The notes beneath the pieces are model-generated. The model did no database searches and was not told the DNA's origin. It saw only the letters and a list, made by a program, of their open reading frames with translations. A stretch of 64,000 nucleotides of DNA. Origin: Limnohabitans sp. INBF002. Its GTDB lineage: Bacteria; Pseudomonadota; Gammaproteobacteria; Burkholderiales; Burkholderiaceae_C. How positions within the stretch are numbered: the first letter of the stretch is position 1; every line of letters starts with the position of its first letter. Location of the stretch: positions 1 to 64,000 of the forward strand of contig NZ_AP027055.1 in assembly GCF_027924905.1 (NCBI RefSeq). The letters are read 5' to 3'. The position numbers and the translations under genes were made by a program. Below, piece by piece: positions 1 to 64,000 of this stretch.

Positions 1-28
1 TTTAAAAGTCTCGCAGTTTTAGGTGACC

Positions 29-87
29 TGTGGATAATTTTTTGATAAAGTGTCCAGTTGCCTGTCTTTTTGAGGCAGCTATCCACA
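29..87. other. DnaA boxes upstream of dnaA
   Basis: TGTGGATAA at 29-37 is a perfect DnaA box on the minus strand. CTATCCACA at 79-87 is a one-mismatch box on the plus strand, just before the dnaA start. They suggest DnaA autoregulation and/or an origin contribution. The sequence left of base 1 is not visible, so further boxes may lie there. Confidence 0.75.
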
Positions 88-100
88 GAAAAAATATTGC

Positions 101-1513
101 ATGAACCAGGGTCTTCCATCTTCTGCCGCCGACAGCCTACCACCAGGTTCTGGTGAGGGTTTGTGGCAGGCCTGCGTCGATCAATTGGCGCAAGAATTGC
201 CCGAACAGCAGTTCAATACTTGGATCAAACCGCTGGTCGCCAACGTCGCTGAAGACTTCAGCAAAGTGGTTATTTTGGTCGGCAACCGCTTCAAATTAGA
301 CTGGATTCGCGCCCAATACGCCAATCGAATTGCAGGCTTGTTACAACAAATGCGCGGGCAATCGATTCAAGTGGAGTTAGCGATTACTCCCAAAGAAACC
401 CCCGTCAGAATTAAGCCTGTCTCATTTTCCCAAGAGCTTGAGTCTTTGCCCGAAAGCTTTGTGGGCCTTGAAGAGGGTATTCCCAGCGGCCCTCGTACAC
501 GCCTCAATACAGCCTTGACCTTTGACACCTTGGTTGAAGGTACCGCTAACCGCATGGCACGTGCTGCTGCGATGCATGTGGCCACCATGCCAGGGCAGTT
601 GTACAACCCTTTGTTCATCTATGGCGGTGTGGGTTTGGGCAAGACCCATTTGATGCATGCAGTCGGCAACAAGCTGTTGTCCGAACGTCCCGAGGCTAAA
701 GTTCTCTACATCCATGCGGAACAGTTTGTTTCTGATGTGGTTAAAGCCTATCAACGTAAAACTTTTGACGAATTCAAAGAGCGTTATCACTCGTTAGATC
801 TGCTTTTGATCGACGATGTTCAGTTTTTTGCCAACAAAGAACGCACCCAAGAAGAGTTTTTCAACGCATTTGAAGCCTTGCTGGCTAAAAAATCGCACAT
901 CATTATGACGAGTGATACCTATCCAAAAGGGTTGACCGACATTCATGAACGTTTGGTGTCGCGTTTTGATGCGGGTTTGACAGTGGCGATTGAACCGCCT
1001 GAACTCGAAATGCGTGTGGCCATCTTGATCAGTAAATCACGCGCTGAAGGCTCTGAAATGCCTGAAGAAGTGGCCTTCTTCGTTGCAAAGAACGTGCGTT
1101 CCAACGTGCGCGAGCTCGAAGGCGCCTTGCGCAAAATTTTGGCTTATTCGCGTTTCAATCAAAAAGAAATTTCAATTCAACTGGCTCGCGACGCACTGCG
1201 TGATTTGCTCTCTATTCAGAATCGCCAGATTTCCGTAGAGAACATCCAAAAAACCGTTGCCGACTATTACAAGATCAAAGTGGCGGACATGTACTCTAAG
1301 AAGCGCCCTGCCTCGATTGCACGTCCACGTCAGATTGCCATGTACTTGGCCAAAGAACTCACGCAAAAGAGCCTTCCTGAAATTGGTGAGCTGTTTGGCG
1401 GACGAGACCACACCACCGTCCTACATGCCGTTCGCAAAATCACGGCAGAGCGTCAACAAATGGCTGACCTGAACCAACAACTGCACGTTTTAGAACAAAC
1501 ACTCAAGGGCTAA
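101..1513 (+). CDS. dnaA: Chromosomal replication initiator DnaA
   Basis: DnaA binds 9-mer boxes at oriC and unwinds the adjacent AT-rich DNA to start replication. At 470 residues it has the usual length. Residues about 1-90 form domain I and the start of the linker. The AAA+ core shows Walker [10 protein letters not shown] near residue 175 and Walker [11 protein letters not shown] near 234. The C-terminal helix-turn-helix carries the DnaA signature [11 protein letters not shown] near 433. The ATG at 101 follows a DnaA box at 79-87 and has no strong Shine-Dalgarno sequence. It is followed by an origin-like spacer and dnaN, the standard arrangement. Identification is secure. Confidence 0.98.
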
Positions 1514-1531
1514 TCAGCAAAAGAACAACCT

Positions 1532-1686
1532 TGTGGATGGTTTCTGGATAACACCAGAGTTATCCACAGAAAAGTAGAAAAAATAAAGTTATCCAGTTTT
1601 GAACGACAGCAGAAAAGCAAGCTTGCCAACACCTTATGGGTCAACCCAAGTGCTTGAAAAAAAAGAGGAAAATGCTGTTGTCCACA
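1532..1686. other. DnaA box cluster in the dnaA-dnaN spacer (probable oriC)
   Basis: The 231-base spacer holds TTATCCACA at 1560-1568 (perfect). Near matches are TGTGGATGG at 1532-1540, TCTGGATAA at 1543-1551, TTATCCAGT at 1589-1597 and TTGTCCACA at 1678-1686. Five box-like sites beside an AT-rich tract between dnaA and dnaN match a classic bacterial oriC. GC-skew analysis of the whole chromosome would settle the origin position. Confidence 0.75.
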
Positions 1687-1700
1687 GAAAGATGCTTTGC

Positions 1701-1737
1701 TTATCTACTACTACTAATTTAAATAAAGAAAACAAGA
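1701..1737. other. AT-rich unwinding element with CTA repeats (DnaA-trio-like)
   Basis: Four consecutive CTA triplets occupy 1705-1716, so the minus strand reads TAGTAGTAGTAG. They lie 18 bases after the box-like TTGTCCACA at 1678-1686 and run into an AT-rich tract up to the dnaN ribosome binding site. Repeated TAG triplets next to DnaA boxes are the described DnaA-trio element of basal unwinding systems. The function here is inferred from position and sequence. Confidence 0.55.
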
Positions 1738-1744
1738 GGAAGAG

Positions 1745-2851
1745 ATGATCGTACTGAAAGCAACACAAGACAAGGTTTTGTCAGTTCTGCAATCTGTTGC
1801 AGGCATCGTTGAACGTCGTCACACATTGCCAATCTTGGCCAATGTGTTGATTCGCAAAACAGGCAGTGCATTGCAACTCACCACCAGCGATTTAGAAATT
1901 CAAATTCGCACCACAGCCGAGCTGGATGGTGATGCAGGTAACTTCACCACGACAGTGGGCGCACGCAAGTTGATCGACATCTTGCGCACCATGCCTTCGG
2001 ATCAAACCGTGAGTTTGGAGTCCAACCAAAACAAATTGATCTTGAAGGGTGGCAAAAGCCGCTTCACCTTGCAAAGCCTGCCAGCTGAAGATTTTCCACT
2101 GGTGCAAGAAGCTGCCAACTTTGGCCCTTCCTTCAGCGTGCCACAAAAGACACTCAAAGAGTTGTTGCACCAAGTGTCATTCGCCATGGCTGTGCATGAC
2201 ATCCGCTACTACCTCAACGGTATTTTGTTTGTGGCAGAAGGCAAACAGTTGAGCTTGGTGGCCACGGATGGTCACCGTTTGGCTTTTTCTTCGGCCACGC
2301 TGGATGTGGAAGTGCCACGCCAAGAAGTCATCTTGCCGCGCAAAACAGTGCTGGAAATGCAGCGTTTGTTGAGCGACAAAGAAGGCGCGATTGAAATGCA
2401 ATTTGCAGGCAACCAAGCCAAGTTCACTTTTGAGGGCATGGAGTTTGTGACCAAGTTGGTCGAAGGCAAGTTCCCTGACTACAACCGCGTGATTCCAAAG
2501 AACCACAAGAACACCATCACCATGGGTCGTACGGCTTTGTTGGCCACCTTGCAACGCACTGCGATTTTGACCAGCGAGAAGTTCAAAGGCGTTCGCCTCA
2601 ACCTCGAGCCAGGTGTGTTGCGCGTGGCATCAAGCAACGCTGAGCAAGAAGAAGCTGTGGACGAACTTGAAATTGATTACAGCGGCGACGCTATTGAAAT
2701 TGGTTTCAATGTGACCTATTTGATCGACGCATTGACCAATATGGACCAAGAAATGGTGCAGGTTGATTTGGCAGATTCCAACAGCTCTGCATTGATCACC
2801 ATTCCAGACAACGCCACCTTCAAATACGTGGTGATGCCAATGCGTATCTGA
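1745..2851 (+). CDS. dnaN: DNA polymerase III beta sliding clamp
   Basis: This is the ring-shaped processivity factor that tethers DNA polymerase III and other DNA enzymes to the template. The 368-residue length fits three clamp domains of about 120 residues each. The start has the typical MIVLKATQDKVLSVLQ helix and the end is the family-typical YVVMPMRI. A strong ribosome binding site (AAGAGGAAGAG) precedes the ATG at 1745. It sits between dnaA with the origin and gyrB, as in many bacteria. Confidence 0.98.
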   Translation: MIVLKATQDKVLSVLQSVAGIVERRHTLPILANVLIRKTGSALQLTTSDLEIQIRTTAELDGDAGNFTTTVGARKLIDILRTMPSDQTVSLESNQNKLILKGGKSRFTLQSLPAEDFPLVQEAANFGPSFSVPQKTLKELLHQVSFAMAVHDIRYYLNGILFVAEGKQLSLVATDGHRLAFSSATLDVEVPRQEVILPRKTVLEMQRLLSDKEGAIEMQFAGNQAKFTFEGMEFVTKLVEGKFPDYNRVIPKNHKNTITMGRTALLATLQRTAILTSEKFKGVRLNLEPGVLRVASSNAEQEEAVDELEIDYSGDAIEIGFNVTYLIDALTNMDQEMVQVDLADSNSSALITIPDNATFKYVVMPMRI

Positions 2852-2881
2852 CGCGTTGTTGTTTCCCCTTTTACTGATTGA

Positions 2882-5967
<3,086 letters not shown>

Positions 5968-6088
5968 AGAAGCTTCCTTGAAGTGAGAGGCGAAATGCCT
6001 CGGTCAAGTTCGTACTGTGAACGGTCTGTGTAACGCGTCTGTGCGTCTCAGCACAAGTTGCGTAAAGTTTTGTAGCGTGGCTTTGCCT

Positions 6089-6286
6089 TTACGCGACTTG
6101 GTAGCCTTCGTCGGCAATGGCATGTGCAATGTCTTCGCGTGGTTTGGTGCTGTGCACATCGACCTTGCCTGTGCTGCGGTCAATCTCCACTTTAGCTTCC
6201 GGATCCAAGCGTGCAATGGCTTTTTTGACGGCCATTTCGCAATGGCCGCATGTCATGCCCTGAACTTGAAACGTGTTGTCCATCAT
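6089..6286 (-). CDS. copZ: CopZ-like copper chaperone (HMA domain)
   Basis: A 65-residue single heavy-metal-associated domain, the usual size of CopZ/Atx1 chaperones that deliver Cu(I) in the cytoplasm. The metal site is GMTCGHC at residues 10-16. The fold is bracketed by an MDNTFQVQ first strand and DEGYQVA at the end. Two ATGs stand in tandem. The AAGGAG Shine-Dalgarno is only 3 bases before the first but 6 before the second, so Met2 (6283) may be the true start. It is divergent from copA with a gap of only 31 bases, suggesting joint control. Confidence 0.88.
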   Translation of the reverse strand: MMDNTFQVQGMTCGHCEMAVKKAIARLDPEAKVEIDRSTGKVDVHSTKPREDIAHAIADEGYQVA

Positions 6287-6317
6287 TTGCTCCTTGTAAA
6301 AGATGTAACCTTAACTT

Positions 6318-8564
6318 ATGTCTGAATTGTCTTGCGATATTGGTATTGGTGGAATGACCTGTGCGTCCTGCGTGGCCCGTGTGGAACGCGCGATTGCCAA
6401 ACTGCCAGGGGTTGAATCGGTGAGTGTCAACTTGGCCACCGAGTCTGCCAGGGTGACTTGGGCTGCTTCGCAGGCTGCTGAGGATGAACAAACCCAGCAA
6501 GCCCGTCTGCGGCGGGCCGTCCGCGATGCGGGCTACGAGCCTTTGGCGGCTGAGCATTTAGAGCAAGCACCTGCAGGTGCGTGGGCGGGGTTTTCGCCGG
6601 TTGCTTTGGGTCTCTTGCTCAGTGCGCCATTGGTTTTGCCCATGCTGGGCGATGCCTTGGGTCAGCATTGGATGTTGCCCGCGCTGTGGCAGTTTTTGCT
6701 GGCGACGCCTGTGCAGTTTGTGTTGGGTGCGCGCTTTTACAAAGCGGGTTGGCACGCGCTGTTGGCGGGCAGTGGCAATATGGATTTGTTGGTTGCCTTG
6801 GGCACCAGCGCGGGTTGGGCGTTGTCCGTGTGGTTGTGGCTCACCGCCCCAGCAGGGGCCATGGTGCATTTGTATTTCGAAGGCTCCGCCGTTGTCATCA
6901 CCTTGGTGTTGTTGGGCAAATGGCTAGAGGCCCGCGCCAAGCGTCAAACAACCGATGCCATTCGCGCTTTGCATGCCTTGCGTCCAGCGCGCGCACGCGT
7001 GATCACCCTAGATGGCGAGCTGGAAATTCCGATTGAAGAACTGTTGCTTGGCGACCGTTTGGTCGTCTTGCCAGGTGAGCGTTTTGCAGCAGATGGTGTG
7101 GTGCTTGAGGGTCAAACGCAAGTCGATGAAGCCATGCTCACGGGTGAACCATTGCCCGTGCACAAGGTGGTGGATTCACGCGTGACGGGTGGCAGCATCA
7201 ATGGTGAAGGCCGTGTGGTGATTCGCGTCAGCGCGACAGGCACGGCCACGGTGTTGGCCAACATCATTCGCTTGGTGGAAGACGCACAAGCGGCCAAGGC
7301 GCCCATTCAGCGCTTGGTGGATCAGGTGTCTGCGGTGTTTGTGCCAGTGGTCTTGGTGCTGGCCTTGGCCACGTTGTTGGTTTGGTGGTTCACGGGCCAT
7401 AGCCTTGAGGTGTCGCTCATCCATTGCGTCGCGGTGCTGGTCATTGCGTGCCCGTGTGCTTTGGGGCTGGCTACGCCAGCGGCCATCATGGCGGGCACGG
7501 GTGTGGCCGCTAAGCACGGCATCTTGATCAAAGATGCTCAGGCCTTAGAAGTGGCGCACAAGGTGGACACGGTCGCGTTTGACAAAACGGGCACCTTGAC
7601 CGTGGGTCAGCCGCGTTTGTTGTCGTTGCTTGCCACTGCAGGGTCTGACTCGGCGGCAGAGACTCAAACCTTGCTCACGCTCACGGCGAGTTTGCAAAGC
7701 GGCAGCGAACATCCGTTGGCTCATGCGGTGGTGCAAGCGGCCAAGGCCCAAGGCGTGGCGTTTGCAGCCCCTGACAGCGCGAAGGCGGTTCCCGGCTTTG
7801 GCAGCGAAGGTGTAGTGCAGGGCCGCACTTTGCTGCTTGGCAGCTTGCGTTGGATGACCGAACTGGCTTTGCCAGAAGGTGCATGGCTCGCGCAAGCGAG
7901 CGCTTTGCAAGCCCAGGGCGCCACGGTGTCGGTGTTGGCTGAACGAACGGCGCAAGGGGTCGTGCCACGCGCTGTTCTCGCGTTTGGCGATGAACCCAAG
8001 CCGGGTGTGCAAGCTGCCTTGGCTAAGTTGCGCGCGCGTGGTTTGCGTTTGGTGATGATCTCTGGTGACAACGCGGGTGCCGCACAAGCCATGGCCGCAC
8101 GCTTGGGTTTGCGTTCAGACGAGGTACACGCCGACGTGATGCCCGGTGACAAAGCGGCGTTGGTGAAACGCTTGCAACACAACCCACATGGCTCTCCCCA
8201 TGTGGTCGCTTTTGTGGGCGATGGCATCAATGACGCGCCCGCCTTGGCTGCAGCTGATGTGGGCTTGGCCATGGCCAACCTCAACGCAGATGGCCAGCGT
8301 GGTGGCACCGATGTGGCCATGCAAGCCGCAGGCATCACTCTCATGCGCGGTGACGTGGCCTTGGTCGCCGGTGCGTTGGACATCTCGGCGCGCACGGTCG
8401 CCAAGATTCGGCAAAACTTGTTTTGGGCGTTTGTTTACAACGCCGCAGGCATCCCGCTGGCTGCCATGGGCTATTTGAGCCCTGTCGTCGCGGGTGCCGC
8501 CATGGCGTTGAGTTCCGTCAGCGTGATGACCAACGCTTTGTTGTTGAAGCGTTGGAAACCTTGA
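6318..8564 (+). CDS. copA: Cu(I)-exporting P1B-type ATPase CopA
   Basis: CopA pumps Cu(I) from the cytoplasm across the inner membrane. The 748 residues contain one N-terminal HMA domain (GGMTCASC, residues 11-18) and eight predicted membrane segments. The ion-site motif CPC is at residues 378-380 and the phosphorylation loop DKTGT near 422. SEHPLAHA is the P1B HP motif and [10 protein letters not shown] lies near 634. One HMA domain rather than two is common in this family. It is divergent from copZ and convergent with the RND operon. The gap to copZ has no clear CueR palindrome, so the regulator is unknown. Confidence 0.95.
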
Positions 8565-8580
8565 TCGCTGGTTGATGCAC

Positions 8581-11500
8581 TTAAGCGCTTGCCTTGTCGT
8601 TCACCGTTGACGCTTTGGGTGTTGAAAACCACGACACGTAGAGCGCGGGCAGCACCACCAGCGTCAGCAGCGTGGCGGTGACCAAGCCACCAATCACGAC
8701 GATGGCCAAGGGGCGCTGGGTTTCAGAACCGATGTCGTGGCTCAAGGCCATGGGCAACAAGCCCAGCGCGGCGAGCATGGCCGTCATTAAGACGGTACGC
8801 AGGCGTTGCAGAGCGCCCTCTTTGACTGCCTCAATCACGGTGTAGCCCGCATTGCGCAACTGCTGGAAGACCGAGAGCATCACCACGCCATTCAGCACCG
8901 CTTGGCCCGACAACGCAATAAAGCCAATGGCCGCAGAGACGGACAGCGGAATGCTGAAAATCCACAGCGCCACAAAACCGCCAATCAAAGCGAGTGGCAC
9001 GTTGATCAAAATCAAACCTGCCGTTTTGAACGAACCGAAGGCGTCGAACAACAACACAAAAATCAGCAACAGCGAAATCGGCACCACCACGCCCAAGCGT
9101 TGCATGGCGCGCTCTTGGTTTTCAAATTCGCCCGACCAAGTGACCGCGTAACTGTCAGCAATCTTCACGTTCTTGTCGACGCGTGCCTTCATGTCGGCCA
9201 CGACTGAGCCCATATCGCGGCCCTTCACAAAGATACCAATGGCCATGGTGCGTCGGCCGGCTTCGCGCGCGATGTTCATCGCGCCGCTGCCTTGGCGAAT
9301 GGTGGCTACGTTTTCTAGCGTGGCGTAGCCGCCGCCGGGCAAAGCGATGGGCGTGGCCGGCAGGTTGATGACCGAGCGTCGGTCACCCGCCAAACGCAAC
9401 ACGACCGAGAACTTGCGTTCGCCTTCCCAAATCTCAGTGGTGGCACGACCTGCCAAGGCCGACTCAATCACGTCTTGAATGTCGCCCACGTTGAGGCCCA
9501 AACGTGCCGCGCGGTCACGGTCGATGTCAACGATGAGTTGTGGCACCTCTCCCAAGCGGTCAATCTCGGCGCGTTGCACGCCCACGACTTGCTTGAACTC
9601 GCGTTGCATGGCTTCGGTGGTGCGGCGCAATTCGTCTAAGTCATCGCCCGACACTTTCACCACAATTTGTCCTTTGATTTGCGAAATCGACTCCAACACG
9701 TTGTCGCGAATGGGCATGGAGAACGCAGGGTCGACGCCAGGAATGATGGCCAGCTTTTGGTCCATTTCTTCAATCAGCAAATCGCGCGTCATGCCTTTGC
9801 GCCATTCCTCGGCGGGCTTCACATCCACAAATACCTCGGCCATGCTGAGGGTTTTGGGGTCGGTGCCGTCTTCGGGCTGACCGGCTTTGGATACGACGGT
9901 GCGCACTTCGGGAATGGTCAGCAGTTGCAAGCGCGCTTTGCGCAGCACCTTGGCCGCTTCTTCTTGCGACACGCTGGCAGGCATGTCCCAGTTCACCCAG
10001 AACGTGCCTTCGTTGAGCTCAGGTAAAAACTCCGAACCCAAACTGGCGGCGGCTAAAACAGAGATGGCAAAACCACTCAAGGCAATGCCCACCACTTTGC
10101 GGGGTTTCTCAAGCGCCCAGTTCAACACGGGTTCGTACACGCGCTTGGCCCAAGACACGACGCCGTTGTCACCGTGTGGAATGCCCTTGCGCAGCATCCA
10201 ATAGGCCAGCAACGGCACGAGGGTCAGCGAGAAGATGAGCGAGCCCACCAGCGCCGTCGTGACTGACAAAGCCATGGGTTGGAAGATGCGGCCTTCGTGG
10301 CGTTGCAGCGCAAAAATAGGAATGTGCGCTGCAATGATGATGAGCATCGAGAACACGGTGGGGCGTCCTACCTCGCTGGCAGCATTGGTGATGAGGGTGC
10401 GCCGCTCTTTCTCGTTCATGCCTTCGCCGCGCTCGGCCAAGCGGTGCATGATGTTTTCAATCACGATCACTGCACCATCGACGATGATGCCGAAGTCCAT
10501 CGCACCCAAGCTCAGCAAATTCGCAGGCACGCCCAAAATCTTGAGGCCCAAAAACGTGGACAACAAAGCGAGTGGAATGACCACCACCACCGCCAGCGAA
10601 GCGCGCATGTTGGACAAGAACAGGTACAACACCAAAGACACCAACAAGGCGCCTTCCACCAGGTTTTTGAACACGGTGGTGAGGGTCTTGCCCATTAACC
10701 AGGTGCGGTCGTAAAACGGCACGATTTGCACGCCCTTGGGCAGCACGCGTTCGTTGAGGTCAACGAGCTTTTCTTTGATGCCTTTCAGAACCACGCTGGG
10801 GTTCTCGCCCTTGCGCATGATGATGATGCCGGTCACCACATCGTCGTCCATGTCTTGGCCTACAGTGCCCAAGCGAGGCACGGCACCAATGGCGACGGTG
10901 GCCACGTCTTTCACCAACACGGGCGTGTTGCCGCGCGCCGTGACCACGATGTTGCCGATGTCTTGCGCCGAGTGCAGCAAGCCAATGCCGCGAATGGCGA
11001 ACTGTTGTGCGCCTTGCGCCACGTAGCTACCACCCGCGTTGGAATTGCCACGGCCCATGGCGTCTTGCAAATCTTGCAGCGTGAGCTTGTAGGCTCGCAG
11101 CTTTTGCATGTCGGGCTGCACTTCGTATTGCTTGATGTAGCCGCCCATGCCCACCACGTCGGCCACACCTGGGATTTGGCGCAACGCGCGCTCGACTGTC
11201 CAGTCTTGGATGGTGCGTAGCTCGGTCGATGTTTTGCCATCGCCCTTGAGGCGGTAACGCATCACTTCACCCACAGGGGTGGCGTTGGGCATGACGTTGG
11301 CTTGCACGCCTGTGGGCAAGTCCACGCTGCTCAAGCGTTCGTTGACTTGTTGACGTGCGAGGTTGACCTCTGCCTTGTCGTCATACGTGACCACGGTGAA
11401 CGACAAACCAAACTGCGTGTGCGAGAACACGCGAATCGAATTGGGCAAACCCGACAGGGCCACCTCAATGGGCAAGGTCACTTCTTTTTCCACCTCTTCG

Positions 11501-11670
11501 GCGGCGCGGCCGGGGTAGAGCGCAATCACCGTCACTTGGGTGTCGGTGACGTCGGGGAAAGCTTCGACCGACAGGTTTTTAAAGGCGAACACGCCTGCCA
11601 TCACAAACAGCAGGGTGCCCAGCAGGATGAACAGCGGCTGGTTCAACGCATAGTCAATGAGACGCTTCAT
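8581..11670 (-). CDS. czcA: CzcA-type heavy-metal RND efflux pump
   Basis: Inner-membrane proton-driven pump of the heavy-metal efflux RND family, 1029 residues with 12 predicted membrane segments and two large periplasmic loops. The TM4 signature DFGIIVDGAVIVIEN near residue 391 is of the acidic CzcA kind used for divalent cations (Zn, Co, Cd, Ni) rather than the CusA kind for Cu(I)/Ag(I). The N-terminus has the family motif FPDVTDTQV. Its start overlaps the stop of the adaptor gene by 4 bases (ATGA), so the two are translationally coupled. The exact substrate is not determined. Confidence 0.9.
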   Translation of the reverse strand: MKRLIDYALNQPLFILLGTLLFVMAGVFAFKNLSVEAFPDVTDTQVTVIALYPGRAAEEVEKEVTLPIEVALSGLPNSIRVFSHTQFGLSFTVVTYDDKAEVNLARQQVNERLSSVDLPTGVQANVMPNATPVGEVMRYRLKGDGKTSTELRTIQDWTVERALRQIPGVADVVGMGGYIKQYEVQPDMQKLRAYKLTLQDLQDAMGRGNSNAGGSYVAQGAQQFAIRGIGLLHSAQDIGNIVVTARGNTPVLVKDVATVAIGAVPRLGTVGQDMDDDVVTGIIIMRKGENPSVVLKGIKEKLVDLNERVLPKGVQIVPFYDRTWLMGKTLTTVFKNLVEGALLVSLVLYLFLSNMRASLAVVVVIPLALLSTFLGLKILGVPANLLSLGAMDFGIIVDGAVIVIENIMHRLAERGEGMNEKERRTLITNAASEVGRPTVFSMLIIIAAHIPIFALQRHEGRIFQPMALSVTTALVGSLIFSLTLVPLLAYWMLRKGIPHGDNGVVSWAKRVYEPVLNWALEKPRKVVGIALSGFAISVLAAASLGSEFLPELNEGTFWVNWDMPASVSQEEAAKVLRKARLQLLTIPEVRTVVSKAGQPEDGTDPKTLSMAEVFVDVKPAEEWRKGMTRDLLIEEMDQKLAIIPGVDPAFSMPIRDNVLESISQIKGQIVVKVSGDDLDELRRTTEAMQREFKQVVGVQRAEIDRLGEVPQLIVDIDRDRAARLGLNVGDIQDVIESALAGRATTEIWEGERKFSVVLRLAGDRRSVINLPATPIALPGGGYATLENVATIRQGSGAMNIAREAGRRTMAIGIFVKGRDMGSVVADMKARVDKNVKIADSYAVTWSGEFENQERAMQRLGVVVPISLLLIFVLLFDAFGSFKTAGLILINVPLALIGGFVALWIFSIPLSVSAAIGFIALSGQAVLNGVVMLSVFQQLRNAGYTVIEAVKEGALQRLRTVLMTAMLAALGLLPMALSHDIGSETQRPLAIVVIGGLVTATLLTLVVLPALYVSWFSTPKASTVNDKASA

Positions 11671-12947
11671 TTGTGACCTGCGCTGCTGGCGGTGGCAGTG
11701 GCGGGCGCGGCAGAGCCGGGGGCTGGCGTGTGTTGCATGGCCTCGTCTTGGGCGTTGCGGAACTCACGGGCCAACAGCAAGCTGTTTTCTTTCACCACCA
11801 GTTCGTTGGCTTGTACGCCATCGACGATGAGCACTTCTTGTAAGCCTTCGTAGCCCAGCTTTACGCGGCGGGGTTCAAACACGCCGGGTTCGGTTTGTAC
11901 ATAGGCCCAGTGTTCAATGCCGCGCAGTTGCACGGCGCTGGCGGGCACCAACACGCCAGCACTCAGCTTGCGTTCGATGCGGGCGGTGCCCAGCATTTCG
12001 GCTTTGAGCGTGCGTTGCGCGTTGTCGATGACGGCGCGCACTTTGATGGAGCGGGTGTTGCTGTCAATGAAGTCACCGGTCGCGGTGATCTTGGCTTCAA
12101 AGGTTTGGCCGGGAAAGTTGGGCAAGGTCAGCGAAATTTTGGTGCCAGGTTTGAGTGACGCCGTGTCTGATTCCCGTGCATCAATTTGCACCCACAGCAC
12201 ACTGGGGTCGCTCACCACAAACAGGGCTTGGTTGCCAGGGCCGCCTTGGTCGGGGCGCACTTCTTGGCCCGCGCTGAGGTTGCGTTCGACGATCACGCCT
12301 TTGACGGTGGCGGAAATGCCCAGTTGTTGGTTCACGCCATTGGCGCTGCCATACATGCGGGTACGTGCTTGGGCGCGAGCCAGTTCGGCACGGGCGCGCA
12401 TGGCATCGGCTTCGGTCAGGTCGAGCTCTTTGCGCGAGATGACATCCGCCTCAAACAAAGTTTGGTGACGTGCCAAGGCGCGGTCGGCCACTTGGGCATC
12501 GGCCATGGCTTTGGCGGTGTCAGCCTGGGCCGCGCCAAACTCGGGCGAGGCCAACGTGGCCAACACTTGACCCGCGTTGACGCTCTGACCAATGTCGGCG
12601 TTGAGGGTCAACACGCGGCCTGCGAAGGCGGGGTAAATGCGTTGGGTCCTCTCCTCGTTCCACACCAAGCGCGCCGGTAATTCAATGGTCACGCTTTCGG
12701 CGGCTTTGGCTTCAACGGTGCTTAGCAGGGCCAGCTGTGGGTGGCCTGCGGGAAAGCGCAGTTGTTGGCCTTGCACGATGGGTTGAGGCGCGGGTGGTTT
12801 GGTGGGGGCTTCTTGACTCAGCAAGGCATAGGCCGCCACCAGAAGTGCGACCAAGCCGCCAGCTGCGCCGTAGCGCTTGGCGGGGGTGTCTAACAAGTTG
12901 CGGATGGTTTGGCGCAAGCGGTCTTGCGGGTTCTGTCGTATGCTCAT
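11667..12947 (-). CDS. czcB: CzcB-type periplasmic adaptor (membrane fusion protein)
   Basis: A 426-residue HlyD/CusB-type adaptor bridging the RND pump and an outer-membrane channel. One N-terminal membrane anchor (about residues 27-43) is followed by a Pro-rich linker. A lipoyl-like half-motif region (GRVLTLNADIGQSVNAGQVL) flanks an Ala/Arg-rich coiled-coil hairpin (about 145-205). A beta-barrel and membrane-proximal domain follow, and the tail is Ala/Thr-rich. It is the first gene of a two-gene unit with czcA. No czcC-like outer-membrane gene accompanies it. It is divergent from the response regulator gene, which probably controls it. Confidence 0.88.
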   Translation of the reverse strand: MSIRQNPQDRLRQTIRNLLDTPAKRYGAAGGLVALLVAAYALLSQEAPTKPPAPQPIVQGQQLRFPAGHPQLALLSTVEAKAAESVTIELPARLVWNEERTQRIYPAFAGRVLTLNADIGQSVNAGQVLATLASPEFGAAQADTAKAMADAQVADRALARHQTLFEADVISRKELDLTEADAMRARAELARAQARTRMYGSANGVNQQLGISATVKGVIVERNLSAGQEVRPDQGGPGNQALFVVSDPSVLWVQIDARESDTASLKPGTKISLTLPNFPGQTFEAKITATGDFIDSNTRSIKVRAVIDNAQRTLKAEMLGTARIERKLSAGVLVPASAVQLRGIEHWAYVQTEPGVFEPRRVKLGYEGLQEVLIVDGVQANELVVKENSLLLAREFRNAQDEAMQHTPAPGSAAPATATASSAGHK

Positions 12948-12967
12948 AGACAGGTTTATCGTTCATC

Positions 12968-13699
12968 GTGGCTGACCAGCCCCTGACTTCATATTTCTTT
13001 GGGTCTCACTTGCGAATTTTGTTGATTGAAGACGACGCCGTGTTGCAAGCGGTCATGCTGCGCAGCCTCAGCGATGCGGGTCATCGCGTGGACGCTGCCA
13101 GCCATTTGGAAGAAGGCGCGCACTACTGGCAAGTGCAGGCCTATGACGCGGTATTGCTGGATTTGAATTTGCCGCTCAACGGCCAGCCCCATGCCCAACA
13201 AGGCAGTGGTTTGCAGCTTTTGCGCGAAGCGCGTGCCCGTGGCGACCGCACACCGGTGCTGGTGTTGACGGCGCGTAACCGCACCGACGAACGCATTGCC
13301 GGCTTAGACGCTGGTGCAGACGACTACCTTGGCAAACCCTTTGATTTGGAAGAGGTCGAGGCCCGTCTACGTGCCTTGGTTCGCCGCAGTCAGGGCGTGG
13401 ATGACGAAGTGCAAGTGGGCCACTTGCGTTTGCACCGCAGGCATCATCGGGTCTTTTTGGGCGATGCCGATTTGGCCTTGCCCGCACGTGAGTTTGAGGT
13501 GCTGTGCGAGTTGATGATGCCACCGGGCCGCGCGGTGAGCAAGCGTGTGTTGTCTGACAAGCTTTCGGGGTTTGATGAGGCTTTGGGCGATAACGCTTTA
13601 GAGGCTTTCATTTCCAGGTTGCGTAAAAAATTGGCAGACAGCGGTGCCACCATTCGCACCTTGCGTGGGATTGGCTATGTCTTGGAAGAGCAGCCATGA
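12968..13699 (+). CDS. OmpR/PhoB-family response regulator
   Basis: DNA-binding response regulator with a receiver domain (acidic pocket EDD at 21-23, phospho-acceptor D65 in VLLDLNLP, K123 in LGKPFDL) and a C-terminal winged helix ending LRGIGYVLEE. The frame opens at GTG 12968, only 20 bases from czcB. A TTG at 13010 would give the more family-like MRILLIEDD start and leave a longer control region. It overlaps the sensor kinase gene by 4 bases. Position opposite czcBA suggests it governs metal efflux, though QseB/TctD-like roles are possible. Confidence 0.9.
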   Translation: MADQPLTSYFFGSHLRILLIEDDAVLQAVMLRSLSDAGHRVDAASHLEEGAHYWQVQAYDAVLLDLNLPLNGQPHAQQGSGLQLLREARARGDRTPVLVLTARNRTDERIAGLDAGADDYLGKPFDLEEVEARLRALVRRSQGVDDEVQVGHLRLHRRHHRVFLGDADLALPAREFEVLCELMMPPGRAVSKRVLSDKLSGFDEALGDNALEAFISRLRKKLADSGATIRTLRGIGYVLEEQP

Positions 13700-15090
13700 A
13701 AGCCACGCACAGCAAACCCTCGTTGCGCAACCGTTTGTTGCGTCATGTCTTGGTGCCGCTGGCGGTGACGTGGTTGCTGGGCTCTGCGTTGGTCGTGGGC
13801 ATTGCTTCTTACTTTGCACAGCAGGCGTTTGACCGTGCTTTGCTAGACGATGCTTATTTGGTGGCCAGCCACGTACGCCGTGTGACGGGCGAGTCAGGCG
13901 CGTTGGATCTGAGTCTCTCCGCCCAAGAGATGAGCACGGTTTTGTTTGACCAAAGTGAATCGTTGTACTTTGCGGTGCTGAGCCCCAGCGGCGCTTTGTT
14001 GGCAGGTCATGCCGGGTTGCGTCCGCCGCAGTTTGACGACAATTTAAAACCGCATTTCGATGCCATTGAATACCAAGGCCGTGTGTTGCGCAGCGTCACC
14101 ATTTACCGCGAGCATCCGGGTAATTTTTATGTGGTGATGGCTCAAACCACGGCCAGCCGCGATCACTTGTTGCAGCGCTTGCTCACGTTTTCTATTGTTC
14201 CGCAACTGCTGTTGCTCATGGGTTTGGCTGCTTGGTTGCAGCGCGCAATTGAAGACGATTTGGTGCCGCTCGCTGACCTTGAACATGCCGTGGGCCGCCG
14301 CGACGCGCGTGACCTCACTCCTGTGCCTGTCAGCGCGACCACGCGTGATGTGCAGCGCTTGGGTCAAGCCATCAATGCGTTGTTGGGGCGCATTGCGCAC
14401 AGTGTGCAAGCGCAGCGCGAGTTCTCGGGCAATGTGGCGCATGAGTTGCGCACGCCCCTCGCTGGCATTCGGGCTTTGGCCGATTACGGCCTGCGTCAAA
14501 GCGATCCACAGGTGTGGCGCGAGCAGCTGCTTGGCATCGCACAAAGCCAAGAACGGGCGAGCCATTTGGTCGACCAGTTGTTGGCACTGGCCTTGGCGGA
14601 TGAAGCGCAACACACCTTAGAACAAACGCCTGTCGCCATCGATGCGCTGGTGGGCGAAGCGGTGTTGCGCTTTTTGCCCCGAGCCGATGCTGCCGGTGTT
14701 GACCTGGGCGCGCGTGGCATTGAACAACCCGTGTGGGCGTTTGCCAATGCGGCTTTGATAGAAGGCGTGTTGAATAATTTGCTCGATAACGCCTTGCGTT
14801 ATGGCCGCGCGCCTGATGGCGAAAGCCACATCACGGTGTCGGTGGTGGATGCCCCGCAAGCGGTGGTGTTGGCGGTGATTGACAACGGCCCTGGCGTGTC
14901 GCCTGAGCAGCTCAAAAAGCTCACGCAACGGTGGGTGCAGGGCTCAGCGGGTGAGGCCCTCAAAGAGGGCTCGGGTTTGGGTTTGGCCATCGTCAGTGAA
15001 TATGTGCGATTGCTCGGCGCCAAAGTGACCATGCAAACCGAAAGCCCCCACGGCTTGCGCGTCAGCATCACTTTGAACAAGCCCTTGTAA
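13696..15090 (+). CDS. Two-component sensor histidine kinase
   Basis: Membrane sensor kinase of 464 residues paired with the upstream regulator through an ATGA overlap. Two membrane segments (about 17-41 and 162-181) enclose a periplasmic sensing loop of about 120 residues. HisKA carries H249 in NVAHELRTP. HATPase motifs are [20 protein letters not shown] and GSGLGLAIV. The periplasmic loop shows no obvious Cys or His cluster for metal binding, so the signal is not evident. The partner regulator's location next to czcBA and copA makes metal or envelope stress a reasonable guess. Confidence 0.9.
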
Positions 15091-15164
15091 AATCGCCCCC
15101 TCGGCTAAAAGGGCGGCGCACAACCCTGAGGCCTCGCACTTGTGCACACCCAAAGGTTGGTTTT

Positions 15165-17204
15165 ATGTTGTACCCCGAAGAGTTTGATGTCATCGTCGTT
15201 GGCGGTGGTCACGCTGGCACCGAAGCCGCGTTGGCCGCGGCACGCATGGGGGCTAAAACTTTACTCTTAAGTCACAACATCGAAACTTTGGGCCAGATGA
15301 GCTGCAACCCGTCCATTGGCGGCATTGGCAAAGGCCATTTGGTCAAAGAGGTGGACGCTTTGGGTGGCGCCATGGCTTTGGCCACGGACGAGGGCGGTAT
15401 TCAGTTTCGCATCTTGAACAGTTCCAAAGGCCCGGCTGTGCGTGCGACCCGTGCCCAAGCCGACCGCATTTTGTACAAAGCCGCCATTCGCCGCATGTTG
15501 GAAAACCAGCCCAACCTGTGGCTGTTCCAACAAGCGGTGGACGACTTGATGGTGGAGGGCGACCGCGTGGTGGGCGCCTGCACACAAGCGGGCATTCGAT
15601 TCCGCAGCCGCACCGTGGTGCTGACGGCTGGCACGTTCTTGGACGGCAAGATCCACGTCGGACTGAACAACTACGCCGGTGGCCGCGCGGGTGACCCGCC
15701 TGCCGTCAGCTTGTCGGCTCGACTCAAAGAACTCAAGCTGCCACAGGGCCGACTCAAAACGGGCACGCCTCCGCGCATCGATGGCCGCACGATTGACTTC
15801 AGCCAATGTGCCGAACAGCCGGGTGATGGGGTTGCTTCGCAGACGGCGACGGGTGCTCCGTCGGCGGGCGTGCTGGGCGAAGTGCCCGTGTTCAGCTTCA
15901 TGGGGCGTCCGTCCATGCACCCGCAGCACATGCCTTGTTGGGTGACCCACACCAACCAGCGTACGCACGACATCATCCGTTCCGGCTTCGACCGTAGCCC
16001 CATGTTCACCGGCAAGATCGAGGGCGTCGGCCCCCGCTACTGCCCGAGTGTGGAAGACAAGATCAACCGATTTGCTGACAAAGATAGCCACCAAATTTTC
16101 TTAGAGCCCGAAGGCCTGACCACCCACGAGTATTACCCCAACGGCATCAGCACCAGTTTGCCGTTTGACATCCAGTACGACTTGGTGCGTTCCATGAAGG
16201 GCTTGGAAAACGCCCACATCATTCGCCCCGGCTACGCCATCGAGTACGACTACTTTGACCCGCGCGAACTCAAGCGCAGTTTCGAAACCCGCGCCATCGG
16301 TGGCCTGTTCTTTGCCGGACAAATCAACGGCACCACGGGTTACGAAGAGGCGGCGGCCCAAGGTTTGTTTGCCGGTATCAACGCTGCTTTGCAGTGCCGC
16401 AGCCTGGCCGGCGCCGCCAACGACTTTGGCGGTGCGTGGACACCGGGCCGCGACCAAGCCTACTTGGGTGTGTTGGTGGACGACCTCACCACCAAGGGCG
16501 TGACCGAGCCTTACCGCATGTTCACCAGCCGAGCCGAGTTTCGCTTGCAGCTGCGCGAGGACAACGCCGACATGCGCTTGACAGAGATTGGCCGCCAAAT
16601 GGGCCTGGTCGATGATGCCCGCTGGGAAGCTTTCAACCGCAAACGAGATGCTGTTTCACGTGAAACAGAGCGCCTTAAATCGATCTGGGTCAACCCTCGT
16701 AACTTGTCGGTGGCAGAAGCCGAGCGTGTGCTGGGCAAGGCCATTGACCGTGAATACAACTTGGCCGACTTGCTTCGCCGCCCCGATGTGAGTTACCAAG
16801 GTCTGATGTCTTTGGATGATGCCAAGCACCAGAACCAAGAGCTTGTAGACGCCTTGGCGGGTGACGAGGTTTCACGTGAAATAACCCGAGCTGTCATTGA
16901 GCAGATCGAGATTGCTGCCAAATACTCTGGTTACATCGACCGCCAACGCGACGAGGTGGCGCGTGCTGCCAATTACGAAAACCTACAGTTGCCCGAAGAC
17001 TTGGACTACAACCAAGTCACCGCTTTGTCGTTTGAGGTGCGTCAGCGTCTGAGTCGCCAGCGACCCGAAACCCTGGGGCAGGCGTCGCGCCTGTCGGGCA
17101 TCACGCCTGCGGCCATTTCTTTGTTGCTCATTCACCTCAAGCGATCGCGTGTCAAAGGTTTTGCTCAAGAGTCTGCTGTCAACAATTCGACCGAGGCCGT
17201 CTGA
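15165..17204 (+). CDS. mnmG: tRNA uridine-5-carboxymethylaminomethyl modification enzyme MnmG
   Basis: FAD-dependent MnmG (GidA) works with MnmE to modify the wobble uridine of certain tRNAs. The Rossmann motif [10 protein letters not shown] begins near residue 13, followed by the family block [13 protein letters not shown]. At 679 residues it is longer than the about 630 usual. Part of the excess is an Ala/Gly-rich insert near residues 222-235. Two parS-like sequences lie inside it (16652-16667 and 16868-16883), both read as the peptide VSRE. Its stop overlaps the rsmG start by one base (TGATG). Confidence 0.97.
16652..16667. other. parS site (perfect 16-mer) within mnmG
   Basis: TGTTTCACGTGAAACA matches the bacterial parS consensus at all 16 positions and is a perfect palindrome. 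ParB loads here to form the partition complex. parA and parB lie about 2 and 3.3 kb downstream. Confidence 0.93.
16868..16883. other. parS-like site within mnmG
   Basis: GGTTTCACGTGAAATA differs from the parS consensus at the first and fifteenth positions, keeping the TTTCACGTGAAA core. It lies 216 bases after the perfect site. It is probably a weaker ParB site. Confidence 0.65.
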
Positions 17205-17896
17205 TGCATCCTTTGTTGCCAGCTCTGCAAAAGGGGCTTCACGATTTGGGCTTGCCTTTGTCCGGTGACCAGCAAGCCCAGTTGTTGGCTTACATGGATT
17301 TGATCGCCAAGTGGACCAAGGTCTACAACCTGACGGCGGTGCGTGATGCCAACGAAATGCTCACCCATCACTTGCTCGACAGCTTGGCGGTTGTTGCGCC
17401 GTTGCGCCGCGAGTTGACCAAGTTGGCTGTGCCAAATTCGGCAGAACAAGGTGAGGCCTCGACGCTTGCCGTGACTCATCCGAAGTTCAGCTTGCTCGAC
17501 GTGGGTTCGGGCGCTGGCTTGCCCGGCATCGTCATTGCCATCACTTGCCCCGATGTGGCGGTGACTTGTGTGGATACGGTGGCCAAAAAGGCCGCCTTCA
17601 TTCAGCAGGTTGCGGCGACTTTGAGGTTGCCCAATCTCAAGGGTCTGCATGCACGGGTCGAAAGCCTGACCCAGCCCTACGATGTGGTTTGTTCTCGTGC
17701 TTTTGCTTCGCTGGTGGACTTCACCACATGGTCCAAATCTGCCCTGGCCACGCATGGCGTGTGGATGGCGATGAAGGGCAAACACCCAGACCTTGAGTTG
17801 GCTGTGTTGCCAGAAAGCGTCACAGTGTTTCACGTGGAACAGCTTCAGGTGCCCGGCTTAGATGCCGAGCGCTGCATCATCTGGATGCGCGGTTAA
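17204..17896 (+). CDS. rsmG: 16S rRNA (guanine527-N7)-methyltransferase RsmG
   Basis: RsmG (GidB) uses S-adenosylmethionine to methylate G527 of 16S rRNA. The SAM-binding loop LLDVGSGAGLPG lies near residue 97, and the substrate region EMLTHHLLDSLAV is family-typical. The length of 230 residues is slightly above the usual 205-215 because of an insert near residues 80-92. It overlaps mnmG by one base and so is translationally coupled. A parS-like site lies near its 3' end. Confidence 0.95.
   Translation: MHPLLPALQKGLHDLGLPLSGDQQAQLLAYMDLIAKWTKVYNLTAVRDANEMLTHHLLDSLAVVAPLRRELTKLAVPNSAEQGEASTLAVTHPKFSLLDVGSGAGLPGIVIAITCPDVAVTCVDTVAKKAAFIQQVAATLRLPNLKGLHARVESLTQPYDVVCSRAFASLVDFTTWSKSALATHGVWMAMKGKHPDLELAVLPESVTVFHVEQLQVPGLDAERCIIWMRG
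17826..17841. other. parS-like site within rsmG
   Basis: TGTTTCACGTGGAACA differs from the parS consensus at one position. With the two mnmG sites it forms a group of three across about 1.2 kb, shortly before parA. Confidence 0.75.
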
Positions 17897-17926
17897 ACTT
17901 CCCTCAGTTATAAATCTGAGTCTTCT

Positions 17927-18538
17927 ATGTTCGGTATCGCGGACTACGGCGCTTTCGTCGTGGCCATCATTGTCTTTTTGGCCATTCCAGGCCCCGGGAA
18001 CTTGGCCTTGCTCACCGCAACGGGCAAGGGTGGGGTGCGTTCGGGTTTGGCCGCCACGCTGGGCGTGATCGCGGGTGACCAGGTGTTGTTGTGGTTGGCC
18101 GTGGCGGGTTTGTCGGCGGTGCTCATCAACTATCCTGGTTTGTACAGCTCGGTCAAATGGGCGGGTGCTGCTTACTTGTTGGGTTTGGGCTATTCCTTGT
18201 TCAACAGCAAGCCGGGTGATGCGCCCGTGTTGAATATGAAGCCCGATCACTACTTTCGCCAAGGGCTGTTCATCACGGTGTTGAACCCCAAAGCGATTGT
18301 GTTTTACATGGCTTTCTTTCCTTTGTTTGTAGACCCGGCGGTTCATCAAGGTTTGGTCACCTTTGGTTTTATGGCCATCACCATTGCGGCGCTTACTTTT
18401 CTTTATGGGTTGGTGGTTGTTTTGCTCGCCCACCATTTGGCCAAGCGCGTGCGCGCCAATCCGATGGTGAGCGTGATGCTCAACAAAGTAGCGGGCACCT
18501 TGCTCATGGGTTTTGGCCTGAAGTTGGCGCTGTTTTAA
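17927..18538 (+). CDS. LysE-family amino-acid/metabolite exporter
   Basis: A 203-residue integral membrane protein of the LysE/RhtB translocator family, which exports amino acids or related metabolites. The family motif PGPGNLALLT near residues 22-31 and about six hydrophobic segments support the call. The substrate cannot be read from the sequence. It sits 30 bases after rsmG and 30 bases before parA, so it may be co-transcribed with them; no terminator is visible between these genes. Confidence 0.88.
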   Translation: MFGIADYGAFVVAIIVFLAIPGPGNLALLTATGKGGVRSGLAATLGVIAGDQVLLWLAVAGLSAVLINYPGLYSSVKWAGAAYLLGLGYSLFNSKPGDAPVLNMKPDHYFRQGLFITVLNPKAIVFYMAFFPLFVDPAVHQGLVTFGFMAITIAALTFLYGLVVVLLAHHLAKRVRANPMVSVMLNKVAGTLLMGFGLKLALF

Positions 18539-18568
18539 TAATTTTTCTGTCTCTTTCGAAAGCTCTGT

Positions 18569-19366
18569 ATGGCCAAAATCTTTTGCGTTGCAAACCAAAA
18601 AGGCGGTGTGGGTAAAACCACCACCACCGTCAACTTGTCTGCAGGTTTGGCATTCGTTGGCCAGCGCGTGTTGATGGTCGACCTTGACCCACAGGGCAAT
18701 GCCACCATGAGTTCGGGCGTGGACAAGCGTGAGATGGAGCTGTCGGTCTACGACGTGTTGCTCGAAGAGGCCACGGTGGCCGAAGCGCGCATCCGCAGCA
18801 ACTGGGGCACAGAGGGCGTGCGCGCCAAAATTCCAACCTACGACGTGTTGGGTGCCAACCGCGATTTGGCCGGTGCCGAAGTGGAGCTGGTGTCTCTGGA
18901 GCGCCGCGAAAACCGATTGAAACAAGCCTTGGCTGCCGTGGATGCGGAATACGACTTTATTCTTATCGATTGCCCCCCGTCGCTCTCCATGCTCACCCTC
19001 AACGGCTTGTGCTGCGCGCATGGCGTGATCGTGCCGATGCAGTGTGAATACTTTGCCCTTGAAGGCTTGACCGACTTGGTCAACACCATCAAGCAAGTGC
19101 ATGCCAACCTCAACCGCGACCTCAAAATCATTGGCCTCTTGCGCGTCATGTTTGACCCACGCATCACCTTGCAGCAACAGGTGAGCGACCAACTCAAAGA
19201 CCACTTTGGCGACAAAGTGTTCAGCGCTGTTATTCCTCGCAACGTGCGTTTGGCGGAAGCTCCCAGCTATGGTCTGCCCGGCGTTGTGTTTGATCCTTCG
19301 GCCAAAGGCAGCCACGCGTTTGTCGACTTTGCGCAAGAAATGGTGGAACGCGTCAAAGCGTTCTAA
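18569..19366 (+). CDS. parA: Chromosome partitioning ATPase ParA
   Basis: ParA (Soj) is the ATPase that drives segregation of ParB-parS complexes. At 265 residues it is a chromosomal-type ParA without an N-terminal DNA-binding extension. It has the deviant Walker A motif KGGVGKTT at 11-18, the A' region MVDLDPQGNATMSSG and Walker B DFILIDCPPSL. It is separated from parB by a hydrolase gene rather than being adjacent. Confidence 0.96.
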   Translation: MAKIFCVANQKGGVGKTTTTVNLSAGLAFVGQRVLMVDLDPQGNATMSSGVDKREMELSVYDVLLEEATVAEARIRSNWGTEGVRAKIPTYDVLGANRDLAGAEVELVSLERRENRLKQALAAVDAEYDFILIDCPPSLSMLTLNGLCCAHGVIVPMQCEYFALEGLTDLVNTIKQVHANLNRDLKIIGLLRVMFDPRITLQQQVSDQLKDHFGDKVFSAVIPRNVRLAEAPSYGLPGVVFDPSAKGSHAFVDFAQEMVERVKAF

Positions 19367-19384
19367 GTCCAAAACCGCATCCGT

Positions 19385-19936
19385 ATGACGGCTTCAGTTC
19401 TTATCCTGCCCGGCTGGCACAACAGCGGCCCCACCCACTGGCAAAGCCTGTGGCAGCAGACGCACGGCTACGTGCGTGTGGAGCAGCACAGCTGGGATTG
19501 GCCCTTGCGTGGTGACTGGATGATGCAGCTGGAAGAAGCCGTGTTGGCCAACCCGGACGCCGTGTTGGTGGCCCACAGCTTGGGCTGTTTGTTGGTGGCG
19601 GCGTGGGCCGCACATTCGTTGCAAACACACCGTGTCAAAGCCGCATTGTTGGTGGCACCTGCAGATGTCGAGCGCGCCGAGATGCAACAGATGCTCCACA
19701 GTTGGAGCCCCATCGCGCGCGCGCGTTTACCGTTCCCCAGCGTGATGGCCACCAGCCGTAACGACCCTTATTGCAGCTTCATGCGCGCCAGTGCTTTGGC
19801 GCACGCGTGGGGCTCGCGCATGGTCGATTGCGGCATGAGCGGCCACATCAATGCCGACGCCAACTTGGGCGATTGGCCCGAAGGCTTTGCCTTGTTACAA
19901 GATTTACTCAAAGAAGAAGTTACCCATGGTCACTAA
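19385..19936 (+). CDS. RBBP9/YdeN-family serine hydrolase
   Basis: An alpha/beta hydrolase of 183 residues. The N-terminal PGWHNSGPTHW (9-19) is diagnostic of the RBBP9/YdeN family. The probable triad is S65 (VAHSLGC), D127 (SRNDPYC) and H154 (MSGHINADA). The natural substrate is not known for most members. It lies between parA and parB, 18 bases after parA, and overlaps the parB start by 11 bases, so the three are likely one transcription unit. Confidence 0.85.
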   Translation: MTASVLILPGWHNSGPTHWQSLWQQTHGYVRVEQHSWDWPLRGDWMMQLEEAVLANPDAVLVAHSLGCLLVAAWAAHSLQTHRVKAALLVAPADVERAEMQQMLHSWSPIARARLPFPSVMATSRNDPYCSFMRASALAHAWGSRMVDCGMSGHINADANLGDWPEGFALLQDLLKEEVTHGH

Positions 19937-20846
19937 AAAACCCAAAGGCTTAGGCCGCGGCCTTGAAGCCTTGCTCGGCCCCAAAGTAGACGACAGCATG
20001 GCTGCACAAGCGGCGGCTGCGGACGGTTTGCCCAGCACCTTGCCGCTCACCCAAATGGTGCCCGGCATGTACCAGCCACGCACGCGCATGGACGAGGGTG
20101 CTTTGTATGAGTTGGCCGAAAGCATCAAAGCCCAAGGCATCATGCAGCCCATCCTTGTGCGTCAGCTCACCGATGGCCCCAACGCTGGCAAATACGAAAT
20201 CATCGCGGGTGAACGTCGCAGCCGCGCCGCCAAGTTAGCCGGCCTTGACACTGTGCCCGTGCTGGTGCGCAATGTGCCTAACGAAGCTGCCGCGGCGATG
20301 GCGCTGATTGAAAACATCCAGCGCGAAGACCTCAACCCGCTCGAAGAAGCGCAAGGCTTGCAACGCCTCATCAAAGAGTTTGGCCTCACGCACGAACTCG
20401 CCGCCCAAGCCGTGGGCCGCTCACGCAGCGCCGCCAGCAATTTGCTGCGCTTGCTCAACTTGGCCGACCCCGTGCAGTCCATGCTCATGGCGGGCGACAT
20501 TGACATGGGCCATGCCCGTGCTTTGTTGGCGCTGGACCGCGGGACGCAAATCACTGCAGCCAATCAAATCAGCGCCAAGAAAATGTCGGTGCGCGAAGCC
20601 GAAAGCCTGGTCAAAAAGCTCAGCGCCGAATTCAACCTCGTGCCGCAAAAACCCAAAAGCGAAAAATCACGCGACATCAAACGCATCGAAGAAGAGCTTT
20701 CCGATTTGCTCACAGCGCAAGTTGAAGTGCGCGTTAAAAAGCGCGTCAAGCGTCATGGCAGAGTCGAAGAAATGGGCGAGTTGGCGATTCAGTTTGGATC
20801 GCTTGATGAACTCAACGGACTGATCGACAAACTTCGCAAATCGTAA
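19926..20846 (+). CDS. parB: Chromosome partitioning protein ParB
   Basis: ParB (Spo0J) binds parS, spreads as a CTP-dependent clamp and stimulates ParA. The start is ATG 19926 (MVTKKPKGLGRGLEALLG), preceded by AAAGAAGAAG; the frame is open further upstream but that extension lies inside the hydrolase gene. The 306 residues show the CTP-binding GERRSRA motif near 95, a helix-turn-helix (AAQAVGRSRSAASNLLRLL) and a C-terminal dimerisation domain. Matching parS sequences are in mnmG and rsmG. Confidence 0.96.
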   Translation: MVTKKPKGLGRGLEALLGPKVDDSMAAQAAAADGLPSTLPLTQMVPGMYQPRTRMDEGALYELAESIKAQGIMQPILVRQLTDGPNAGKYEIIAGERRSRAAKLAGLDTVPVLVRNVPNEAAAAMALIENIQREDLNPLEEAQGLQRLIKEFGLTHELAAQAVGRSRSAASNLLRLLNLADPVQSMLMAGDIDMGHARALLALDRGTQITAANQISAKKMSVREAESLVKKLSAEFNLVPQKPKSEKSRDIKRIEEELSDLLTAQVEVRVKKRVKRHGRVEEMGELAIQFGSLDELNGLIDKLRKS

Positions 20847-20852
20847 AAACAG

Positions 20853-22607
20853 ATGGCAGAAACGCTGCAAAACGGATTCTTACCAAAGGGCTTTTTCCAA
20901 GGTTCGCCGCTCCAGCGTCGTCGCAGCTTGCTCACGTACATGCTGCTTTTGGTGGGCGCGTGTTCGTTGCCGTTTTATTTCATCCACCACCCCGATTACA
21001 ACCACGTCGCAAACTTGGTCGGCACCGCGGGGTATTGGGGCTTGCTGGTGCTGCTCTGGTTGGGTGCCCCGTATGTGTTCATTGCCAACGGCACGTTGCT
21101 CTGGTCGATTTCTTATGTCGCTTATTTAGCGGCGATGACCGGAGGCATCAACTCACCCGTGTTGGTGTGGATCACTGCGGTGGTGCTGCCTGCCATCTTG
21201 TTGCTTGACCGGGGGGCTGCTTTCTTTTGGGTCGTCGTGGTGTTCGTGGTCAACTTGCTGTTGCTGCTCATCAGTCAACAGGGCTTGGTCAACAGCGACA
21301 TCAACATGGCCAACGAGGTCATGGCCTGGACGGTGGCCAACAAACTCTTCGTGTTGAGCTTGGCCATGTTCGTGGTGTTTGTTGCCGAACGCATGCACCG
21401 CAGCCAAGTGGCAGACATGGACGAAAGCAATGCAGAGCTAGAAAAAACCCACCAAGCCTTGATACGCGCACAAGCCCACAAAGATGAATTCATTGCATCG
21501 GTGGGCCATGAGCTGCGCACACCCATGAACGCCATTTTGGGTCTCAACGGCATCTTGCGCACGGAGCTTTCCTCACGCGCAGAAGATGCCGAGGTGGTCG
21601 ACCACATCCGTCGTTCGACAGAACAGCTGCTGCAAGTGGTGAACGATATTTTGGATTTTTCGCAACTCCAAGCCGGGCGTCTCACGCTGCGCGAAGACGA
21701 GTTCTCGTTGCGTGAAACGTTGACAACGGTGCTTGCGTCCTTCGAGGTCAAGGCGCAAGCCAAAGGCATTGCATTGCACTTAGATGCCGCTGCTGTGCAC
21801 AACATGTGGGTCAAGGGCGATCGCCAACGCTTGGCCCAAGTGCTGAACAACTTACTCGACAACGCGCTCAAATTCACGGCCGCAGGCAGCATTCATGTGC
21901 GTGCACAAGCGGTGGGCGGTGGCGTGTTGTTTGAGGTGCAAGACACGGGCATTGGCATTGCCCCCGATCGTCAAAAACAAATCTTCAATGGGTTTGAACA
22001 CGCCGATGTGCAAACCAATCGCCAATACGGCGGCACTGGCTTGGGCTTGTCCATCTGCGAGCGCTTGGTTCGTTTGCAAGGCGGCACCATTGGGGTGAGC
22101 AGTGTGCAAGGTCATGGCGCACGGTTTTGGTTTCAGTTGCCCATGCGCAGCGTGGCTGTGCAAGAGGCCAAAGCCGCCGCCGAAATGGCGCGCATGTTGG
22201 TCGACAAAGCTTTGCAAATTTTGCTCGTCGATGACAATGCGGTGAACTTGCTTGTCGCCCGCATGATGCTCAAAAAGTGTTTCCCCAAAGCAGACATTGT
22301 GGAAGCCAACAGCGGCCCCATCGCGCTAGAAAAACTGCGCGCACAGCCCTTTGACTTGATTTTGATGGACATGGTCATGCCTGAGATGGATGGCATGCAA
22401 GTCACCCAAATTTTGCGAAACACCTTTCCTGCGCCGGTCTGTCACATGCCGGTGTTGGCACTCACCGCCAGTGCCAATCCTGTGGACCAAGACCGTTGCT
22501 TGGCCTCGGGCATGAACGACGTCATACACAAGCCATTAGACGAGCAACAACTCATCGCCAAAATCTCGAATGCGCTCGCGCTGCACGCGGCAAAGGAAAC
22601 GCCGTGA
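20853..22607 (+). CDS. Hybrid sensor histidine kinase with receiver domain (first of a pair)
   Basis: A 584-residue hybrid kinase. Five or six hydrophobic segments occupy residues 28-182 with little periplasmic sequence. A short coiled coil leads to HisKA (H219 in SVGHELRTP), then HATPase with [17 protein letters not shown] and GGTGLGLSI. A C-terminal receiver follows (acidic DDN, acceptor D506 in LILMDMVMPEMDG, K in HKPLD). It begins 6 bases after parB and overlaps the next kinase gene, so it is probably in the same operon. No HPt or output domain is present. Confidence 0.92.
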   Translation: MAETLQNGFLPKGFFQGSPLQRRRSLLTYMLLLVGACSLPFYFIHHPDYNHVANLVGTAGYWGLLVLLWLGAPYVFIANGTLLWSISYVAYLAAMTGGINSPVLVWITAVVLPAILLLDRGAAFFWVVVVFVVNLLLLLISQQGLVNSDINMANEVMAWTVANKLFVLSLAMFVVFVAERMHRSQVADMDESNAELEKTHQALIRAQAHKDEFIASVGHELRTPMNAILGLNGILRTELSSRAEDAEVVDHIRRSTEQLLQVVNDILDFSQLQAGRLTLREDEFSLRETLTTVLASFEVKAQAKGIALHLDAAAVHNMWVKGDRQRLAQVLNNLLDNALKFTAAGSIHVRAQAVGGGVLFEVQDTGIGIAPDRQKQIFNGFEHADVQTNRQYGGTGLGLSICERLVRLQGGTIGVSSVQGHGARFWFQLPMRSVAVQEAKAAAEMARMLVDKALQILLVDDNAVNLLVARMMLKKCFPKADIVEANSGPIALEKLRAQPFDLILMDMVMPEMDGMQVTQILRNTFPAPVCHMPVLALTASANPVDQDRCLASGMNDVIHKPLDEQQLIAKISNALALHAAKETP

Positions 22608-24367
22608 GCAGCACCAAGTTTGAGGCTCTTGCCACTTGGGTTGTGCCGCGCTTACCCAAGCGTTTTCAAGAAGGGCGCTTGCCCTATTTGTTTTTGATCG
22701 TGTGGTTGCTCATTGGCGCGATGGTGGTGCTGGCGGTGATCACGCCTTACCCCAACGGCGTGCCTGTGCCTCTGGCCTTTGCCTGCGTGTTGCTGATCTT
22801 GCAGCTTTTGTTTATCTGGGGCCTGCCTTTGAAATGGGCGGTCAACCTAGGTTTGCTCGCCGGACTGCTGCAAGTTTGTTATGCCGCTTGGATGTCCGGC
22901 GGCATTTTTTCGCCACGCATGGCGTGGTTGGCCGCGATTCCTTTGATACCGTTTTACGCCATCAGTCGTTTCACGGGCATGGCGTGGTTGGTGTTGGTGT
23001 TGTGCGTGGAGCTTGCCATGGCCTACATCACTTGGCACGGTTGGTTGCCCGACAACCCAACGCTGGGGGCTGCACAAATCATGTCCTCGTTTGCCAGCTA
23101 CACGGTGGTCACGCTCATCGTGATCACTGTGCCGTTTTTGTATGACAGCCTCTTTCGCCAAGCCTATGCCGCGAGTCTTCAGCGCAACTTAGAGCTAGAA
23201 GAAAAACGCAAAGAACTTCTGCGTACAGCGGCCTTGCGCGAACAGTTCATTGCCACTGTCAGCCACGAACTGCGCACACCCATGAATGCCATCTTGGGTT
23301 TCAACAACATGCTGCTTGCGCGCGTGTCTGACAACCCGCAAGCGCTGAAAATTTTGAACCACACGCGCCAGTCCGCAGACCACTTGCTCACCGTGATCAA
23401 CGATGTGTTGGATTACTCACAGTTGCAAGCGGGCAAGATCAATGTGCAGTACGAAACCTTTGCCTTGCGCGATACCGTTCACACCGCATTCGATTTGTTC
23501 GCGCAGCGCGTCGAGAGCATGCATCTGAAATACACCTGCACCATTGACGACAACGTGCCGCACTGGGTGCATGCGGACCGTCATCGGCTCATGCAAATTT
23601 TGGTGAACTTGTTGGGCAACGCCATCAAGTTCACGCACCAAGGCCATGTGATTTTGCATGTCCGCCAGCAACCGCTGTGCGTGCACTTCTCCGTGCGTGA
23701 TACGGGCATCGGCATTCCCGAAGCGCAACAGCCCAAAATTTTCCAACGCTTTGTGCAAGCCGAGGATGACATCCAGTCGCGCTACGGCGGCAACGGTTTG
23801 GGCTTGTCCATCACGCAGCGCCTTGTCGAGTTGATGGGCGGCCATATTGGTTTTGAAAGCAAGCCCGGTGAAGGTTCCATGTTTTGGTTCACTTTGCCAC
23901 TGGTGGAGGTGGCACCTCCTGAGGTGGAGGCCCCACGGGCCAAAACGCCCGCGGCCACGAGCGTCACAGTGCCGCGCTTTTTGGTTGTAGACGACCATCC
24001 GATCAACCGATTGCTGGTGCGTCAAATCCTGAAAAACAATTGGAAAAATTGTGAACTGGTCGAAGCCGACAACGGCATCAAAGCGCTGGATGCGCTGCGT
24101 CAACAAGAGTTTGATGTGGTGCTCATGGACATGGTCATGCCCGAAATGGATGGCATCGAAGCCACCACGGCGTTGCGTTTAAGCTTTGACCAGCCCACGC
24201 GTGACACCCCAGTCTTGGGGCTCACCGCGAACGTCAACCCGCAAGACCTTGAGCGCTTTGCCGATGCCGGCGTGAGCGCTGTGGTGCTCAAGCCATTTGA
24301 TGCCGTCAAGCTCTGCGCTCAAGTCGAGCAAATGCTCACAGAGAAAAAATCTTCCCTGGGTTCATGA
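22604..24367 (+). CDS. Hybrid sensor histidine kinase with receiver domain (second of a pair)
   Basis: A 587-residue paralogue of the preceding kinase. The start is taken as GTG 22604, which overlaps the previous stop (GTGA); the frame is open further upstream but within the other gene. It has a membrane block at about residues 28-185, HisKA H221 (TVSHELRTP), HATPase VNLLGNAIKFT, DTGIGIP and GGNGLGLSI, and receiver D509 in VVLMDMVMPEMDG. Key residues sit within 2-3 positions of those in the first kinase, indicating tandem duplication. The 3' end overlaps the convergent FAD-oxidase gene by 32 bases. Confidence 0.92.
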   Translation: MSSTKFEALATWVVPRLPKRFQEGRLPYLFLIVWLLIGAMVVLAVITPYPNGVPVPLAFACVLLILQLLFIWGLPLKWAVNLGLLAGLLQVCYAAWMSGGIFSPRMAWLAAIPLIPFYAISRFTGMAWLVLVLCVELAMAYITWHGWLPDNPTLGAAQIMSSFASYTVVTLIVITVPFLYDSLFRQAYAASLQRNLELEEKRKELLRTAALREQFIATVSHELRTPMNAILGFNNMLLARVSDNPQALKILNHTRQSADHLLTVINDVLDYSQLQAGKINVQYETFALRDTVHTAFDLFAQRVESMHLKYTCTIDDNVPHWVHADRHRLMQILVNLLGNAIKFTHQGHVILHVRQQPLCVHFSVRDTGIGIPEAQQPKIFQRFVQAEDDIQSRYGGNGLGLSITQRLVELMGGHIGFESKPGEGSMFWFTLPLVEVAPPEVEAPRAKTPAATSVTVPRFLVVDDHPINRLLVRQILKNNWKNCELVEADNGIKALDALRQQEFDVVLMDMVMPEMDGIEATTALRLSFDQPTRDTPVLGLTANVNPQDLERFADAGVSAVVLKPFDAVKLCAQVEQMLTEKKSSLGS

Positions 24368-25763
24368 TGTTGTCCGGGTCCAGAGCCCGTTTGATGGTGC
24401 GCATCATGTCCACCGCACCTTCGCCGGTTTCGGTACGCAAGAATTCCATCTTGTGCAAACCGATGCCGTGTTCGCCGGTGCATGTGCCGCCCAGACTCAG
24501 GGCGCGTGTCACCAGTTTGTGGTTCAAGTCTTCGGCCAAGGCGCACTCTTGCGCGTTGTTGGGGTCGATCAAATAACCCACATGGAAATTGCCATCACCA
24601 ACGTGACCCACTAAGAAGTAGTGCAGGCCAGACGCATTGACTTCGGCAACCGAGTCCAGCATGGCGTCTGCCAGTTTGCTAATGGGCACACAGGTGTCGG
24701 TCGTCACTGCGCGGCAGCCGGGTCGGCTTTGAATCGCGGCAAAGTAGGCGTTGTGTCGCGCCGTCCACAAGCGTGTGCGCTCTTCAGGTGTCGTGGCCCA
24801 TTCAAACGAGACACCACCATGTTCTGCTGCAATTTCTTGCACCGTCTCCGCTTGCTCTTTCACGCCGGCGGGTGAGCCGTGAAACTCCATCAACAGCATG
24901 GGTGTTTCAGCTAAATTCAATTTTGCGTATTGGTTCACCATGCCCACCGATTGGCCGTCCAGCAGTTCCACTCGCGCAATTGGTACGCCCATTTGAATGG
25001 TTGTAATCGTGGTGTGTACCGCCGCTTCAATGCTGGGGAATGAACACACGGCAGCCAGCACCGCCTCAGGCAGTGGGTAAATGCGCAGCGTGATTTCGGT
25101 CATCACACCCAGCGTGCCTTCGCTGCCCACAAACAGGCGCGTCAGGTCGTAGCCTGCGGCCGACTTTTTGGCACGCGTGCCTGTGCGAATCACCTCGCCA
25201 CTGGCGGTTACCACTTCAAGCGTCAACACGTTTTCGCGCATCGTGCCGTAGCGCACGGCGTTGGTACCGCTGGCACGTGTGGCGCACATGCCGCCAATCG
25301 ATGCGTCCGCACCTGGGTCGATGGGGAAAAACAAACCCGTGCTTTTGATTTCTTCGTTCAGCTGCTTGCGCGTCACGCCGGGTTGCACCGTCACCGTCAA
25401 GTCTTCGGCGTTGATGCTCAGCACCTTGTTCATGCGGCTCACGTCCAGGCTGATACCGCCTTGCACGGCCAGCAAGTGGCCTTCTAGCGACGAACCCACA
25501 CCAAATGGAATGACGGGCGCTTTGTATTGCGCGGCCAGAGTGACGGCATCCGCCACGTCTTGCGTGCTTTCGGCAAACACCACCGCCGCGGGGGGCGGCA
25601 CATGCACGAAGGGTGACTCATCGCGTCCATGCTGCTCTCGCACCACCAACGCAGTTGAGCAATTTGCGCCAAATCGGGCTTGCAGTGCCGCAATCAATTC
25701 GGCGGGCACCTCGCGTGGTGCGAGGGCTGGCGTTAAGTGCTGGTGGGCGGTGGGGGCGTTCAT
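24336..25763 (-). CDS. FAD-linked oxidase, D-lactate dehydrogenase (cytochrome)-like
   Basis: A 475-residue FAD-binding (PCMH-type) oxidoreductase. The start is ATG 25763 (MNAPTAHQHL) with AGGAG just upstream; the open frame extends to 25940 without family-like sequence. The N-terminal FAD domain has PFGVGSSLEGH and GADASIGGMCAT. The C-terminal oxidase domain has GHVGDGNFH and CTGEHGIGLHKM, typical of D-lactate dehydrogenase (cytochrome), GlcD and D-2-hydroxyglutarate dehydrogenase. The D-lactate type fits best. A GlcD role is possible because glcEF at 58-60.5 kb lacks an adjacent glcD. Confidence 0.85.
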   Translation of the reverse strand: MNAPTAHQHLTPALAPREVPAELIAALQARFGANCSTALVVREQHGRDESPFVHVPPPAAVVFAESTQDVADAVTLAAQYKAPVIPFGVGSSLEGHLLAVQGGISLDVSRMNKVLSINAEDLTVTVQPGVTRKQLNEEIKSTGLFFPIDPGADASIGGMCATRASGTNAVRYGTMRENVLTLEVVTASGEVIRTGTRAKKSAAGYDLTRLFVGSEGTLGVMTEITLRIYPLPEAVLAAVCSFPSIEAAVHTTITTIQMGVPIARVELLDGQSVGMVNQYAKLNLAETPMLLMEFHGSPAGVKEQAETVQEIAAEHGGVSFEWATTPEERTRLWTARHNAYFAAIQSRPGCRAVTTDTCVPISKLADAMLDSVAEVNASGLHYFLVGHVGDGNFHVGYLIDPNNAQECALAEDLNHKLVTRALSLGGTCTGEHGIGLHKMEFLRTETGEGAVDMMRTIKRALDPDNIMNPGKIFSL

Positions 25764-25872
25764 GGGGTTTTCTCCTAAGCAATCGCTCATTTTAAGAAGA
25801 AGCCTTGTCAGCCAAAAGCGCCCACGTGACAGGCAAAATAAGCCAAAAATCAAACTCACGAGGCAAACGTAT

Positions 25873-26436
25873 ATGGGCAACCGACTTTCACAAATCGCCA
25901 CCCGCACCGGAGATGCGGGCACCACCGGCTTGGGCAACAACCAACGCGTCTCTAAAAACAGCCTGCGCGTTCATGCCATGGGCGAGGTGGACGAACTCAA
26001 CTCAGACATCGGCGTTTTGCTGTGCGAAGACATGCCGCAAGACGTGCGCGATGTGTTGGTCGAGATTCAGCACCAGCTTTTTAACCTGGGTGGTGAGTTG
26101 TCGATTCCAGGGTTTGAGCTGCTCAAAGAAGAAGCGGTTCAAGCACTCGACCAGGCACTCGAAAAATACAACAGCCAGCTCCCGAAGCTCGAAGAATTCA
26201 TCTTGCCTGCAGGCACACGCGGCGCAGCGCTTTCGCACGTCTGCCGCACGGTGGCACGCCGTGCCGAACGTGCGGTGGTGGCATTAGGCAACGAAGAAGC
26301 CATTGGCGATGCGCCGCGCCAATACCTCAACCGATTGAGCGACTTGATGTTTGTGATTGCCCGTGTCCTCAATCGCTTGAACGGTGGCGATGACGTGTAC
26401 TGGAAAAGCGAGCGCATGCAGCGCAGCGAAGCTTGA
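25873..26436 (+). CDS. PduO-type cob(I)alamin adenosyltransferase
   Basis: Transfers adenosine from ATP to cob(I)alamin to make coenzyme B12. The start is ATG 25873 (MGNRLSQIATRTGDAGTTG) after a GAGG; the frame opens much earlier but only through sequence antisense to the FAD-oxidase gene. The 187 residues carry the PduO-type ATP site TRTGDAGTTGLG near 10-21, a helical bundle with RTVARRAERA, and LNRLSDLMFV. The product could serve B12 enzymes; the split MetH nearby uses methylcobalamin rather than the adenosyl form. Confidence 0.93.
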   Translation: MGNRLSQIATRTGDAGTTGLGNNQRVSKNSLRVHAMGEVDELNSDIGVLLCEDMPQDVRDVLVEIQHQLFNLGGELSIPGFELLKEEAVQALDQALEKYNSQLPKLEEFILPAGTRGAALSHVCRTVARRAERAVVALGNEEAIGDAPRQYLNRLSDLMFVIARVLNRLNGGDDVYWKSERMQRSEA

Positions 26437-26480
26437 GAAGGGCCACCTAAGCACACCAAAAACTATCTGACGCTTACCTA

Positions 26481-26498
26481 ATACGCCAGTTGGCGTAT
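26481..26498. promoter_or_regulatory. 18-bp palindrome upstream of the OmpA-like gene
   Basis: ATACGCCAGTTGGCGTAT is a perfect palindrome apart from its two-base centre, 128 bases before the OmpA-like gene. Its core TACGCC-N4-GGCGTA recurs at 28499-28514, upstream of the type I secretion genes. It is a candidate operator; the binding protein is unknown. Confidence 0.5.
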
Positions 26499-26625
26499 GT
26501 ACGAAACAGGGAAAACCCCAGACAATGAATTTTTCTGATTTTTCGCCGATGCGTTGAATTTGTTGTTTTTTTGGTTCTTGCATTCTTGCGTCTGCAATTA
26601 CCGAACCTAGTTCTGGTGGTTTGCG

Positions 26626-27579
26626 ATGGGTTTAATTTTCAGCCAACGCGTGGGGCGTTGGTGCTTTGTTACTTTTGCGCTTGGAATCGCCGGGTTTATA
26701 TGGCAAGCGCACGCGCAAGGGGACAACGCCCGCGCGTCAGACAGCCAGCCCAAGTACGGTGTTAACAAACCTTTGGGTGATACCTACGCTGAGGTCAGAA
26801 GCGTTGCTGACGAACAAACGCGCATTGTCTTTTACCGCGCATCCGCCCGCGATGCCGCTGGCGTTATCTCGGTTTATTTGAATGGGCGTTACCACGCATC
26901 TTTACAAAAAGACGCATTCACGGTGGTTTGCTTCATTGGCAAAAAAACAGACGTTCGTACCCGTTATTTGCCCAACCATAGCGCTGACATACGTCCTGAA
27001 CTCGACACCCACTTTGCTATCGCCATGAGTGGTGGTGAGTCTGTGTATTTGCGCATCACTGAGATTGCAGGCAACACAAGTCGCATCGATCCCGTCACCG
27101 CACAAGTTGCACTCAAGGATCTCACGGATGCGCAGCAACAAATGCATACGCTTAGCCGTGTTCCTAACGCGCAAACGTGTCGGGAAGCGGAAGAAACCCG
27201 TTTTGCTTTCGATCCCAACATCATCACCTTTGGTTCAGACGCTATTTTTGAACATAGGAAAACTGAAATTCATGCGATCAGCACACAAGGTCGGCAAGAG
27301 CTGAAGCAAATTGTCGAAAAAATCAATGTTAAGTACAAGACTTTCAAAGCCGTCAAAGTTCACGTGGTGGGCTTTGCCGACGATGAGGCGGATGACACCT
27401 TAAATCGCCGTATTTCTGAAGAACGCGCCAAAAGCGTTCGCGCATTTTTCAAAGCTCAAGGTTTGCGTTCAACCACTTTGACACACGAGGGTCGCGGGGC
27501 CGAGGAAAAACAAAAAGCGAAGCTTTTTGGTTTATCTCCCCGAAGAGTGGAAGTTGAAGTTGCTGTCGAGTTACGTTAA
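26626..27579 (+). CDS. OmpA-family peptidoglycan-binding envelope protein
   Basis: A 317-residue exported protein with a signal peptide (residues 1-30, AHA before QG). Its novel N-terminal half (about 45-170) includes the segment RIVFYRASARDAAGVIS. The C-terminal OmpA-like domain (about 200-317) has HVVGFADDEADDTLNRRIS and SEERAKSVRAFF. OmpA domains bind peptidoglycan. The N-terminal half resembles the downstream exported protein. OmpA-like genes often accompany type I secretion/adhesin loci, which fits the neighbours. AT content rises around this gene compared with its upstream neighbours. Confidence 0.8.
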   Translation: MGLIFSQRVGRWCFVTFALGIAGFIWQAHAQGDNARASDSQPKYGVNKPLGDTYAEVRSVADEQTRIVFYRASARDAAGVISVYLNGRYHASLQKDAFTVVCFIGKKTDVRTRYLPNHSADIRPELDTHFAIAMSGGESVYLRITEIAGNTSRIDPVTAQVALKDLTDAQQQMHTLSRVPNAQTCREAEETRFAFDPNIITFGSDAIFEHRKTEIHAISTQGRQELKQIVEKINVKYKTFKAVKVHVVGFADDEADDTLNRRISEERAKSVRAFFKAQGLRSTTLTHEGRGAEEKQKAKLFGLSPRRVEVEVAVELR

Positions 27580-27710
27580 CAAAACTTAATACTTTATTGA
27601 TCTTTAAACTGCAAAAATAACGGAATTGTTAATCTAAATCCGTAACCACCAAGAAATATGAGGCAAAATGTAATCGTTTTCCCGTGGTTTGCAAATTTAA
27701 AAGAGTACTT

Positions 27711-28262
27711 ATGAATCTGATTTCTACGCGCTTATTCAGCAGCCATTGTGCTGCAACCACTGTCGCCCTCTTTGTGTTTTTGGGGGCGTGCGCACCACTG
27801 GTGCACGCGCAGCGAACCCCACCTGCCAGCGTCTATGCTGACTTCGAACTCAGTGGCAGCGTGACAGAGCCTCAGGGTGAGGAATATGTTGCGCCGCAAA
27901 AACTCAATCCTAAGTTGGCCCGCATTACTTTTTATCGTCCGGCGCATGGTTTTGCTCCTGGTGCTGCGCACTTAGAAATTAATGGCCATTACCTGACATC
28001 CTTGCAGTTGGGTGGATATACCGAAGTCTGCGTGGACCCCGCCGAGCTGTTGCTCTCAGCCCGTATGGTTCAGACTGGCAGCGAGCTCAAAAATTTCCAA
28101 GATGCGACGGCCAAGTTCAAGTCACAAGCTGCGCAAAATTTTTATATACGCGTTTTTGAATACGGTGATGGTCGCGCCACACTCACGCCTGTCAAGGCAG
28201 ACATTGCCCAATCTGAACTCAAAGACAACCCCGCACAACACCATCAAACTGAACCTGTCTAG
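27711..28262 (+). CDS. Exported protein paralogous to the OmpA-like protein's N-terminal half
   Basis: A 183-residue protein with a signal sequence. It may be a lipoprotein (FLGAC ending at C27) or cut after VHA. ATG 27711 is chosen; a GTG at 27684 in the same frame would add nine residues before the signal. The core RITFYRPAHGFAPGAA, then INGHYLTSLQLGGYTEVC, parallels the OmpA-like protein 1 kb upstream, as does YIRVFEYGDG. Its last residues are read through the start of the adhesin remnant in another frame, so the natural C-terminus may be lost. Function unknown. Confidence 0.7.
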   Translation: MNLISTRLFSSHCAATTVALFVFLGACAPLVHAQRTPPASVYADFELSGSVTEPQGEEYVAPQKLNPKLARITFYRPAHGFAPGAAHLEINGHYLTSLQLGGYTEVCVDPAELLLSARMVQTGSELKNFQDATAKFKSQAAQNFYIRVFEYGDGRATLTPVKADIAQSELKDNPAQHHQTEPV

Positions 28263-28482
28263 TTTGCTACAAACAGACACCTTTGACGGCACCAACCATC
28301 GTCTCTACATCAAGGGCGATGCGGGCGATACGGTTTTGTTTTCAATCGCCGACGCATCAACACCAATCCAGCACGACGCCACCACGCGCACCGTCGACGG
28401 CAGCAGTTACTGGGTTTATCACATCCATAACGACGAGCTGCTCGTCCAAAGCACGATTGCCAACATCACCGTGACGGGCTGA
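28240..28482 (+). pseudogene. C-terminal remnant of a giant type I-secreted adhesin
   Basis: In the frame ending at TGA 28480-28482, about 80 codons encode LSSLLQTDTFDGTNHRLYI, then KGDAGDTVLFSIADAS, SYWVYHIHNDELLVQ and ITVTG. This pattern resembles the final domain of very large repeat adhesins secreted by LapBCE/HlyBD-type systems. No start codon or repeats precede it, and the 27711 gene ends inside it in a different frame. The best reading is that a deletion removed nearly all of the adhesin and left its tail just upstream of its secretion genes. A frameshift joining it to the 27711 gene is the alternative. Confidence 0.6.
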
Positions 28483-28491
28483 TGAACCACA

Positions 28492-28521
28492 CCGTCTGTA
28501 CGCCACGGGGCGTATAGACGG
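28492..28521. repeat. Hairpin after the adhesin remnant, containing the TACGCC-N4-GGCGTA core
   Basis: CCGTCTGTACGCC pairs with GGCGTATAGACGG around an ACGG loop (13 pairs including one G-T). No T tract follows, so termination is uncertain. It may be a terminator relic of the adhesin gene or an operator sharing its core with the palindrome at 26481-26498. Confidence 0.5.
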
Positions 28522-28560
28522 CACGCAGTGAAACCTCTACCCTGCAGGGTTAACCACTAG

Positions 28561-28606
28561 TCACAGATTTTTCGATTTGTGAGTATGTATTGATTTAAAA
28601 ATACAT
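28561..28606. repeat. Two AT-rich inverted repeats upstream of the TolC-like gene
   Basis: TCACAGAT at 28561-28568 pairs with ATTTGTGA at 28575-28582 (one mismatch). ATGTATT at 28585-28591 pairs exactly with AATACAT at 28600-28606. Both lie in the AT-rich leader, 58-100 bases before the secretion operon start. They are possible regulator-binding or termination structures, with no closer identification. Confidence 0.4.
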
Positions 28607-28663
28607 CCTAATGATTTACAAGTTTTAATATTTAGAAGTGGAAATTCATAGAAACTAACAAAT

Positions 28664-29959
28664 ATGAAAACAAGAACTCAGCAAATCAAATGGACGTGCG
28701 TAGGTGCTGCTTTGCTCATTCTTGGTGGGCCTGTCAAAGCTCAGTCGTTCACCGAGGTGATTCAAAACGCATTGGCCATTTACCCAAGCATGTTGTCCGC
28801 CAGGGCCAAGACCGAGGCGCAGCGCTCAGACATTGACCGTGCCCGTGCCGCGCACATGCCTCAAATCAATTACGGCTACACACGCAGCAAGTATGCAAAC
28901 TCAGATCTTCCAGCATCTCTGCATTCAAACATGCGTTCGCCTTCGGTGCGCTTTAACCTCTGGTCGGGTGGCCGCATAGAGGCAGACGCCGAGCGTGCCG
29001 AAGCCTTGAGTTACAGCAGCGAGTACCAAGAAGCGATCACGCGGGATGATGTGGCGTTGTTGGCGGCAGAGGCTTATATCAACTGGGCGCGTGCCATTGA
29101 TATGTTTGAGTTGGCAGCTAAAAATTTCGAGTCCCATCGCATCACGCTCAGTGACATTCAAAAAATTGTGGATGTCGACACTGGTCGCCGCATCGATTTA
29201 GAGCAAGCGCAAGTGCGCATGGACAACGCCTCGTTGACCAAGCTACAACGTCAAACCGAGTTGCTACAAACGCGTCAACGCCTGGGGCGCTTTTGGCAAG
29301 GTCCGTTGCCAGTCAAACCAATAGGCTTGAATGAGGCGCTTGTTCCCACGGGGCGTTTGGGCCAAGTGCCCCAAACGCTCGAGTTGGTGATGGACGCGGT
29401 GTCGGACGACTTGCCCACCATTGCGCAGCAAAAAGCGCAGGTGCAAGCCGCCGAGGCGGGTGTGACTTTGGCGCGAGGTCAATATTGGCCGACGGTGGAT
29501 TTGACCGCCACACGCCAACTCAACCCGGTGTCGAATGGCTTGTTTGCGACCAGCTACAAAGAAGACACCTTCACGCAAGTGCAAGTCAACATGCCGCTTT
29601 ACAGCGGCGGCGCCACATCAGCGGGCATACGCACGGCAACGAGCCAATTGACGGCAGCACAAAACGGGTTAGACGAAGCGCGCTTGTTGGCGCGCGAAAA
29701 AGCTGGCGTGGCTTACCAAGATTGGGTCAACGCACAAGGCCGTGCCACGCAAGGTGAAAGCCAAGCGCGCGTGGGCGACAAAGTGGTCGAGGGCTACCGT
29801 TTGCAGTTCCGTCTGGCTCGCCGTCAATTGCTGGACTTATTGAATATTCAGGCCGAGGCATTCAGCTATCAAAGCGCTGCCACCACGGCCATCTACGACG
29901 AAAAAATCACCCGTGCCCGTCTGTTGGCTGCGATGGGTGATTTGGCAAGAAGGTTTTAA
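28664..29959 (+). CDS. TolC-family outer-membrane channel of the type I secretion system
   Basis: A 431-residue outer-membrane efflux protein (TolC/LapE type) with a signal peptide ending near residue 27 (VKA before QS). It has two helical repeats of the OEP family, with the strand motif MPLYSGGATSAGIRTA in the second half. It forms the exit duct for a type I secreted substrate. It precedes the ABC exporter by 3 bases, and the adaptor overlaps that gene in turn, so the three are one operon. It could also serve the CzcBA pump, which lacks its own channel, but that is speculation. Confidence 0.9.
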   Translation: MKTRTQQIKWTCVGAALLILGGPVKAQSFTEVIQNALAIYPSMLSARAKTEAQRSDIDRARAAHMPQINYGYTRSKYANSDLPASLHSNMRSPSVRFNLWSGGRIEADAERAEALSYSSEYQEAITRDDVALLAAEAYINWARAIDMFELAAKNFESHRITLSDIQKIVDVDTGRRIDLEQAQVRMDNASLTKLQRQTELLQTRQRLGRFWQGPLPVKPIGLNEALVPTGRLGQVPQTLELVMDAVSDDLPTIAQQKAQVQAAEAGVTLARGQYWPTVDLTATRQLNPVSNGLFATSYKEDTFTQVQVNMPLYSGGATSAGIRTATSQLTAAQNGLDEARLLAREKAGVAYQDWVNAQGRATQGESQARVGDKVVEGYRLQFRLARRQLLDLLNIQAEAFSYQSAATTAIYDEKITRARLLAAMGDLARRF

Positions 29960-29962
29960 GCG

Positions 29963-32116
29963 ATGAGAACTCCTGACCAATCGGATGGCTCCGCAGACGC
30001 ACTGTTGGTGTGTTTGGTATTGGTGGCCAAGCAGTTGGGTCATCCCTTGCATGTGCCTGCGATGCGCCAAGGCTTTGCGCTCGACGATGCTGGCCGCATT
30101 CCGTTAGAGGCGTATCCCGACTTGGCGCATCAGCACGGCTTGATGGCTGGTTGGTCACGCAAGCGCTTGGCGGATATTCCCAGTTATGTGCTGCCCGTTT
30201 TGGTGTCGTTGGTGGATGGTCGTGCCTGTGTGTTGCGTGCCATCGACGGTCCTACGGCGGTGGTGTGGTGGGCCGAATCGGGTGAGCAAGACGACCGCGT
30301 GTCATTAGACCAGCTGCAAGGCCTATCGCGCGAAGACGTGTTGGTGGTCAAGTTGTTGCCGGTGCGCAGCGACCAAACCTTGGCGCCTATGCAGGGCGCG
30401 GCGTTCAGTTGGTTCTGGGGTACGTTGTGGCGTTTCCGTCATTTTTATGTGGAGTCGATGGTGGCCACAGTGGTGGCCAATGTGCTGACGTTGGCGAGCG
30501 TGTTTTTCACCATGAACGTGTACGACCGTGTGGTGCCAACACAAGCGTATTCATCGTTGTGGACATTGGCCATCGGGACGACGGTGGCGATTGTGATGGA
30601 GTTCATCATGCGCTGGCTCAAAGCGCGGTTGGTGGATTTGGGCGGTAAAAAAGCCGACCTCGCCATCAACGCGACGCTGTTGCGCGAGGTGATGGGCATT
30701 CGCTTAGAAAACCGTCCGCAGTCCATGGGCACGTTTGCCAGTTCGATGCGCGACTTTGAATCGCTGCGCGATTTCTTTTCGTCTGCATCGTTGGTGGTGT
30801 TGGCCGACATGCCGTTTGTGTTGTTGTTCTTGGCTTTGATTGCGATGGTCAGCGGCCCTTTGGCATGGATTCCGGCCTTGGCAGTACCGTTGTTGGTGGC
30901 ACAAGGCATTTGGGCGCAAAAACCGTTGATGACAGCCATGCGTGCCAACATGAAAGAAGCCGGTGACAAACAAAGCGTGCTGGTCGAGTCGGTGCTGAAT
31001 TTGGAGTTGCTCAAGGCACACAACGCGGAAAGCTATTTACAGCGGCGCTGGGAAGCTTCCAACAAAGCAGGTTCAGATTCGTACAAAGAAATTCGCGCCA
31101 TCACCAACTGGATCATGGGTTGCACTGCCGCGGTGTCACAACTGGTCACGGTCTTTATGGTGGTGGCCGGTGTGTACATGATCCACGCCAACTTGTTAAC
31201 TTTGGGCGGTCTGATTGCCTCCGTCATCTTGGCTGGCCGTGCGTTGGGACCTTTGGGCGCCGTGATGTCGCTGGCTGCGCGCTACCAACAGGCGTCGTCG
31301 TCACTCGAAACTTTGGACGGCTTGATGAAGCGGCCACGTGACCGCATCGCCGGTCGAAAGTATGTGGTGCCTGACCACATTGCGGGTGGGTTAGAAGCGC
31401 AAGTTTTAGAGTTTGGTTATCCAGGTGAACACGCCATTCCTGTCATCAAACGGTTGTCGCTCAAGGTCGCACCAGGCGAGCACGTGGCCTTGCTGGGGCG
31501 AGTGGGCAGTGGCAAAAGTACTTTGCTGCGTTTGATGGCTGGTTTGTACACACCCTTGGCGGGCAGTGTGCGTTTAGACGGCGTAGAGATGCAGCAAATT
31601 GAACCCGCTGAAGTGCGCAGCTGCATGGGTTATGTGGGCCAAGACCCGCAGCTCTTCATGGGCACTTTGCGCGAAAACATGGTGCTGTCGGAAACATGGA
31701 TCAGCGACACCAAGATCATTGAGGTACTCAAAACCTTGCACCTGTACGAAATGGTGGCTGCACACCCACGCGGCTTAGACATGCCCATCACCGAGGCTGG
31801 TGGCGGTTTGTCTGGGGGGCAGCGTCAGCTGCTGTCGATCGCACGCATGATGTTGCGCGATCCTCAGCTGGTCTATATGGATGAACCCACCGCCAACATG
31901 GACGGCAACACCGAAGCCCATGTGATTGCGGTGCTCAAAGAGTGGTTGCAGGGCCGCACCTTGCTGATGTCGACACACCGACCCCAGTTGTTGGTGTGGG
32001 CCGATGTGGTGGCGGTGATTGATGCTGGTCAATGCGTGATGGTCGGGCCCAAACAAGAAATGATTGAAAAGCTGTCGCGTGGCGTTGAAGTCAAGATGGC
32101 CGGAGTCGCTGTATGA
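29963..32116 (+). CDS. Type I secretion ABC transporter (LapB/HlyB-like)
   Basis: A 717-residue permease-ATPase fusion that energises substrate export from the cytoplasm. Residues about 1-125 form a C39-peptidase-like domain lacking the catalytic Cys, the non-processing type used by RTX and adhesin exporters. The membrane domain spans about 155-440. The nucleotide-binding domain has Walker A GRVGSGKST near residue 512 and signature LSGGQRQLLSIARMML near 616, followed by VYMDEPTANMD. It overlaps the adaptor gene by 4 bases (ATGA). LapB-type exporters secrete giant biofilm adhesins, agreeing with the adhesin remnant upstream. Confidence 0.93.
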   Translation: MRTPDQSDGSADALLVCLVLVAKQLGHPLHVPAMRQGFALDDAGRIPLEAYPDLAHQHGLMAGWSRKRLADIPSYVLPVLVSLVDGRACVLRAIDGPTAVVWWAESGEQDDRVSLDQLQGLSREDVLVVKLLPVRSDQTLAPMQGAAFSWFWGTLWRFRHFYVESMVATVVANVLTLASVFFTMNVYDRVVPTQAYSSLWTLAIGTTVAIVMEFIMRWLKARLVDLGGKKADLAINATLLREVMGIRLENRPQSMGTFASSMRDFESLRDFFSSASLVVLADMPFVLLFLALIAMVSGPLAWIPALAVPLLVAQGIWAQKPLMTAMRANMKEAGDKQSVLVESVLNLELLKAHNAESYLQRRWEASNKAGSDSYKEIRAITNWIMGCTAAVSQLVTVFMVVAGVYMIHANLLTLGGLIASVILAGRALGPLGAVMSLAARYQQASSSLETLDGLMKRPRDRIAGRKYVVPDHIAGGLEAQVLEFGYPGEHAIPVIKRLSLKVAPGEHVALLGRVGSGKSTLLRLMAGLYTPLAGSVRLDGVEMQQIEPAEVRSCMGYVGQDPQLFMGTLRENMVLSETWISDTKIIEVLKTLHLYEMVAAHPRGLDMPITEAGGGLSGGQRQLLSIARMMLRDPQLVYMDEPTANMDGNTEAHVIAVLKEWLQGRTLLMSTHRPQLLVWADVVAVIDAGQCVMVGPKQEMIEKLSRGVEVKMAGVAV

Positions 32117-33393
32117 AACAAAAGCTAATAGCAACTTGGGCGCAAGCCAAAACCTTGTGGGCCAAGTTCAAAGAGCTGTCGCAAGACGACAAAAAGATTG
32201 CAGGCTTTGGCGTGCGCACCGTGGAAGACGACGAGCGCGAAGCCAGCCGCTTGTTGGTGTGGGTGACGGCTGGTACTTTGTTTTTTGGGTTGATTTGGGC
32301 GGGGTTTTTTAGCTTGGATGAAATCACGCGTGGCCAAGGAAAAATCATTCCCTCCAGCCGTGAACAGGTGATTCAAAGCTTGGACTCAGGTGTCTTGAGT
32401 GAGATGTTGGTGCGCGAAGGTGATGTGGTTGAAAAAGACCAAGTGCTCTTGCAAATGGATGACACACGTTCGGGCGCAGGCTACCGCGAAGCGAACGAAA
32501 AGTATTTGTCTTTGCTGGCCACGGCAGCACGTCTGCGTGCAGAAGCCAACAACACGACTTTGACGTTCCCGTCAGAGCTCAAAGCAGAGCCGCAGCTGAT
32601 CACGCAAGAAACGCAGGCCTACAAAGCGCGCAAGCAGGCGCTGACAGAATCATTGCAAGCCGTGGATGCTTCACTGGCAGCCATCACCCGTGAAATCACA
32701 CTCACCGAGCCCTTGGTCAAAGGCGGGGTGATGTCGGAGGTGGAGCTGTTGCGCCTGAAGCGTCAACAAGCCGAGTTGATGGGGCAGCGCGCAGAGCGCA
32801 AAAACCGTTACCTCACAGATGCGAATAACGAGTTGACACGTGTGTCATCCGATCTGTCGCAGACCAAAGAAAACGCCTCGGCGCGCGAAGATGCTTATCT
32901 GCACACCACCATCAAATCGCCCATGAAGGGCGTGGTGAAAAACGTGCAGGTCACCACCGTGGGCGGCGTGATTCAAGCGGGCCAACCGATTTTGGAAATC
33001 GTGCCCACCGAAGATGAAATGATGGTCGAGGCCTACGTCAAACCCGCAGAAGTGGCGTTTTTGAAAGTGGGCCAAAAAGCGGTGGTCAAACTCACGTCGT
33101 ATGACTTCAACAAATACGGCGGCCTAGACGGCGAGCTGGAACACCTGAGCCCTGACACCATGAAGGACGAACGCCAACAGCGCAAACCCGGCGCAACACC
33201 CGCGGACATGGACGAAGGTTTCTACCGCATCTTGGTGCGCATCAAAGACCCCAACCTCGTGCGCAAAGGGTTGAAGATCGCGCCCACACCGGGCATGACG
33301 GCGAGTGTGGAAATTCGAACCGGTCAAAAGACGGTGCTTGAATACCTGTTCCGTCCTTTGCAAAACGTGTCGCAAGCCTTGCGCGAGCGTTGA
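32113..33393 (+). CDS. Type I secretion periplasmic adaptor (LapC/HlyD-like)
   Basis: A 426-residue membrane fusion protein linking the ABC exporter to the outer-membrane channel. It has a cytoplasmic N-terminus of about 55 residues, one membrane segment near 57-72 (VWVTAGTLFFGLIWAGFF), and the family motif FSLDEITRGQGKIIPSS. A long coiled-coil region (about 120-265) is followed by a beta-barrel (SPMKGVVKNVQVTTVGGVI). The C-terminus ends LEYLFRPLQ, as in LapC/HlyD adaptors. It is the last gene of the three-gene secretion operon. No lapD/lapG-like control genes are visible nearby. Confidence 0.92.
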   Translation: MKQKLIATWAQAKTLWAKFKELSQDDKKIAGFGVRTVEDDEREASRLLVWVTAGTLFFGLIWAGFFSLDEITRGQGKIIPSSREQVIQSLDSGVLSEMLVREGDVVEKDQVLLQMDDTRSGAGYREANEKYLSLLATAARLRAEANNTTLTFPSELKAEPQLITQETQAYKARKQALTESLQAVDASLAAITREITLTEPLVKGGVMSEVELLRLKRQQAELMGQRAERKNRYLTDANNELTRVSSDLSQTKENASAREDAYLHTTIKSPMKGVVKNVQVTTVGGVIQAGQPILEIVPTEDEMMVEAYVKPAEVAFLKVGQKAVVKLTSYDFNKYGGLDGELEHLSPDTMKDERQQRKPGATPADMDEGFYRILVRIKDPNLVRKGLKIAPTPGMTASVEIRTGQKTVLEYLFRPLQNVSQALRER

Positions 33394-33425
33394 TTTAGGA
33401 TGGGTGCCAGAGGGGTTAACTTTTG

Positions 33426-34835
33426 GTGCCAATTGAACATTCTTTTTTAGACAAAGCGCTGCAACGCCAGCGCGCCGCGCACCGGGCGCACGCCTATGCC
33501 AGTGAAGCGGAGCGTCGTCAGGATTTGCTCAATCTCAAGGCCTTGGTGCGTGACAACGCCGAAGTGTTGGCCCAAGCCATCTCTGCCGATTACGGCCACC
33601 GTTCACGCCACGAAACTTTGCTGGCGGACGTTTTGCCCGTCATGCATGGCGTGGACCATGCGCTCAAACACCTCAAGCGATGGATGAAGCCACAGCGTCG
33701 CAGCGTCGATTGGATGAAATTCTTCGGTGCGAAAAATCGTGTGTTGCCACAGCCCTTGGGCGTGGTGGGCATCATCGTGCCGTGGAATTTCCCCATTAAT
33801 TTGAGTTGTCTAGTTTTGGTGGATGTCTTTGCGGCTGGCAATCGTGCCATGGTCAAGATGTCAGAGAACTCGCGTCACCTGACGCGGGCATTGATGGACT
33901 TGATGCCTCGTTATTTCAGTCCCGACAAATTGATTTTTTTTGAAGAAACTGGTGGCGTGGGTGTGGCGTTTTCAAAGCTCAAGTTTGACCATTTGGTCTT
34001 CACGGGGTCGACAGAAACGGGCAAAGCGGTCATGGCGGCTGCAGCCCCCAACTTGTGTCCTGTGACCTTGGAGCTGGGGGGCAAGTCACCCGCGGTGGTG
34101 TGCGAGGACTTCCCCTTGCGAACTGCTGCCGAGCGGATACTGTTTGCCAAGTGCTTCAACGCAGGGCAAATTTGTACCGATGTCGACCATGTGTACCTGC
34201 CTCGGCACAACATTGCTGCATTTGTGGCGTTGGCAAAAGAGATCGTGCAAAAACGCTATGACACGCTCGATAGCCCTGACTTCACGGCCATCATTGACGC
34301 CAAGTCGTTCCACCGCTTAGTGGCGGCCTTGCAAGAGGCGCAAGCGCAGGGCGCAACCCTCGTTCCCTTGTTGCCAGGCCTGCCTTGGGATGAGCGCACG
34401 CGCAAGATCGCGCCGCACTTGGTGCTCAATCTGCCACCCGGATGTGCCCTGCAAACTCACGAAATATTTGGCCCCGTGTTGCCAGTGATGGGCTACACCA
34501 CCTTGGATGAGGTGGTGCAAAGCATTCATGCGGCACCGCGCCCTTTGGCTTTCTACCCATTCAGCAACAACCGGCAAATCATTCAGGACTTGGTGATGCG
34601 GACCATGTCCGGCGGCGTGGTCGTGAACGATGCACTGCTGCATGCGGCACAACACAGTTTGCCCTTTGGTGGCGTGGGCGAGAGTGGCATGGGCCATTAC
34701 CACGGGTATGAAGGGTTTGTGAATTTTTCCAAGATGCGCCCCATTTTTTACCAAGCGCGTTTCAATGCGGTGCGTTTGGTTTGGCCACCTTATCGCCAGC
34801 GCATAGCAACATATTTGAAATTTCTCATGAAATGA
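33426..34835 (+). CDS. Coniferyl-aldehyde-dehydrogenase-like enzyme
   Basis: An aldehyde dehydrogenase of 469 residues, NAD(P)-dependent. The general base is E216 in LELGGKSP and the catalytic nucleophile C250 in FNAGQICT; the start of the active-site block is IIVPWNFPI. The length, the C-terminal hydrophobic extension (LVWPPYRQRIATYLKFL) and the overall pattern fit the coniferyl/long-chain aldehyde dehydrogenase group. GTG 33426 is chosen; TTG 33423 is equally placed after AGAGGGG. It overlaps the phoD start by 4 bases. The aldehyde substrate (lignin-derived aromatic or fatty) cannot be decided. Confidence 0.85.
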   Translation: MPIEHSFLDKALQRQRAAHRAHAYASEAERRQDLLNLKALVRDNAEVLAQAISADYGHRSRHETLLADVLPVMHGVDHALKHLKRWMKPQRRSVDWMKFFGAKNRVLPQPLGVVGIIVPWNFPINLSCLVLVDVFAAGNRAMVKMSENSRHLTRALMDLMPRYFSPDKLIFFEETGGVGVAFSKLKFDHLVFTGSTETGKAVMAAAAPNLCPVTLELGGKSPAVVCEDFPLRTAAERILFAKCFNAGQICTDVDHVYLPRHNIAAFVALAKEIVQKRYDTLDSPDFTAIIDAKSFHRLVAALQEAQAQGATLVPLLPGLPWDERTRKIAPHLVLNLPPGCALQTHEIFGPVLPVMGYTTLDEVVQSIHAAPRPLAFYPFSNNRQIIQDLVMRTMSGGVVVNDALLHAAQHSLPFGGVGESGMGHYHGYEGFVNFSKMRPIFYQARFNAVRLVWPPYRQRIATYLKFLMK

Positions 34836-36388
34836 AAAGACGCGACTTCAACCAACACCTGCAACGCAGTGCCATTGCCTTGGCCCTTTCGCCATGGATG
34901 TCTGCCGTTGCAGCACCGACAGAAAAAGCACGCAGATGGTTTACCAACCCTTTTGCATTGGGCGTCGCCAGTGGTCGCCCGCGTGCGGACTCGGTCGTGT
35001 TGTGGACCCGTGTGTTGTTCAGTGAACAAGACCGTGCAGCAGGCACTGACCCGCTGCGTGTGCATGTGGAGGTGTTTGTCGATGAGGCACTCAAACAACG
35101 TGTGCAAAAAACAGACGTCGTCACAGATGACGCGCGTGGACACAGCGTGCATGTGCATGTGCAGCACTTACAACCGGGCACCGATTATTGGTATCGCTTC
35201 CGCCAAGGTGATGCCCTGAGTACTGTCGGCCACACCCGCACGGCACCTGCGTTGAATGCCGATGTGCGCCAACTGCGCATGGCATTGTCGTCATGCCAAC
35301 ACTATGAACAAGGGCAGTACATAGCTCACGCGGAGATTGCCAACCAGCAGCTTGACTTTGTCTTGTTTGTGGGCGACTACATCTACGAGAGCAGCAACCC
35401 GCAATACGCGACGCGCCAACACAGCAGTGCCGAGCCTAAAACTTTGCCGCAATACCGCGAGCGCTACGAGCAATACAAGCGCGATCCCATGCTGCAAGCC
35501 GCGCACGCGGCGCATCCGTGGGTGTTGATGTGGGATGACCATGAAGTGGTCAACGATTACGCCAATGACCAAGATCGCCATTACACCGACCCGCATCAAG
35601 TACTCAAACGCCGTGCCGCTGCGTATCAAGCGTACTTTGAACATCAACCTTTGCTGCTCGGCCCTGACGTTGATAACCCAGCCAATATGCGTTTGTATGA
35701 CCAGCTCAGCTGGGGCAAGTTGGCGGACATTTGGACCCTCGATTGCCGCCAGTACCGCAGCGTTCAGGCCTGTCGCGACCCCGTGCGCGGCGGTGGTCGC
35801 ATGGTGTTGCAGTGCGATGAGTTGAGCGACACCAGTCGCAGCATGTTGGGGCAGGCGCAAGAGCGTTGGCTGACCGAGCGTTTGAGCCATTCCAATCGCC
35901 AATGGAAGCTGCTGGCGCAAGCCACGCAAATCAGCTCCACCAGTATTCCCGCACCCGTTGGTCGCAGCTATTGGAACGATGCGTGGGATGGCTATCCCGA
36001 AGCCCGCAAGCGTCTGTTGCAAACCGTGGTCGATGCGAAGCTGCAAAACGTCGTCACCCTCGGCGGTGATGTGCATTGCAATGTGGCGGCCAACTTGCGC
36101 CTCGAGCCCAACAACCCGCAGTCGCCCATTGTTGCCAGCGAGTTTGTCACCACCTCCATCACTTCTCGCGGCTTGGGCGACAAGCCCGCGGCATTGATCC
36201 GAGAGAGCAATTCAGATTTGTTGCACTACCGTTCGGATGAACGTGGCTACAGCCTGATCACTGTCACGCCCAATGCCGTGCGTTGTGATTTTCGGACCAC
36301 AAAATTTCCAGCGGGCAGCGAAGCCGGCTTGAAAACGCAAGCGAGCTATGTGGTCAAGAGCGGCAAAGCAGGTCCGCAACCGGCCTGA
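34832..36388 (+). CDS. phoD: PhoD-family alkaline phosphatase / phosphodiesterase
   Basis: A secreted Fe/Ca-dependent phosphatase of 518 residues. ATG 34832 gives MKRRDFNQHLQRSAIAL, a twin-arginine signal (RRDF), with cleavage likely after AVAA near residue 28; an upstream TTG frame is less likely. PhoD metal-site motifs are SCQHYEQGQ, FVGDYIYE, WDDHEVVNDY and LGGDVHCN. It releases phosphate from organic esters in the periplasm. It overlaps the aldehyde dehydrogenase gene (ATGA) and converges on livF with only 3 bases between them. No Pho box was identified. Confidence 0.93.
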   Translation: MKRRDFNQHLQRSAIALALSPWMSAVAAPTEKARRWFTNPFALGVASGRPRADSVVLWTRVLFSEQDRAAGTDPLRVHVEVFVDEALKQRVQKTDVVTDDARGHSVHVHVQHLQPGTDYWYRFRQGDALSTVGHTRTAPALNADVRQLRMALSSCQHYEQGQYIAHAEIANQQLDFVLFVGDYIYESSNPQYATRQHSSAEPKTLPQYRERYEQYKRDPMLQAAHAAHPWVLMWDDHEVVNDYANDQDRHYTDPHQVLKRRAAAYQAYFEHQPLLLGPDVDNPANMRLYDQLSWGKLADIWTLDCRQYRSVQACRDPVRGGGRMVLQCDELSDTSRSMLGQAQERWLTERLSHSNRQWKLLAQATQISSTSIPAPVGRSYWNDAWDGYPEARKRLLQTVVDAKLQNVVTLGGDVHCNVAANLRLEPNNPQSPIVASEFVTTSITSRGLGDKPAALIRESNSDLLHYRSDERGYSLITVTPNAVRCDFRTTKFPAGSEAGLKTQASYVVKSGKAGPQPA

Positions 36389-36391
36389 TGT

Positions 36392-37099
36392 TCATGCGGT
36401 GAGCACGCCGCGATCCAGCCTATAGCTGCGGTCGCTTACCCATTGCGCAAAATGCGTGTTTTGTTCAGACAGCAACACCCCCATGCCTTGACCCTTGAGC
36501 GCCAAAATCATCTCGGCCATTTGCTCCACGATGACGGGCGCGACGCCTTCGGACGGTTCATCCAGCAACACCATCTGTGGATTGCCCATGAGTGTGCGAG
36601 CGACGGTGAGCATTTGTTGCTCGCCCCCGCTCATGTGGCTGGCTAGGCGGTGCTGCATCGGGGCCAAGTTAGGAAACAGCGCAAATATTTTTTCAACTGA
36701 CCATTGCGGTGCTGCGTTGTCACTTGCCAACCTATCCGCGAAGCGACGTTTGGCTTGTGCGCCCACTTGCAAGTTCTCCAGTACCGTCAAGTCAGTGAAG
36801 ATACGGCGGTCTTCGGGCACATAGCCTAAACCCAAACGCGCGGCTTGATAGGGCTGGGCATTCGAAATGTCATGCCCCGCAAACATCACGCAACCTGTGC
36901 GGCGGGGCATCAGACCCATGATGGCTTTGAGCGTGCTGGATTTGCCTGCGCCGTTGCGTCCAATGAGGGCCACCACTTCGCCGCGCGCCACATGCAGGTC
37001 TGCATGGAACAGCACTTGCGCTGCACCGTACCAAGCGTTGAGGCCTTGCACGGTCAGCAAGGGAGCGGTGACGGTGTTTGGCGTTGAAGAATGCGTCAT
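36392..37099 (-). CDS. livF: Branched-chain amino-acid-type ABC ATPase LivF
   Basis: A 235-residue ATPase energising a LIV-type importer in the inner membrane. It has Walker A GRNGAGKSS near residue 47, signature MSGGEQQML and Walker B MVLLDEPSEGVAP; the SEGVAP form marks LivF rather than LivG. It overlaps livG by 4 bases and is the last gene of the permease-ATPase operon. Confidence 0.93.
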   Translation of the reverse strand: MTHSSTPNTVTAPLLTVQGLNAWYGAAQVLFHADLHVARGEVVALIGRNGAGKSSTLKAIMGLMPRRTGCVMFAGHDISNAQPYQAARLGLGYVPEDRRIFTDLTVLENLQVGAQAKRRFADRLASDNAAPQWSVEKIFALFPNLAPMQHRLASHMSGGEQQMLTVARTLMGNPQMVLLDEPSEGVAPVIVEQMAEMILALKGQGMGVLLSEQNTHFAQWVSDRSYRLDRGVLTA

Positions 37100-37914
37100 G
37101 GTTCTGACTCAGTGCTAGGTGAAGCGGCAGACACTGCATATGATGTTTGGCGTACTGCTGGTTCACCAAAAGTTTTGCCAGTGCCAAAGTACACCGCTTG
37201 CACGTGTGGGTCGGCTTGCACTTGCGCGGGTGTGCCTTGTGCGATCAGTGTGCCGCGTGCCATCACCAACACGCGGTCGGCGTGTTCAAACACCACATCC
37301 ATGCTGTGCTCGGTGAACAGCACAGCCACGCCGCGCTGTGTCACCAAGCTCCGGGTGAGGTTCATCAATGCGTGTCGTTCGTCGGGGGCCATGCCTGCGG
37401 TGGGTTCGTCCATCAGCAACAAGCGCGGCTCGTTGGCCAGCGCCATGGCCAACTCTAGACGCTTCACATCGCCGTAGGCCAAAGCACTGCTTGCGCGTTG
37501 GGCTTGTGTGTCCAGTTGCACGTGTTCCAGCAATTGCAGCGCGTCAGCACGACGGTAGTTTGCCGCGCGGCTCCAAGGCGAGAGCGATTGGCCATCGGAC
37601 GACAGCAACGCCATTTGCACGTTCTCGATCACGGTGAGCGAGCCAAAGGTTTGTGCAATTTGAAACGTGCGGCTCACACCCATGCGCCACAAATCATGTG
37701 GCTTGCGACCCAGCAGCGATACACCGTCTAAAGTGATACTGCCGCTGTCCGGCGTGAGCTGGCCGTTGACCAAATTGAAGGTGGTGGACTTGCCTGCGCC
37801 ATTTGGGCCGATGAGGGCTAACAGTTCGCCCGCTTGCAAGTTGAACGACACATCGTTGACGGCTTGGTTGCCACCGAAGGCTTTGTGCAAATGTTGAACG
37901 CTCAGCAATGTCAT
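37096..37914 (-). CDS. livG: Branched-chain amino-acid-type ABC ATPase LivG
   Basis: The partner ATPase of LivF, 272 residues from ATG 37914 (MTLLSVQHLHKAFGG). The frame is open to 38409, but that part lies over the permease gene and looks non-coding. It has Walker A GPNGAGKSTTF near residue 39, the LivG-style signature LAYGDVKRLELAMAL and Walker B LLLMDEPTAGMAP. Its start overlaps the permease stop and its stop overlaps livF, giving tight coupling. Confidence 0.93.
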   Translation of the reverse strand: MTLLSVQHLHKAFGGNQAVNDVSFNLQAGELLALIGPNGAGKSTTFNLVNGQLTPDSGSITLDGVSLLGRKPHDLWRMGVSRTFQIAQTFGSLTVIENVQMALLSSDGQSLSPWSRAANYRRADALQLLEHVQLDTQAQRASSALAYGDVKRLELAMALANEPRLLLMDEPTAGMAPDERHALMNLTRSLVTQRGVAVLFTEHSMDVVFEHADRVLVMARGTLIAQGTPAQVQADPHVQAVYFGTGKTFGEPAVRQTSYAVSAASPSTESEP

Positions 37915-39848
37915 GCCGATGCTCCTCGCACACGTTGCCACAGCGCTTGCACCGAGCCCGCAATGCCTTGCGGAAACACCAACACTAGCAACAACATGCT
38001 GGCACCCAACACGGCGCGCCAGTAGTCGGTGCTGCGGGCCAAGCTGTCTTGCAACGCGGTGAATGTGACGGCACCTACCAACGGGCCGACGAGGGTGTGC
38101 ACGCCACCGAGCATGACCATGACCAAGCCATCCACCGACTTGCTCACACCCAACACATCGGGCGAGATGCTGCCTTTCGAGAACGCAAATAAGGCACCCG
38201 CCAAACCCGCAAAGCCAGCGGCCAGCACAAATCCCAGCCACTGGACGCGCGCCACATCCAAGCCCATGGCTTCGGCGCGACCCACCGAGTCGCGGCTGGC
38301 GCGCAGTGCATAGCCCAACGGTGACATCAGCACACGGCGTAACGCAAACACGCTGAGTGCAACCAGCACAAGCGTGAGCCAGTAATAAGCGGCTTTGTCT
38401 TGCAACCACGCGCTAGGCCACACGCCCGTGACGCCGTTGCTGCCGCCCGTGAAGTCGTCCCACTGAAAACAGATGGACCACACAATTTGTGCAAACGCCA
38501 ACGTGAGCATGGCCAAGTACACACCCGACAAACGCACCGCAAACCACGCAATGGGTGCCGCCACCAAGGCGCTGACGAGTGGGGCCAACAGCAAGGCCGT
38601 TTCGCTAGACATGCCCGCACGCAACACCAGCAGCGCAGCGCCATACGCGCCCACGCCAAAGTAAGCTGCATGACCGAACGAGTGCATGCCCGCAGGCCCC
38701 ATGATGAAGTGCAAGCTGGCGGCGAACAAAACAGCAACTGCCAAGTCAATGCCCAGCACCAGTGTGTAGGGTGAATCTGCCGTGAACAAAGGCAGCGCCA
38801 ACAACGCTGCACCAATGCACAGCCACACCCACTGCGTGCGCACGCTACTCAAAGCAAACGGTGTCTCTTGCTCCGTGCTGGCGCGCGGCGCGCTTTGTGG
38901 CTTGCCCAACAAGCCCCAAGGCCGCACCATCAACACCGCAGCCATCACCAAAAACTCAGCAACCAACGTGAGTTTAGAAAACGCAAACGACACACCCAAA
39001 ATTTCCACCGTGCCCACTGCGATGCACAGCGCTTTGATTTCGGCAATCAACAACGCCGCCACAAACGCACCGGGGATGGAGCCCATGCCGCCCACCACCA
39101 CCACCACAAAGGCGTCGCCAATCGTGGCCATGTCCAGCCCCAAATGCGCAGGCTCGCGTGGCAGTTGCAGTGCGCCGCCCAAACCGGCCAGCGCGCAGCC
39201 CAACGCAAACACCGCAGTGAACAAGTGACGCGGGTTCACGCCCAAAGCGCTCAACATGTCGCGGTCTTGTGTGGCGGCGCGTACCAACATGCCAAAGCGT
39301 GTGTGCTGTAAACACCACCACAACACGGCCAATACGAGCGGGCCAATCGCAATCAAGAACAGGTCATACGTCGGAAAGCGGCGGCCCAAGATATCTACCG
39401 CGCCGCTCAGGCCCGGGGCGCGTGGCCCCAGCAAGTCTTCCGCACCCCACAGCCCCAGCGTGCCGTCTTGAATGACGAGCACCAAGGCAAACGTGGCGAG
39501 CAACTGAAACAGCTCCGGCGCTTTGTAAATGCGGCGCAGCAACAGCACCTCCACCAACGCACCCAACATGCCGGTGACGAGCGCCGCGCAGAGCAACATT
39601 AAAAAGTAGGCGGTGGTTTGGCTCGCAGCATCGCCCAACGCCACGCTCAAAGCTGACGACACAGCGGGTGCAGCATGTGACACCAGCGAGTAAGCCACAT
39701 ACACACCCAACATGAAGAACGAGCCATGCGCAAAATTGACGATGCGCGTCACCCCAAAGATGAGCGACAAGCCCGCCGCCACCAAAAACAAAGACGATGC
39801 AGCGGCCAGCCCGTTGAGGGCTTGTACGAAGAGGCTGGCGACGTCCAT
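37911..39848 (-). CDS. Fused LivH-LivM ABC permease
   Basis: A single 645-residue protein containing both permease halves of a LIV-type importer. Residues about 1-300 match LivH (start SLFVQALNGLAAASSLFL, then GLSLIFGVTRIVNFAHG). Residues about 330-645 match LivM (ASLHFIMGPAGMHSFGHAAY). A polar linker near 312-330 (KPQSAPRASTEQET) joins them. Most systems encode these separately. It lies downstream of the binding-protein gene with a terminator hairpin between them. The substrate could be branched-chain or other amino acids, amides or aromatic acids. Confidence 0.9.
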   Translation of the reverse strand: MDVASLFVQALNGLAAASSLFLVAAGLSLIFGVTRIVNFAHGSFFMLGVYVAYSLVSHAAPAVSSALSVALGDAASQTTAYFLMLLCAALVTGMLGALVEVLLLRRIYKAPELFQLLATFALVLVIQDGTLGLWGAEDLLGPRAPGLSGAVDILGRRFPTYDLFLIAIGPLVLAVLWWCLQHTRFGMLVRAATQDRDMLSALGVNPRHLFTAVFALGCALAGLGGALQLPREPAHLGLDMATIGDAFVVVVVGGMGSIPGAFVAALLIAEIKALCIAVGTVEILGVSFAFSKLTLVAEFLVMAAVLMVRPWGLLGKPQSAPRASTEQETPFALSSVRTQWVWLCIGAALLALPLFTADSPYTLVLGIDLAVAVLFAASLHFIMGPAGMHSFGHAAYFGVGAYGAALLVLRAGMSSETALLLAPLVSALVAAPIAWFAVRLSGVYLAMLTLAFAQIVWSICFQWDDFTGGSNGVTGVWPSAWLQDKAAYYWLTLVLVALSVFALRRVLMSPLGYALRASRDSVGRAEAMGLDVARVQWLGFVLAAGFAGLAGALFAFSKGSISPDVLGVSKSVDGLVMVMLGGVHTLVGPLVGAVTFTALQDSLARSTDYWRAVLGASMLLLVLVFPQGIAGSVQALWQRVRGASA

Positions 39849-39871
39849 GAGGTGTGAGGGTTTGAAATTAA

Positions 39872-39894
39872 AACGCCCGCAAGAGGCGGGCGTT
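39872..39894 (-). terminator. Hairpin with T-rich tail between the binding-protein and permease genes
   Basis: AACGCCCGC and GCGGGCGTT (39872-39880 and 39886-39894) form a 9-bp stem with a 5-base loop. On the minus strand the hairpin is followed by TTTTAATTT. It should partly terminate transcription after the binding-protein gene, giving it higher expression than the permease genes. Confidence 0.75.
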
Positions 39895-39915
39895 GTGTTG
39901 AGGTTCGAGGGGCGT

Positions 39916-41121
39916 TTAGTTGCTCGGTCTGAGTTTTTTCACAACGTCATCGCTGGGTTGCACACTGGCGCCGTCGATGTAGCGGTAGTCTACCAACACA
40001 CCCTTGCCGCCTTCATTCTTGGTGCGACCCAAGAAGGCGCCCATGGTGGACTGGTTGTCTTGCTTGCGGAACATCACGGGGCCATAAGGCGTGCTGAATT
40101 TCAAACCACTGAACGCAGTGACCAGCTTCTCGCTGTCGGTTCTTTTGGCTTTGCTGATGCCTGCGGCCAAAGCCTGAATCATGCTGTAGCCCACGACCGA
40201 GCCCAAGCGCGGGTGGTCGTTGTACTTGCGGTGGTAGGCCAAGTAAAAGGCTTTGTGCTCGGGGGTTTGCACGCCGTACCAAGGGTAGCCCGTGACGATC
40301 CAGCCATTGGGTGTTTCGTCTTTGAGCGGCTCCAAATACTCTGGCTCCCCTGTTAACAGGCTCACCACTTCACGGCCTTGGAACACACCGCGTGTGTTGC
40401 CTTCGCGCACAAACTTGGCCAGGTCGGTAGCAAACAGCACGTTGAAGATGGCGTCGGGCTTGGCATCGGCAATCGCTTGCGTGACGGAGCCTGCATCAAT
40501 CTTGCCCAGCGCGGGGGCTTGCTCGGCCACAAACTCCACATCGGGCTGCGCGGCCTTCAGCAGTTGTTTGAAGGTGGCCGCAGCCGATTGGCCGTATTCG
40601 TAGTTGGGGTACACCACGGCCCAGCGTTTTTTCTTGAGCTTGGCGGCTTCGGGCACCAGCATGGCCACTTGCATGTAGGTGCTGGCGCGCAGGCGGTAGG
40701 TGTAGCGGTTGCCGTTTTGCCAGACCATTTTGTCGGTCAGCGGCTCGCCCGCGAGGAAGAACACTTTGCGTTGCTTGGCAAAGTCGCCCAGCGCCAAACC
40801 GATGTGTGAGAGGAAGGCGCCCGAGAGCACATCCACCTTTTCGCGGCTCAGCAGCTCTTCGGCGGCACGCACGGCGTCGCCGGGTGAGGCGTTGTCGTCA
40901 CGCGTGATGAGTTGCAGCTGTTTGCCGTTCACGCCGCCTGCGGCGTTGATCTCTTCCACCGCCAACTCCATGCCCTTTTTGTACGGGTCGAGGAAGGCGG
41001 GCTGGGCCTTGTAGCTGTTGATCTCGCCAATCTTGATGACGTTTTGAGCGAAGGCGGGTAAGGCCGCCACGCTGAAGAGCAGGGCGGCGGTGCGCAGGGT
41101 TGATGCAAGTGTGGTGTTCAC
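39916..41121 (-). CDS. LIV-type periplasmic substrate-binding protein
   Basis: A type 1 periplasmic binding protein of 401 residues. GTG 41121 is the likely start (AAAGG upstream), placing a normal signal peptide (TAALLFSVAALPAFAQ) at the N-terminus; the frame extends to 41229, which would add 36 unlikely residues. The mature protein starts NVIKIGEINSYKAQPAF and carries VEEINAAGGVNGKQLQL, the usual LIV-BP pattern, plus YPNYEYGQSAA. It captures the ligand for the LivHM-LivGF importer encoded next. The ligand is not determinable; an aromatic or amide ligand is as possible as leucine. Confidence 0.88.
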   Translation of the reverse strand: MNTTLASTLRTAALLFSVAALPAFAQNVIKIGEINSYKAQPAFLDPYKKGMELAVEEINAAGGVNGKQLQLITRDDNASPGDAVRAAEELLSREKVDVLSGAFLSHIGLALGDFAKQRKVFFLAGEPLTDKMVWQNGNRYTYRLRASTYMQVAMLVPEAAKLKKKRWAVVYPNYEYGQSAAATFKQLLKAAQPDVEFVAEQAPALGKIDAGSVTQAIADAKPDAIFNVLFATDLAKFVREGNTRGVFQGREVVSLLTGEPEYLEPLKDETPNGWIVTGYPWYGVQTPEHKAFYLAYHRKYNDHPRLGSVVGYSMIQALAAGISKAKRTDSEKLVTAFSGLKFSTPYGPVMFRKQDNQSTMGAFLGRTKNEGGKGVLVDYRYIDGASVQPSDDVVKKLRPSN

Positions 41122-41243
41122 GAAAGTGGCCTTTGAAAGCAAGCGTGGGTTGCGGCAACCCGCGCCTAAAAATGTGTGAAGCACGAATTGTCTTGCAAAC
41201 GCAAAAGGCATTTGCATACGAGATATCAAAGCCCCAAAGAAAA

Positions 41244-41262
41244 AGCCCCGCTATGCGGGGCT
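41244..41262 (-). terminator. Rho-independent terminator of pckG
   Basis: AGCCCCGC at 41244-41251 and GCGGGGCT at 41255-41262 form an 8-bp stem. On the minus strand it is followed by TTTTTCTTT. It lies 50 bases after the pckG stop and before the binding-protein gene. Confidence 0.88.
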
Positions 41263-41311
41263 CTTCACATTCAGTGCGCATCTTGCGATGCGTCTGTCAG
41301 TGGCACTTGAA

Positions 41312-43150
41312 TCACGCTTCCAAACGTGCAGCCAAAGCGGCCTTGGTTGCGGTCATCTCAACGGGCAGGTGGTAGGCCAGTTGGGTGAACAACTCTTCGT
41401 GCAGTTTCAACTCGTCGACCCAAGCGGCTTTGTCGATGCTGGTGACGGTGTTGAATTGCTCAGCCGTGAAGTTCAGGCCTGTCCAGTTGATTTCTTCATA
41501 CGTGGGGCTCACGCCGAACACGTTTTCTTTGCCTTTGGTTTGGCCTTCGATGCGGTCAATCATCCACTTCAACACGCGCATGTTTTCGCCGTAGCCTGGC
41601 CACACAAACTTGCCATCTTCGCCCTTGCGGAACCAGTTGACGCAGTAGATGGCGGGCACTTTGGCACCACCGGCCTTGAGCTTGTCGCCCATGTTGAGCC
41701 AGTGTTGGAAGTAGTCGCTCATGTTGTAGCCCATGAACGGCAACATGGCGAACGGGTCGCGGCGCACCACGCCTTGTTGGCCAGCGGCGGCAGCGGTGGT
41801 TTCAGAGCCCATGGTTGCGGCCATGTACACGCCTTCGGTCCAGTTGCGTGCTTCGGTCACCAAAGGCACGGTGGTGGAGCGGCGGCCACCGAAGATGAAC
41901 GCGTCAATCGCCACGCCATCGGCGTCGTCCCATTGGTGGTCCAGCGCGGGGTTGTTGGTGGCAGCCACGGTGAAACGGGCGTTGGGGTGAGCGGCTTTGG
42001 CGCCAGTCTCTTTGGCAATGGCTGGCGTCCAGTCCTTGCCTTGCCAGTCGATCAAGTGGTCGGGCATGGAGCCGGTGTCTTTTTCCATGCCTTCCCACCA
42101 CACGTCGCCGTCGTCGGTCAGCGCGACGTTGGTGAAGATCACGTCCTTGTCCAAGCTGGCCATGCAGTTGGGGTTGGTGTGGAAGTTGGTGCCAGGTGCC
42201 ACGCCAAAGTAACCCGCTTCGGGGTTGATCGCGTACAACTTGCCGTCCGAGTGCGGCTTGATCCAAGCAATGTCGTCACCGATGGTGGTGACTTTCCAGC
42301 CGTCAAAGCCTTCTGGGGGCACCAACATCGAGAAGTTGGTTTTGCCGCAAGCGCTGGGGAACGCGGCTGCGACGTGGTACTTTTTGCCTTGGGGGTTGGT
42401 CACGCCCAAGATGAGCATGTGCTCGGCGAGCCATCCTTGGTCGCGGCCCATGTTCGACGCAATGCGCAACGCAAAGCACTTCTTGCCCAGCAAAGCGTTG
42501 CCGCCGTAGCCCGAGCCGTAAGACCAAATTTCGCGGGTCTCTGGGTAGTGCACGATGTACTTGGTCTTGCTGCAAGGCCACTTCACGTCGGCTTGGCCTG
42601 CGGCCAAAGGTGCGCCCACGGTGTGCACGCAAGGCACAAACGCGCCGTCGGTGCCAATCACGTCGTACACGGCTTTGCCCATGCGGGTCATGATTTTTTG
42701 GTTCACTGCCACATAAGCGCTGTCAGACAGCTCGATGCCCACGTGCGCGATGTGCGAACCCATGGGGCCCATGCTGAATGGCACCACATACATGGTGCGG
42801 CCTTTCATACAGCCGTCGAACAAAGGGTTCAAGGTGGCGCGCATCTCGGCGGGCGCCATCCAGTTGTTGGTGGGGCCCGCATTTTCTTTTTTCTCTGAGC
42901 AGATGTAAGTGCGGTCTTCCACGCGGGCCACGTCTGAGGGGTCAGAGCAAGCTAGAAAAGAGTTGGGGCGCTTGGCGGGGTTGAGCTTTTTGAATGTGCC
43001 GGCATCGACCAATTGTTGGCAGAGACGGTTGTATTCCTCGTCGCTGCCGTCACACCAGTACACGGTGTCTGGCTTGCACAAAGCGGCCATTTCGCCGACC
43101 CAAGCGACCAGCTTGGGATTTTTTACATACGCGGGTGCGTTGATGTTCAT
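41312..43150 (-). CDS. pckG: Phosphoenolpyruvate carboxykinase (GTP)
   Basis: Converts oxaloacetate and GTP to phosphoenolpyruvate and CO2, the first committed step of gluconeogenesis. The 612-residue length is that of GTP-type enzymes. The kinase P-loop carries the reactive Cys in [13 protein letters not shown], and the family block [14 protein letters not shown] follows. The N-terminal substrate region includes [18 protein letters not shown] precedes the ATG and a terminator follows the stop, so it is monocistronic. Absence of glycolytic genes nearby gives no further context. Confidence 0.97.
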
Positions 43151-43318
43151 GGGAAGCTCCTAAGTCAAAAAATTGAGGTCAAAGCCCAGCGAGTTGCTGC
43201 GAGGCTCTGACCTCAATTCATTACGGCCGTGTGAAACGGTGCCTTATTTTAAGAAACCAACCCCTTACGGAGGCTTTCAAGGGGCATCAAAAAAGGGAAA
43301 AAGAACCCAAAAGAATGC

Positions 43319-43346
43319 AAAAAAGCGCCAAGAGTGGCGCTTTTTT
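43319..43346. terminator. Strong bidirectional hairpin terminator
   Basis: AAAAAAGCGCCA (43319-43330) and TGGCGCTTTTTT (43335-43346) form a 12-bp stem with an AGAG loop, with A and T tracts on both strands. It lies 38 bases after the stop of the 43-residue peptide gene on the minus strand and upstream of pckG. Confidence 0.88.
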
Positions 43347-43384
43347 GAGGCTGATGACCGAACATGGTGCGGTCATCAGGGCAC

Positions 43385-43516
43385 TTAGGCCATGAATACG
43401 GCAATGAACGCCAACAAGAACATCAGCACGGCGCCAGCAACGGGCAACACGATGGGCATCAAGGGAACGATGGCTTCAACAACATCTTGTTCGGCCGCGT
43501 GGTCATGGTGTGACAT
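43385..43516 (-). CDS. 43-residue single-pass membrane peptide
   Basis: ATG 43516 to TAA 43385 encodes a short His-rich N-terminus (MSHHDHAAEQDVVEAIVPLM) and a hydrophobic segment (about residues 18-43, PLMPIVLPVAGAVLMFLLAF and onward) that reaches the C-terminus. AGGAG lies 7 bases upstream of the ATG, and a strong hairpin terminator lies downstream. A ribosome binding site, a clean membrane helix and an independent terminator argue for a real gene. The function is unknown; similar tiny membrane proteins stabilise respiratory or transport complexes. It is in its own transcription unit between pckG and recQ. Confidence 0.7.
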   Translation of the reverse strand: MSHHDHAAEQDVVEAIVPLMPIVLPVAGAVLMFLLAFIAVFMA

Positions 43517-43610
43517 GGTTAGTCTCCTATTTAAGTTCTCCAAATTCTAGGAGAGTTCGCCCACTTTGCAGTCGTCGTGGAGACAGGGTAAACCCGTCGA
43601 TGCTGCCCGC

Positions 43611-45509
43611 TTAGGCGGGCAGGGCCACCACGCGCAGCACCTCGTCGCCATAGGCTTCGAGCTTTTTGGCGCCGATGCCAGCGATGCCTTGCAGCGCTTC
43701 CAAGTCGTGCGGCTCGGCTTGCGCAATCGCGGCCAGCGTGGCGTCATGGAAGATGACGTAGGCGGGCAAGTTGTGCGAGCGGGCCACCTCGCCACGCCAA
43801 GCCTTGAGCGCGTCGTAGCGTTGTTGGCCTGCGTCGTCCAGCGCGATGGGCGCGGGTTTGGAAGCGCCGCTGGCTGCGCGTTTGCCTTTGCGGTCAGCGG
43901 GGGTGGACGCCGAGGCACGCAAGCGCACGGTGACTTCGCCTTTGAGCACGCCGCGCGAGGCCTCGGTCAAATACAAGGTGTTGAAAGCTTGCGCATCCAC
44001 ACCCAAAGCGCCGAGCGCGATGAGCTGGCGCAGCACACCGCGCAGCTGCACCTCGCTGAAGTGCGCGCCAATGCCGAAGGTGCTGAGCTTCTCGTGGCCA
44101 TATTGGTTGACCTTCTCGGTGGCCTTGCCACGCAAGATGTCCATCATGTGGCCTGCGCCAAACGACATGCCGCTTTGTTGCTTCACGCGGTAGATGGTGG
44201 ACAGCAACATGCGAGCAGCTTCGGTGCCGTCCCAAATGTCTGGCGGGTTGAGGCAGTTGTCGCAGTTGCCGCAGGTGTAGCGGGGTGCGCCGTTTTCGGG
44301 TGACTTGTAGGTTTCGTCAAAGTAGCCCAGCAGACGCACGCGTCGGCAGTCTGTGGCTTCGGCCAAGGCCAGTAGGGCGTCGAGTTTGCCGCGCATGACT
44401 TGCTTGAAGTCTTCGCCTGCGGGGCTCTCATCAATCATGCGGCGTTGGTTGACGACATCGTTCAGGCCGTAGGCCATCCACGCGTGCGCAGCTTGGCCGT
44501 CGCGGCCACCACGGCCGGTTTCTTGGTAATAGCCTTCGATGTTTTTGGGCATGTCCAAGTGCGCCACAAAGCGCACATCGGGTTTGTCGATGCCCATGCC
44601 AAACGCCACGGTGGCGACCATCACCAAACCGTCTTCACGCAAAAAACGGTTTTGGTGCTTTTGCCGAATGGCGCCATCCAAACCTGCGTGGTATGGCAAC
44701 GCGGCAATGCCTGCGTCGCACAAGTTCTTGGCCACTTCTTCCACCCGCTTGCGCGATTGGCAATAGACGATGCCGCTGTCTTGGCCATAGGGGCCCGTGT
44801 GCTCGCGCTGGATGAAGCGCAGTAGCTGGGTGGACGCGTCTTTCTTTTCGACGATGGTGTAACGGATGTTGGGGCGGTCAAAGCTGCTGACGAACTGTTG
44901 CGCGTCTTCCAGCTGCAAGCGCTCCACGATGTCGGCGCGCGTCAGCGCATCGGCGGTGGCGGTGAGCGCCATGCGCGGCACGCCCGCGTAGCGCTCGTGC
45001 AGCACGGTGAGGGCGCGGTATTCGGGGCGGAAGTCGTGGCCCCATTGGCTCACGCAATGCGCTTCGTCAATGGCAAACAGGCTGAGCTGGCCTTGTTCGT
45101 GCAGGGCATCCAGCTGCGCCAAAAAACGCGGTGTGGTGATGCGCTCGGGCGCGGCGTAGAGCAGAGTGATGTCGCCACGGCGCAGGCGTTGCTCCACCGC
45201 GTTGGCTTCTTCGCCGGTGAGGCTGGAATTTAAAAACGCGGCTTCAACCCCCGCCTCGTGCAGCGCGCCCACTTGGTCGTGCATGAGCGCGATGAGCGGC
45301 GACACCACGATGGTGATGCCGTGCCCCGCACGCTGGCGGGCAATGGCCGGAATTTGGTAACAGAGCGATTTCCCGCCGCCCGTGGGCATGAGCACCAACG
45401 CATCGCCGCCGCCGCACACGTGGTTGACGATGGCTTCTTGGGGGCCGCGAAAGGCGCCGTAGCCAAAGACTTCGCGCAAGATGTCTTGCGGATTCACAGG
45501 CGTGGACAC
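43611..45509 (-). CDS. recQ: ATP-dependent DNA helicase RecQ
   Basis: A 3'-5' DNA helicase for recombination and repair, 632 residues. It has Walker [13 protein letters not shown] near 41, the DEAH box [18 protein letters not shown], and motif VI region [10 protein letters not shown]. The RQC zinc site is [10 protein letters not shown], followed by the winged helix. A C-terminal HRDC domain (about 560-632) includes [18 protein letters not shown] 45509 is the start, with a weak ribosome binding site. It is divergent from metH part 1, sharing a 110-base region. The stop codon falls in the loop of a GCCCGC/GCGGGC hairpin at 43605-43620. Confidence 0.96.
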
Positions 45510-45619
45510 GGCAGCTTTCGGCGTGCGCTGACCAAGCTGGTAAGGCGGTCAGAGGGGGTGTGAGTGGGGATCAACGAGGGCATGAGCCGGCTATTGTCCC
45601 TGCTTCTTACAATGGCGGG

Positions 45620-46663
45620 ATGACCCAAGCCTACACACGCGCAAAAGAATTACCCGCCATCTTGGCCAAACGCATCGCCATCCTCGACGGCGCGATGGGC
45701 ACCATGATTCAGCGCTTCAAGTTGACCGAAGAGCAATACCGCGGTGATCGATTCAAAGACTTCCACAAAGACGTGAAGGGCAACAACGAATTGCTCAGCC
45801 TCACCCGCCCCGATGTGATTCGCGACATTCACGAACGTTACTTGGCGGCTGGCGCCGACCTGATCGAGACCAACACCTTTGGCGCCACCACCATCGCCCA
45901 AGCTGACTACGACATGGCCGATTTGGCCTACGAGATGAACCTGGCCTCGGCCCGCATTGCCCGCGAAGCCTGCGACAAATACAGCACGCCCGACAAACCC
46001 CGCTTCGTGGCGGGCGCCGTGGGCCCCACGCCCAAAACTGCCAGCATCAGCCCCGATGTGAACGACGCGGGCGCACGCAATGTCAACTTTGAAGAGTTAC
46101 GCGCCGCGTATTACGACCAAGTCAAAGCCTTGGTCGAAGGCGGCTCGGATGTGTTGTTGGTGGAAACCATTTTTGACACGCTCAACGCCAAAGCCGCGCT
46201 GTTTGCGATTGAAGAATTCTTTGAAGCCTCGGGCGAGCGCTTGCCGCTCATCATCAGCGGCACGGTGACCGATGCTTCGGGCCGCATTTTGAGCGGCCAA
46301 ACCGTGACCGCGTTTTGGCACAGCGTGCGCCACGCGCAGCCGCTGGCCATTGGCCTGAACTGCGCCTTGGGTGCCACGCTGATGCGCCCCTACATTCAAG
46401 AGCTCAACAAAGTCGCGGGCGACACCTTCATCAGCTGCTACCCCAACGCCGGCTTGCCCAACCCCATGAGCGACACCGGCTTTGACGAAACGCCCGATGT
46501 GACCAGCCGCTTGCTGCACGAGTTTGCCGCCGAAGGTTTGGTGAACATCGTGGGCGGCTGCTGCGGCACCACGCCCGAGCACATCGCGGCCATTGGCAAT
46601 GCGGTGGCCGACCAAAAAGCACGTGCCTTGAGCGCGGGACCGTTTTATCGCGAAGCAGCCTAA
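45620..46663 (+). CDS. metH: Methionine synthase, homocysteine-binding part (split MetH, part 1)
   Basis: The zinc-dependent homocysteine S-methyltransferase domain of cobalamin-dependent methionine synthase as a separate 347-residue protein. ATG 45620 is taken; the frame is open to 45560. It begins [15 protein letters not shown], with zinc ligands in GLNCALGA and [10 protein letters not shown] (near residue 316). It lacks the pterin, B12 and reactivation domains, which are encoded at 47863-50610. The two genes are about 1.2 kb apart with two unrelated genes between them. No riboswitch is visible before this part. Confidence 0.95.
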
Positions 46664-46764
46664 GTATTTAATCGTTCTTCAAAACGAAATCTTTTGGGCT
46701 GAAAGTAAATAAGGGTATACGCCAATAAGCGGATTTACAGGGCGGCATTTGATTTCGAGAATGG

Positions 46765-46786
46765 CGGTAATCGTTCAACGTTACCG
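46765..46786. repeat. Inverted repeat just before the small 46790 gene
   Basis: CGGTAA (46765-46770) and TTACCG (46781-46786) flank a 10-base centre and end 3 bases before the ATG of the next gene, where a ribosome binding site would lie. It could be an operator or an RNA hairpin blocking initiation. Confidence 0.4.
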
Positions 46787-46789
46787 TTC

Positions 46790-47032
46790 ATGTCTACAGA
46801 AATTTCAATCACCCCTCCTGCCGATGTTCACCTGCAGAGCCGCATCGACTCTGTGCTGGCGATTTACAAAGAGCATGGCCACGTCAACCGCACCCTGATT
46901 TCTGAAAAATTAGCCCTGACCAAGCTGCAAGCCAGCCAGTTGCTGCGCGAGTTCTTAAGCGCACATGCGCCCGTGGTGGAGTGGGACAACTACCGCAGCA
47001 CTTACTTGATGACGCGGCCACGTCGCGCGTGA
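46790..47032 (+). CDS. Small putative winged-helix protein, function unknown
   Basis: An 80-residue protein without a signal peptide or membrane segment. The middle (SVLAIYKEHGHVNRTLISEK, then LALTKLQASQLLREFL) reads like a helix-turn-helix followed by a wing region (VVEWDNYRSTYL), so a small DNA-binding protein is plausible. No convincing Shine-Dalgarno sequence precedes the ATG; an inverted repeat ends 3 bases upstream. It lies between the two metH parts on the same strand. The family is not recognised. Confidence 0.6.
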   Translation: MSTEISITPPADVHLQSRIDSVLAIYKEHGHVNRTLISEKLALTKLQASQLLREFLSAHAPVVEWDNYRSTYLMTRPRRA

Positions 47033-47048
47033 CACCTTCATCAGCGGC

Positions 47049-47573
47049 TCAATAGACTTTGAGTTCTCGCAAGTAACGCAGACGCTCTAACGTGGGACTG
47101 CGCGACAACTCGCGCACCAGCTCATAGCGTGTGTCGGCCATGTCGGCGGGTGGGTTGGGAATGGGCGTCACGCGCACCAACAAGGTGTAGCGCACGCCCG
47201 GCTTGAAGGTGAAGCCTTCAATGCGGTTGTAAAACTTAGACCACGTTGGCGCATCGCCCTCTTGCACTTGCAAACAGCGCATGGGCGCGGCCCCCATGCA
47301 CGCCACATCTTCGGCGGCCACGGTGAGCGTGATTTCTTTGGACTGCGCGGTGGGCGGGGTGGCCGGACACGCACCGTTAGACACCCAAGTTCCCCCTTGG
47401 CTCAGCATCACGCAACGGGTGGGGAACGTTTTCGTTTCCTGCCCCAATTGCCCGCAAACAGGCGCGTACTCGCGGGTGCAGATTTGGGGCGGTGTATGGG
47501 TTTGGTCTTGGCCTTGGGCCTGTGCTTGCGTCGAGATGACGAGAAGCGATGCGAGCAATAAGCGTGTGAACAT
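47049..47573 (-). CDS. Exported Kazal-like / DUF4377 protein
   Basis: A 174-residue exported protein with a signal peptide (residues 1-20, TQAQA before QG). A Kazal-type inhibitor-like module covers about 33-70 (CTREYAPVCGQ, then FPTRCVM and SNGAC). A DUF4377-like domain covers about 85-155 (EDVACMGAAPMRCLQVQEG, then YNRIEGFTFKPGVRYTLLV). Proteins of this type may inhibit proteases or bind small ligands in the envelope; the role is unproven. It is on the opposite strand to both metH parts. Confidence 0.75.
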   Translation of the reverse strand: MFTRLLLASLLVISTQAQAQGQDQTHTPPQICTREYAPVCGQLGQETKTFPTRCVMLSQGGTWVSNGACPATPPTAQSKEITLTVAAEDVACMGAAPMRCLQVQEGDAPTWSKFYNRIEGFTFKPGVRYTLLVRVTPIPNPPADMADTRYELVRELSRSPTLERLRYLRELKVY

Positions 47574-47646
47574 GGGGTGCGCTTTTTAGGTGATCAGGCC
47601 TTATTAACGTTTGGGTCGGATGTACGGTGTACAAAATGATTAAAAA

Positions 47647-47661
47647 CAGAACGTTGTTCTG
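47647..47661. promoter_or_regulatory. Palindrome in the divergent region upstream of metH part 2
   Basis: CAGAACGTTGTTCTG is a perfect 6-bp inverted repeat around GTT. It lies between the divergent DUF4377 gene and metH part 2, about 75 bases after the start of the former. It is a candidate operator for either; the regulator is unknown. Confidence 0.4.
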
Positions 47662-47744
47662 CTTGTGTCTAAAAGTAACAGAGAAAAGCTCATCTGTTTA
47701 GGCATGGCGCATGCGGGTTGCGCGACCCGTTAAAATATCGCCTT

Positions 47745-47830
47745 CCTCAAGGAGCGTTGCAGCTTCACCCGTCCTTTCAGGACTTGCGCGTGAAGTCAGG
47801 CTTGGGGCCGAATCTTTTGCAACGACGCTC
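47745..47830 (+). promoter_or_regulatory. S-adenosylhomocysteine (SAH) riboswitch
   Basis: The leader follows the SAH riboswitch plan. P1 is formed by GAGCGTTGC (47752-47760) with GCAACGACGCTC (47819-47830). P2 pairs CTTCAC (47763-47768) with GTGAAG (47790-47795), with an inner GTCC/GGAC stem. The conserved TCAGGCTTG segment follows. A pseudoknot can form between CCTCAAG (47745-47751) and CTTGGGG (47801-47807). SAH riboswitches control SAH recycling genes (ahcY, metH) in beta- and gammaproteobacteria and switch expression on when SAH accumulates. Confidence 0.88.
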
Positions 47831-47855
47831 ACCTGTTTTGTTAGCCCCAGGTGAG
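47828..47855 (+). promoter_or_regulatory. Ribosome-binding-site sequestering hairpin of the SAH riboswitch
   Basis: CTCACCTG (47828-47835) is perfectly complementary to CAGGTGAG (47848-47855), which contains the Shine-Dalgarno AGGTGA, 8 bases before ATG 47863. The first three bases also belong to riboswitch P1, so SAH-stabilised P1 competes with this hairpin and should free the ribosome binding site. Confidence 0.75.
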
Positions 47856-47862
47856 TACCCCC

Positions 47863-50610
<2,748 letters not shown>

Positions 50611-50626
50611 ACGCGTGGTTTGCATG

Positions 50627-50652
50627 AAAGCCCGCTGAATACGGGCTTTTTT
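50627..50652 (+). terminator. Rho-independent terminator after metH part 2
   Basis: AAAGCCCG (50627-50634) pairs with CGGGCTTT (50642-50649), followed by further T residues. It lies 16 bases after the metH stop and touches the stop codon of the convergent MFS gene. Confidence 0.88.
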
Positions 50653-51850
50653 ACTTGTCAAAGGCGATGGTTTTTTGCGCGGACCACAAAGCCGCCACGC
50701 CCACCACGCTGGCAACCAACATCAACCACAGCCCCGCCGTGTAGCCCGTCTCGGCAGACCACAGCAGCCCCATGAGCCACGGCGCTGCGGCGCGCGCCAG
50801 TGCCATGGGCAATCCCAGCAAACCGTTCAAACTGCCCATGTGTTCGCGGCTCACGTATTGCGCCATCACCGTGCCTTTGACGATGGTGAGCATGCCGTTG
50901 CCCAAACCGTAGAACACCACAAACACCGCGCCCCACATGCCGTGGCCAGCGCTGATGAGCAGCATCAAAAACCCGAGAGGAATCAGCACCGTCACCCAGC
51001 GGTTGGCGGCGTGCACATTCACGCGGTGCTCGGTCAGGTACAAACCCAAGCGGCCTATCACCTGCAACACGCCAATGCTGGCGGGTACGGCAATGGCCCA
51101 TGACGCATCCATGCCCGCTTCGCGCAACAGGCTCACCATGTGTGCGGGCAGCGCAGACGTCACGCCCATGAGCAACACCACAAACACCGCCAATTGCCAA
51201 AACGTGGGCTGGCGCAAGTAGCCGGCGAGTGTGTCGCTATCCGTGTGCGCACTGGCAAGCACAGCACGCTGCGGCGCATTGCGCAGCAGCATCCAGTGAA
51301 CGGGCACACACACCAGCACGTGTATGGCGCCCAGCACACACAGCGCATCGCGCCAGCCGAAGGCGTCGATCAACCACGCCACCAACGGCATGAACACCGT
51401 GCTGGCCAAACCACCCAAAAATGTGAGCGTGATGATGGCGCGTCTGAAATGGTTAGGAAAGCGCCGCGTCAACACCGCAAAAGCCGGTGGGTACAAGGTG
51501 CCCGCCAAGCCCACGCCCAGCAACGTCCACACCGCATAAAACTCGGTGGGTGTGTGAATGCGGCTGTGCAGAAAAAAAGCCAACCCCACCAGCAGCGAGC
51601 CGCCTGTCATCACCGCGCGTTCGTGACCGCGGTCAATCCAACGACCCACGGGGAACGCCAGCACGCCCTCGGCCAACAGCATCAAACTAAAGCCCAGCGA
51701 CGACTCGGCGCGGCTCATGCCCAAGGCTTGTTCCAACGGCACCATGAACAAGGCGAAACCGTAAAACACACTGCCCCAAGCGATGAGTTGCAGCGCGGAC
51801 AGCGCCCAAACGAAGCGGGCATCGTGACGGGAAAAATGGGAACGAGGCAT
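50651..51850 (-). CDS. Major facilitator superfamily transporter
   Basis: A 399-residue inner-membrane transporter with 12 predicted hydrophobic segments. The loop 2-3 motif region GRWIDRGHERAVMTGG fits MFS; the first segments include LSALQLIAWGSVFYGFALFM. The substrate is not evident; oxalate/formate- or monocarboxylate-type MFS proteins have a similar layout. It is convergent with metH part 2 and divergent from the DUF692-family gene, with 176 bases between them in which no further gene is seen. Confidence 0.85.
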   Translation of the reverse strand: MPRSHFSRHDARFVWALSALQLIAWGSVFYGFALFMVPLEQALGMSRAESSLGFSLMLLAEGVLAFPVGRWIDRGHERAVMTGGSLLVGLAFFLHSRIHTPTEFYAVWTLLGVGLAGTLYPPAFAVLTRRFPNHFRRAIITLTFLGGLASTVFMPLVAWLIDAFGWRDALCVLGAIHVLVCVPVHWMLLRNAPQRAVLASAHTDSDTLAGYLRQPTFWQLAVFVVLLMGVTSALPAHMVSLLREAGMDASWAIAVPASIGVLQVIGRLGLYLTEHRVNVHAANRWVTVLIPLGFLMLLISAGHGMWGAVFVVFYGLGNGMLTIVKGTVMAQYVSREHMGSLNGLLGLPMALARAAAPWLMGLLWSAETGYTAGLWLMLVASVVGVAALWSAQKTIAFDK

Positions 51851-52026
51851 GAGCGCTGATCATACGAAGCCTGAAACATCCAATCTGACGCTTGTGTGAT
51901 TTGTGAGAGTTTGGGGCCGAAGTTAAAAAGAAGTTAATTTGCAAATTCGTTTCGTCATGTTCCGCCAATCGGTGTCGAAGTAGTCGCCTGAGGCCAAGTG
52001 TTGGCCCATGGATAGGACGGTACTTT

Positions 52027-52752
52027 ATGAAACATCACATCTTGCACGGGGCAGGCTTGGCCTTGCGCCCCGCGCTGCTGGCGCCGCTGAAAAAATGCGC
52101 ACCAGACGCGTTGCAGTTTTTAGAACTCACACCGCCCGACTGGGTGGGGGTGGGCGGTCGCGTTGGCCAAGATTTGCAACAGCTGACCCAACGCTACCCC
52201 AGTGTGTGTTTGAGCCAAAGCCTGTCCTTGGGTGGCCCGAGCGCATTGGACCCAGACGTGCTGCGCGACTTGCGTGTCTTCATGGCCACACACAACGTCC
52301 AAGTGTTTTCAGAAGCCCTCGCGTGGAGCGCTGACGATGCCCCCTTGTTCATCAACCTGCCGATTCCCAGCACGCAAGCGGCGGTGGCTTGGACGGTGGC
52401 GCGCATTGCCCAAGTGCAAGAGGCCTTGGGTTTGCGCATCGGTATTCGCAACGTGGCGCATCACATGAAGCCACTGCAAGTGGAGATGAACGAGGCGCAA
52501 TTCATCAGCGCCGTGGTGCGTGCGTCGGGCTGCAGCTTGCATTTGGATTTACATGCGTTGGCCGCCAACGCCTTGCGGTTCAGTTTTGACGCCCATGCGT
52601 TCTTAAAAGAACTGCCATTGGCAAGCGTGGACTATGTGCGTGTCGGCAGCGAGTCTCCGTTGTTGGCGGATGTGCTTGCGCACACACACCGCCGCGTGGC
52701 CCGCTGCGTTGACGATGTGAAGCAGCTGGATTTGGAGGCCGTGGCATGTTGA
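52027..52752 (+). CDS. DUF692/MNIO-family (HvfB-like) protein lacking most metal ligands
   Basis: A 241-residue protein with the HvfB/BufB scaffold: GAGLALRPALL (8-18), FLELTPPDWVGVGGRVG (31-47), SLSLGG (65-70) and LPIPSTQAAV (111-120). Active family members are multinuclear iron oxidases that modify Cys-rich peptides. Here the usual ligand positions differ: CHG becomes CLS (61-63), SEH becomes SEA (95-97), EN becomes RN (141-142), DVNN becomes DLHA (174-177), NHG becomes RFS (184-186) and IHxAGH becomes VRVGSE. The C-terminal ligand region is missing. It is probably a pseudoenzyme. It overlaps the DUF2063 partner gene by 7 bases. Confidence 0.75.
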   Translation: MKHHILHGAGLALRPALLAPLKKCAPDALQFLELTPPDWVGVGGRVGQDLQQLTQRYPSVCLSQSLSLGGPSALDPDVLRDLRVFMATHNVQVFSEALAWSADDAPLFINLPIPSTQAAVAWTVARIAQVQEALGLRIGIRNVAHHMKPLQVEMNEAQFISAVVRASGCSLHLDLHALAANALRFSFDAHAFLKELPLASVDYVRVGSESPLLADVLAHTHRRVARCVDDVKQLDLEAVAC

Positions 52753-53483
52753 ACGATTTCCGCCAATGCCAATTTGCACTGGCCCGCCACTTGCGCGACC
52801 CGGTGTGCGTGCCTGCTCCTGAGGGAGTAGCTGCTGCGGATGTCACAGCATGCACGCAAGCGATGGTGACGCATTTGTGCGAGGTGCTTGACCCAGCGTT
52901 TCCGGTGACGCGCGCTTTGTTGGGTGAGCGGGTGTGGGCACACGCCGTGCGCGCATTCCTCAAAAATGCCCCCAGCCATGCGCCTTGGCCCAACGCCGTG
53001 CAACGTGCCTTTGTGGACCATGTGTGTGAAAGCCCAGAGATGCAAAGCCTGCAAGCTTGGCTGCACGACCTGGCCCACTTTGATTGGTTGCAAAGTGCCG
53101 TGATGGCGGCGCCCGTTGATTGGCCTGCGTTTGACGCACAGGGCGATGTGATGCAGCACCCCGTGGTGCTCAACCCCACCCATGTCGAGGCTGCGTACGC
53201 CTGGCCTGTGCGTGGCATAGACACCAAACACAAACCCGAGGGCATGGAAAGCACCCATGTGTCGATGTTGCGCGATACGAATGAGGCCTTGCATGTGTTG
53301 TCGAGCAGCGTGTTTCGTGGGCAGCTGTTGGACCTTCTGCGCGAAGGACAAACGGGCGAACAAGCGCTGAGGGTGTTGGCCCAATGGCTGTCGCACCCCG
53401 AGCCCGCCGTTTTTGTGCGTGAAGGGGCGCACGTCATGGCGCAGTTGCAACGCGAGGGCGTGGTGCTGGGCACCCGCGTGTGA
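52746..53483 (+). CDS. DUF2063 (HvfC/BufC-like) partner protein
   Basis: A 245-residue cytoplasmic protein starting MLNDFRQCQFALARHLRDP, the DUF2063 N-terminal pattern, with FPVTRALLGERVWAHAVRAF following. These proteins are the usual partners of DUF692 oxidases and are thought to recognise the precursor peptide. The second half (about 140-245) is Ala/Leu-rich, with a helix that could bind a partner. The start overlaps the DUF692 gene by 7 bases, so the pair is translationally coupled. No DUF2282/HvfA-like or other Cys-rich precursor gene was found beside it. Confidence 0.75.
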   Translation: MLNDFRQCQFALARHLRDPVCVPAPEGVAAADVTACTQAMVTHLCEVLDPAFPVTRALLGERVWAHAVRAFLKNAPSHAPWPNAVQRAFVDHVCESPEMQSLQAWLHDLAHFDWLQSAVMAAPVDWPAFDAQGDVMQHPVVLNPTHVEAAYAWPVRGIDTKHKPEGMESTHVSMLRDTNEALHVLSSSVFRGQLLDLLREGQTGEQALRVLAQWLSHPEPAVFVREGAHVMAQLQREGVVLGTRV

Positions 53484-53489
53484 TGCCTG

Positions 53490-55061
53490 TCAGTGGTTGA
53501 CCAACACGCGCCGGTATTGCAGTGCTTCGGCCACATGCGCCACTTGCACGGATGTGCTGTCGGCCAAGTCGGCAATCGTGCGCGCCACGCGCAGTGCACG
53601 GTGTGTGCTGCGGCTAGACCAGCCAAGCTTGCTGGCAGCGTTTTGTAAAAACGTGGCCGCTGCTGCATCGAGGTGCATGTGCGTTTCCAAGGCTTGGCCT
53701 TGCAAACCGTGGTTGGGGGCGCCTTGTCGCACCAGTGCTTTGGCGTGCGCGACCAAACAACGCGCACGAACGGTGGCTGTGGATTCACCCGTCCCGCTTT
53801 GCATCAACACCTCGGTGGCCAACGTGGGCACTTCCACCTGCAAGTCGATGCGGTCTAGCAATGGGCCGCTGAGCTTGCCTTGGTAACGCGCCACTTGGTC
53901 GGGCGTGCATCGGCAAGCCTTGAGGGGCGAGCCCAAGTAGCCGCAAGGGCAGGGGTTCATGGCCGAGATGAGTTGAAAACGCGCCGGAAATTTGGCCTGT
54001 GTGGCCGCGCGTGAAATGGTGATGTGGCCGTTCTCCAGCGGTTCACGCAACGCTTCGAGTGCGCTGCGTTTGACTTCGGCCAACTCATCCAGAAACAACA
54101 CGCCGTTGTGTGCCAAAGAAATTTCCCCCGGTCTAGGCGGTGTGCCGCCACCCACCAAGGCCACCGAGGTGGCCGTGTGGTGCGGGCTGCGCGTAGGGCG
54201 CTGCATCCACTGGTTCAACTCAAAACGACCGGCTAGGCTGGCAATCGCAGCGCTTTCCAAGGCCTCGTCCAACGTCATGTCGGGCAGCAAGGCCGCAAAG
54301 CGTTGCGCCAGCATGGACTTGCCTGTGCCGGGCGGTCCTACTAATAGAAGAGAGTGCCCACCCGCTGCTGCAATCTCTAGGGCGCGTCGCGGGCCTGCTT
54401 GGCCCTTCACGTCGGCAAGGTCCGGGTGGTGAGCGGCGGCGGGTGCGCTGAAGGTGGGCGTCTCAATGCGCGACCATCCTTCGGTCGTGTGTACCGGGTG
54501 CGTCGTGGCCTCTTCGCGTTGCGCGACCAAGCCTTTCACCTCGGGTTTGGCAAAGTGCGCCACCACATCGCTCAAATGTTGGGCGCGGTACACCTCGGCG
54601 GTGGGCACGAGTGCGGCCTCTTCTGCGCTGCCGGGCGGCAACACCAACCGCGTGCGCACCCCCGCACTGCGCAGGGCCAGCCCCATGGCGAGTGCGCCGC
54701 GCACGGGACGCAGCTCGCCCGACAAAGACAACTCGCCCGCAAACTCATGCAAAGCCAATGCGGCCTCGTCGAGCTGACCATTCGCCGCCAAGATGCCCAA
54801 AGCAATCGGCAAGTCAAAACGGCCAGAGTCTTTGGGCAAGTCGGCGGGCGCGAGGTTCACCGTGATGCGTTTGTTCGTTGGGAAATCCAAGCCTGCGTTT
54901 TGAATGGCGCAGCGCACGCGTTCGCGCGCTTCTTTAACTTCGGTATCCGCCAGTCCCACCAAGGTGAAGCTGGGCAGGCCATTGGCCAAATGCACCTCAA
55001 CGGTCACGGCCGGTGCTTGCAAACCCAAGAGTGCGCGGCTGTGAATTAACGCGAGCGTCAT
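53490..55061 (-). CDS. comM: ComM/YifB-family Mg-chelatase-like AAA+ ATPase
   Basis: A 523-residue hexameric helicase-like ATPase that promotes branch migration during natural transformation. It has an N-terminal Lon-like domain (start LALIHSRALLGLQAPAV), then Walker A LLVGPPGTGKSMLAQ near 234 and Walker B GVLFLDELAEVKRSAL. The zinc-finger-like CPCGYLG/CRCTP follows, and the C-terminus (WSSRSTHRALRVARTIADL) is typical. It ends 7 bases from the DUF2063 gene, convergent to it. Presence suggests competence potential but other com genes are not in the window. Confidence 0.95.
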   Translation of the reverse strand: MTLALIHSRALLGLQAPAVTVEVHLANGLPSFTLVGLADTEVKEARERVRCAIQNAGLDFPTNKRITVNLAPADLPKDSGRFDLPIALGILAANGQLDEAALALHEFAGELSLSGELRPVRGALAMGLALRSAGVRTRLVLPPGSAEEAALVPTAEVYRAQHLSDVVAHFAKPEVKGLVAQREEATTHPVHTTEGWSRIETPTFSAPAAAHHPDLADVKGQAGPRRALEIAAAGGHSLLLVGPPGTGKSMLAQRFAALLPDMTLDEALESAAIASLAGRFELNQWMQRPTRSPHHTATSVALVGGGTPPRPGEISLAHNGVLFLDELAEVKRSALEALREPLENGHITISRAATQAKFPARFQLISAMNPCPCGYLGSPLKACRCTPDQVARYQGKLSGPLLDRIDLQVEVPTLATEVLMQSGTGESTATVRARCLVAHAKALVRQGAPNHGLQGQALETHMHLDAAAATFLQNAASKLGWSSRSTHRALRVARTIADLADSTSVQVAHVAEALQYRRVLVNH

Positions 55062-55116
55062 AAATCTTCTCTTTTTGAGTTTTCATCCCCATAGCGGGGC
55101 ATGTAAGACAAAGTGA

Positions 55117-55133
55117 TGCACCAACTGTGTGCA
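55117..55133 (+). promoter_or_regulatory. NtrC-binding enhancer site
   Basis: TGCACC-N5-TGTGCA matches the NtrC consensus TGCACC-N5-GGTGCA with one mismatch. It is centred about 117 bases upstream of the predicted start point of the sigma-54 promoter, the normal range for an enhancer. Confidence 0.78.
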
Positions 55134-55215
55134 TCAAAATGGATGAGTAGCCAGACTACTGCATCACTTTGGGTCTTAGTTCTAGTGAAGAGCGCACTTT
55201 TGTGGATTTCAACGC

Positions 55216-55231
55216 TGGCACGGACCCTGCT
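55216..55231 (+). promoter_or_regulatory. Sigma-54 (RpoN) promoter of the porin-glnK-amtB operon
   Basis: TGGCAC-N5-CTGCT matches the -24/-12 consensus TGGCAC-N5-TTGCW with one mismatch and keeps the invariant GG and GC. The transcript should start near 55242, about 30 bases before the porin ATG. Confidence 0.82.
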
Positions 55232-55271
55232 AAGTAGGTGTATCCCTCTTAATTTTTCAATGGAGAAAACT

Positions 55272-56042
55272 ATGAACCTCAAGTCCAAAATCGTGTTGGC
55301 CATCTTGGCCACCTCTTCTGCTGCATTCGCGCAAACTGCGCCTGTTGCACCCGAAGTCACTTACAACGTGGGCGTGGTGAGCCAATACCGTTACCGCGGT
55401 ATCGCACAAACCAAAGGCGACGCAGCTTTGCAAGGTGGCGTGGACTATGCCAATGCCAATGGCTTCTATTTGGGCGCTTGGGGTTCGACCATCAAGTGGA
55501 TCAAGGAAGCGGGCACGCACAACAGTGTTGATACCAAAGGCCCTGTTGAGCTCGACTTGTACGGCGGCTATAAATTTGAAGCTGCTGGCATTGCGTATGA
55601 CGTGGGCTACCTTCGTTACCAATACGTGAACAACACTTACAACAAAATTGGTGCCGATTATTCCAATCCAAATACTGATGAAATTTATGGCGCCGCCACT
55701 TATGGTGTGTTGACTGCCAAGTACTCATACACATTGTCTGATTTGTTCGGTCAGCATGCCAACGGTGGCTCTAAGCACAGCAGCTATTTTGATTTGACCG
55801 CCAACTTCGACTTGGGCAATGGTTACACCTTCGCCCCACATGCTGGTCGTCAAACCGTGGCTAACAACGCTGGTTACAGCTACACCGATTACTCATTGAC
55901 TTTGAGCAAAGACTTGGGTGACGGTTTGTCTGCCAGCGTTGCTTCGATCGCAACAACAGCCAAATACAACGACAACCTGACCTCAAATGGTTACAACACG
56001 TCGAAAAACGCCTTGGTCGTCGGCGTCAAGTACAGCTTCTAA
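55272..56042 (+). CDS. TorF-family putative outer-membrane porin
   Basis: A 256-residue outer-membrane beta-barrel protein. ATG 55272 follows GGAG; the frame is open from 55113 but that is the promoter region. A signal peptide (residues 1-20, AFA before QT) is followed by the family's SQYRYRGIAQTKGDAALQGG, alternating hydrophobic strands, and a final GVKYSF typical of porin C-termini. It is the first gene of a nitrogen-controlled operon with glnK and amtB, suggesting it admits small nitrogen compounds through the outer membrane; the substrate is inferred from context. Confidence 0.85.
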   Translation: MNLKSKIVLAILATSSAAFAQTAPVAPEVTYNVGVVSQYRYRGIAQTKGDAALQGGVDYANANGFYLGAWGSTIKWIKEAGTHNSVDTKGPVELDLYGGYKFEAAGIAYDVGYLRYQYVNNTYNKIGADYSNPNTDEIYGAATYGVLTAKYSYTLSDLFGQHANGGSKHSSYFDLTANFDLGNGYTFAPHAGRQTVANNAGYSYTDYSLTLSKDLGDGLSASVASIATTAKYNDNLTSNGYNTSKNALVVGVKYSF

Positions 56043-56052
56043 CCCAAGCTAA

Positions 56053-56412
<360 letters not shown>

Positions 56413-56427
56413 GAAAGAAGACGCATC

Positions 56428-57897
56428 ATGAAAAAATTTCTAGCCTCTCTGGCCCTCGGGTTTGGTCTGCTGCTTGGCGGCACCGCCGCGATGGCACAAA
56501 CTGCCCCTGCTGCTGACGTCAAAGTCACAGCTCCTGCTGCAGCGCCCGCTGCTGCCGCAACGGCTGCCACTGCAGCCCCCGCACCTGTGCCTAACAAAGG
56601 CGACACCGCTTGGATGACTGTGTCCACGCTGTTGGTGATCTTGATGACCATCCCAGGCTTGGCCTTGTTCTACGGCGGTTTGGTCCGCAGCAAGAACATG
56701 CTGTCAGTGCTGATGCAAGTGTTTGTCGTGAGCTCACTCATTTATGTGTTGTGGGTCGTCTACGGCTACACCTTGGCATTCTCTGGCGGTTCACCGTTCT
56801 TCGGCGGCTTTGACAAGTTGTTCTTGGCCACCATCACGCCTGACTCCGTTGCTGCCACGTTCAGCAAAGGTGTTGTGATTCCTGAGCTGTCATTCGTGGC
56901 GTTCCAAGCCACATTCGCAGCCATCACGTGTGCCTTGATCGTGGGTGCATTTGCTGAGCGTGTGCGCTTCTCGGCTGTGTTGTTGTTCTGCACCATCTGG
57001 TTCACGTTCAGCTACTTGCCCGTGGCCCACATGGTTTGGTATTGGGACGGCCCAGACGCCATCACGGATGCTGCGACTTTGGAAACTGTGACTGCCGCTG
57101 CTGGCTGGTTGTGGGCCAAGGGTGCTTTGGACTTCGCTGGCGGTACTGTGGTGCACATCAACGCTGCGGTGGCTGGTTTGGTCGGCGCATACGTGATCGG
57201 CAAACGCACAGGCTACGGCAAAGAATCCATGGCACCTCACAGCTTGACGTTGACCATGGTTGGCGCATCTCTCTTGTGGGTGGGTTGGTTCGGTTTCAAC
57301 GCCGGCTCTAACCTGGAAGCCAACGGTGTTGCTGCCCTCGCTTTCGTGAACACCTTGGTGGCGACGGCTGCTGCGACCCTGGCTTGGATTGCAGGTGAAG
57401 CATTGTCTAAAGGCAAGGCCTCTATGTTGGGCGCTGCTTCTGGTGCTGTGGCCGGCTTGGTGGCGATCACCCCAGCTTGCGGTTTCGTGGGCCCCATGGG
57501 TGCCATCGTGATCGGTGCTGCTGGCGGCTTCTTGTGTCTGTGGGGTGTGAACGGTTTGAAACGCCTCTTGGGCGCTGACGACTCACTCGACGTGTTCGGC
57601 GTCCACGGCGTGGGCGGTATTGTGGGTGCGTTGTTGACTGGCGTGTTTGCTGCGCCATCCCTCGGCGGCACGGGCATTTTTGACTACGTTGCCAACGCCG
57701 TGAGCCCAGAGTATTCCATCGGCGGCCAAGTGCTGATCCAGTTGGAAGCTGTGGTGACCACCATTGTTTGGTCGGGTGTGGTGTCTTTCATCGCCTACAA
57801 AATTGTGGACATGGTTTTGGGTCTGCGTGTCAGCGAAGAAGAAGAGCGCGAAGGCCTCGACATCAGCTCACACGGCGAAACTGCCTACCACCGTTAA
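56428..57897 (+). CDS. amtB: Ammonium transporter AmtB
   Basis: An 11-segment inner-membrane ammonium channel of 489 residues with an N-terminal signal sequence (cleavage after AMA near residue 24) and an Ala/Pro-rich linker. The pore motif GGTVVHINAAVAGL carries the first of the twin histidines and DVFGVHGVGGIVGALL the second. The C-terminal RVSEEEEREGLDISSHGE region contacts GlnK. It is the last gene of the sigma-54-dependent operon and is followed by a strong terminator. Confidence 0.96.
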   Translation: MKKFLASLALGFGLLLGGTAAMAQTAPAADVKVTAPAAAPAAAATAATAAPAPVPNKGDTAWMTVSTLLVILMTIPGLALFYGGLVRSKNMLSVLMQVFVVSSLIYVLWVVYGYTLAFSGGSPFFGGFDKLFLATITPDSVAATFSKGVVIPELSFVAFQATFAAITCALIVGAFAERVRFSAVLLFCTIWFTFSYLPVAHMVWYWDGPDAITDAATLETVTAAAGWLWAKGALDFAGGTVVHINAAVAGLVGAYVIGKRTGYGKESMAPHSLTLTMVGASLLWVGWFGFNAGSNLEANGVAALAFVNTLVATAAATLAWIAGEALSKGKASMLGAASGAVAGLVAITPACGFVGPMGAIVIGAAGGFLCLWGVNGLKRLLGADDSLDVFGVHGVGGIVGALLTGVFAAPSLGGTGIFDYVANAVSPEYSIGGQVLIQLEAVVTTIVWSGVVSFIAYKIVDMVLGLRVSEEEEREGLDISSHGETAYHR

Positions 57898-57932
57898 TTT
57901 TTCAAGTACTTCAAGATCTCCTTGGACTTCAC

Positions 57933-57957
57933 AGCCCGCCTCACGGCGGGCTTTTTT
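57933..57957 (+). terminator. Rho-independent terminator of the porin-glnK-amtB operon
   Basis: AGCCCGCC (57933-57940) and GGCGGGCT (57945-57952) form an 8-bp stem with a TCAC loop, followed by TTTTT. It lies 36 bases after the amtB stop. Confidence 0.9.
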
Positions 57958-58024
57958 GTGGGCGAACGATTTTTGACAGAGCTGTGCAAAAAATTCAAAA
58001 CCAGCGCCAGACCTAGCGGCTACC

Positions 58025-59251
58025 ATGTTGGCCATGCAAGACACGCTGCAACACACCCTCCAAGATTTCACCGACCGCATTTTGAATGCCTCCCAAACCG
58101 GCCAGCCTTTGCGCTTGCGCGGCGGCGGCACCAAAGACTTTTTAGGCCAGTCTCTGCAAGGCGAGGTGCTCGACACCCGTGGCTACAGCGGCATCTTGAG
58201 CTACGAGCCGAGTGAGCTGGTCATCACCGTGCGCTGCGGGACGCCCTTGGCCGAGGTGGAAGCCGCCTTGGCTGAAAAAGGCCAAAGCTTTGCTTTCGAG
58301 CCGCCGCACTTCACTGCAGGGCGGCTCGACGCCTTGGGCCAGCCACTGCATCTTGGCGAAGGCGCCACGATTGGCGGCATGGTTGCTGCGGGTCTGAGCG
58401 GCCCGGCCCGCGCCAGCGTGGGCACGGTGCGCGACTTTGTGTTGGGTGCGCGCGTCATCAACGGCAAAGGCGAACACCTCACCTTCGGCGGCCAAGTGAT
58501 GAAGAACGTGGCGGGCTACGACGTGTCGCGTTTGCTGGCCGGCAGCTGGGGTCAGTTGGGCCTGATCACCGAAGTGTCTTTGAAAGTGCTGCCTGTGGCC
58601 CCCGGCGAAGCCACCTTGGTGTGCGCGGGTGTGAGCCAAGCGCAAGCTTTGAAACTCATCAACCAATGGGGCGGTCAGCCGCTGCCACTCAATGCCAGTG
58701 CGTGGGTGTACGACACCACCGCCTCGCCCGCACAAGACTTTTTCTTTGTGCGCCTGCGTGGTGCCGTGGCTGCCGTCGACGCTGCTGTGATCAAGATGAG
58801 TGCTGACGTGCAAGCCTTGGGCGCGCAAGTCACACGCATGGACAGCGCAGATGTGGCTGCCGATTGGACAGCCAGCGGCGAGCAAACCTTGGACTTCTTC
58901 AAAGCGCCTACCGAACAAGACTGCTTGTGGCGCTTGAGCGTGCCGCAAACCGCCCCTGTGCTGGATGTGCGCGTGAACGGCGCCGCGTGTGCGCAATACA
59001 TCGAATGGCACGGCGCACAACGCTGGCTGTGGGCGCCCGCCTCGGCAGCCACCCAAGTGCGCGACGCGGCGGTGAAAGCAGGCGGTCACGCCACCTTGTT
59101 TCGCACCAGCACGGCCAGTCGCCAAACCTTGGGCGATGTCGACAAGCAAGTGGGCGTGTACACCCCACTCAACGCCGTGCAGCAGCGCATTCAAAACGAA
59201 CTCAAAAAACAGTTTGACCCAGCGGGCATCTTCAACCCCGGTCGCGTTTAA
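58025..59251 (+). CDS. glcE: Glycolate oxidase FAD-binding subunit GlcE
   Basis: An FAD-binding subunit of the membrane-associated glycolate oxidase, which turns glycolate into glyoxylate. The 408 residues show the PCMH FAD-binding fold: LRLRGGGTKDFLG near 25-37, then GATIGGMVAAGLSGPAR. ATG 58025 (MLAMQDTLQH) is used; ATG 58034 is also possible. It is followed 27 bases later by glcF. The expected upstream glcD subunit gene is missing: the preceding region ends with the amtB terminator. Confidence 0.93.
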   Translation: MLAMQDTLQHTLQDFTDRILNASQTGQPLRLRGGGTKDFLGQSLQGEVLDTRGYSGILSYEPSELVITVRCGTPLAEVEAALAEKGQSFAFEPPHFTAGRLDALGQPLHLGEGATIGGMVAAGLSGPARASVGTVRDFVLGARVINGKGEHLTFGGQVMKNVAGYDVSRLLAGSWGQLGLITEVSLKVLPVAPGEATLVCAGVSQAQALKLINQWGGQPLPLNASAWVYDTTASPAQDFFFVRLRGAVAAVDAAVIKMSADVQALGAQVTRMDSADVAADWTASGEQTLDFFKAPTEQDCLWRLSVPQTAPVLDVRVNGAACAQYIEWHGAQRWLWAPASAATQVRDAAVKAGGHATLFRTSTASRQTLGDVDKQVGVYTPLNAVQQRIQNELKKQFDPAGIFNPGRV

Positions 59252-59278
59252 ACCCACACGTCAATTTCAGAGCCCCAC

Positions 59279-60523
59279 ATGCAAACCAACCTGGCCCCCC
59301 AATACATCGGCACGCCCGAAGGCGAAGCAGCCGAAGCCATCTTGCGCAAGTGCGTGCACTGCGGTTTTTGCACGGCGACGTGCCCCACGTACCAACTGTT
59401 GGGCGACGAGCTAGACGGTCCACGCGGGCGCATCTACTTGATGAAGCAAGTGTTTGAAGGTGCCACGCCCACCCGCGCCACGCAACAGCATTTGGACCGT
59501 TGCCTCACCTGCCGCAACTGCGAAAGCACTTGCCCCAGCGGCGTGCAATACGGTCACTTGGTGGACGTGGGCCGCAAAGTGGTGGATGCGCAAGTGCCGC
59601 GCCCCATGGGCGAGCGCCTGTTGCGCTGGGCCTTGAAAGAAGGCTTGCCCTCGCCGCTGTTTGCGCCCGCCATGAAGTTGGGTCAAGCCGTGCGTGGTGT
59701 TCTGCCCGCCAAGCTCAAAGCCAAAGTGCCAGCGCCCCAAACGGCAGAACGCAATGGCGTGGTGTGGCCCACCCAAACCCACGCCCGCAAAGTGCTGATG
59801 CTCGCAGGCTGCGTACAACCCGCCATGCTGCCCAACATCAACACGGCCACGGCGCGCGTGCTGAATGCGGCCGGCATTCAAACTATTGTGGCGCCCGAAG
59901 CCGGTTGCTGTGGCGCGGTGAAATTCCACTTGAACGACCAAGACGGCGGCATGGCCCACATGCGCAACAACATCGACGCTTGGTGGCCCTTTGTTGAACA
60001 AGGCGTGGAGGCCATCGTGATGAACGCCTCAGGCTGCGGCGTGATGGTGAAAGACTACGGCCACGTGCTGAAAGACGATGCTGCCTACGCCGACAAAGCC
60101 AAACGCATCAGCGAACTCACGCAAGACTTGAGCGAGTTTTTGCCCGAGTTGGTGCCGGTGCTCAAGCCCAAGTTGAAAGCCCACGTGTTGGCCAGCGCGG
60201 GCATGCAAGCCTTCCACCCACCGTGCACTTTGCAGCACGGCCAGCAACTCAAAGGCGGTGTTGAAAAGCACTTGGCCGAGTTGGGCTTTGCCATTCAAGT
60301 GGCCAACACCGAATCGCATTTGTGTTGCGGTTCAGCAGGCACCTACAGTGTGCTCAATCCCGAGATCAGCACCACCTTGCGTGACCGCAAACTCGGCCAC
60401 CTTGATGCGCTCCAGCCCAAAGCGATTCTGAGCGCCAACGTCGGCTGTATTACCCATTTGCAAAGCGGCACCGATGTGCCGGTGAAGCATTGGGTGGAAG
60501 TGCTGGATGAGGCGTTGAACTAA
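59279..60523 (+). CDS. glcF: Glycolate oxidase iron-sulfur subunit GlcF
   Basis: An iron-sulfur subunit, 414 residues, passing electrons from the flavin subunits to the quinone pool. Two 4Fe-4S motifs are present: CVHCGFCTATCP near residue 26 and CLTCRNCESTCPSG near 76. Two C-terminal CCG domains follow (GCCGAVKFH and CCGSAGTYSVLNPE). It follows glcE directly and is convergent with the glutathione peroxidase gene. Confidence 0.95.
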   Translation: MQTNLAPQYIGTPEGEAAEAILRKCVHCGFCTATCPTYQLLGDELDGPRGRIYLMKQVFEGATPTRATQQHLDRCLTCRNCESTCPSGVQYGHLVDVGRKVVDAQVPRPMGERLLRWALKEGLPSPLFAPAMKLGQAVRGVLPAKLKAKVPAPQTAERNGVVWPTQTHARKVLMLAGCVQPAMLPNINTATARVLNAAGIQTIVAPEAGCCGAVKFHLNDQDGGMAHMRNNIDAWWPFVEQGVEAIVMNASGCGVMVKDYGHVLKDDAAYADKAKRISELTQDLSEFLPELVPVLKPKLKAHVLASAGMQAFHPPCTLQHGQQLKGGVEKHLAELGFAIQVANTESHLCCGSAGTYSVLNPEISTTLRDRKLGHLDALQPKAILSANVGCITHLQSGTDVPVKHWVEVLDEALN

Positions 60524-60530
60524 ACCTAGT

Positions 60531-61016
60531 TCACGAAGCCAGGGCGGCTTCAATGTCCTTCGCCAATTTGGCGGGCGTATCCATCGACGCGTAGCGCTTG
60601 AGCACACGCCCATCTTTGCCCACCAAGAATTTGGTGAAGTTCCATTTGATGGCTTCGCTGCCCAAGAGACCGGGCGCTTCTGCTTTGACCCACTTGAACA
60701 GCGGGTGCGCGCTGTCGCCATTCACGTCGACTTTTTCCATCATTGCAAAGCTCACGCCGTAGTTGCGTTGGCAGAAGGCACCAATCTCGGCGTTGCTCCC
60801 GGGGTCTTGCGCGCCAAACTGGTTGCACGGAAAACCAATGACGGCCAAGCCTTGCGAGGCATAGGTTTTGTGCAGTGCCTCTAAGCCTTCAAACTGCGGC
60901 GTGAACCCGCAAGCGCTGGCGGTGTTGACGATGAGCAGCACTTGGCCTTTCAGGTCAGCAAATGACAACGGTGTGCCATCAATGCGGTTGGCGGTGAAGT
61001 CGGTCAAAGTAGTCAT
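60531..61016 (-). CDS. Glutathione peroxidase
   Basis: A 161-residue peroxidase that reduces hydroperoxides with glutathione or thioredoxin. The catalytic residue is Cys (C36 in NTASACGFT) rather than selenocysteine, with Q66 (FPCNQFG) and W125/N126 (KWNFTKF) completing the site. The length and motifs match bacterial BtuE/Gpx-type proteins. It has no signal peptide, so it is probably cytoplasmic. It lies between convergent glcF and the EamA transporter gene. Confidence 0.94.
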   Translation of the reverse strand: MTTLTDFTANRIDGTPLSFADLKGQVLLIVNTASACGFTPQFEGLEALHKTYASQGLAVIGFPCNQFGAQDPGSNAEIGAFCQRNYGVSFAMMEKVDVNGDSAHPLFKWVKAEAPGLLGSEAIKWNFTKFLVGKDGRVLKRYASMDTPAKLAKDIEAALAS

Positions 61017-61035
61017 TGGCGAAGCCTTTCAAAGC

Positions 61036-61064
61036 AAGTGCCTGCGCGCGAAAGCGAGGCACTT
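61036..61064. repeat. Inverted repeat between the EamA and peroxidase genes
   Basis: AAGTGCCT (61036-61043) pairs with AGGCACTT (61057-61064) around a 13-base loop. No clear T tract follows on either strand. It may be a weak terminator for the EamA gene or a control element for the peroxidase. Confidence 0.4.
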
Positions 61065-61072
61065 AAAGTCGA

Positions 61073-62032
61073 TCAAGCGTGGTTTTTGTCGGTGTGCGCT
61101 TGCGATGCCAGCAGCGCAGCCAACACAATCATGCCGCCACCCAGGCCCACGCGCCACGTCAGCGTCGATGCCCCTAGTGCCACCGAGGACACGCTGGCAA
61201 ACACGACTTCCGACATCATCACCATCGCGGTGGTGTGCGCACTCAAGCGGGCGGCGCCGTATTGCAGCGCAAAGTTAGACACCAAAAAAGCCGCGCTCAA
61301 ACCCAAAACCCAAGGTGCCCATGTCGCCACTTGTTGCGCCACGAAAGCGTCGGTCAGCCAATTGAAAAAGCCTGACACACCATGGCTTTCAAGCGGCACG
61401 GCAAACACTTGGGCGGTGGGAACCACGCCCGCCGCCGTGGCCAGCACCGCGCACGCCACCGCCATCAGGGCGCCACCGCTGAACATGGCGACCATGCGGG
61501 CGGACTCAGGTGTGTGTTGCAAGCGCAGCAGCCAAATATTGGTGAGCGCAAAACAAAAACCGCCTAGCAGCGCCAGCACGTCAGACAAATCTTGCGGCAG
61601 AGGCCAAGCAGATTCGGGCGTTTTCAGCACCAACACCACGCCGAGTAGCGCCAGGCCCAAACGCGCCAAGGCGCCGCGTGTGGGCCGTTCATCCAGCAGC
61701 CACCACGCCAGCAACAGCGACCATGTGGGCATGAGATAAAACAGCAACACCACGCGCACCACATCGCCCGTTGTGACGGCCCAGTTAAAGCCGACGTTTG
61801 TAAGACCCGAGGCAGCCATGAGCCACCAAAGTTGCGGGTGTTGTTTGAAGTATCGCCAGCTTGACGGGTTAATGAAGATCAGTACCACCGTGGCCAAGAT
61901 AAACACCGCGGCGGTGGTCCATAAGGGGTGAAGTCCGTCGGTGTCGAGTTGGCGCAGTGGCCACCAAGACAGGCCCCACACCAAAGCGTTGAGGGCCAAT
62001 GCCAACACGGCCAGCAGGGGGCGTGTGGTCAA
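61073..62032 (-). CDS. DMT-superfamily EamA transporter
   Basis: A 319-residue inner-membrane protein with 10 predicted hydrophobic segments and two EamA repeats. The first starts LNALVWGLSWWPLRQLD; the second contains SNFALQYGAARLSAHTTAM. DMT proteins export amino acids, nucleotides or other metabolites; the substrate here is unknown. It is 3 bases from lplT and likely in the same transcription unit. Confidence 0.88.
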   Translation of the reverse strand: MTTRPLLAVLALALNALVWGLSWWPLRQLDTDGLHPLWTTAAVFILATVVLIFINPSSWRYFKQHPQLWWLMAASGLTNVGFNWAVTTGDVVRVVLLFYLMPTWSLLLAWWLLDERPTRGALARLGLALLGVVLVLKTPESAWPLPQDLSDVLALLGGFCFALTNIWLLRLQHTPESARMVAMFSGGALMAVACAVLATAAGVVPTAQVFAVPLESHGVSGFFNWLTDAFVAQQVATWAPWVLGLSAAFLVSNFALQYGAARLSAHTTAMVMMSEVVFASVSSVALGASTLTWRVGLGGGMIVLAALLASQAHTDKNHA

Positions 62033-62035
62033 AAC

Positions 62036-63343
62036 TTAACCGTGCAAGTCGTCGTTGCGCGCGATGTGCATCAAACGTGCAAGTTCTTCACGGTGGTGTT
62101 TGTGGTTGTGTTCGTGCCACAACTTGATGAGCCACATCACATAACCCACCAACGCGCCGAAGGCGGTGATGGCACCAAAGGCGCTGAGCCCCATGCCCGT
62201 GCTGAAGGTGTACAAAAAGCCGAGGCCCAAGATACACAGTTGTTCGTTCAGGTTTTGCACGGCGATGGAACGGCCCGCACCCATGAGGTTGTGACCTCGG
62301 TGTTGCAACAAGGCATTCATCGGCACCACCAAAAAGCCGCCCAAGCCCCCCAAGACAATGAGGAAGGGCACAGCCAGCCAGAGGTTGTCGATGAAGTTCA
62401 TCGCCACCACAAAGCAGCCCATGGCAATGCCCAAAGGCATGAGGCGGGTCGCGTGGTCGAGCCGCATCTTCATGGACGCCACCACTGCGCCCACGGCGGT
62501 GCCGATGGCCACCACACCCACCAAGCTAGAGGCTTGTGTGGTGGTGTAGCCCAAAGCGGCAGCGCTCCAAGCCAGCACGATGTAGCGCAGATTGCCGCTC
62601 ACGCCCCAGAACAAGGTGGTGGTGGCCAAAGAAATTTGGCCCAGCTTGTCGTGCCACAAGCGTTGGTTGCAATGCCAGAAGTCGGGCACCAGCGCCAAGA
62701 GGTTGCGCGCCATGGTTTTTTCGGAGTCCAGGCGCATCGGAATCAACGCCGCGCCGGTGTAAGGAATGCGCTTGTTGAACCAAGCCGCCAAGGCATACAG
62801 AGGAATCAACAAACAAATCGCAGCCTCGGCCGAGGTGTCTACACCCGTGGTGACGAATGGCAAATCAAACGACAACAACCAAGCTGACAAATTTGGCCCT
62901 ACCAATTGGCCACCCAACAACACGCCCAAGATGATGGAGGTGATGGTCAAACCTTCAATCCAACCGTTGGCTTTGACCAACTGTGAGGCGGGCAGCAGCT
63001 CGGTCAGGATGCCGTACTTGGCGGGCGAGTACGCCGCAGCGCCCAAACCGACAACAGCGTAAGCCAGCAAAGGATGCACGCCAAACAGCATCATCAAGCA
63101 ACCCACCACTTTGATGGTGTTGCTCATGAGCATGACTTCGCCCTTCGGTCGTGAGTCGGCAAACGCGCCCACGAATGGGGCGAGCACCACGTAGAACAGG
63201 GCAAACATAGGCACCAGAGCGGCGCGCTGCCATTCGGCGGCGCCATCTGATTTCAGTAATTCGACGGCTGTGACAAACAGTGCGTTGTCGGCCAACGAAC
63301 TGAAAAATTGGGCCGACATGATCGTGTAAAAACCGCGCTTCAT
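62036..63343 (-). CDS. lplT: Lysophospholipid transporter LplT
   Basis: An MFS-fold flippase of 435 residues that returns lysophospholipids to the inner leaflet for repair. The N-terminus FYTIMSAQFFSSLADNALFV and KANGWIEGLTITSIILG are LplT hallmarks. Usually it works with the acyltransferase Aas, which is not seen in this window. It is divergent from alr, sharing a 99-base region that holds a hairpin. Confidence 0.92.
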   Translation of the reverse strand: MKRGFYTIMSAQFFSSLADNALFVTAVELLKSDGAAEWQRAALVPMFALFYVVLAPFVGAFADSRPKGEVMLMSNTIKVVGCLMMLFGVHPLLAYAVVGLGAAAYSPAKYGILTELLPASQLVKANGWIEGLTITSIILGVLLGGQLVGPNLSAWLLSFDLPFVTTGVDTSAEAAICLLIPLYALAAWFNKRIPYTGAALIPMRLDSEKTMARNLLALVPDFWHCNQRLWHDKLGQISLATTTLFWGVSGNLRYIVLAWSAAALGYTTTQASSLVGVVAIGTAVGAVVASMKMRLDHATRLMPLGIAMGCFVVAMNFIDNLWLAVPFLIVLGGLGGFLVVPMNALLQHRGHNLMGAGRSIAVQNLNEQLCILGLGFLYTFSTGMGLSAFGAITAFGALVGYVMWLIKLWHEHNHKHHREELARLMHIARNDDLHG

Positions 63344-63357
63344 GGATGGGTCTGGCA

Positions 63358-63377
63358 GCTCGCAGCGTACTGCGAGC
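63358..63377. repeat. Perfect hairpin in the lplT-alr divergent region
   Basis: GCTCGCAG (63358-63365) and CTGCGAGC (63370-63377) form an 8-bp stem with a CGTA loop, starting 15 bases before the lplT ATG. It would lie in the lplT leader RNA or act as an operator. Confidence 0.45.
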
Positions 63378-63442
63378 CTGCTGATTCTTCTTTCTTCTGT
63401 ATCTACCCAAGGTTATATCACGCGGGTGCCACAATATTGACC

Positions 63443-64000
63443 ATGCCCCGTCCGATACAAGCCTTTGTTCACACCGACGCTTTGCGTCATAACTTGGCGC
63501 GCATGCGCGTTGCTGCTCCTGACGCCCGTGTGTGGGCGGTGGTCAAAGCCAATGCGTATGGCCATGGCATTGAGCGTGTGTTTGAGGGTTTGCGAGGTGC
63601 CGACGGCTTTGCGCTGTTAGACCTCGATGAGGCGCAACGCCTACGCAGCTTGGGCTGGCGCGGACCGGTGCTGTTGCTGGAAGGCGTGTTTGAGTCTCGC
63701 GATTTAGAGCTTTGCTCACGCCTAGACCTGTGGCACACCGTGCATTGCGACGAGCAAATTGACATGCTCAGCCGTCACAAAACCCAAGTGCCGCACCGAA
63801 TATTCCTCAAAATGAACAGCGGTATGAACCGCTTGGGTTTCACGCCCACACGGTTTCGTTCGGCGTGGACACGCTTGAACCAGTTGCCGCAAGTGGATGA
63901 GATTTCGCTCATCACCCACTTCAGCGATGCCGATGGCCCCAAAGGCATTGCCGAACAAATCGCCACGTTCACCAAAACCACCGAAGACTTGCCCGGCGAG
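63443..64000 (+). CDS. alr: Alanine racemase (3' end cut by window edge)
   Basis: A PLP-dependent enzyme making D-alanine for peptidoglycan. The first 186 codons are present. It starts MPRPIQAFVHTDALRHNLAR, and the PLP lysine K35 is in AVVKANAYGHG. FLKMNSGMNRLGF is the second family block, followed by THFSDAD. The frame stays open to the last base, so the C-terminal domain lies outside the window. It is divergent from lplT, an arrangement that may be shared in related genomes. Confidence 0.95.
   Translation, partial: MPRPIQAFVHTDALRHNLARMRVAAPDARVWAVVKANAYGHGIERVFEGLRGADGFALLDLDEAQRLRSLGWRGPVLLLEGVFESRDLELCSRLDLWHTVHCDEQIDMLSRHKTQVPHRIFLKMNSGMNRLGFTPTRFRSAWTRLNQLPQVDEISLITHFSDADGPKGIAEQIATFTKTTEDLPGE

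Follow-up and report, generated by a model that had tools for sequence, protein, structure and literature searches.

HvfB belongs to the iron enzymes acting on copper-binding peptides; it forms 5-thiooxazoles on the peptide HvfA and has HvfC as its RRE-type partner. An MNIO gene together with a partner gene is usually read as a peptide-modifying cluster, and the bufferin maturases BufB/BufC likewise combine an MNIO with a DUF2063-RRE partner. A landscape study of the family covers partners, two-MNIO clusters and cluster types, and states that Buf1 clusters can include sigma/NrsF genes (PMC12452194). In two further reports, alanine at N175, D242 or H244 abolishes the activity of H. influenzae HvfB (PMC13419390), and the D249A exchange in FonB abolishes activity and leaves the peptide unmodified (PMC13097082). 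Here we show that a branch of the family in some freshwater Limnohabitans bacteria has lost the iron site, while the fold and the HvfC-type partner have been kept under purifying selection.

The MNIO scaffold and the HvfC-type partner are retained

The window analysed here is a 64-kb stretch of Limnohabitans DNA that contains an overlapping gene pair, termed pseudo-HvfB and HvfC2 (Table 1). In the profile search the pseudo-HvfB ORF scored 154.5 bits against PF05114 (MbnB_TglH_ChrH, equal to MNIO/DUF692; cut-off 25), and the structure model with fold matching gave a (β/α)8 barrel like that of solved MNIOs, so that the protein belongs to the family by both sequence profile and fold. The original prediction of a kept MNIO scaffold, an intact frame and coupling to the partner gene was thus borne out; the frame is open and the two genes share 7 bp (52746-52752). 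The best NCBIfam model was the HvfB equivalog NF003818, with 182.6 bits, which lies below its cut-off of 360 and places the protein outside that equivalog. Five pseudo-HvfBs tested with this model scored 174-209 bits, against 393.9 for an intact paralogue. From BufB/BufC the pair differs in that the BufB model gave only 122 bits for a cut-off of 310 and in that no DUF2282 precursor was found in the window genome.

HvfC2 scored 147 bits with the HvfC equivalog NF050145 (cut-off 142) and is therefore an HvfC by this measure, with 48.3 bits for PF09836 and 48.5 for PF22106. All three partners tested against NCBIfam passed the same cut-off (147, 169 and 153 bits). HvfC2 is also altered in motifs conserved by the other HvfCs shown. 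The window genome is a single contig of 2.59 Mb, in which pseudo-HvfB is the sole MNIO detected and HvfC2 the sole DUF2063 protein found.

Table 1. Features of the pseudo-HvfB locus; the gene names metH and comM are those we presume, metH from its sequence.
Feature	Position	Strand	Evidence
pseudo-HvfB, 241 aa, ORF	52027..52752	+	PF05114, ligand table, structure model and fold match
HvfC2, DUF2063 domain and NGO1945_C (RRE-type) domain	52746..53483	+	NF050145, PF09836, PF22106, partner clade
MFS transporter, neighbour, divergent from the pair	50651..51850	-	PF07690
metH, left border of the variable locus	47851..50610	+	synteny in relatives
comM / Mg-chelatase-like gene, right border of the variable locus	53490..55061	-	synteny
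Upstream block, putative promoter, ATTTGCAAATTCGTTT...TCATGTTC...CGAA in the window	51937..51979	+	upstream alignment and exact-motif scan

Pseudo-HvfBs form one clade in Limnohabitans

PF05114 matches were present in 15 of 84 Limnohabitans genomes, and 11 of these carried the ligand-poor form. These 11 fell into group A (the window genome G000, Limnohabitans sp. Jir61 as G080, and G300, G323, G324, G356 and G371), group B (Limnohabitans sp. B9-3 as G184, and G354) and group C (G329 and G347); the proteins of B and C have 277 and 276 aa, compared with 241 in the window. In a tree of 62 rows, chosen by us from 80 distinct frames, all 11 formed one clade (100/100) nested in Burkholderiales HvfB, with a stem of 1.62 and an ambiguous sister. 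An HvfC-type partner followed pseudo-HvfB in every orthologue; the two genes share 7 bp in A and B and lie 12 bp apart in C. The 11 partners were also a single clade (100/100) with the order ((A,B),C), mirroring pseudo-HvfB, in a tree of 35 rows selected by us out of 46. Both trees carry long-branch warnings, which include B in the MNIO tree and C in the partner tree, and the joins are to be read with caution.

Outside Limnohabitans, the branch was absent from the 55 MNIOs of other genera that were read (27 from the family and 28 from the order), these being the best rows of searches that gave matches in 183 of 299 family genomes and in 182 of 399 order genomes. A pattern scan with the pseudo-HvfB alignment over one-genome-per-species contigs returned nine loci; eight belonged to the Limnohabitans branch, and the ninth was a Melainabacteria MNIO with 13/13 active-site positions.

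Two frames outside the pseudo pair were seen to depart from the usual form. The canonical HvfC frame of G080 (L032:9852-10523) ends early, giving 223 aa against 247 aa in G300 and G323. A 648-aa MNIO frame of G049 (L035:7318-9264) extends into an HvfC-like segment scoring 93 bits with HvfC queries, and from its sequence it is possibly a natural HvfB-HvfC fusion.

Pseudo-HvfB lacks nearly all iron ligands

The ligand positions were read from an alignment with the intact HvfB of the relative G323 and with the H. somni MNIO structure 3BWW, and 80 distinct MNIO frames (11 pseudo-HvfBs and 69 others) were scored at 13 active-site positions. The window protein and its 10 orthologues kept only 2-4 of the 13. 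Among the 69 other MNIOs, 63 kept all 13, five kept 11-12, and one at a contig end kept nine of nine readable. It had been proposed that nearly all metal ligands were gone, and this was confirmed, all the residues named being found where they had been placed; the 10 orthologues showed the same kind of loss, so that degradation is not confined to the window copy, and none of the 11 copies has the His/Glu/Asp/Asn set of the iron-ligand enzymes. Ligands present but shifted in position were looked for with structure models and were not supported.

Going from G323 HvfB to the window protein, the exchanges are H61 to L62, H96 to A97, E140 to R141, N175 to H176, N176 to A177, N183 to R184, H204 to R205 and H208 to E209, and D173 is retained as D174. 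The original list of six lost ligand positions held in part. L62, A97, R141, A177 and R205 replace residues kept by every complete non-pseudo MNIO frame read, and the other members are weaker: where the window protein has H176, two intact MNIOs have Ser and TglH has His, where it has E209, five intact MNIOs have Phe, and at F185 the intact Limnohabitans HvfBs also have Phe. Similarly, the C-terminal ligand region had been considered absent, and the protein indeed has neither the D-T-H hairpin nor the last helix, but it still has the eighth barrel strand (225-228). The E-R-D motif reads D229-D230-V231, and the second Arg of the N-terminal pair is P15 by our mapping to FonB Arg16. We equate HvfB N175 with the second Asn of L-D-V-N-N, on the ground that this Asn is retained in TglH and MbnB, and FonB Asp249 with the D of E-R-D; on this mapping the residues essential in HvfB and FonB would be replaced by A177 and V231 or missing with the hairpin.

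Relative to HvfB (the oxazolin/captophorin MNIO, NF003818; close relative PDB 3BWW), pseudo-HvfB therefore lacks the iron ligands and the catalytic base. TglH/TglI and MbnB/MbnC keep Glu, Asp, Asn, His and D-x-H, whereas pseudo-HvfB has only the Asp (D174), the stretches compared for TglH and MbnB excluding the first two His positions. In an automated alignment of a set of nine ligand positions, the window protein was scored as keeping two. One of the two, a Thr-His, is put at a different site by the models and by the longer orthologues, which effectively leaves D174 as the sole ligand. This set was based partly on conservation, with only N175, D242, H244 and Asp249 coming from papers and the remaining positions partly presumed by us. 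The window protein kept 37 of 70 other family-invariant positions. By a rank test the ligand-site loss exceeded general divergence across the 11 orthologues (p=0.02). For the window protein alone the excess was not significant (p=0.15), and the claim of a ligand-specific loss in this single protein was dropped.

The losses were unequal among the groups. H61, H96, E140, N176, H204 and the Asp and His of D-T-H are gone or replaced in the nine A and B proteins; group C has the first-ligand His (H61) and has lost or replaced the rest of these. Ligand losses seem to have accumulated in steps, because group C retains that His and the proteins of B and C are longer. An active MNIO with an unusual ligand set might be considered, given D174 and some acidic residues remaining near the former site, but we regard it as very improbable, with seven ligands gone or replaced in 9/11 proteins, group C retaining only H61 of these, and a single alanine at N175, D242 or H244 sufficing to inactivate HvfB (PMC13419390).

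The pseudo-HvfB gene is under purifying selection

The dN/dS ratios (Nei-Gojobori) of pseudo-HvfB were 0.031-0.164 in all 21 group-A pairs, 0.198 in the B pair and 0.070 in the C pair. For comparison, the partner gave 0.038-0.219 in group A, the flanking comM 0.041-0.132 and intact HvfB 0.049-0.085. Many dS values were above 1 and saturated; the seven pairs with dS below 1 (six A, one B) gave ratios of 0.09-0.20. No stop codons were reported in the orthologue frames, 11/11 being open. Pseudo-HvfB is thus under purifying selection.

The original prediction had judged decay unlikely and had proposed a comparison of dN/dS across orthologues, which yielded 0.03-0.20 among the Limnohabitans copies and agreed with that judgement. 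A decaying remnant of a lost oxazolin cassette could be suspected from branch lengths, since at the protein level pseudo-HvfB evolves faster than intact HvfB and has a long stem, and from the clean absence of the accessory pair in one close relative (see below). However, the ratio did not exceed 0.20 in any of the 23 orthologue pairs compared (21 A, one B and one C), every frame is open, several ligand-site replacements are themselves conserved and the two genes overlap or adjoin in 11/11 genomes; dN/dS disfavours decay, which we consider most unlikely.

As to the conserved replacements, H96 to A, E140 to R, N176 to A and H204 to R are fixed in all nine proteins of groups A and B, and the original residues are fixed in 33/33 intact HvfBs compared. 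In these two groups nine positions, these four among them, are fixed 9/9 where at least 31 of 33 intact HvfBs carry another residue. Arg is found at R141 and R205, both former iron-site positions, in 9/11 orthologues, and group C has S and M/L there. E96, N142, H145 and D174 are conserved in all 11 pseudo copies, the H145 position being variable in intact HvfBs.

Such residues could point to a new enzyme, in which a metal-free or single-metal site (candidates R141, R205, D174, H145, E96 and D229) would carry out different chemistry. Strong purifying selection, the His at H145 in all copies and the invariance of D174, N142 and E96 are consistent with it, and the fold matches to the model include related TIM-barrel epimerases and isomerases, which show that the fold supports other chemistries. 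We nevertheless hold it to be unlikely: group C does not conserve R141 and R205, the pair in the window has no pathway genes attached to it, and near H145 the model is weak, with pLDDT < 50 at residues 146-148.

Locus, cassette and promoter

In the window, the interval between metH and comM holds the MFS gene and the pseudo pair only, and no HvfA, sigma, NrsF or DoxX gene was seen there. Upstream of metH lies a small protein with a DUF4377 match and a weak Kazal-like match (47049-47573). In G080, G300, G323 and G324 the same interval carries NrsF, an ECF sigma factor, an EGKCG-type HvfA, intact HvfB, HvfC and DoxX, and then the pseudo pair, with the MFS gene separating cassette and pair in G300 and G324. 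The sigma and DoxX genes of G323 were checked with Pfam, and those of the other loci were assigned by similarity. The loci of groups B and C have a sigma gene transcribed divergently from the pair, which NrsF follows in G184, G329 and G347. The G354 contig stops after this sigma gene, and fragments of NrsF are located on a separate contig. No precursor gene was present between the sigma gene and the pair in these B and C loci.

HvfA-like genes were found (search at E 0.01) in four of the 84 genomes of the genus, which are the four cassette genomes, and no match was obtained in the window genome at this threshold. With no EGKCG-type precursor beside hvfBC, the window genome falls outside the oxazolin/captophorin cluster type. 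A hidden peptide substrate in the window genome was also considered and rejected on the negative HvfA-like and DUF2282 searches, the reach of which does not extend to diverged or other Cys-rich peptides. Pseudo-HvfB was the sole MNIO detected in five of the 11 genomes (G000, G184, G354, G356 and G371, the last three being assemblies 80-84% complete), and at least two complete genomes, G000 and G184, therefore do without the canonical cassette.

NrsF was found in 16/84 Limnohabitans genomes and not in the window genome. The NrsF proteins beside the pseudo pair are diverged, with 108 bits in G184, 70 in G329 and 64 + 34 (two pieces) in G347 (loci L072:2047-3332, L073:8888-10179 and L033:6429-7684), and those beside intact Limnohabitans MNIOs score 181-200 bits in G080, G300, G323, G324, G329 and G347. 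The diverged copies are possibly a shadow sigma/anti-sigma system. Strong NrsF matches also occurred in G355, G335 and G348, genomes without an MNIO match, and the NrsF anti-sigma family therefore probably has other regulons.

The upstream block of the pair was partly conserved in the seven group-A orthologues, the CGAA box being kept and the GTAAC box not, with a different box in the upstream position. An exact scan of 12 stretches was carried out for GTAAC-N17-CGAA, which we take to be a SigF-type motif as in Caulobacter SigF. In the four cassette loci two divergent copies of the motif lie between sigF and hvfA. A single copy precedes the pseudo pair in 4/4 loci of groups B and C, and G087 has one on the sigma side. 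The motif was absent from the whole window and from the fetched stretches of G356 and G371, and the group-A pair lacks the exact motif even where SigF is present.

These arrangements bear on a role as regulator or decoy, in which pseudo-HvfB/HvfC2 would compete with or assist HvfB/HvfC for the HvfA peptide. A complete hvfABCX/SigF/NrsF cassette adjoins the pair in four of 11 genomes, and in the partner the RRE-type domain remains recognisable as a member of its family. On the other side, pseudo-HvfB is the only MNIO detected in nearly half of its genomes, HvfA-like precursors were found in the cassette genomes only, the end branch of the window protein (0.14) is no longer than those of the cassette-bearing G080 (0.14) and G323 (0.15), and the group-A pair has no exact SigF-type motif; such a role appears quite unlikely to us.

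The pair is accessory and probably of vertical descent

The comM of G299 is 98% identical to that of the window, the highest value among the 49 genomes matched, not counting the window's own. In this genome the MFS gene leads to comM with about 45 bp between, and the pair is cleanly absent; the MFS gene is also present without the pair in G334, where the order is metH-MFS-comM. In G361, G320, G350, G260, G302 and G369 metH adjoins comM. The eight genomes chosen by us for this site, all without an MNIO match, lacked the pair between metH and comM in 8/8 cases. The pair is accessory and missing from most of the genus, and from this and from G299 its function is dispensable in many settings. In each of the 15 genome pairs with both values computed, the dS of the pair reached 0.7 times the comM value or more, and vertical descent with repeated loss therefore suits the pair better than recent spread.

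A different pattern was observed for the intact gene in the canonical cassettes L032, L060, L061 and L062. The dS of intact hvfB between species was 0.17-0.44, compared with at least 0.67 for the pseudo pair and comM within group A; the canonical cassette may have been exchanged between species, or codon bias may be strong.

Discussion

The reading we favour, and consider probable, is that pseudo-HvfB and HvfC2 are a pseudoenzyme pair, which has lost the thiooxazole chemistry and is kept for metal-free binding. An ancestral hvfBC pair in Limnohabitans would have lost the diiron site and the catalytic base of HvfB, with the barrel, the gene coupling and the partner being retained thereafter. 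The two proteins would still form a heterodimer, iron-free and without oxidation, which may bind a peptide or a small anionic ligand in the former iron pocket with R141 and R205. The pair may also belong to, or descend from, a SigF-controlled response to metal or oxidative stress. The loss of ligands and two negative searches for a peptide precursor in the window genome suggest that pseudo-HvfB probably has a new job. The original proposal of a pseudoenzyme repurposed for binding gains support from ligand loss within one clade, from purifying selection and from the kept partner, and the binding itself is what we infer.

Several points count against the pseudoenzyme pair, namely the motif changes in HvfC2, the lack of R141 and R205 in group C, the window copy without a SigF-type motif, the dispensability of the pair in much of the genus, the non-significant excess of ligand loss in the window protein alone and the long-branch warnings of both trees. 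In addition, E96, H145 and D174, present in 11/11 copies, could in principle hold one metal, which counts against a metal-free reading. More tentatively, the pair could be an MNIO-partner heterodimer taken out of RiPP biosynthesis, with the iron site rebuilt into an arginine-bearing metal-free pocket. It would then act in binding or signalling, as a module that belongs to a SigF-type stress regulon or stems from one.

The branch had been suggested to be undescribed. A literature search over titles and abstract openings, with supplements and subscription journals outside its scope, found no iron-less MNIO, and the words inactive, degenerate and Limnohabitans are not used in the landscape text (PMC12452194). 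So far as this limited search can tell, no iron-less MNIO branch showing evidence of selection has been reported before. We regard the branch as a variant within a known family rather than a novel type of system.

The existence of a conserved branch that has no iron ligands, and for which no precursor was detected, shows that inferring a peptide-modifying cluster from an MNIO gene and its partner can fail. It also offers a natural comparison for telling the role of the HvfC partner in binding from that of the iron site in oxidation, since four relatives carry both versions next to each other in one genome, one apparently active and the other apparently inactive.
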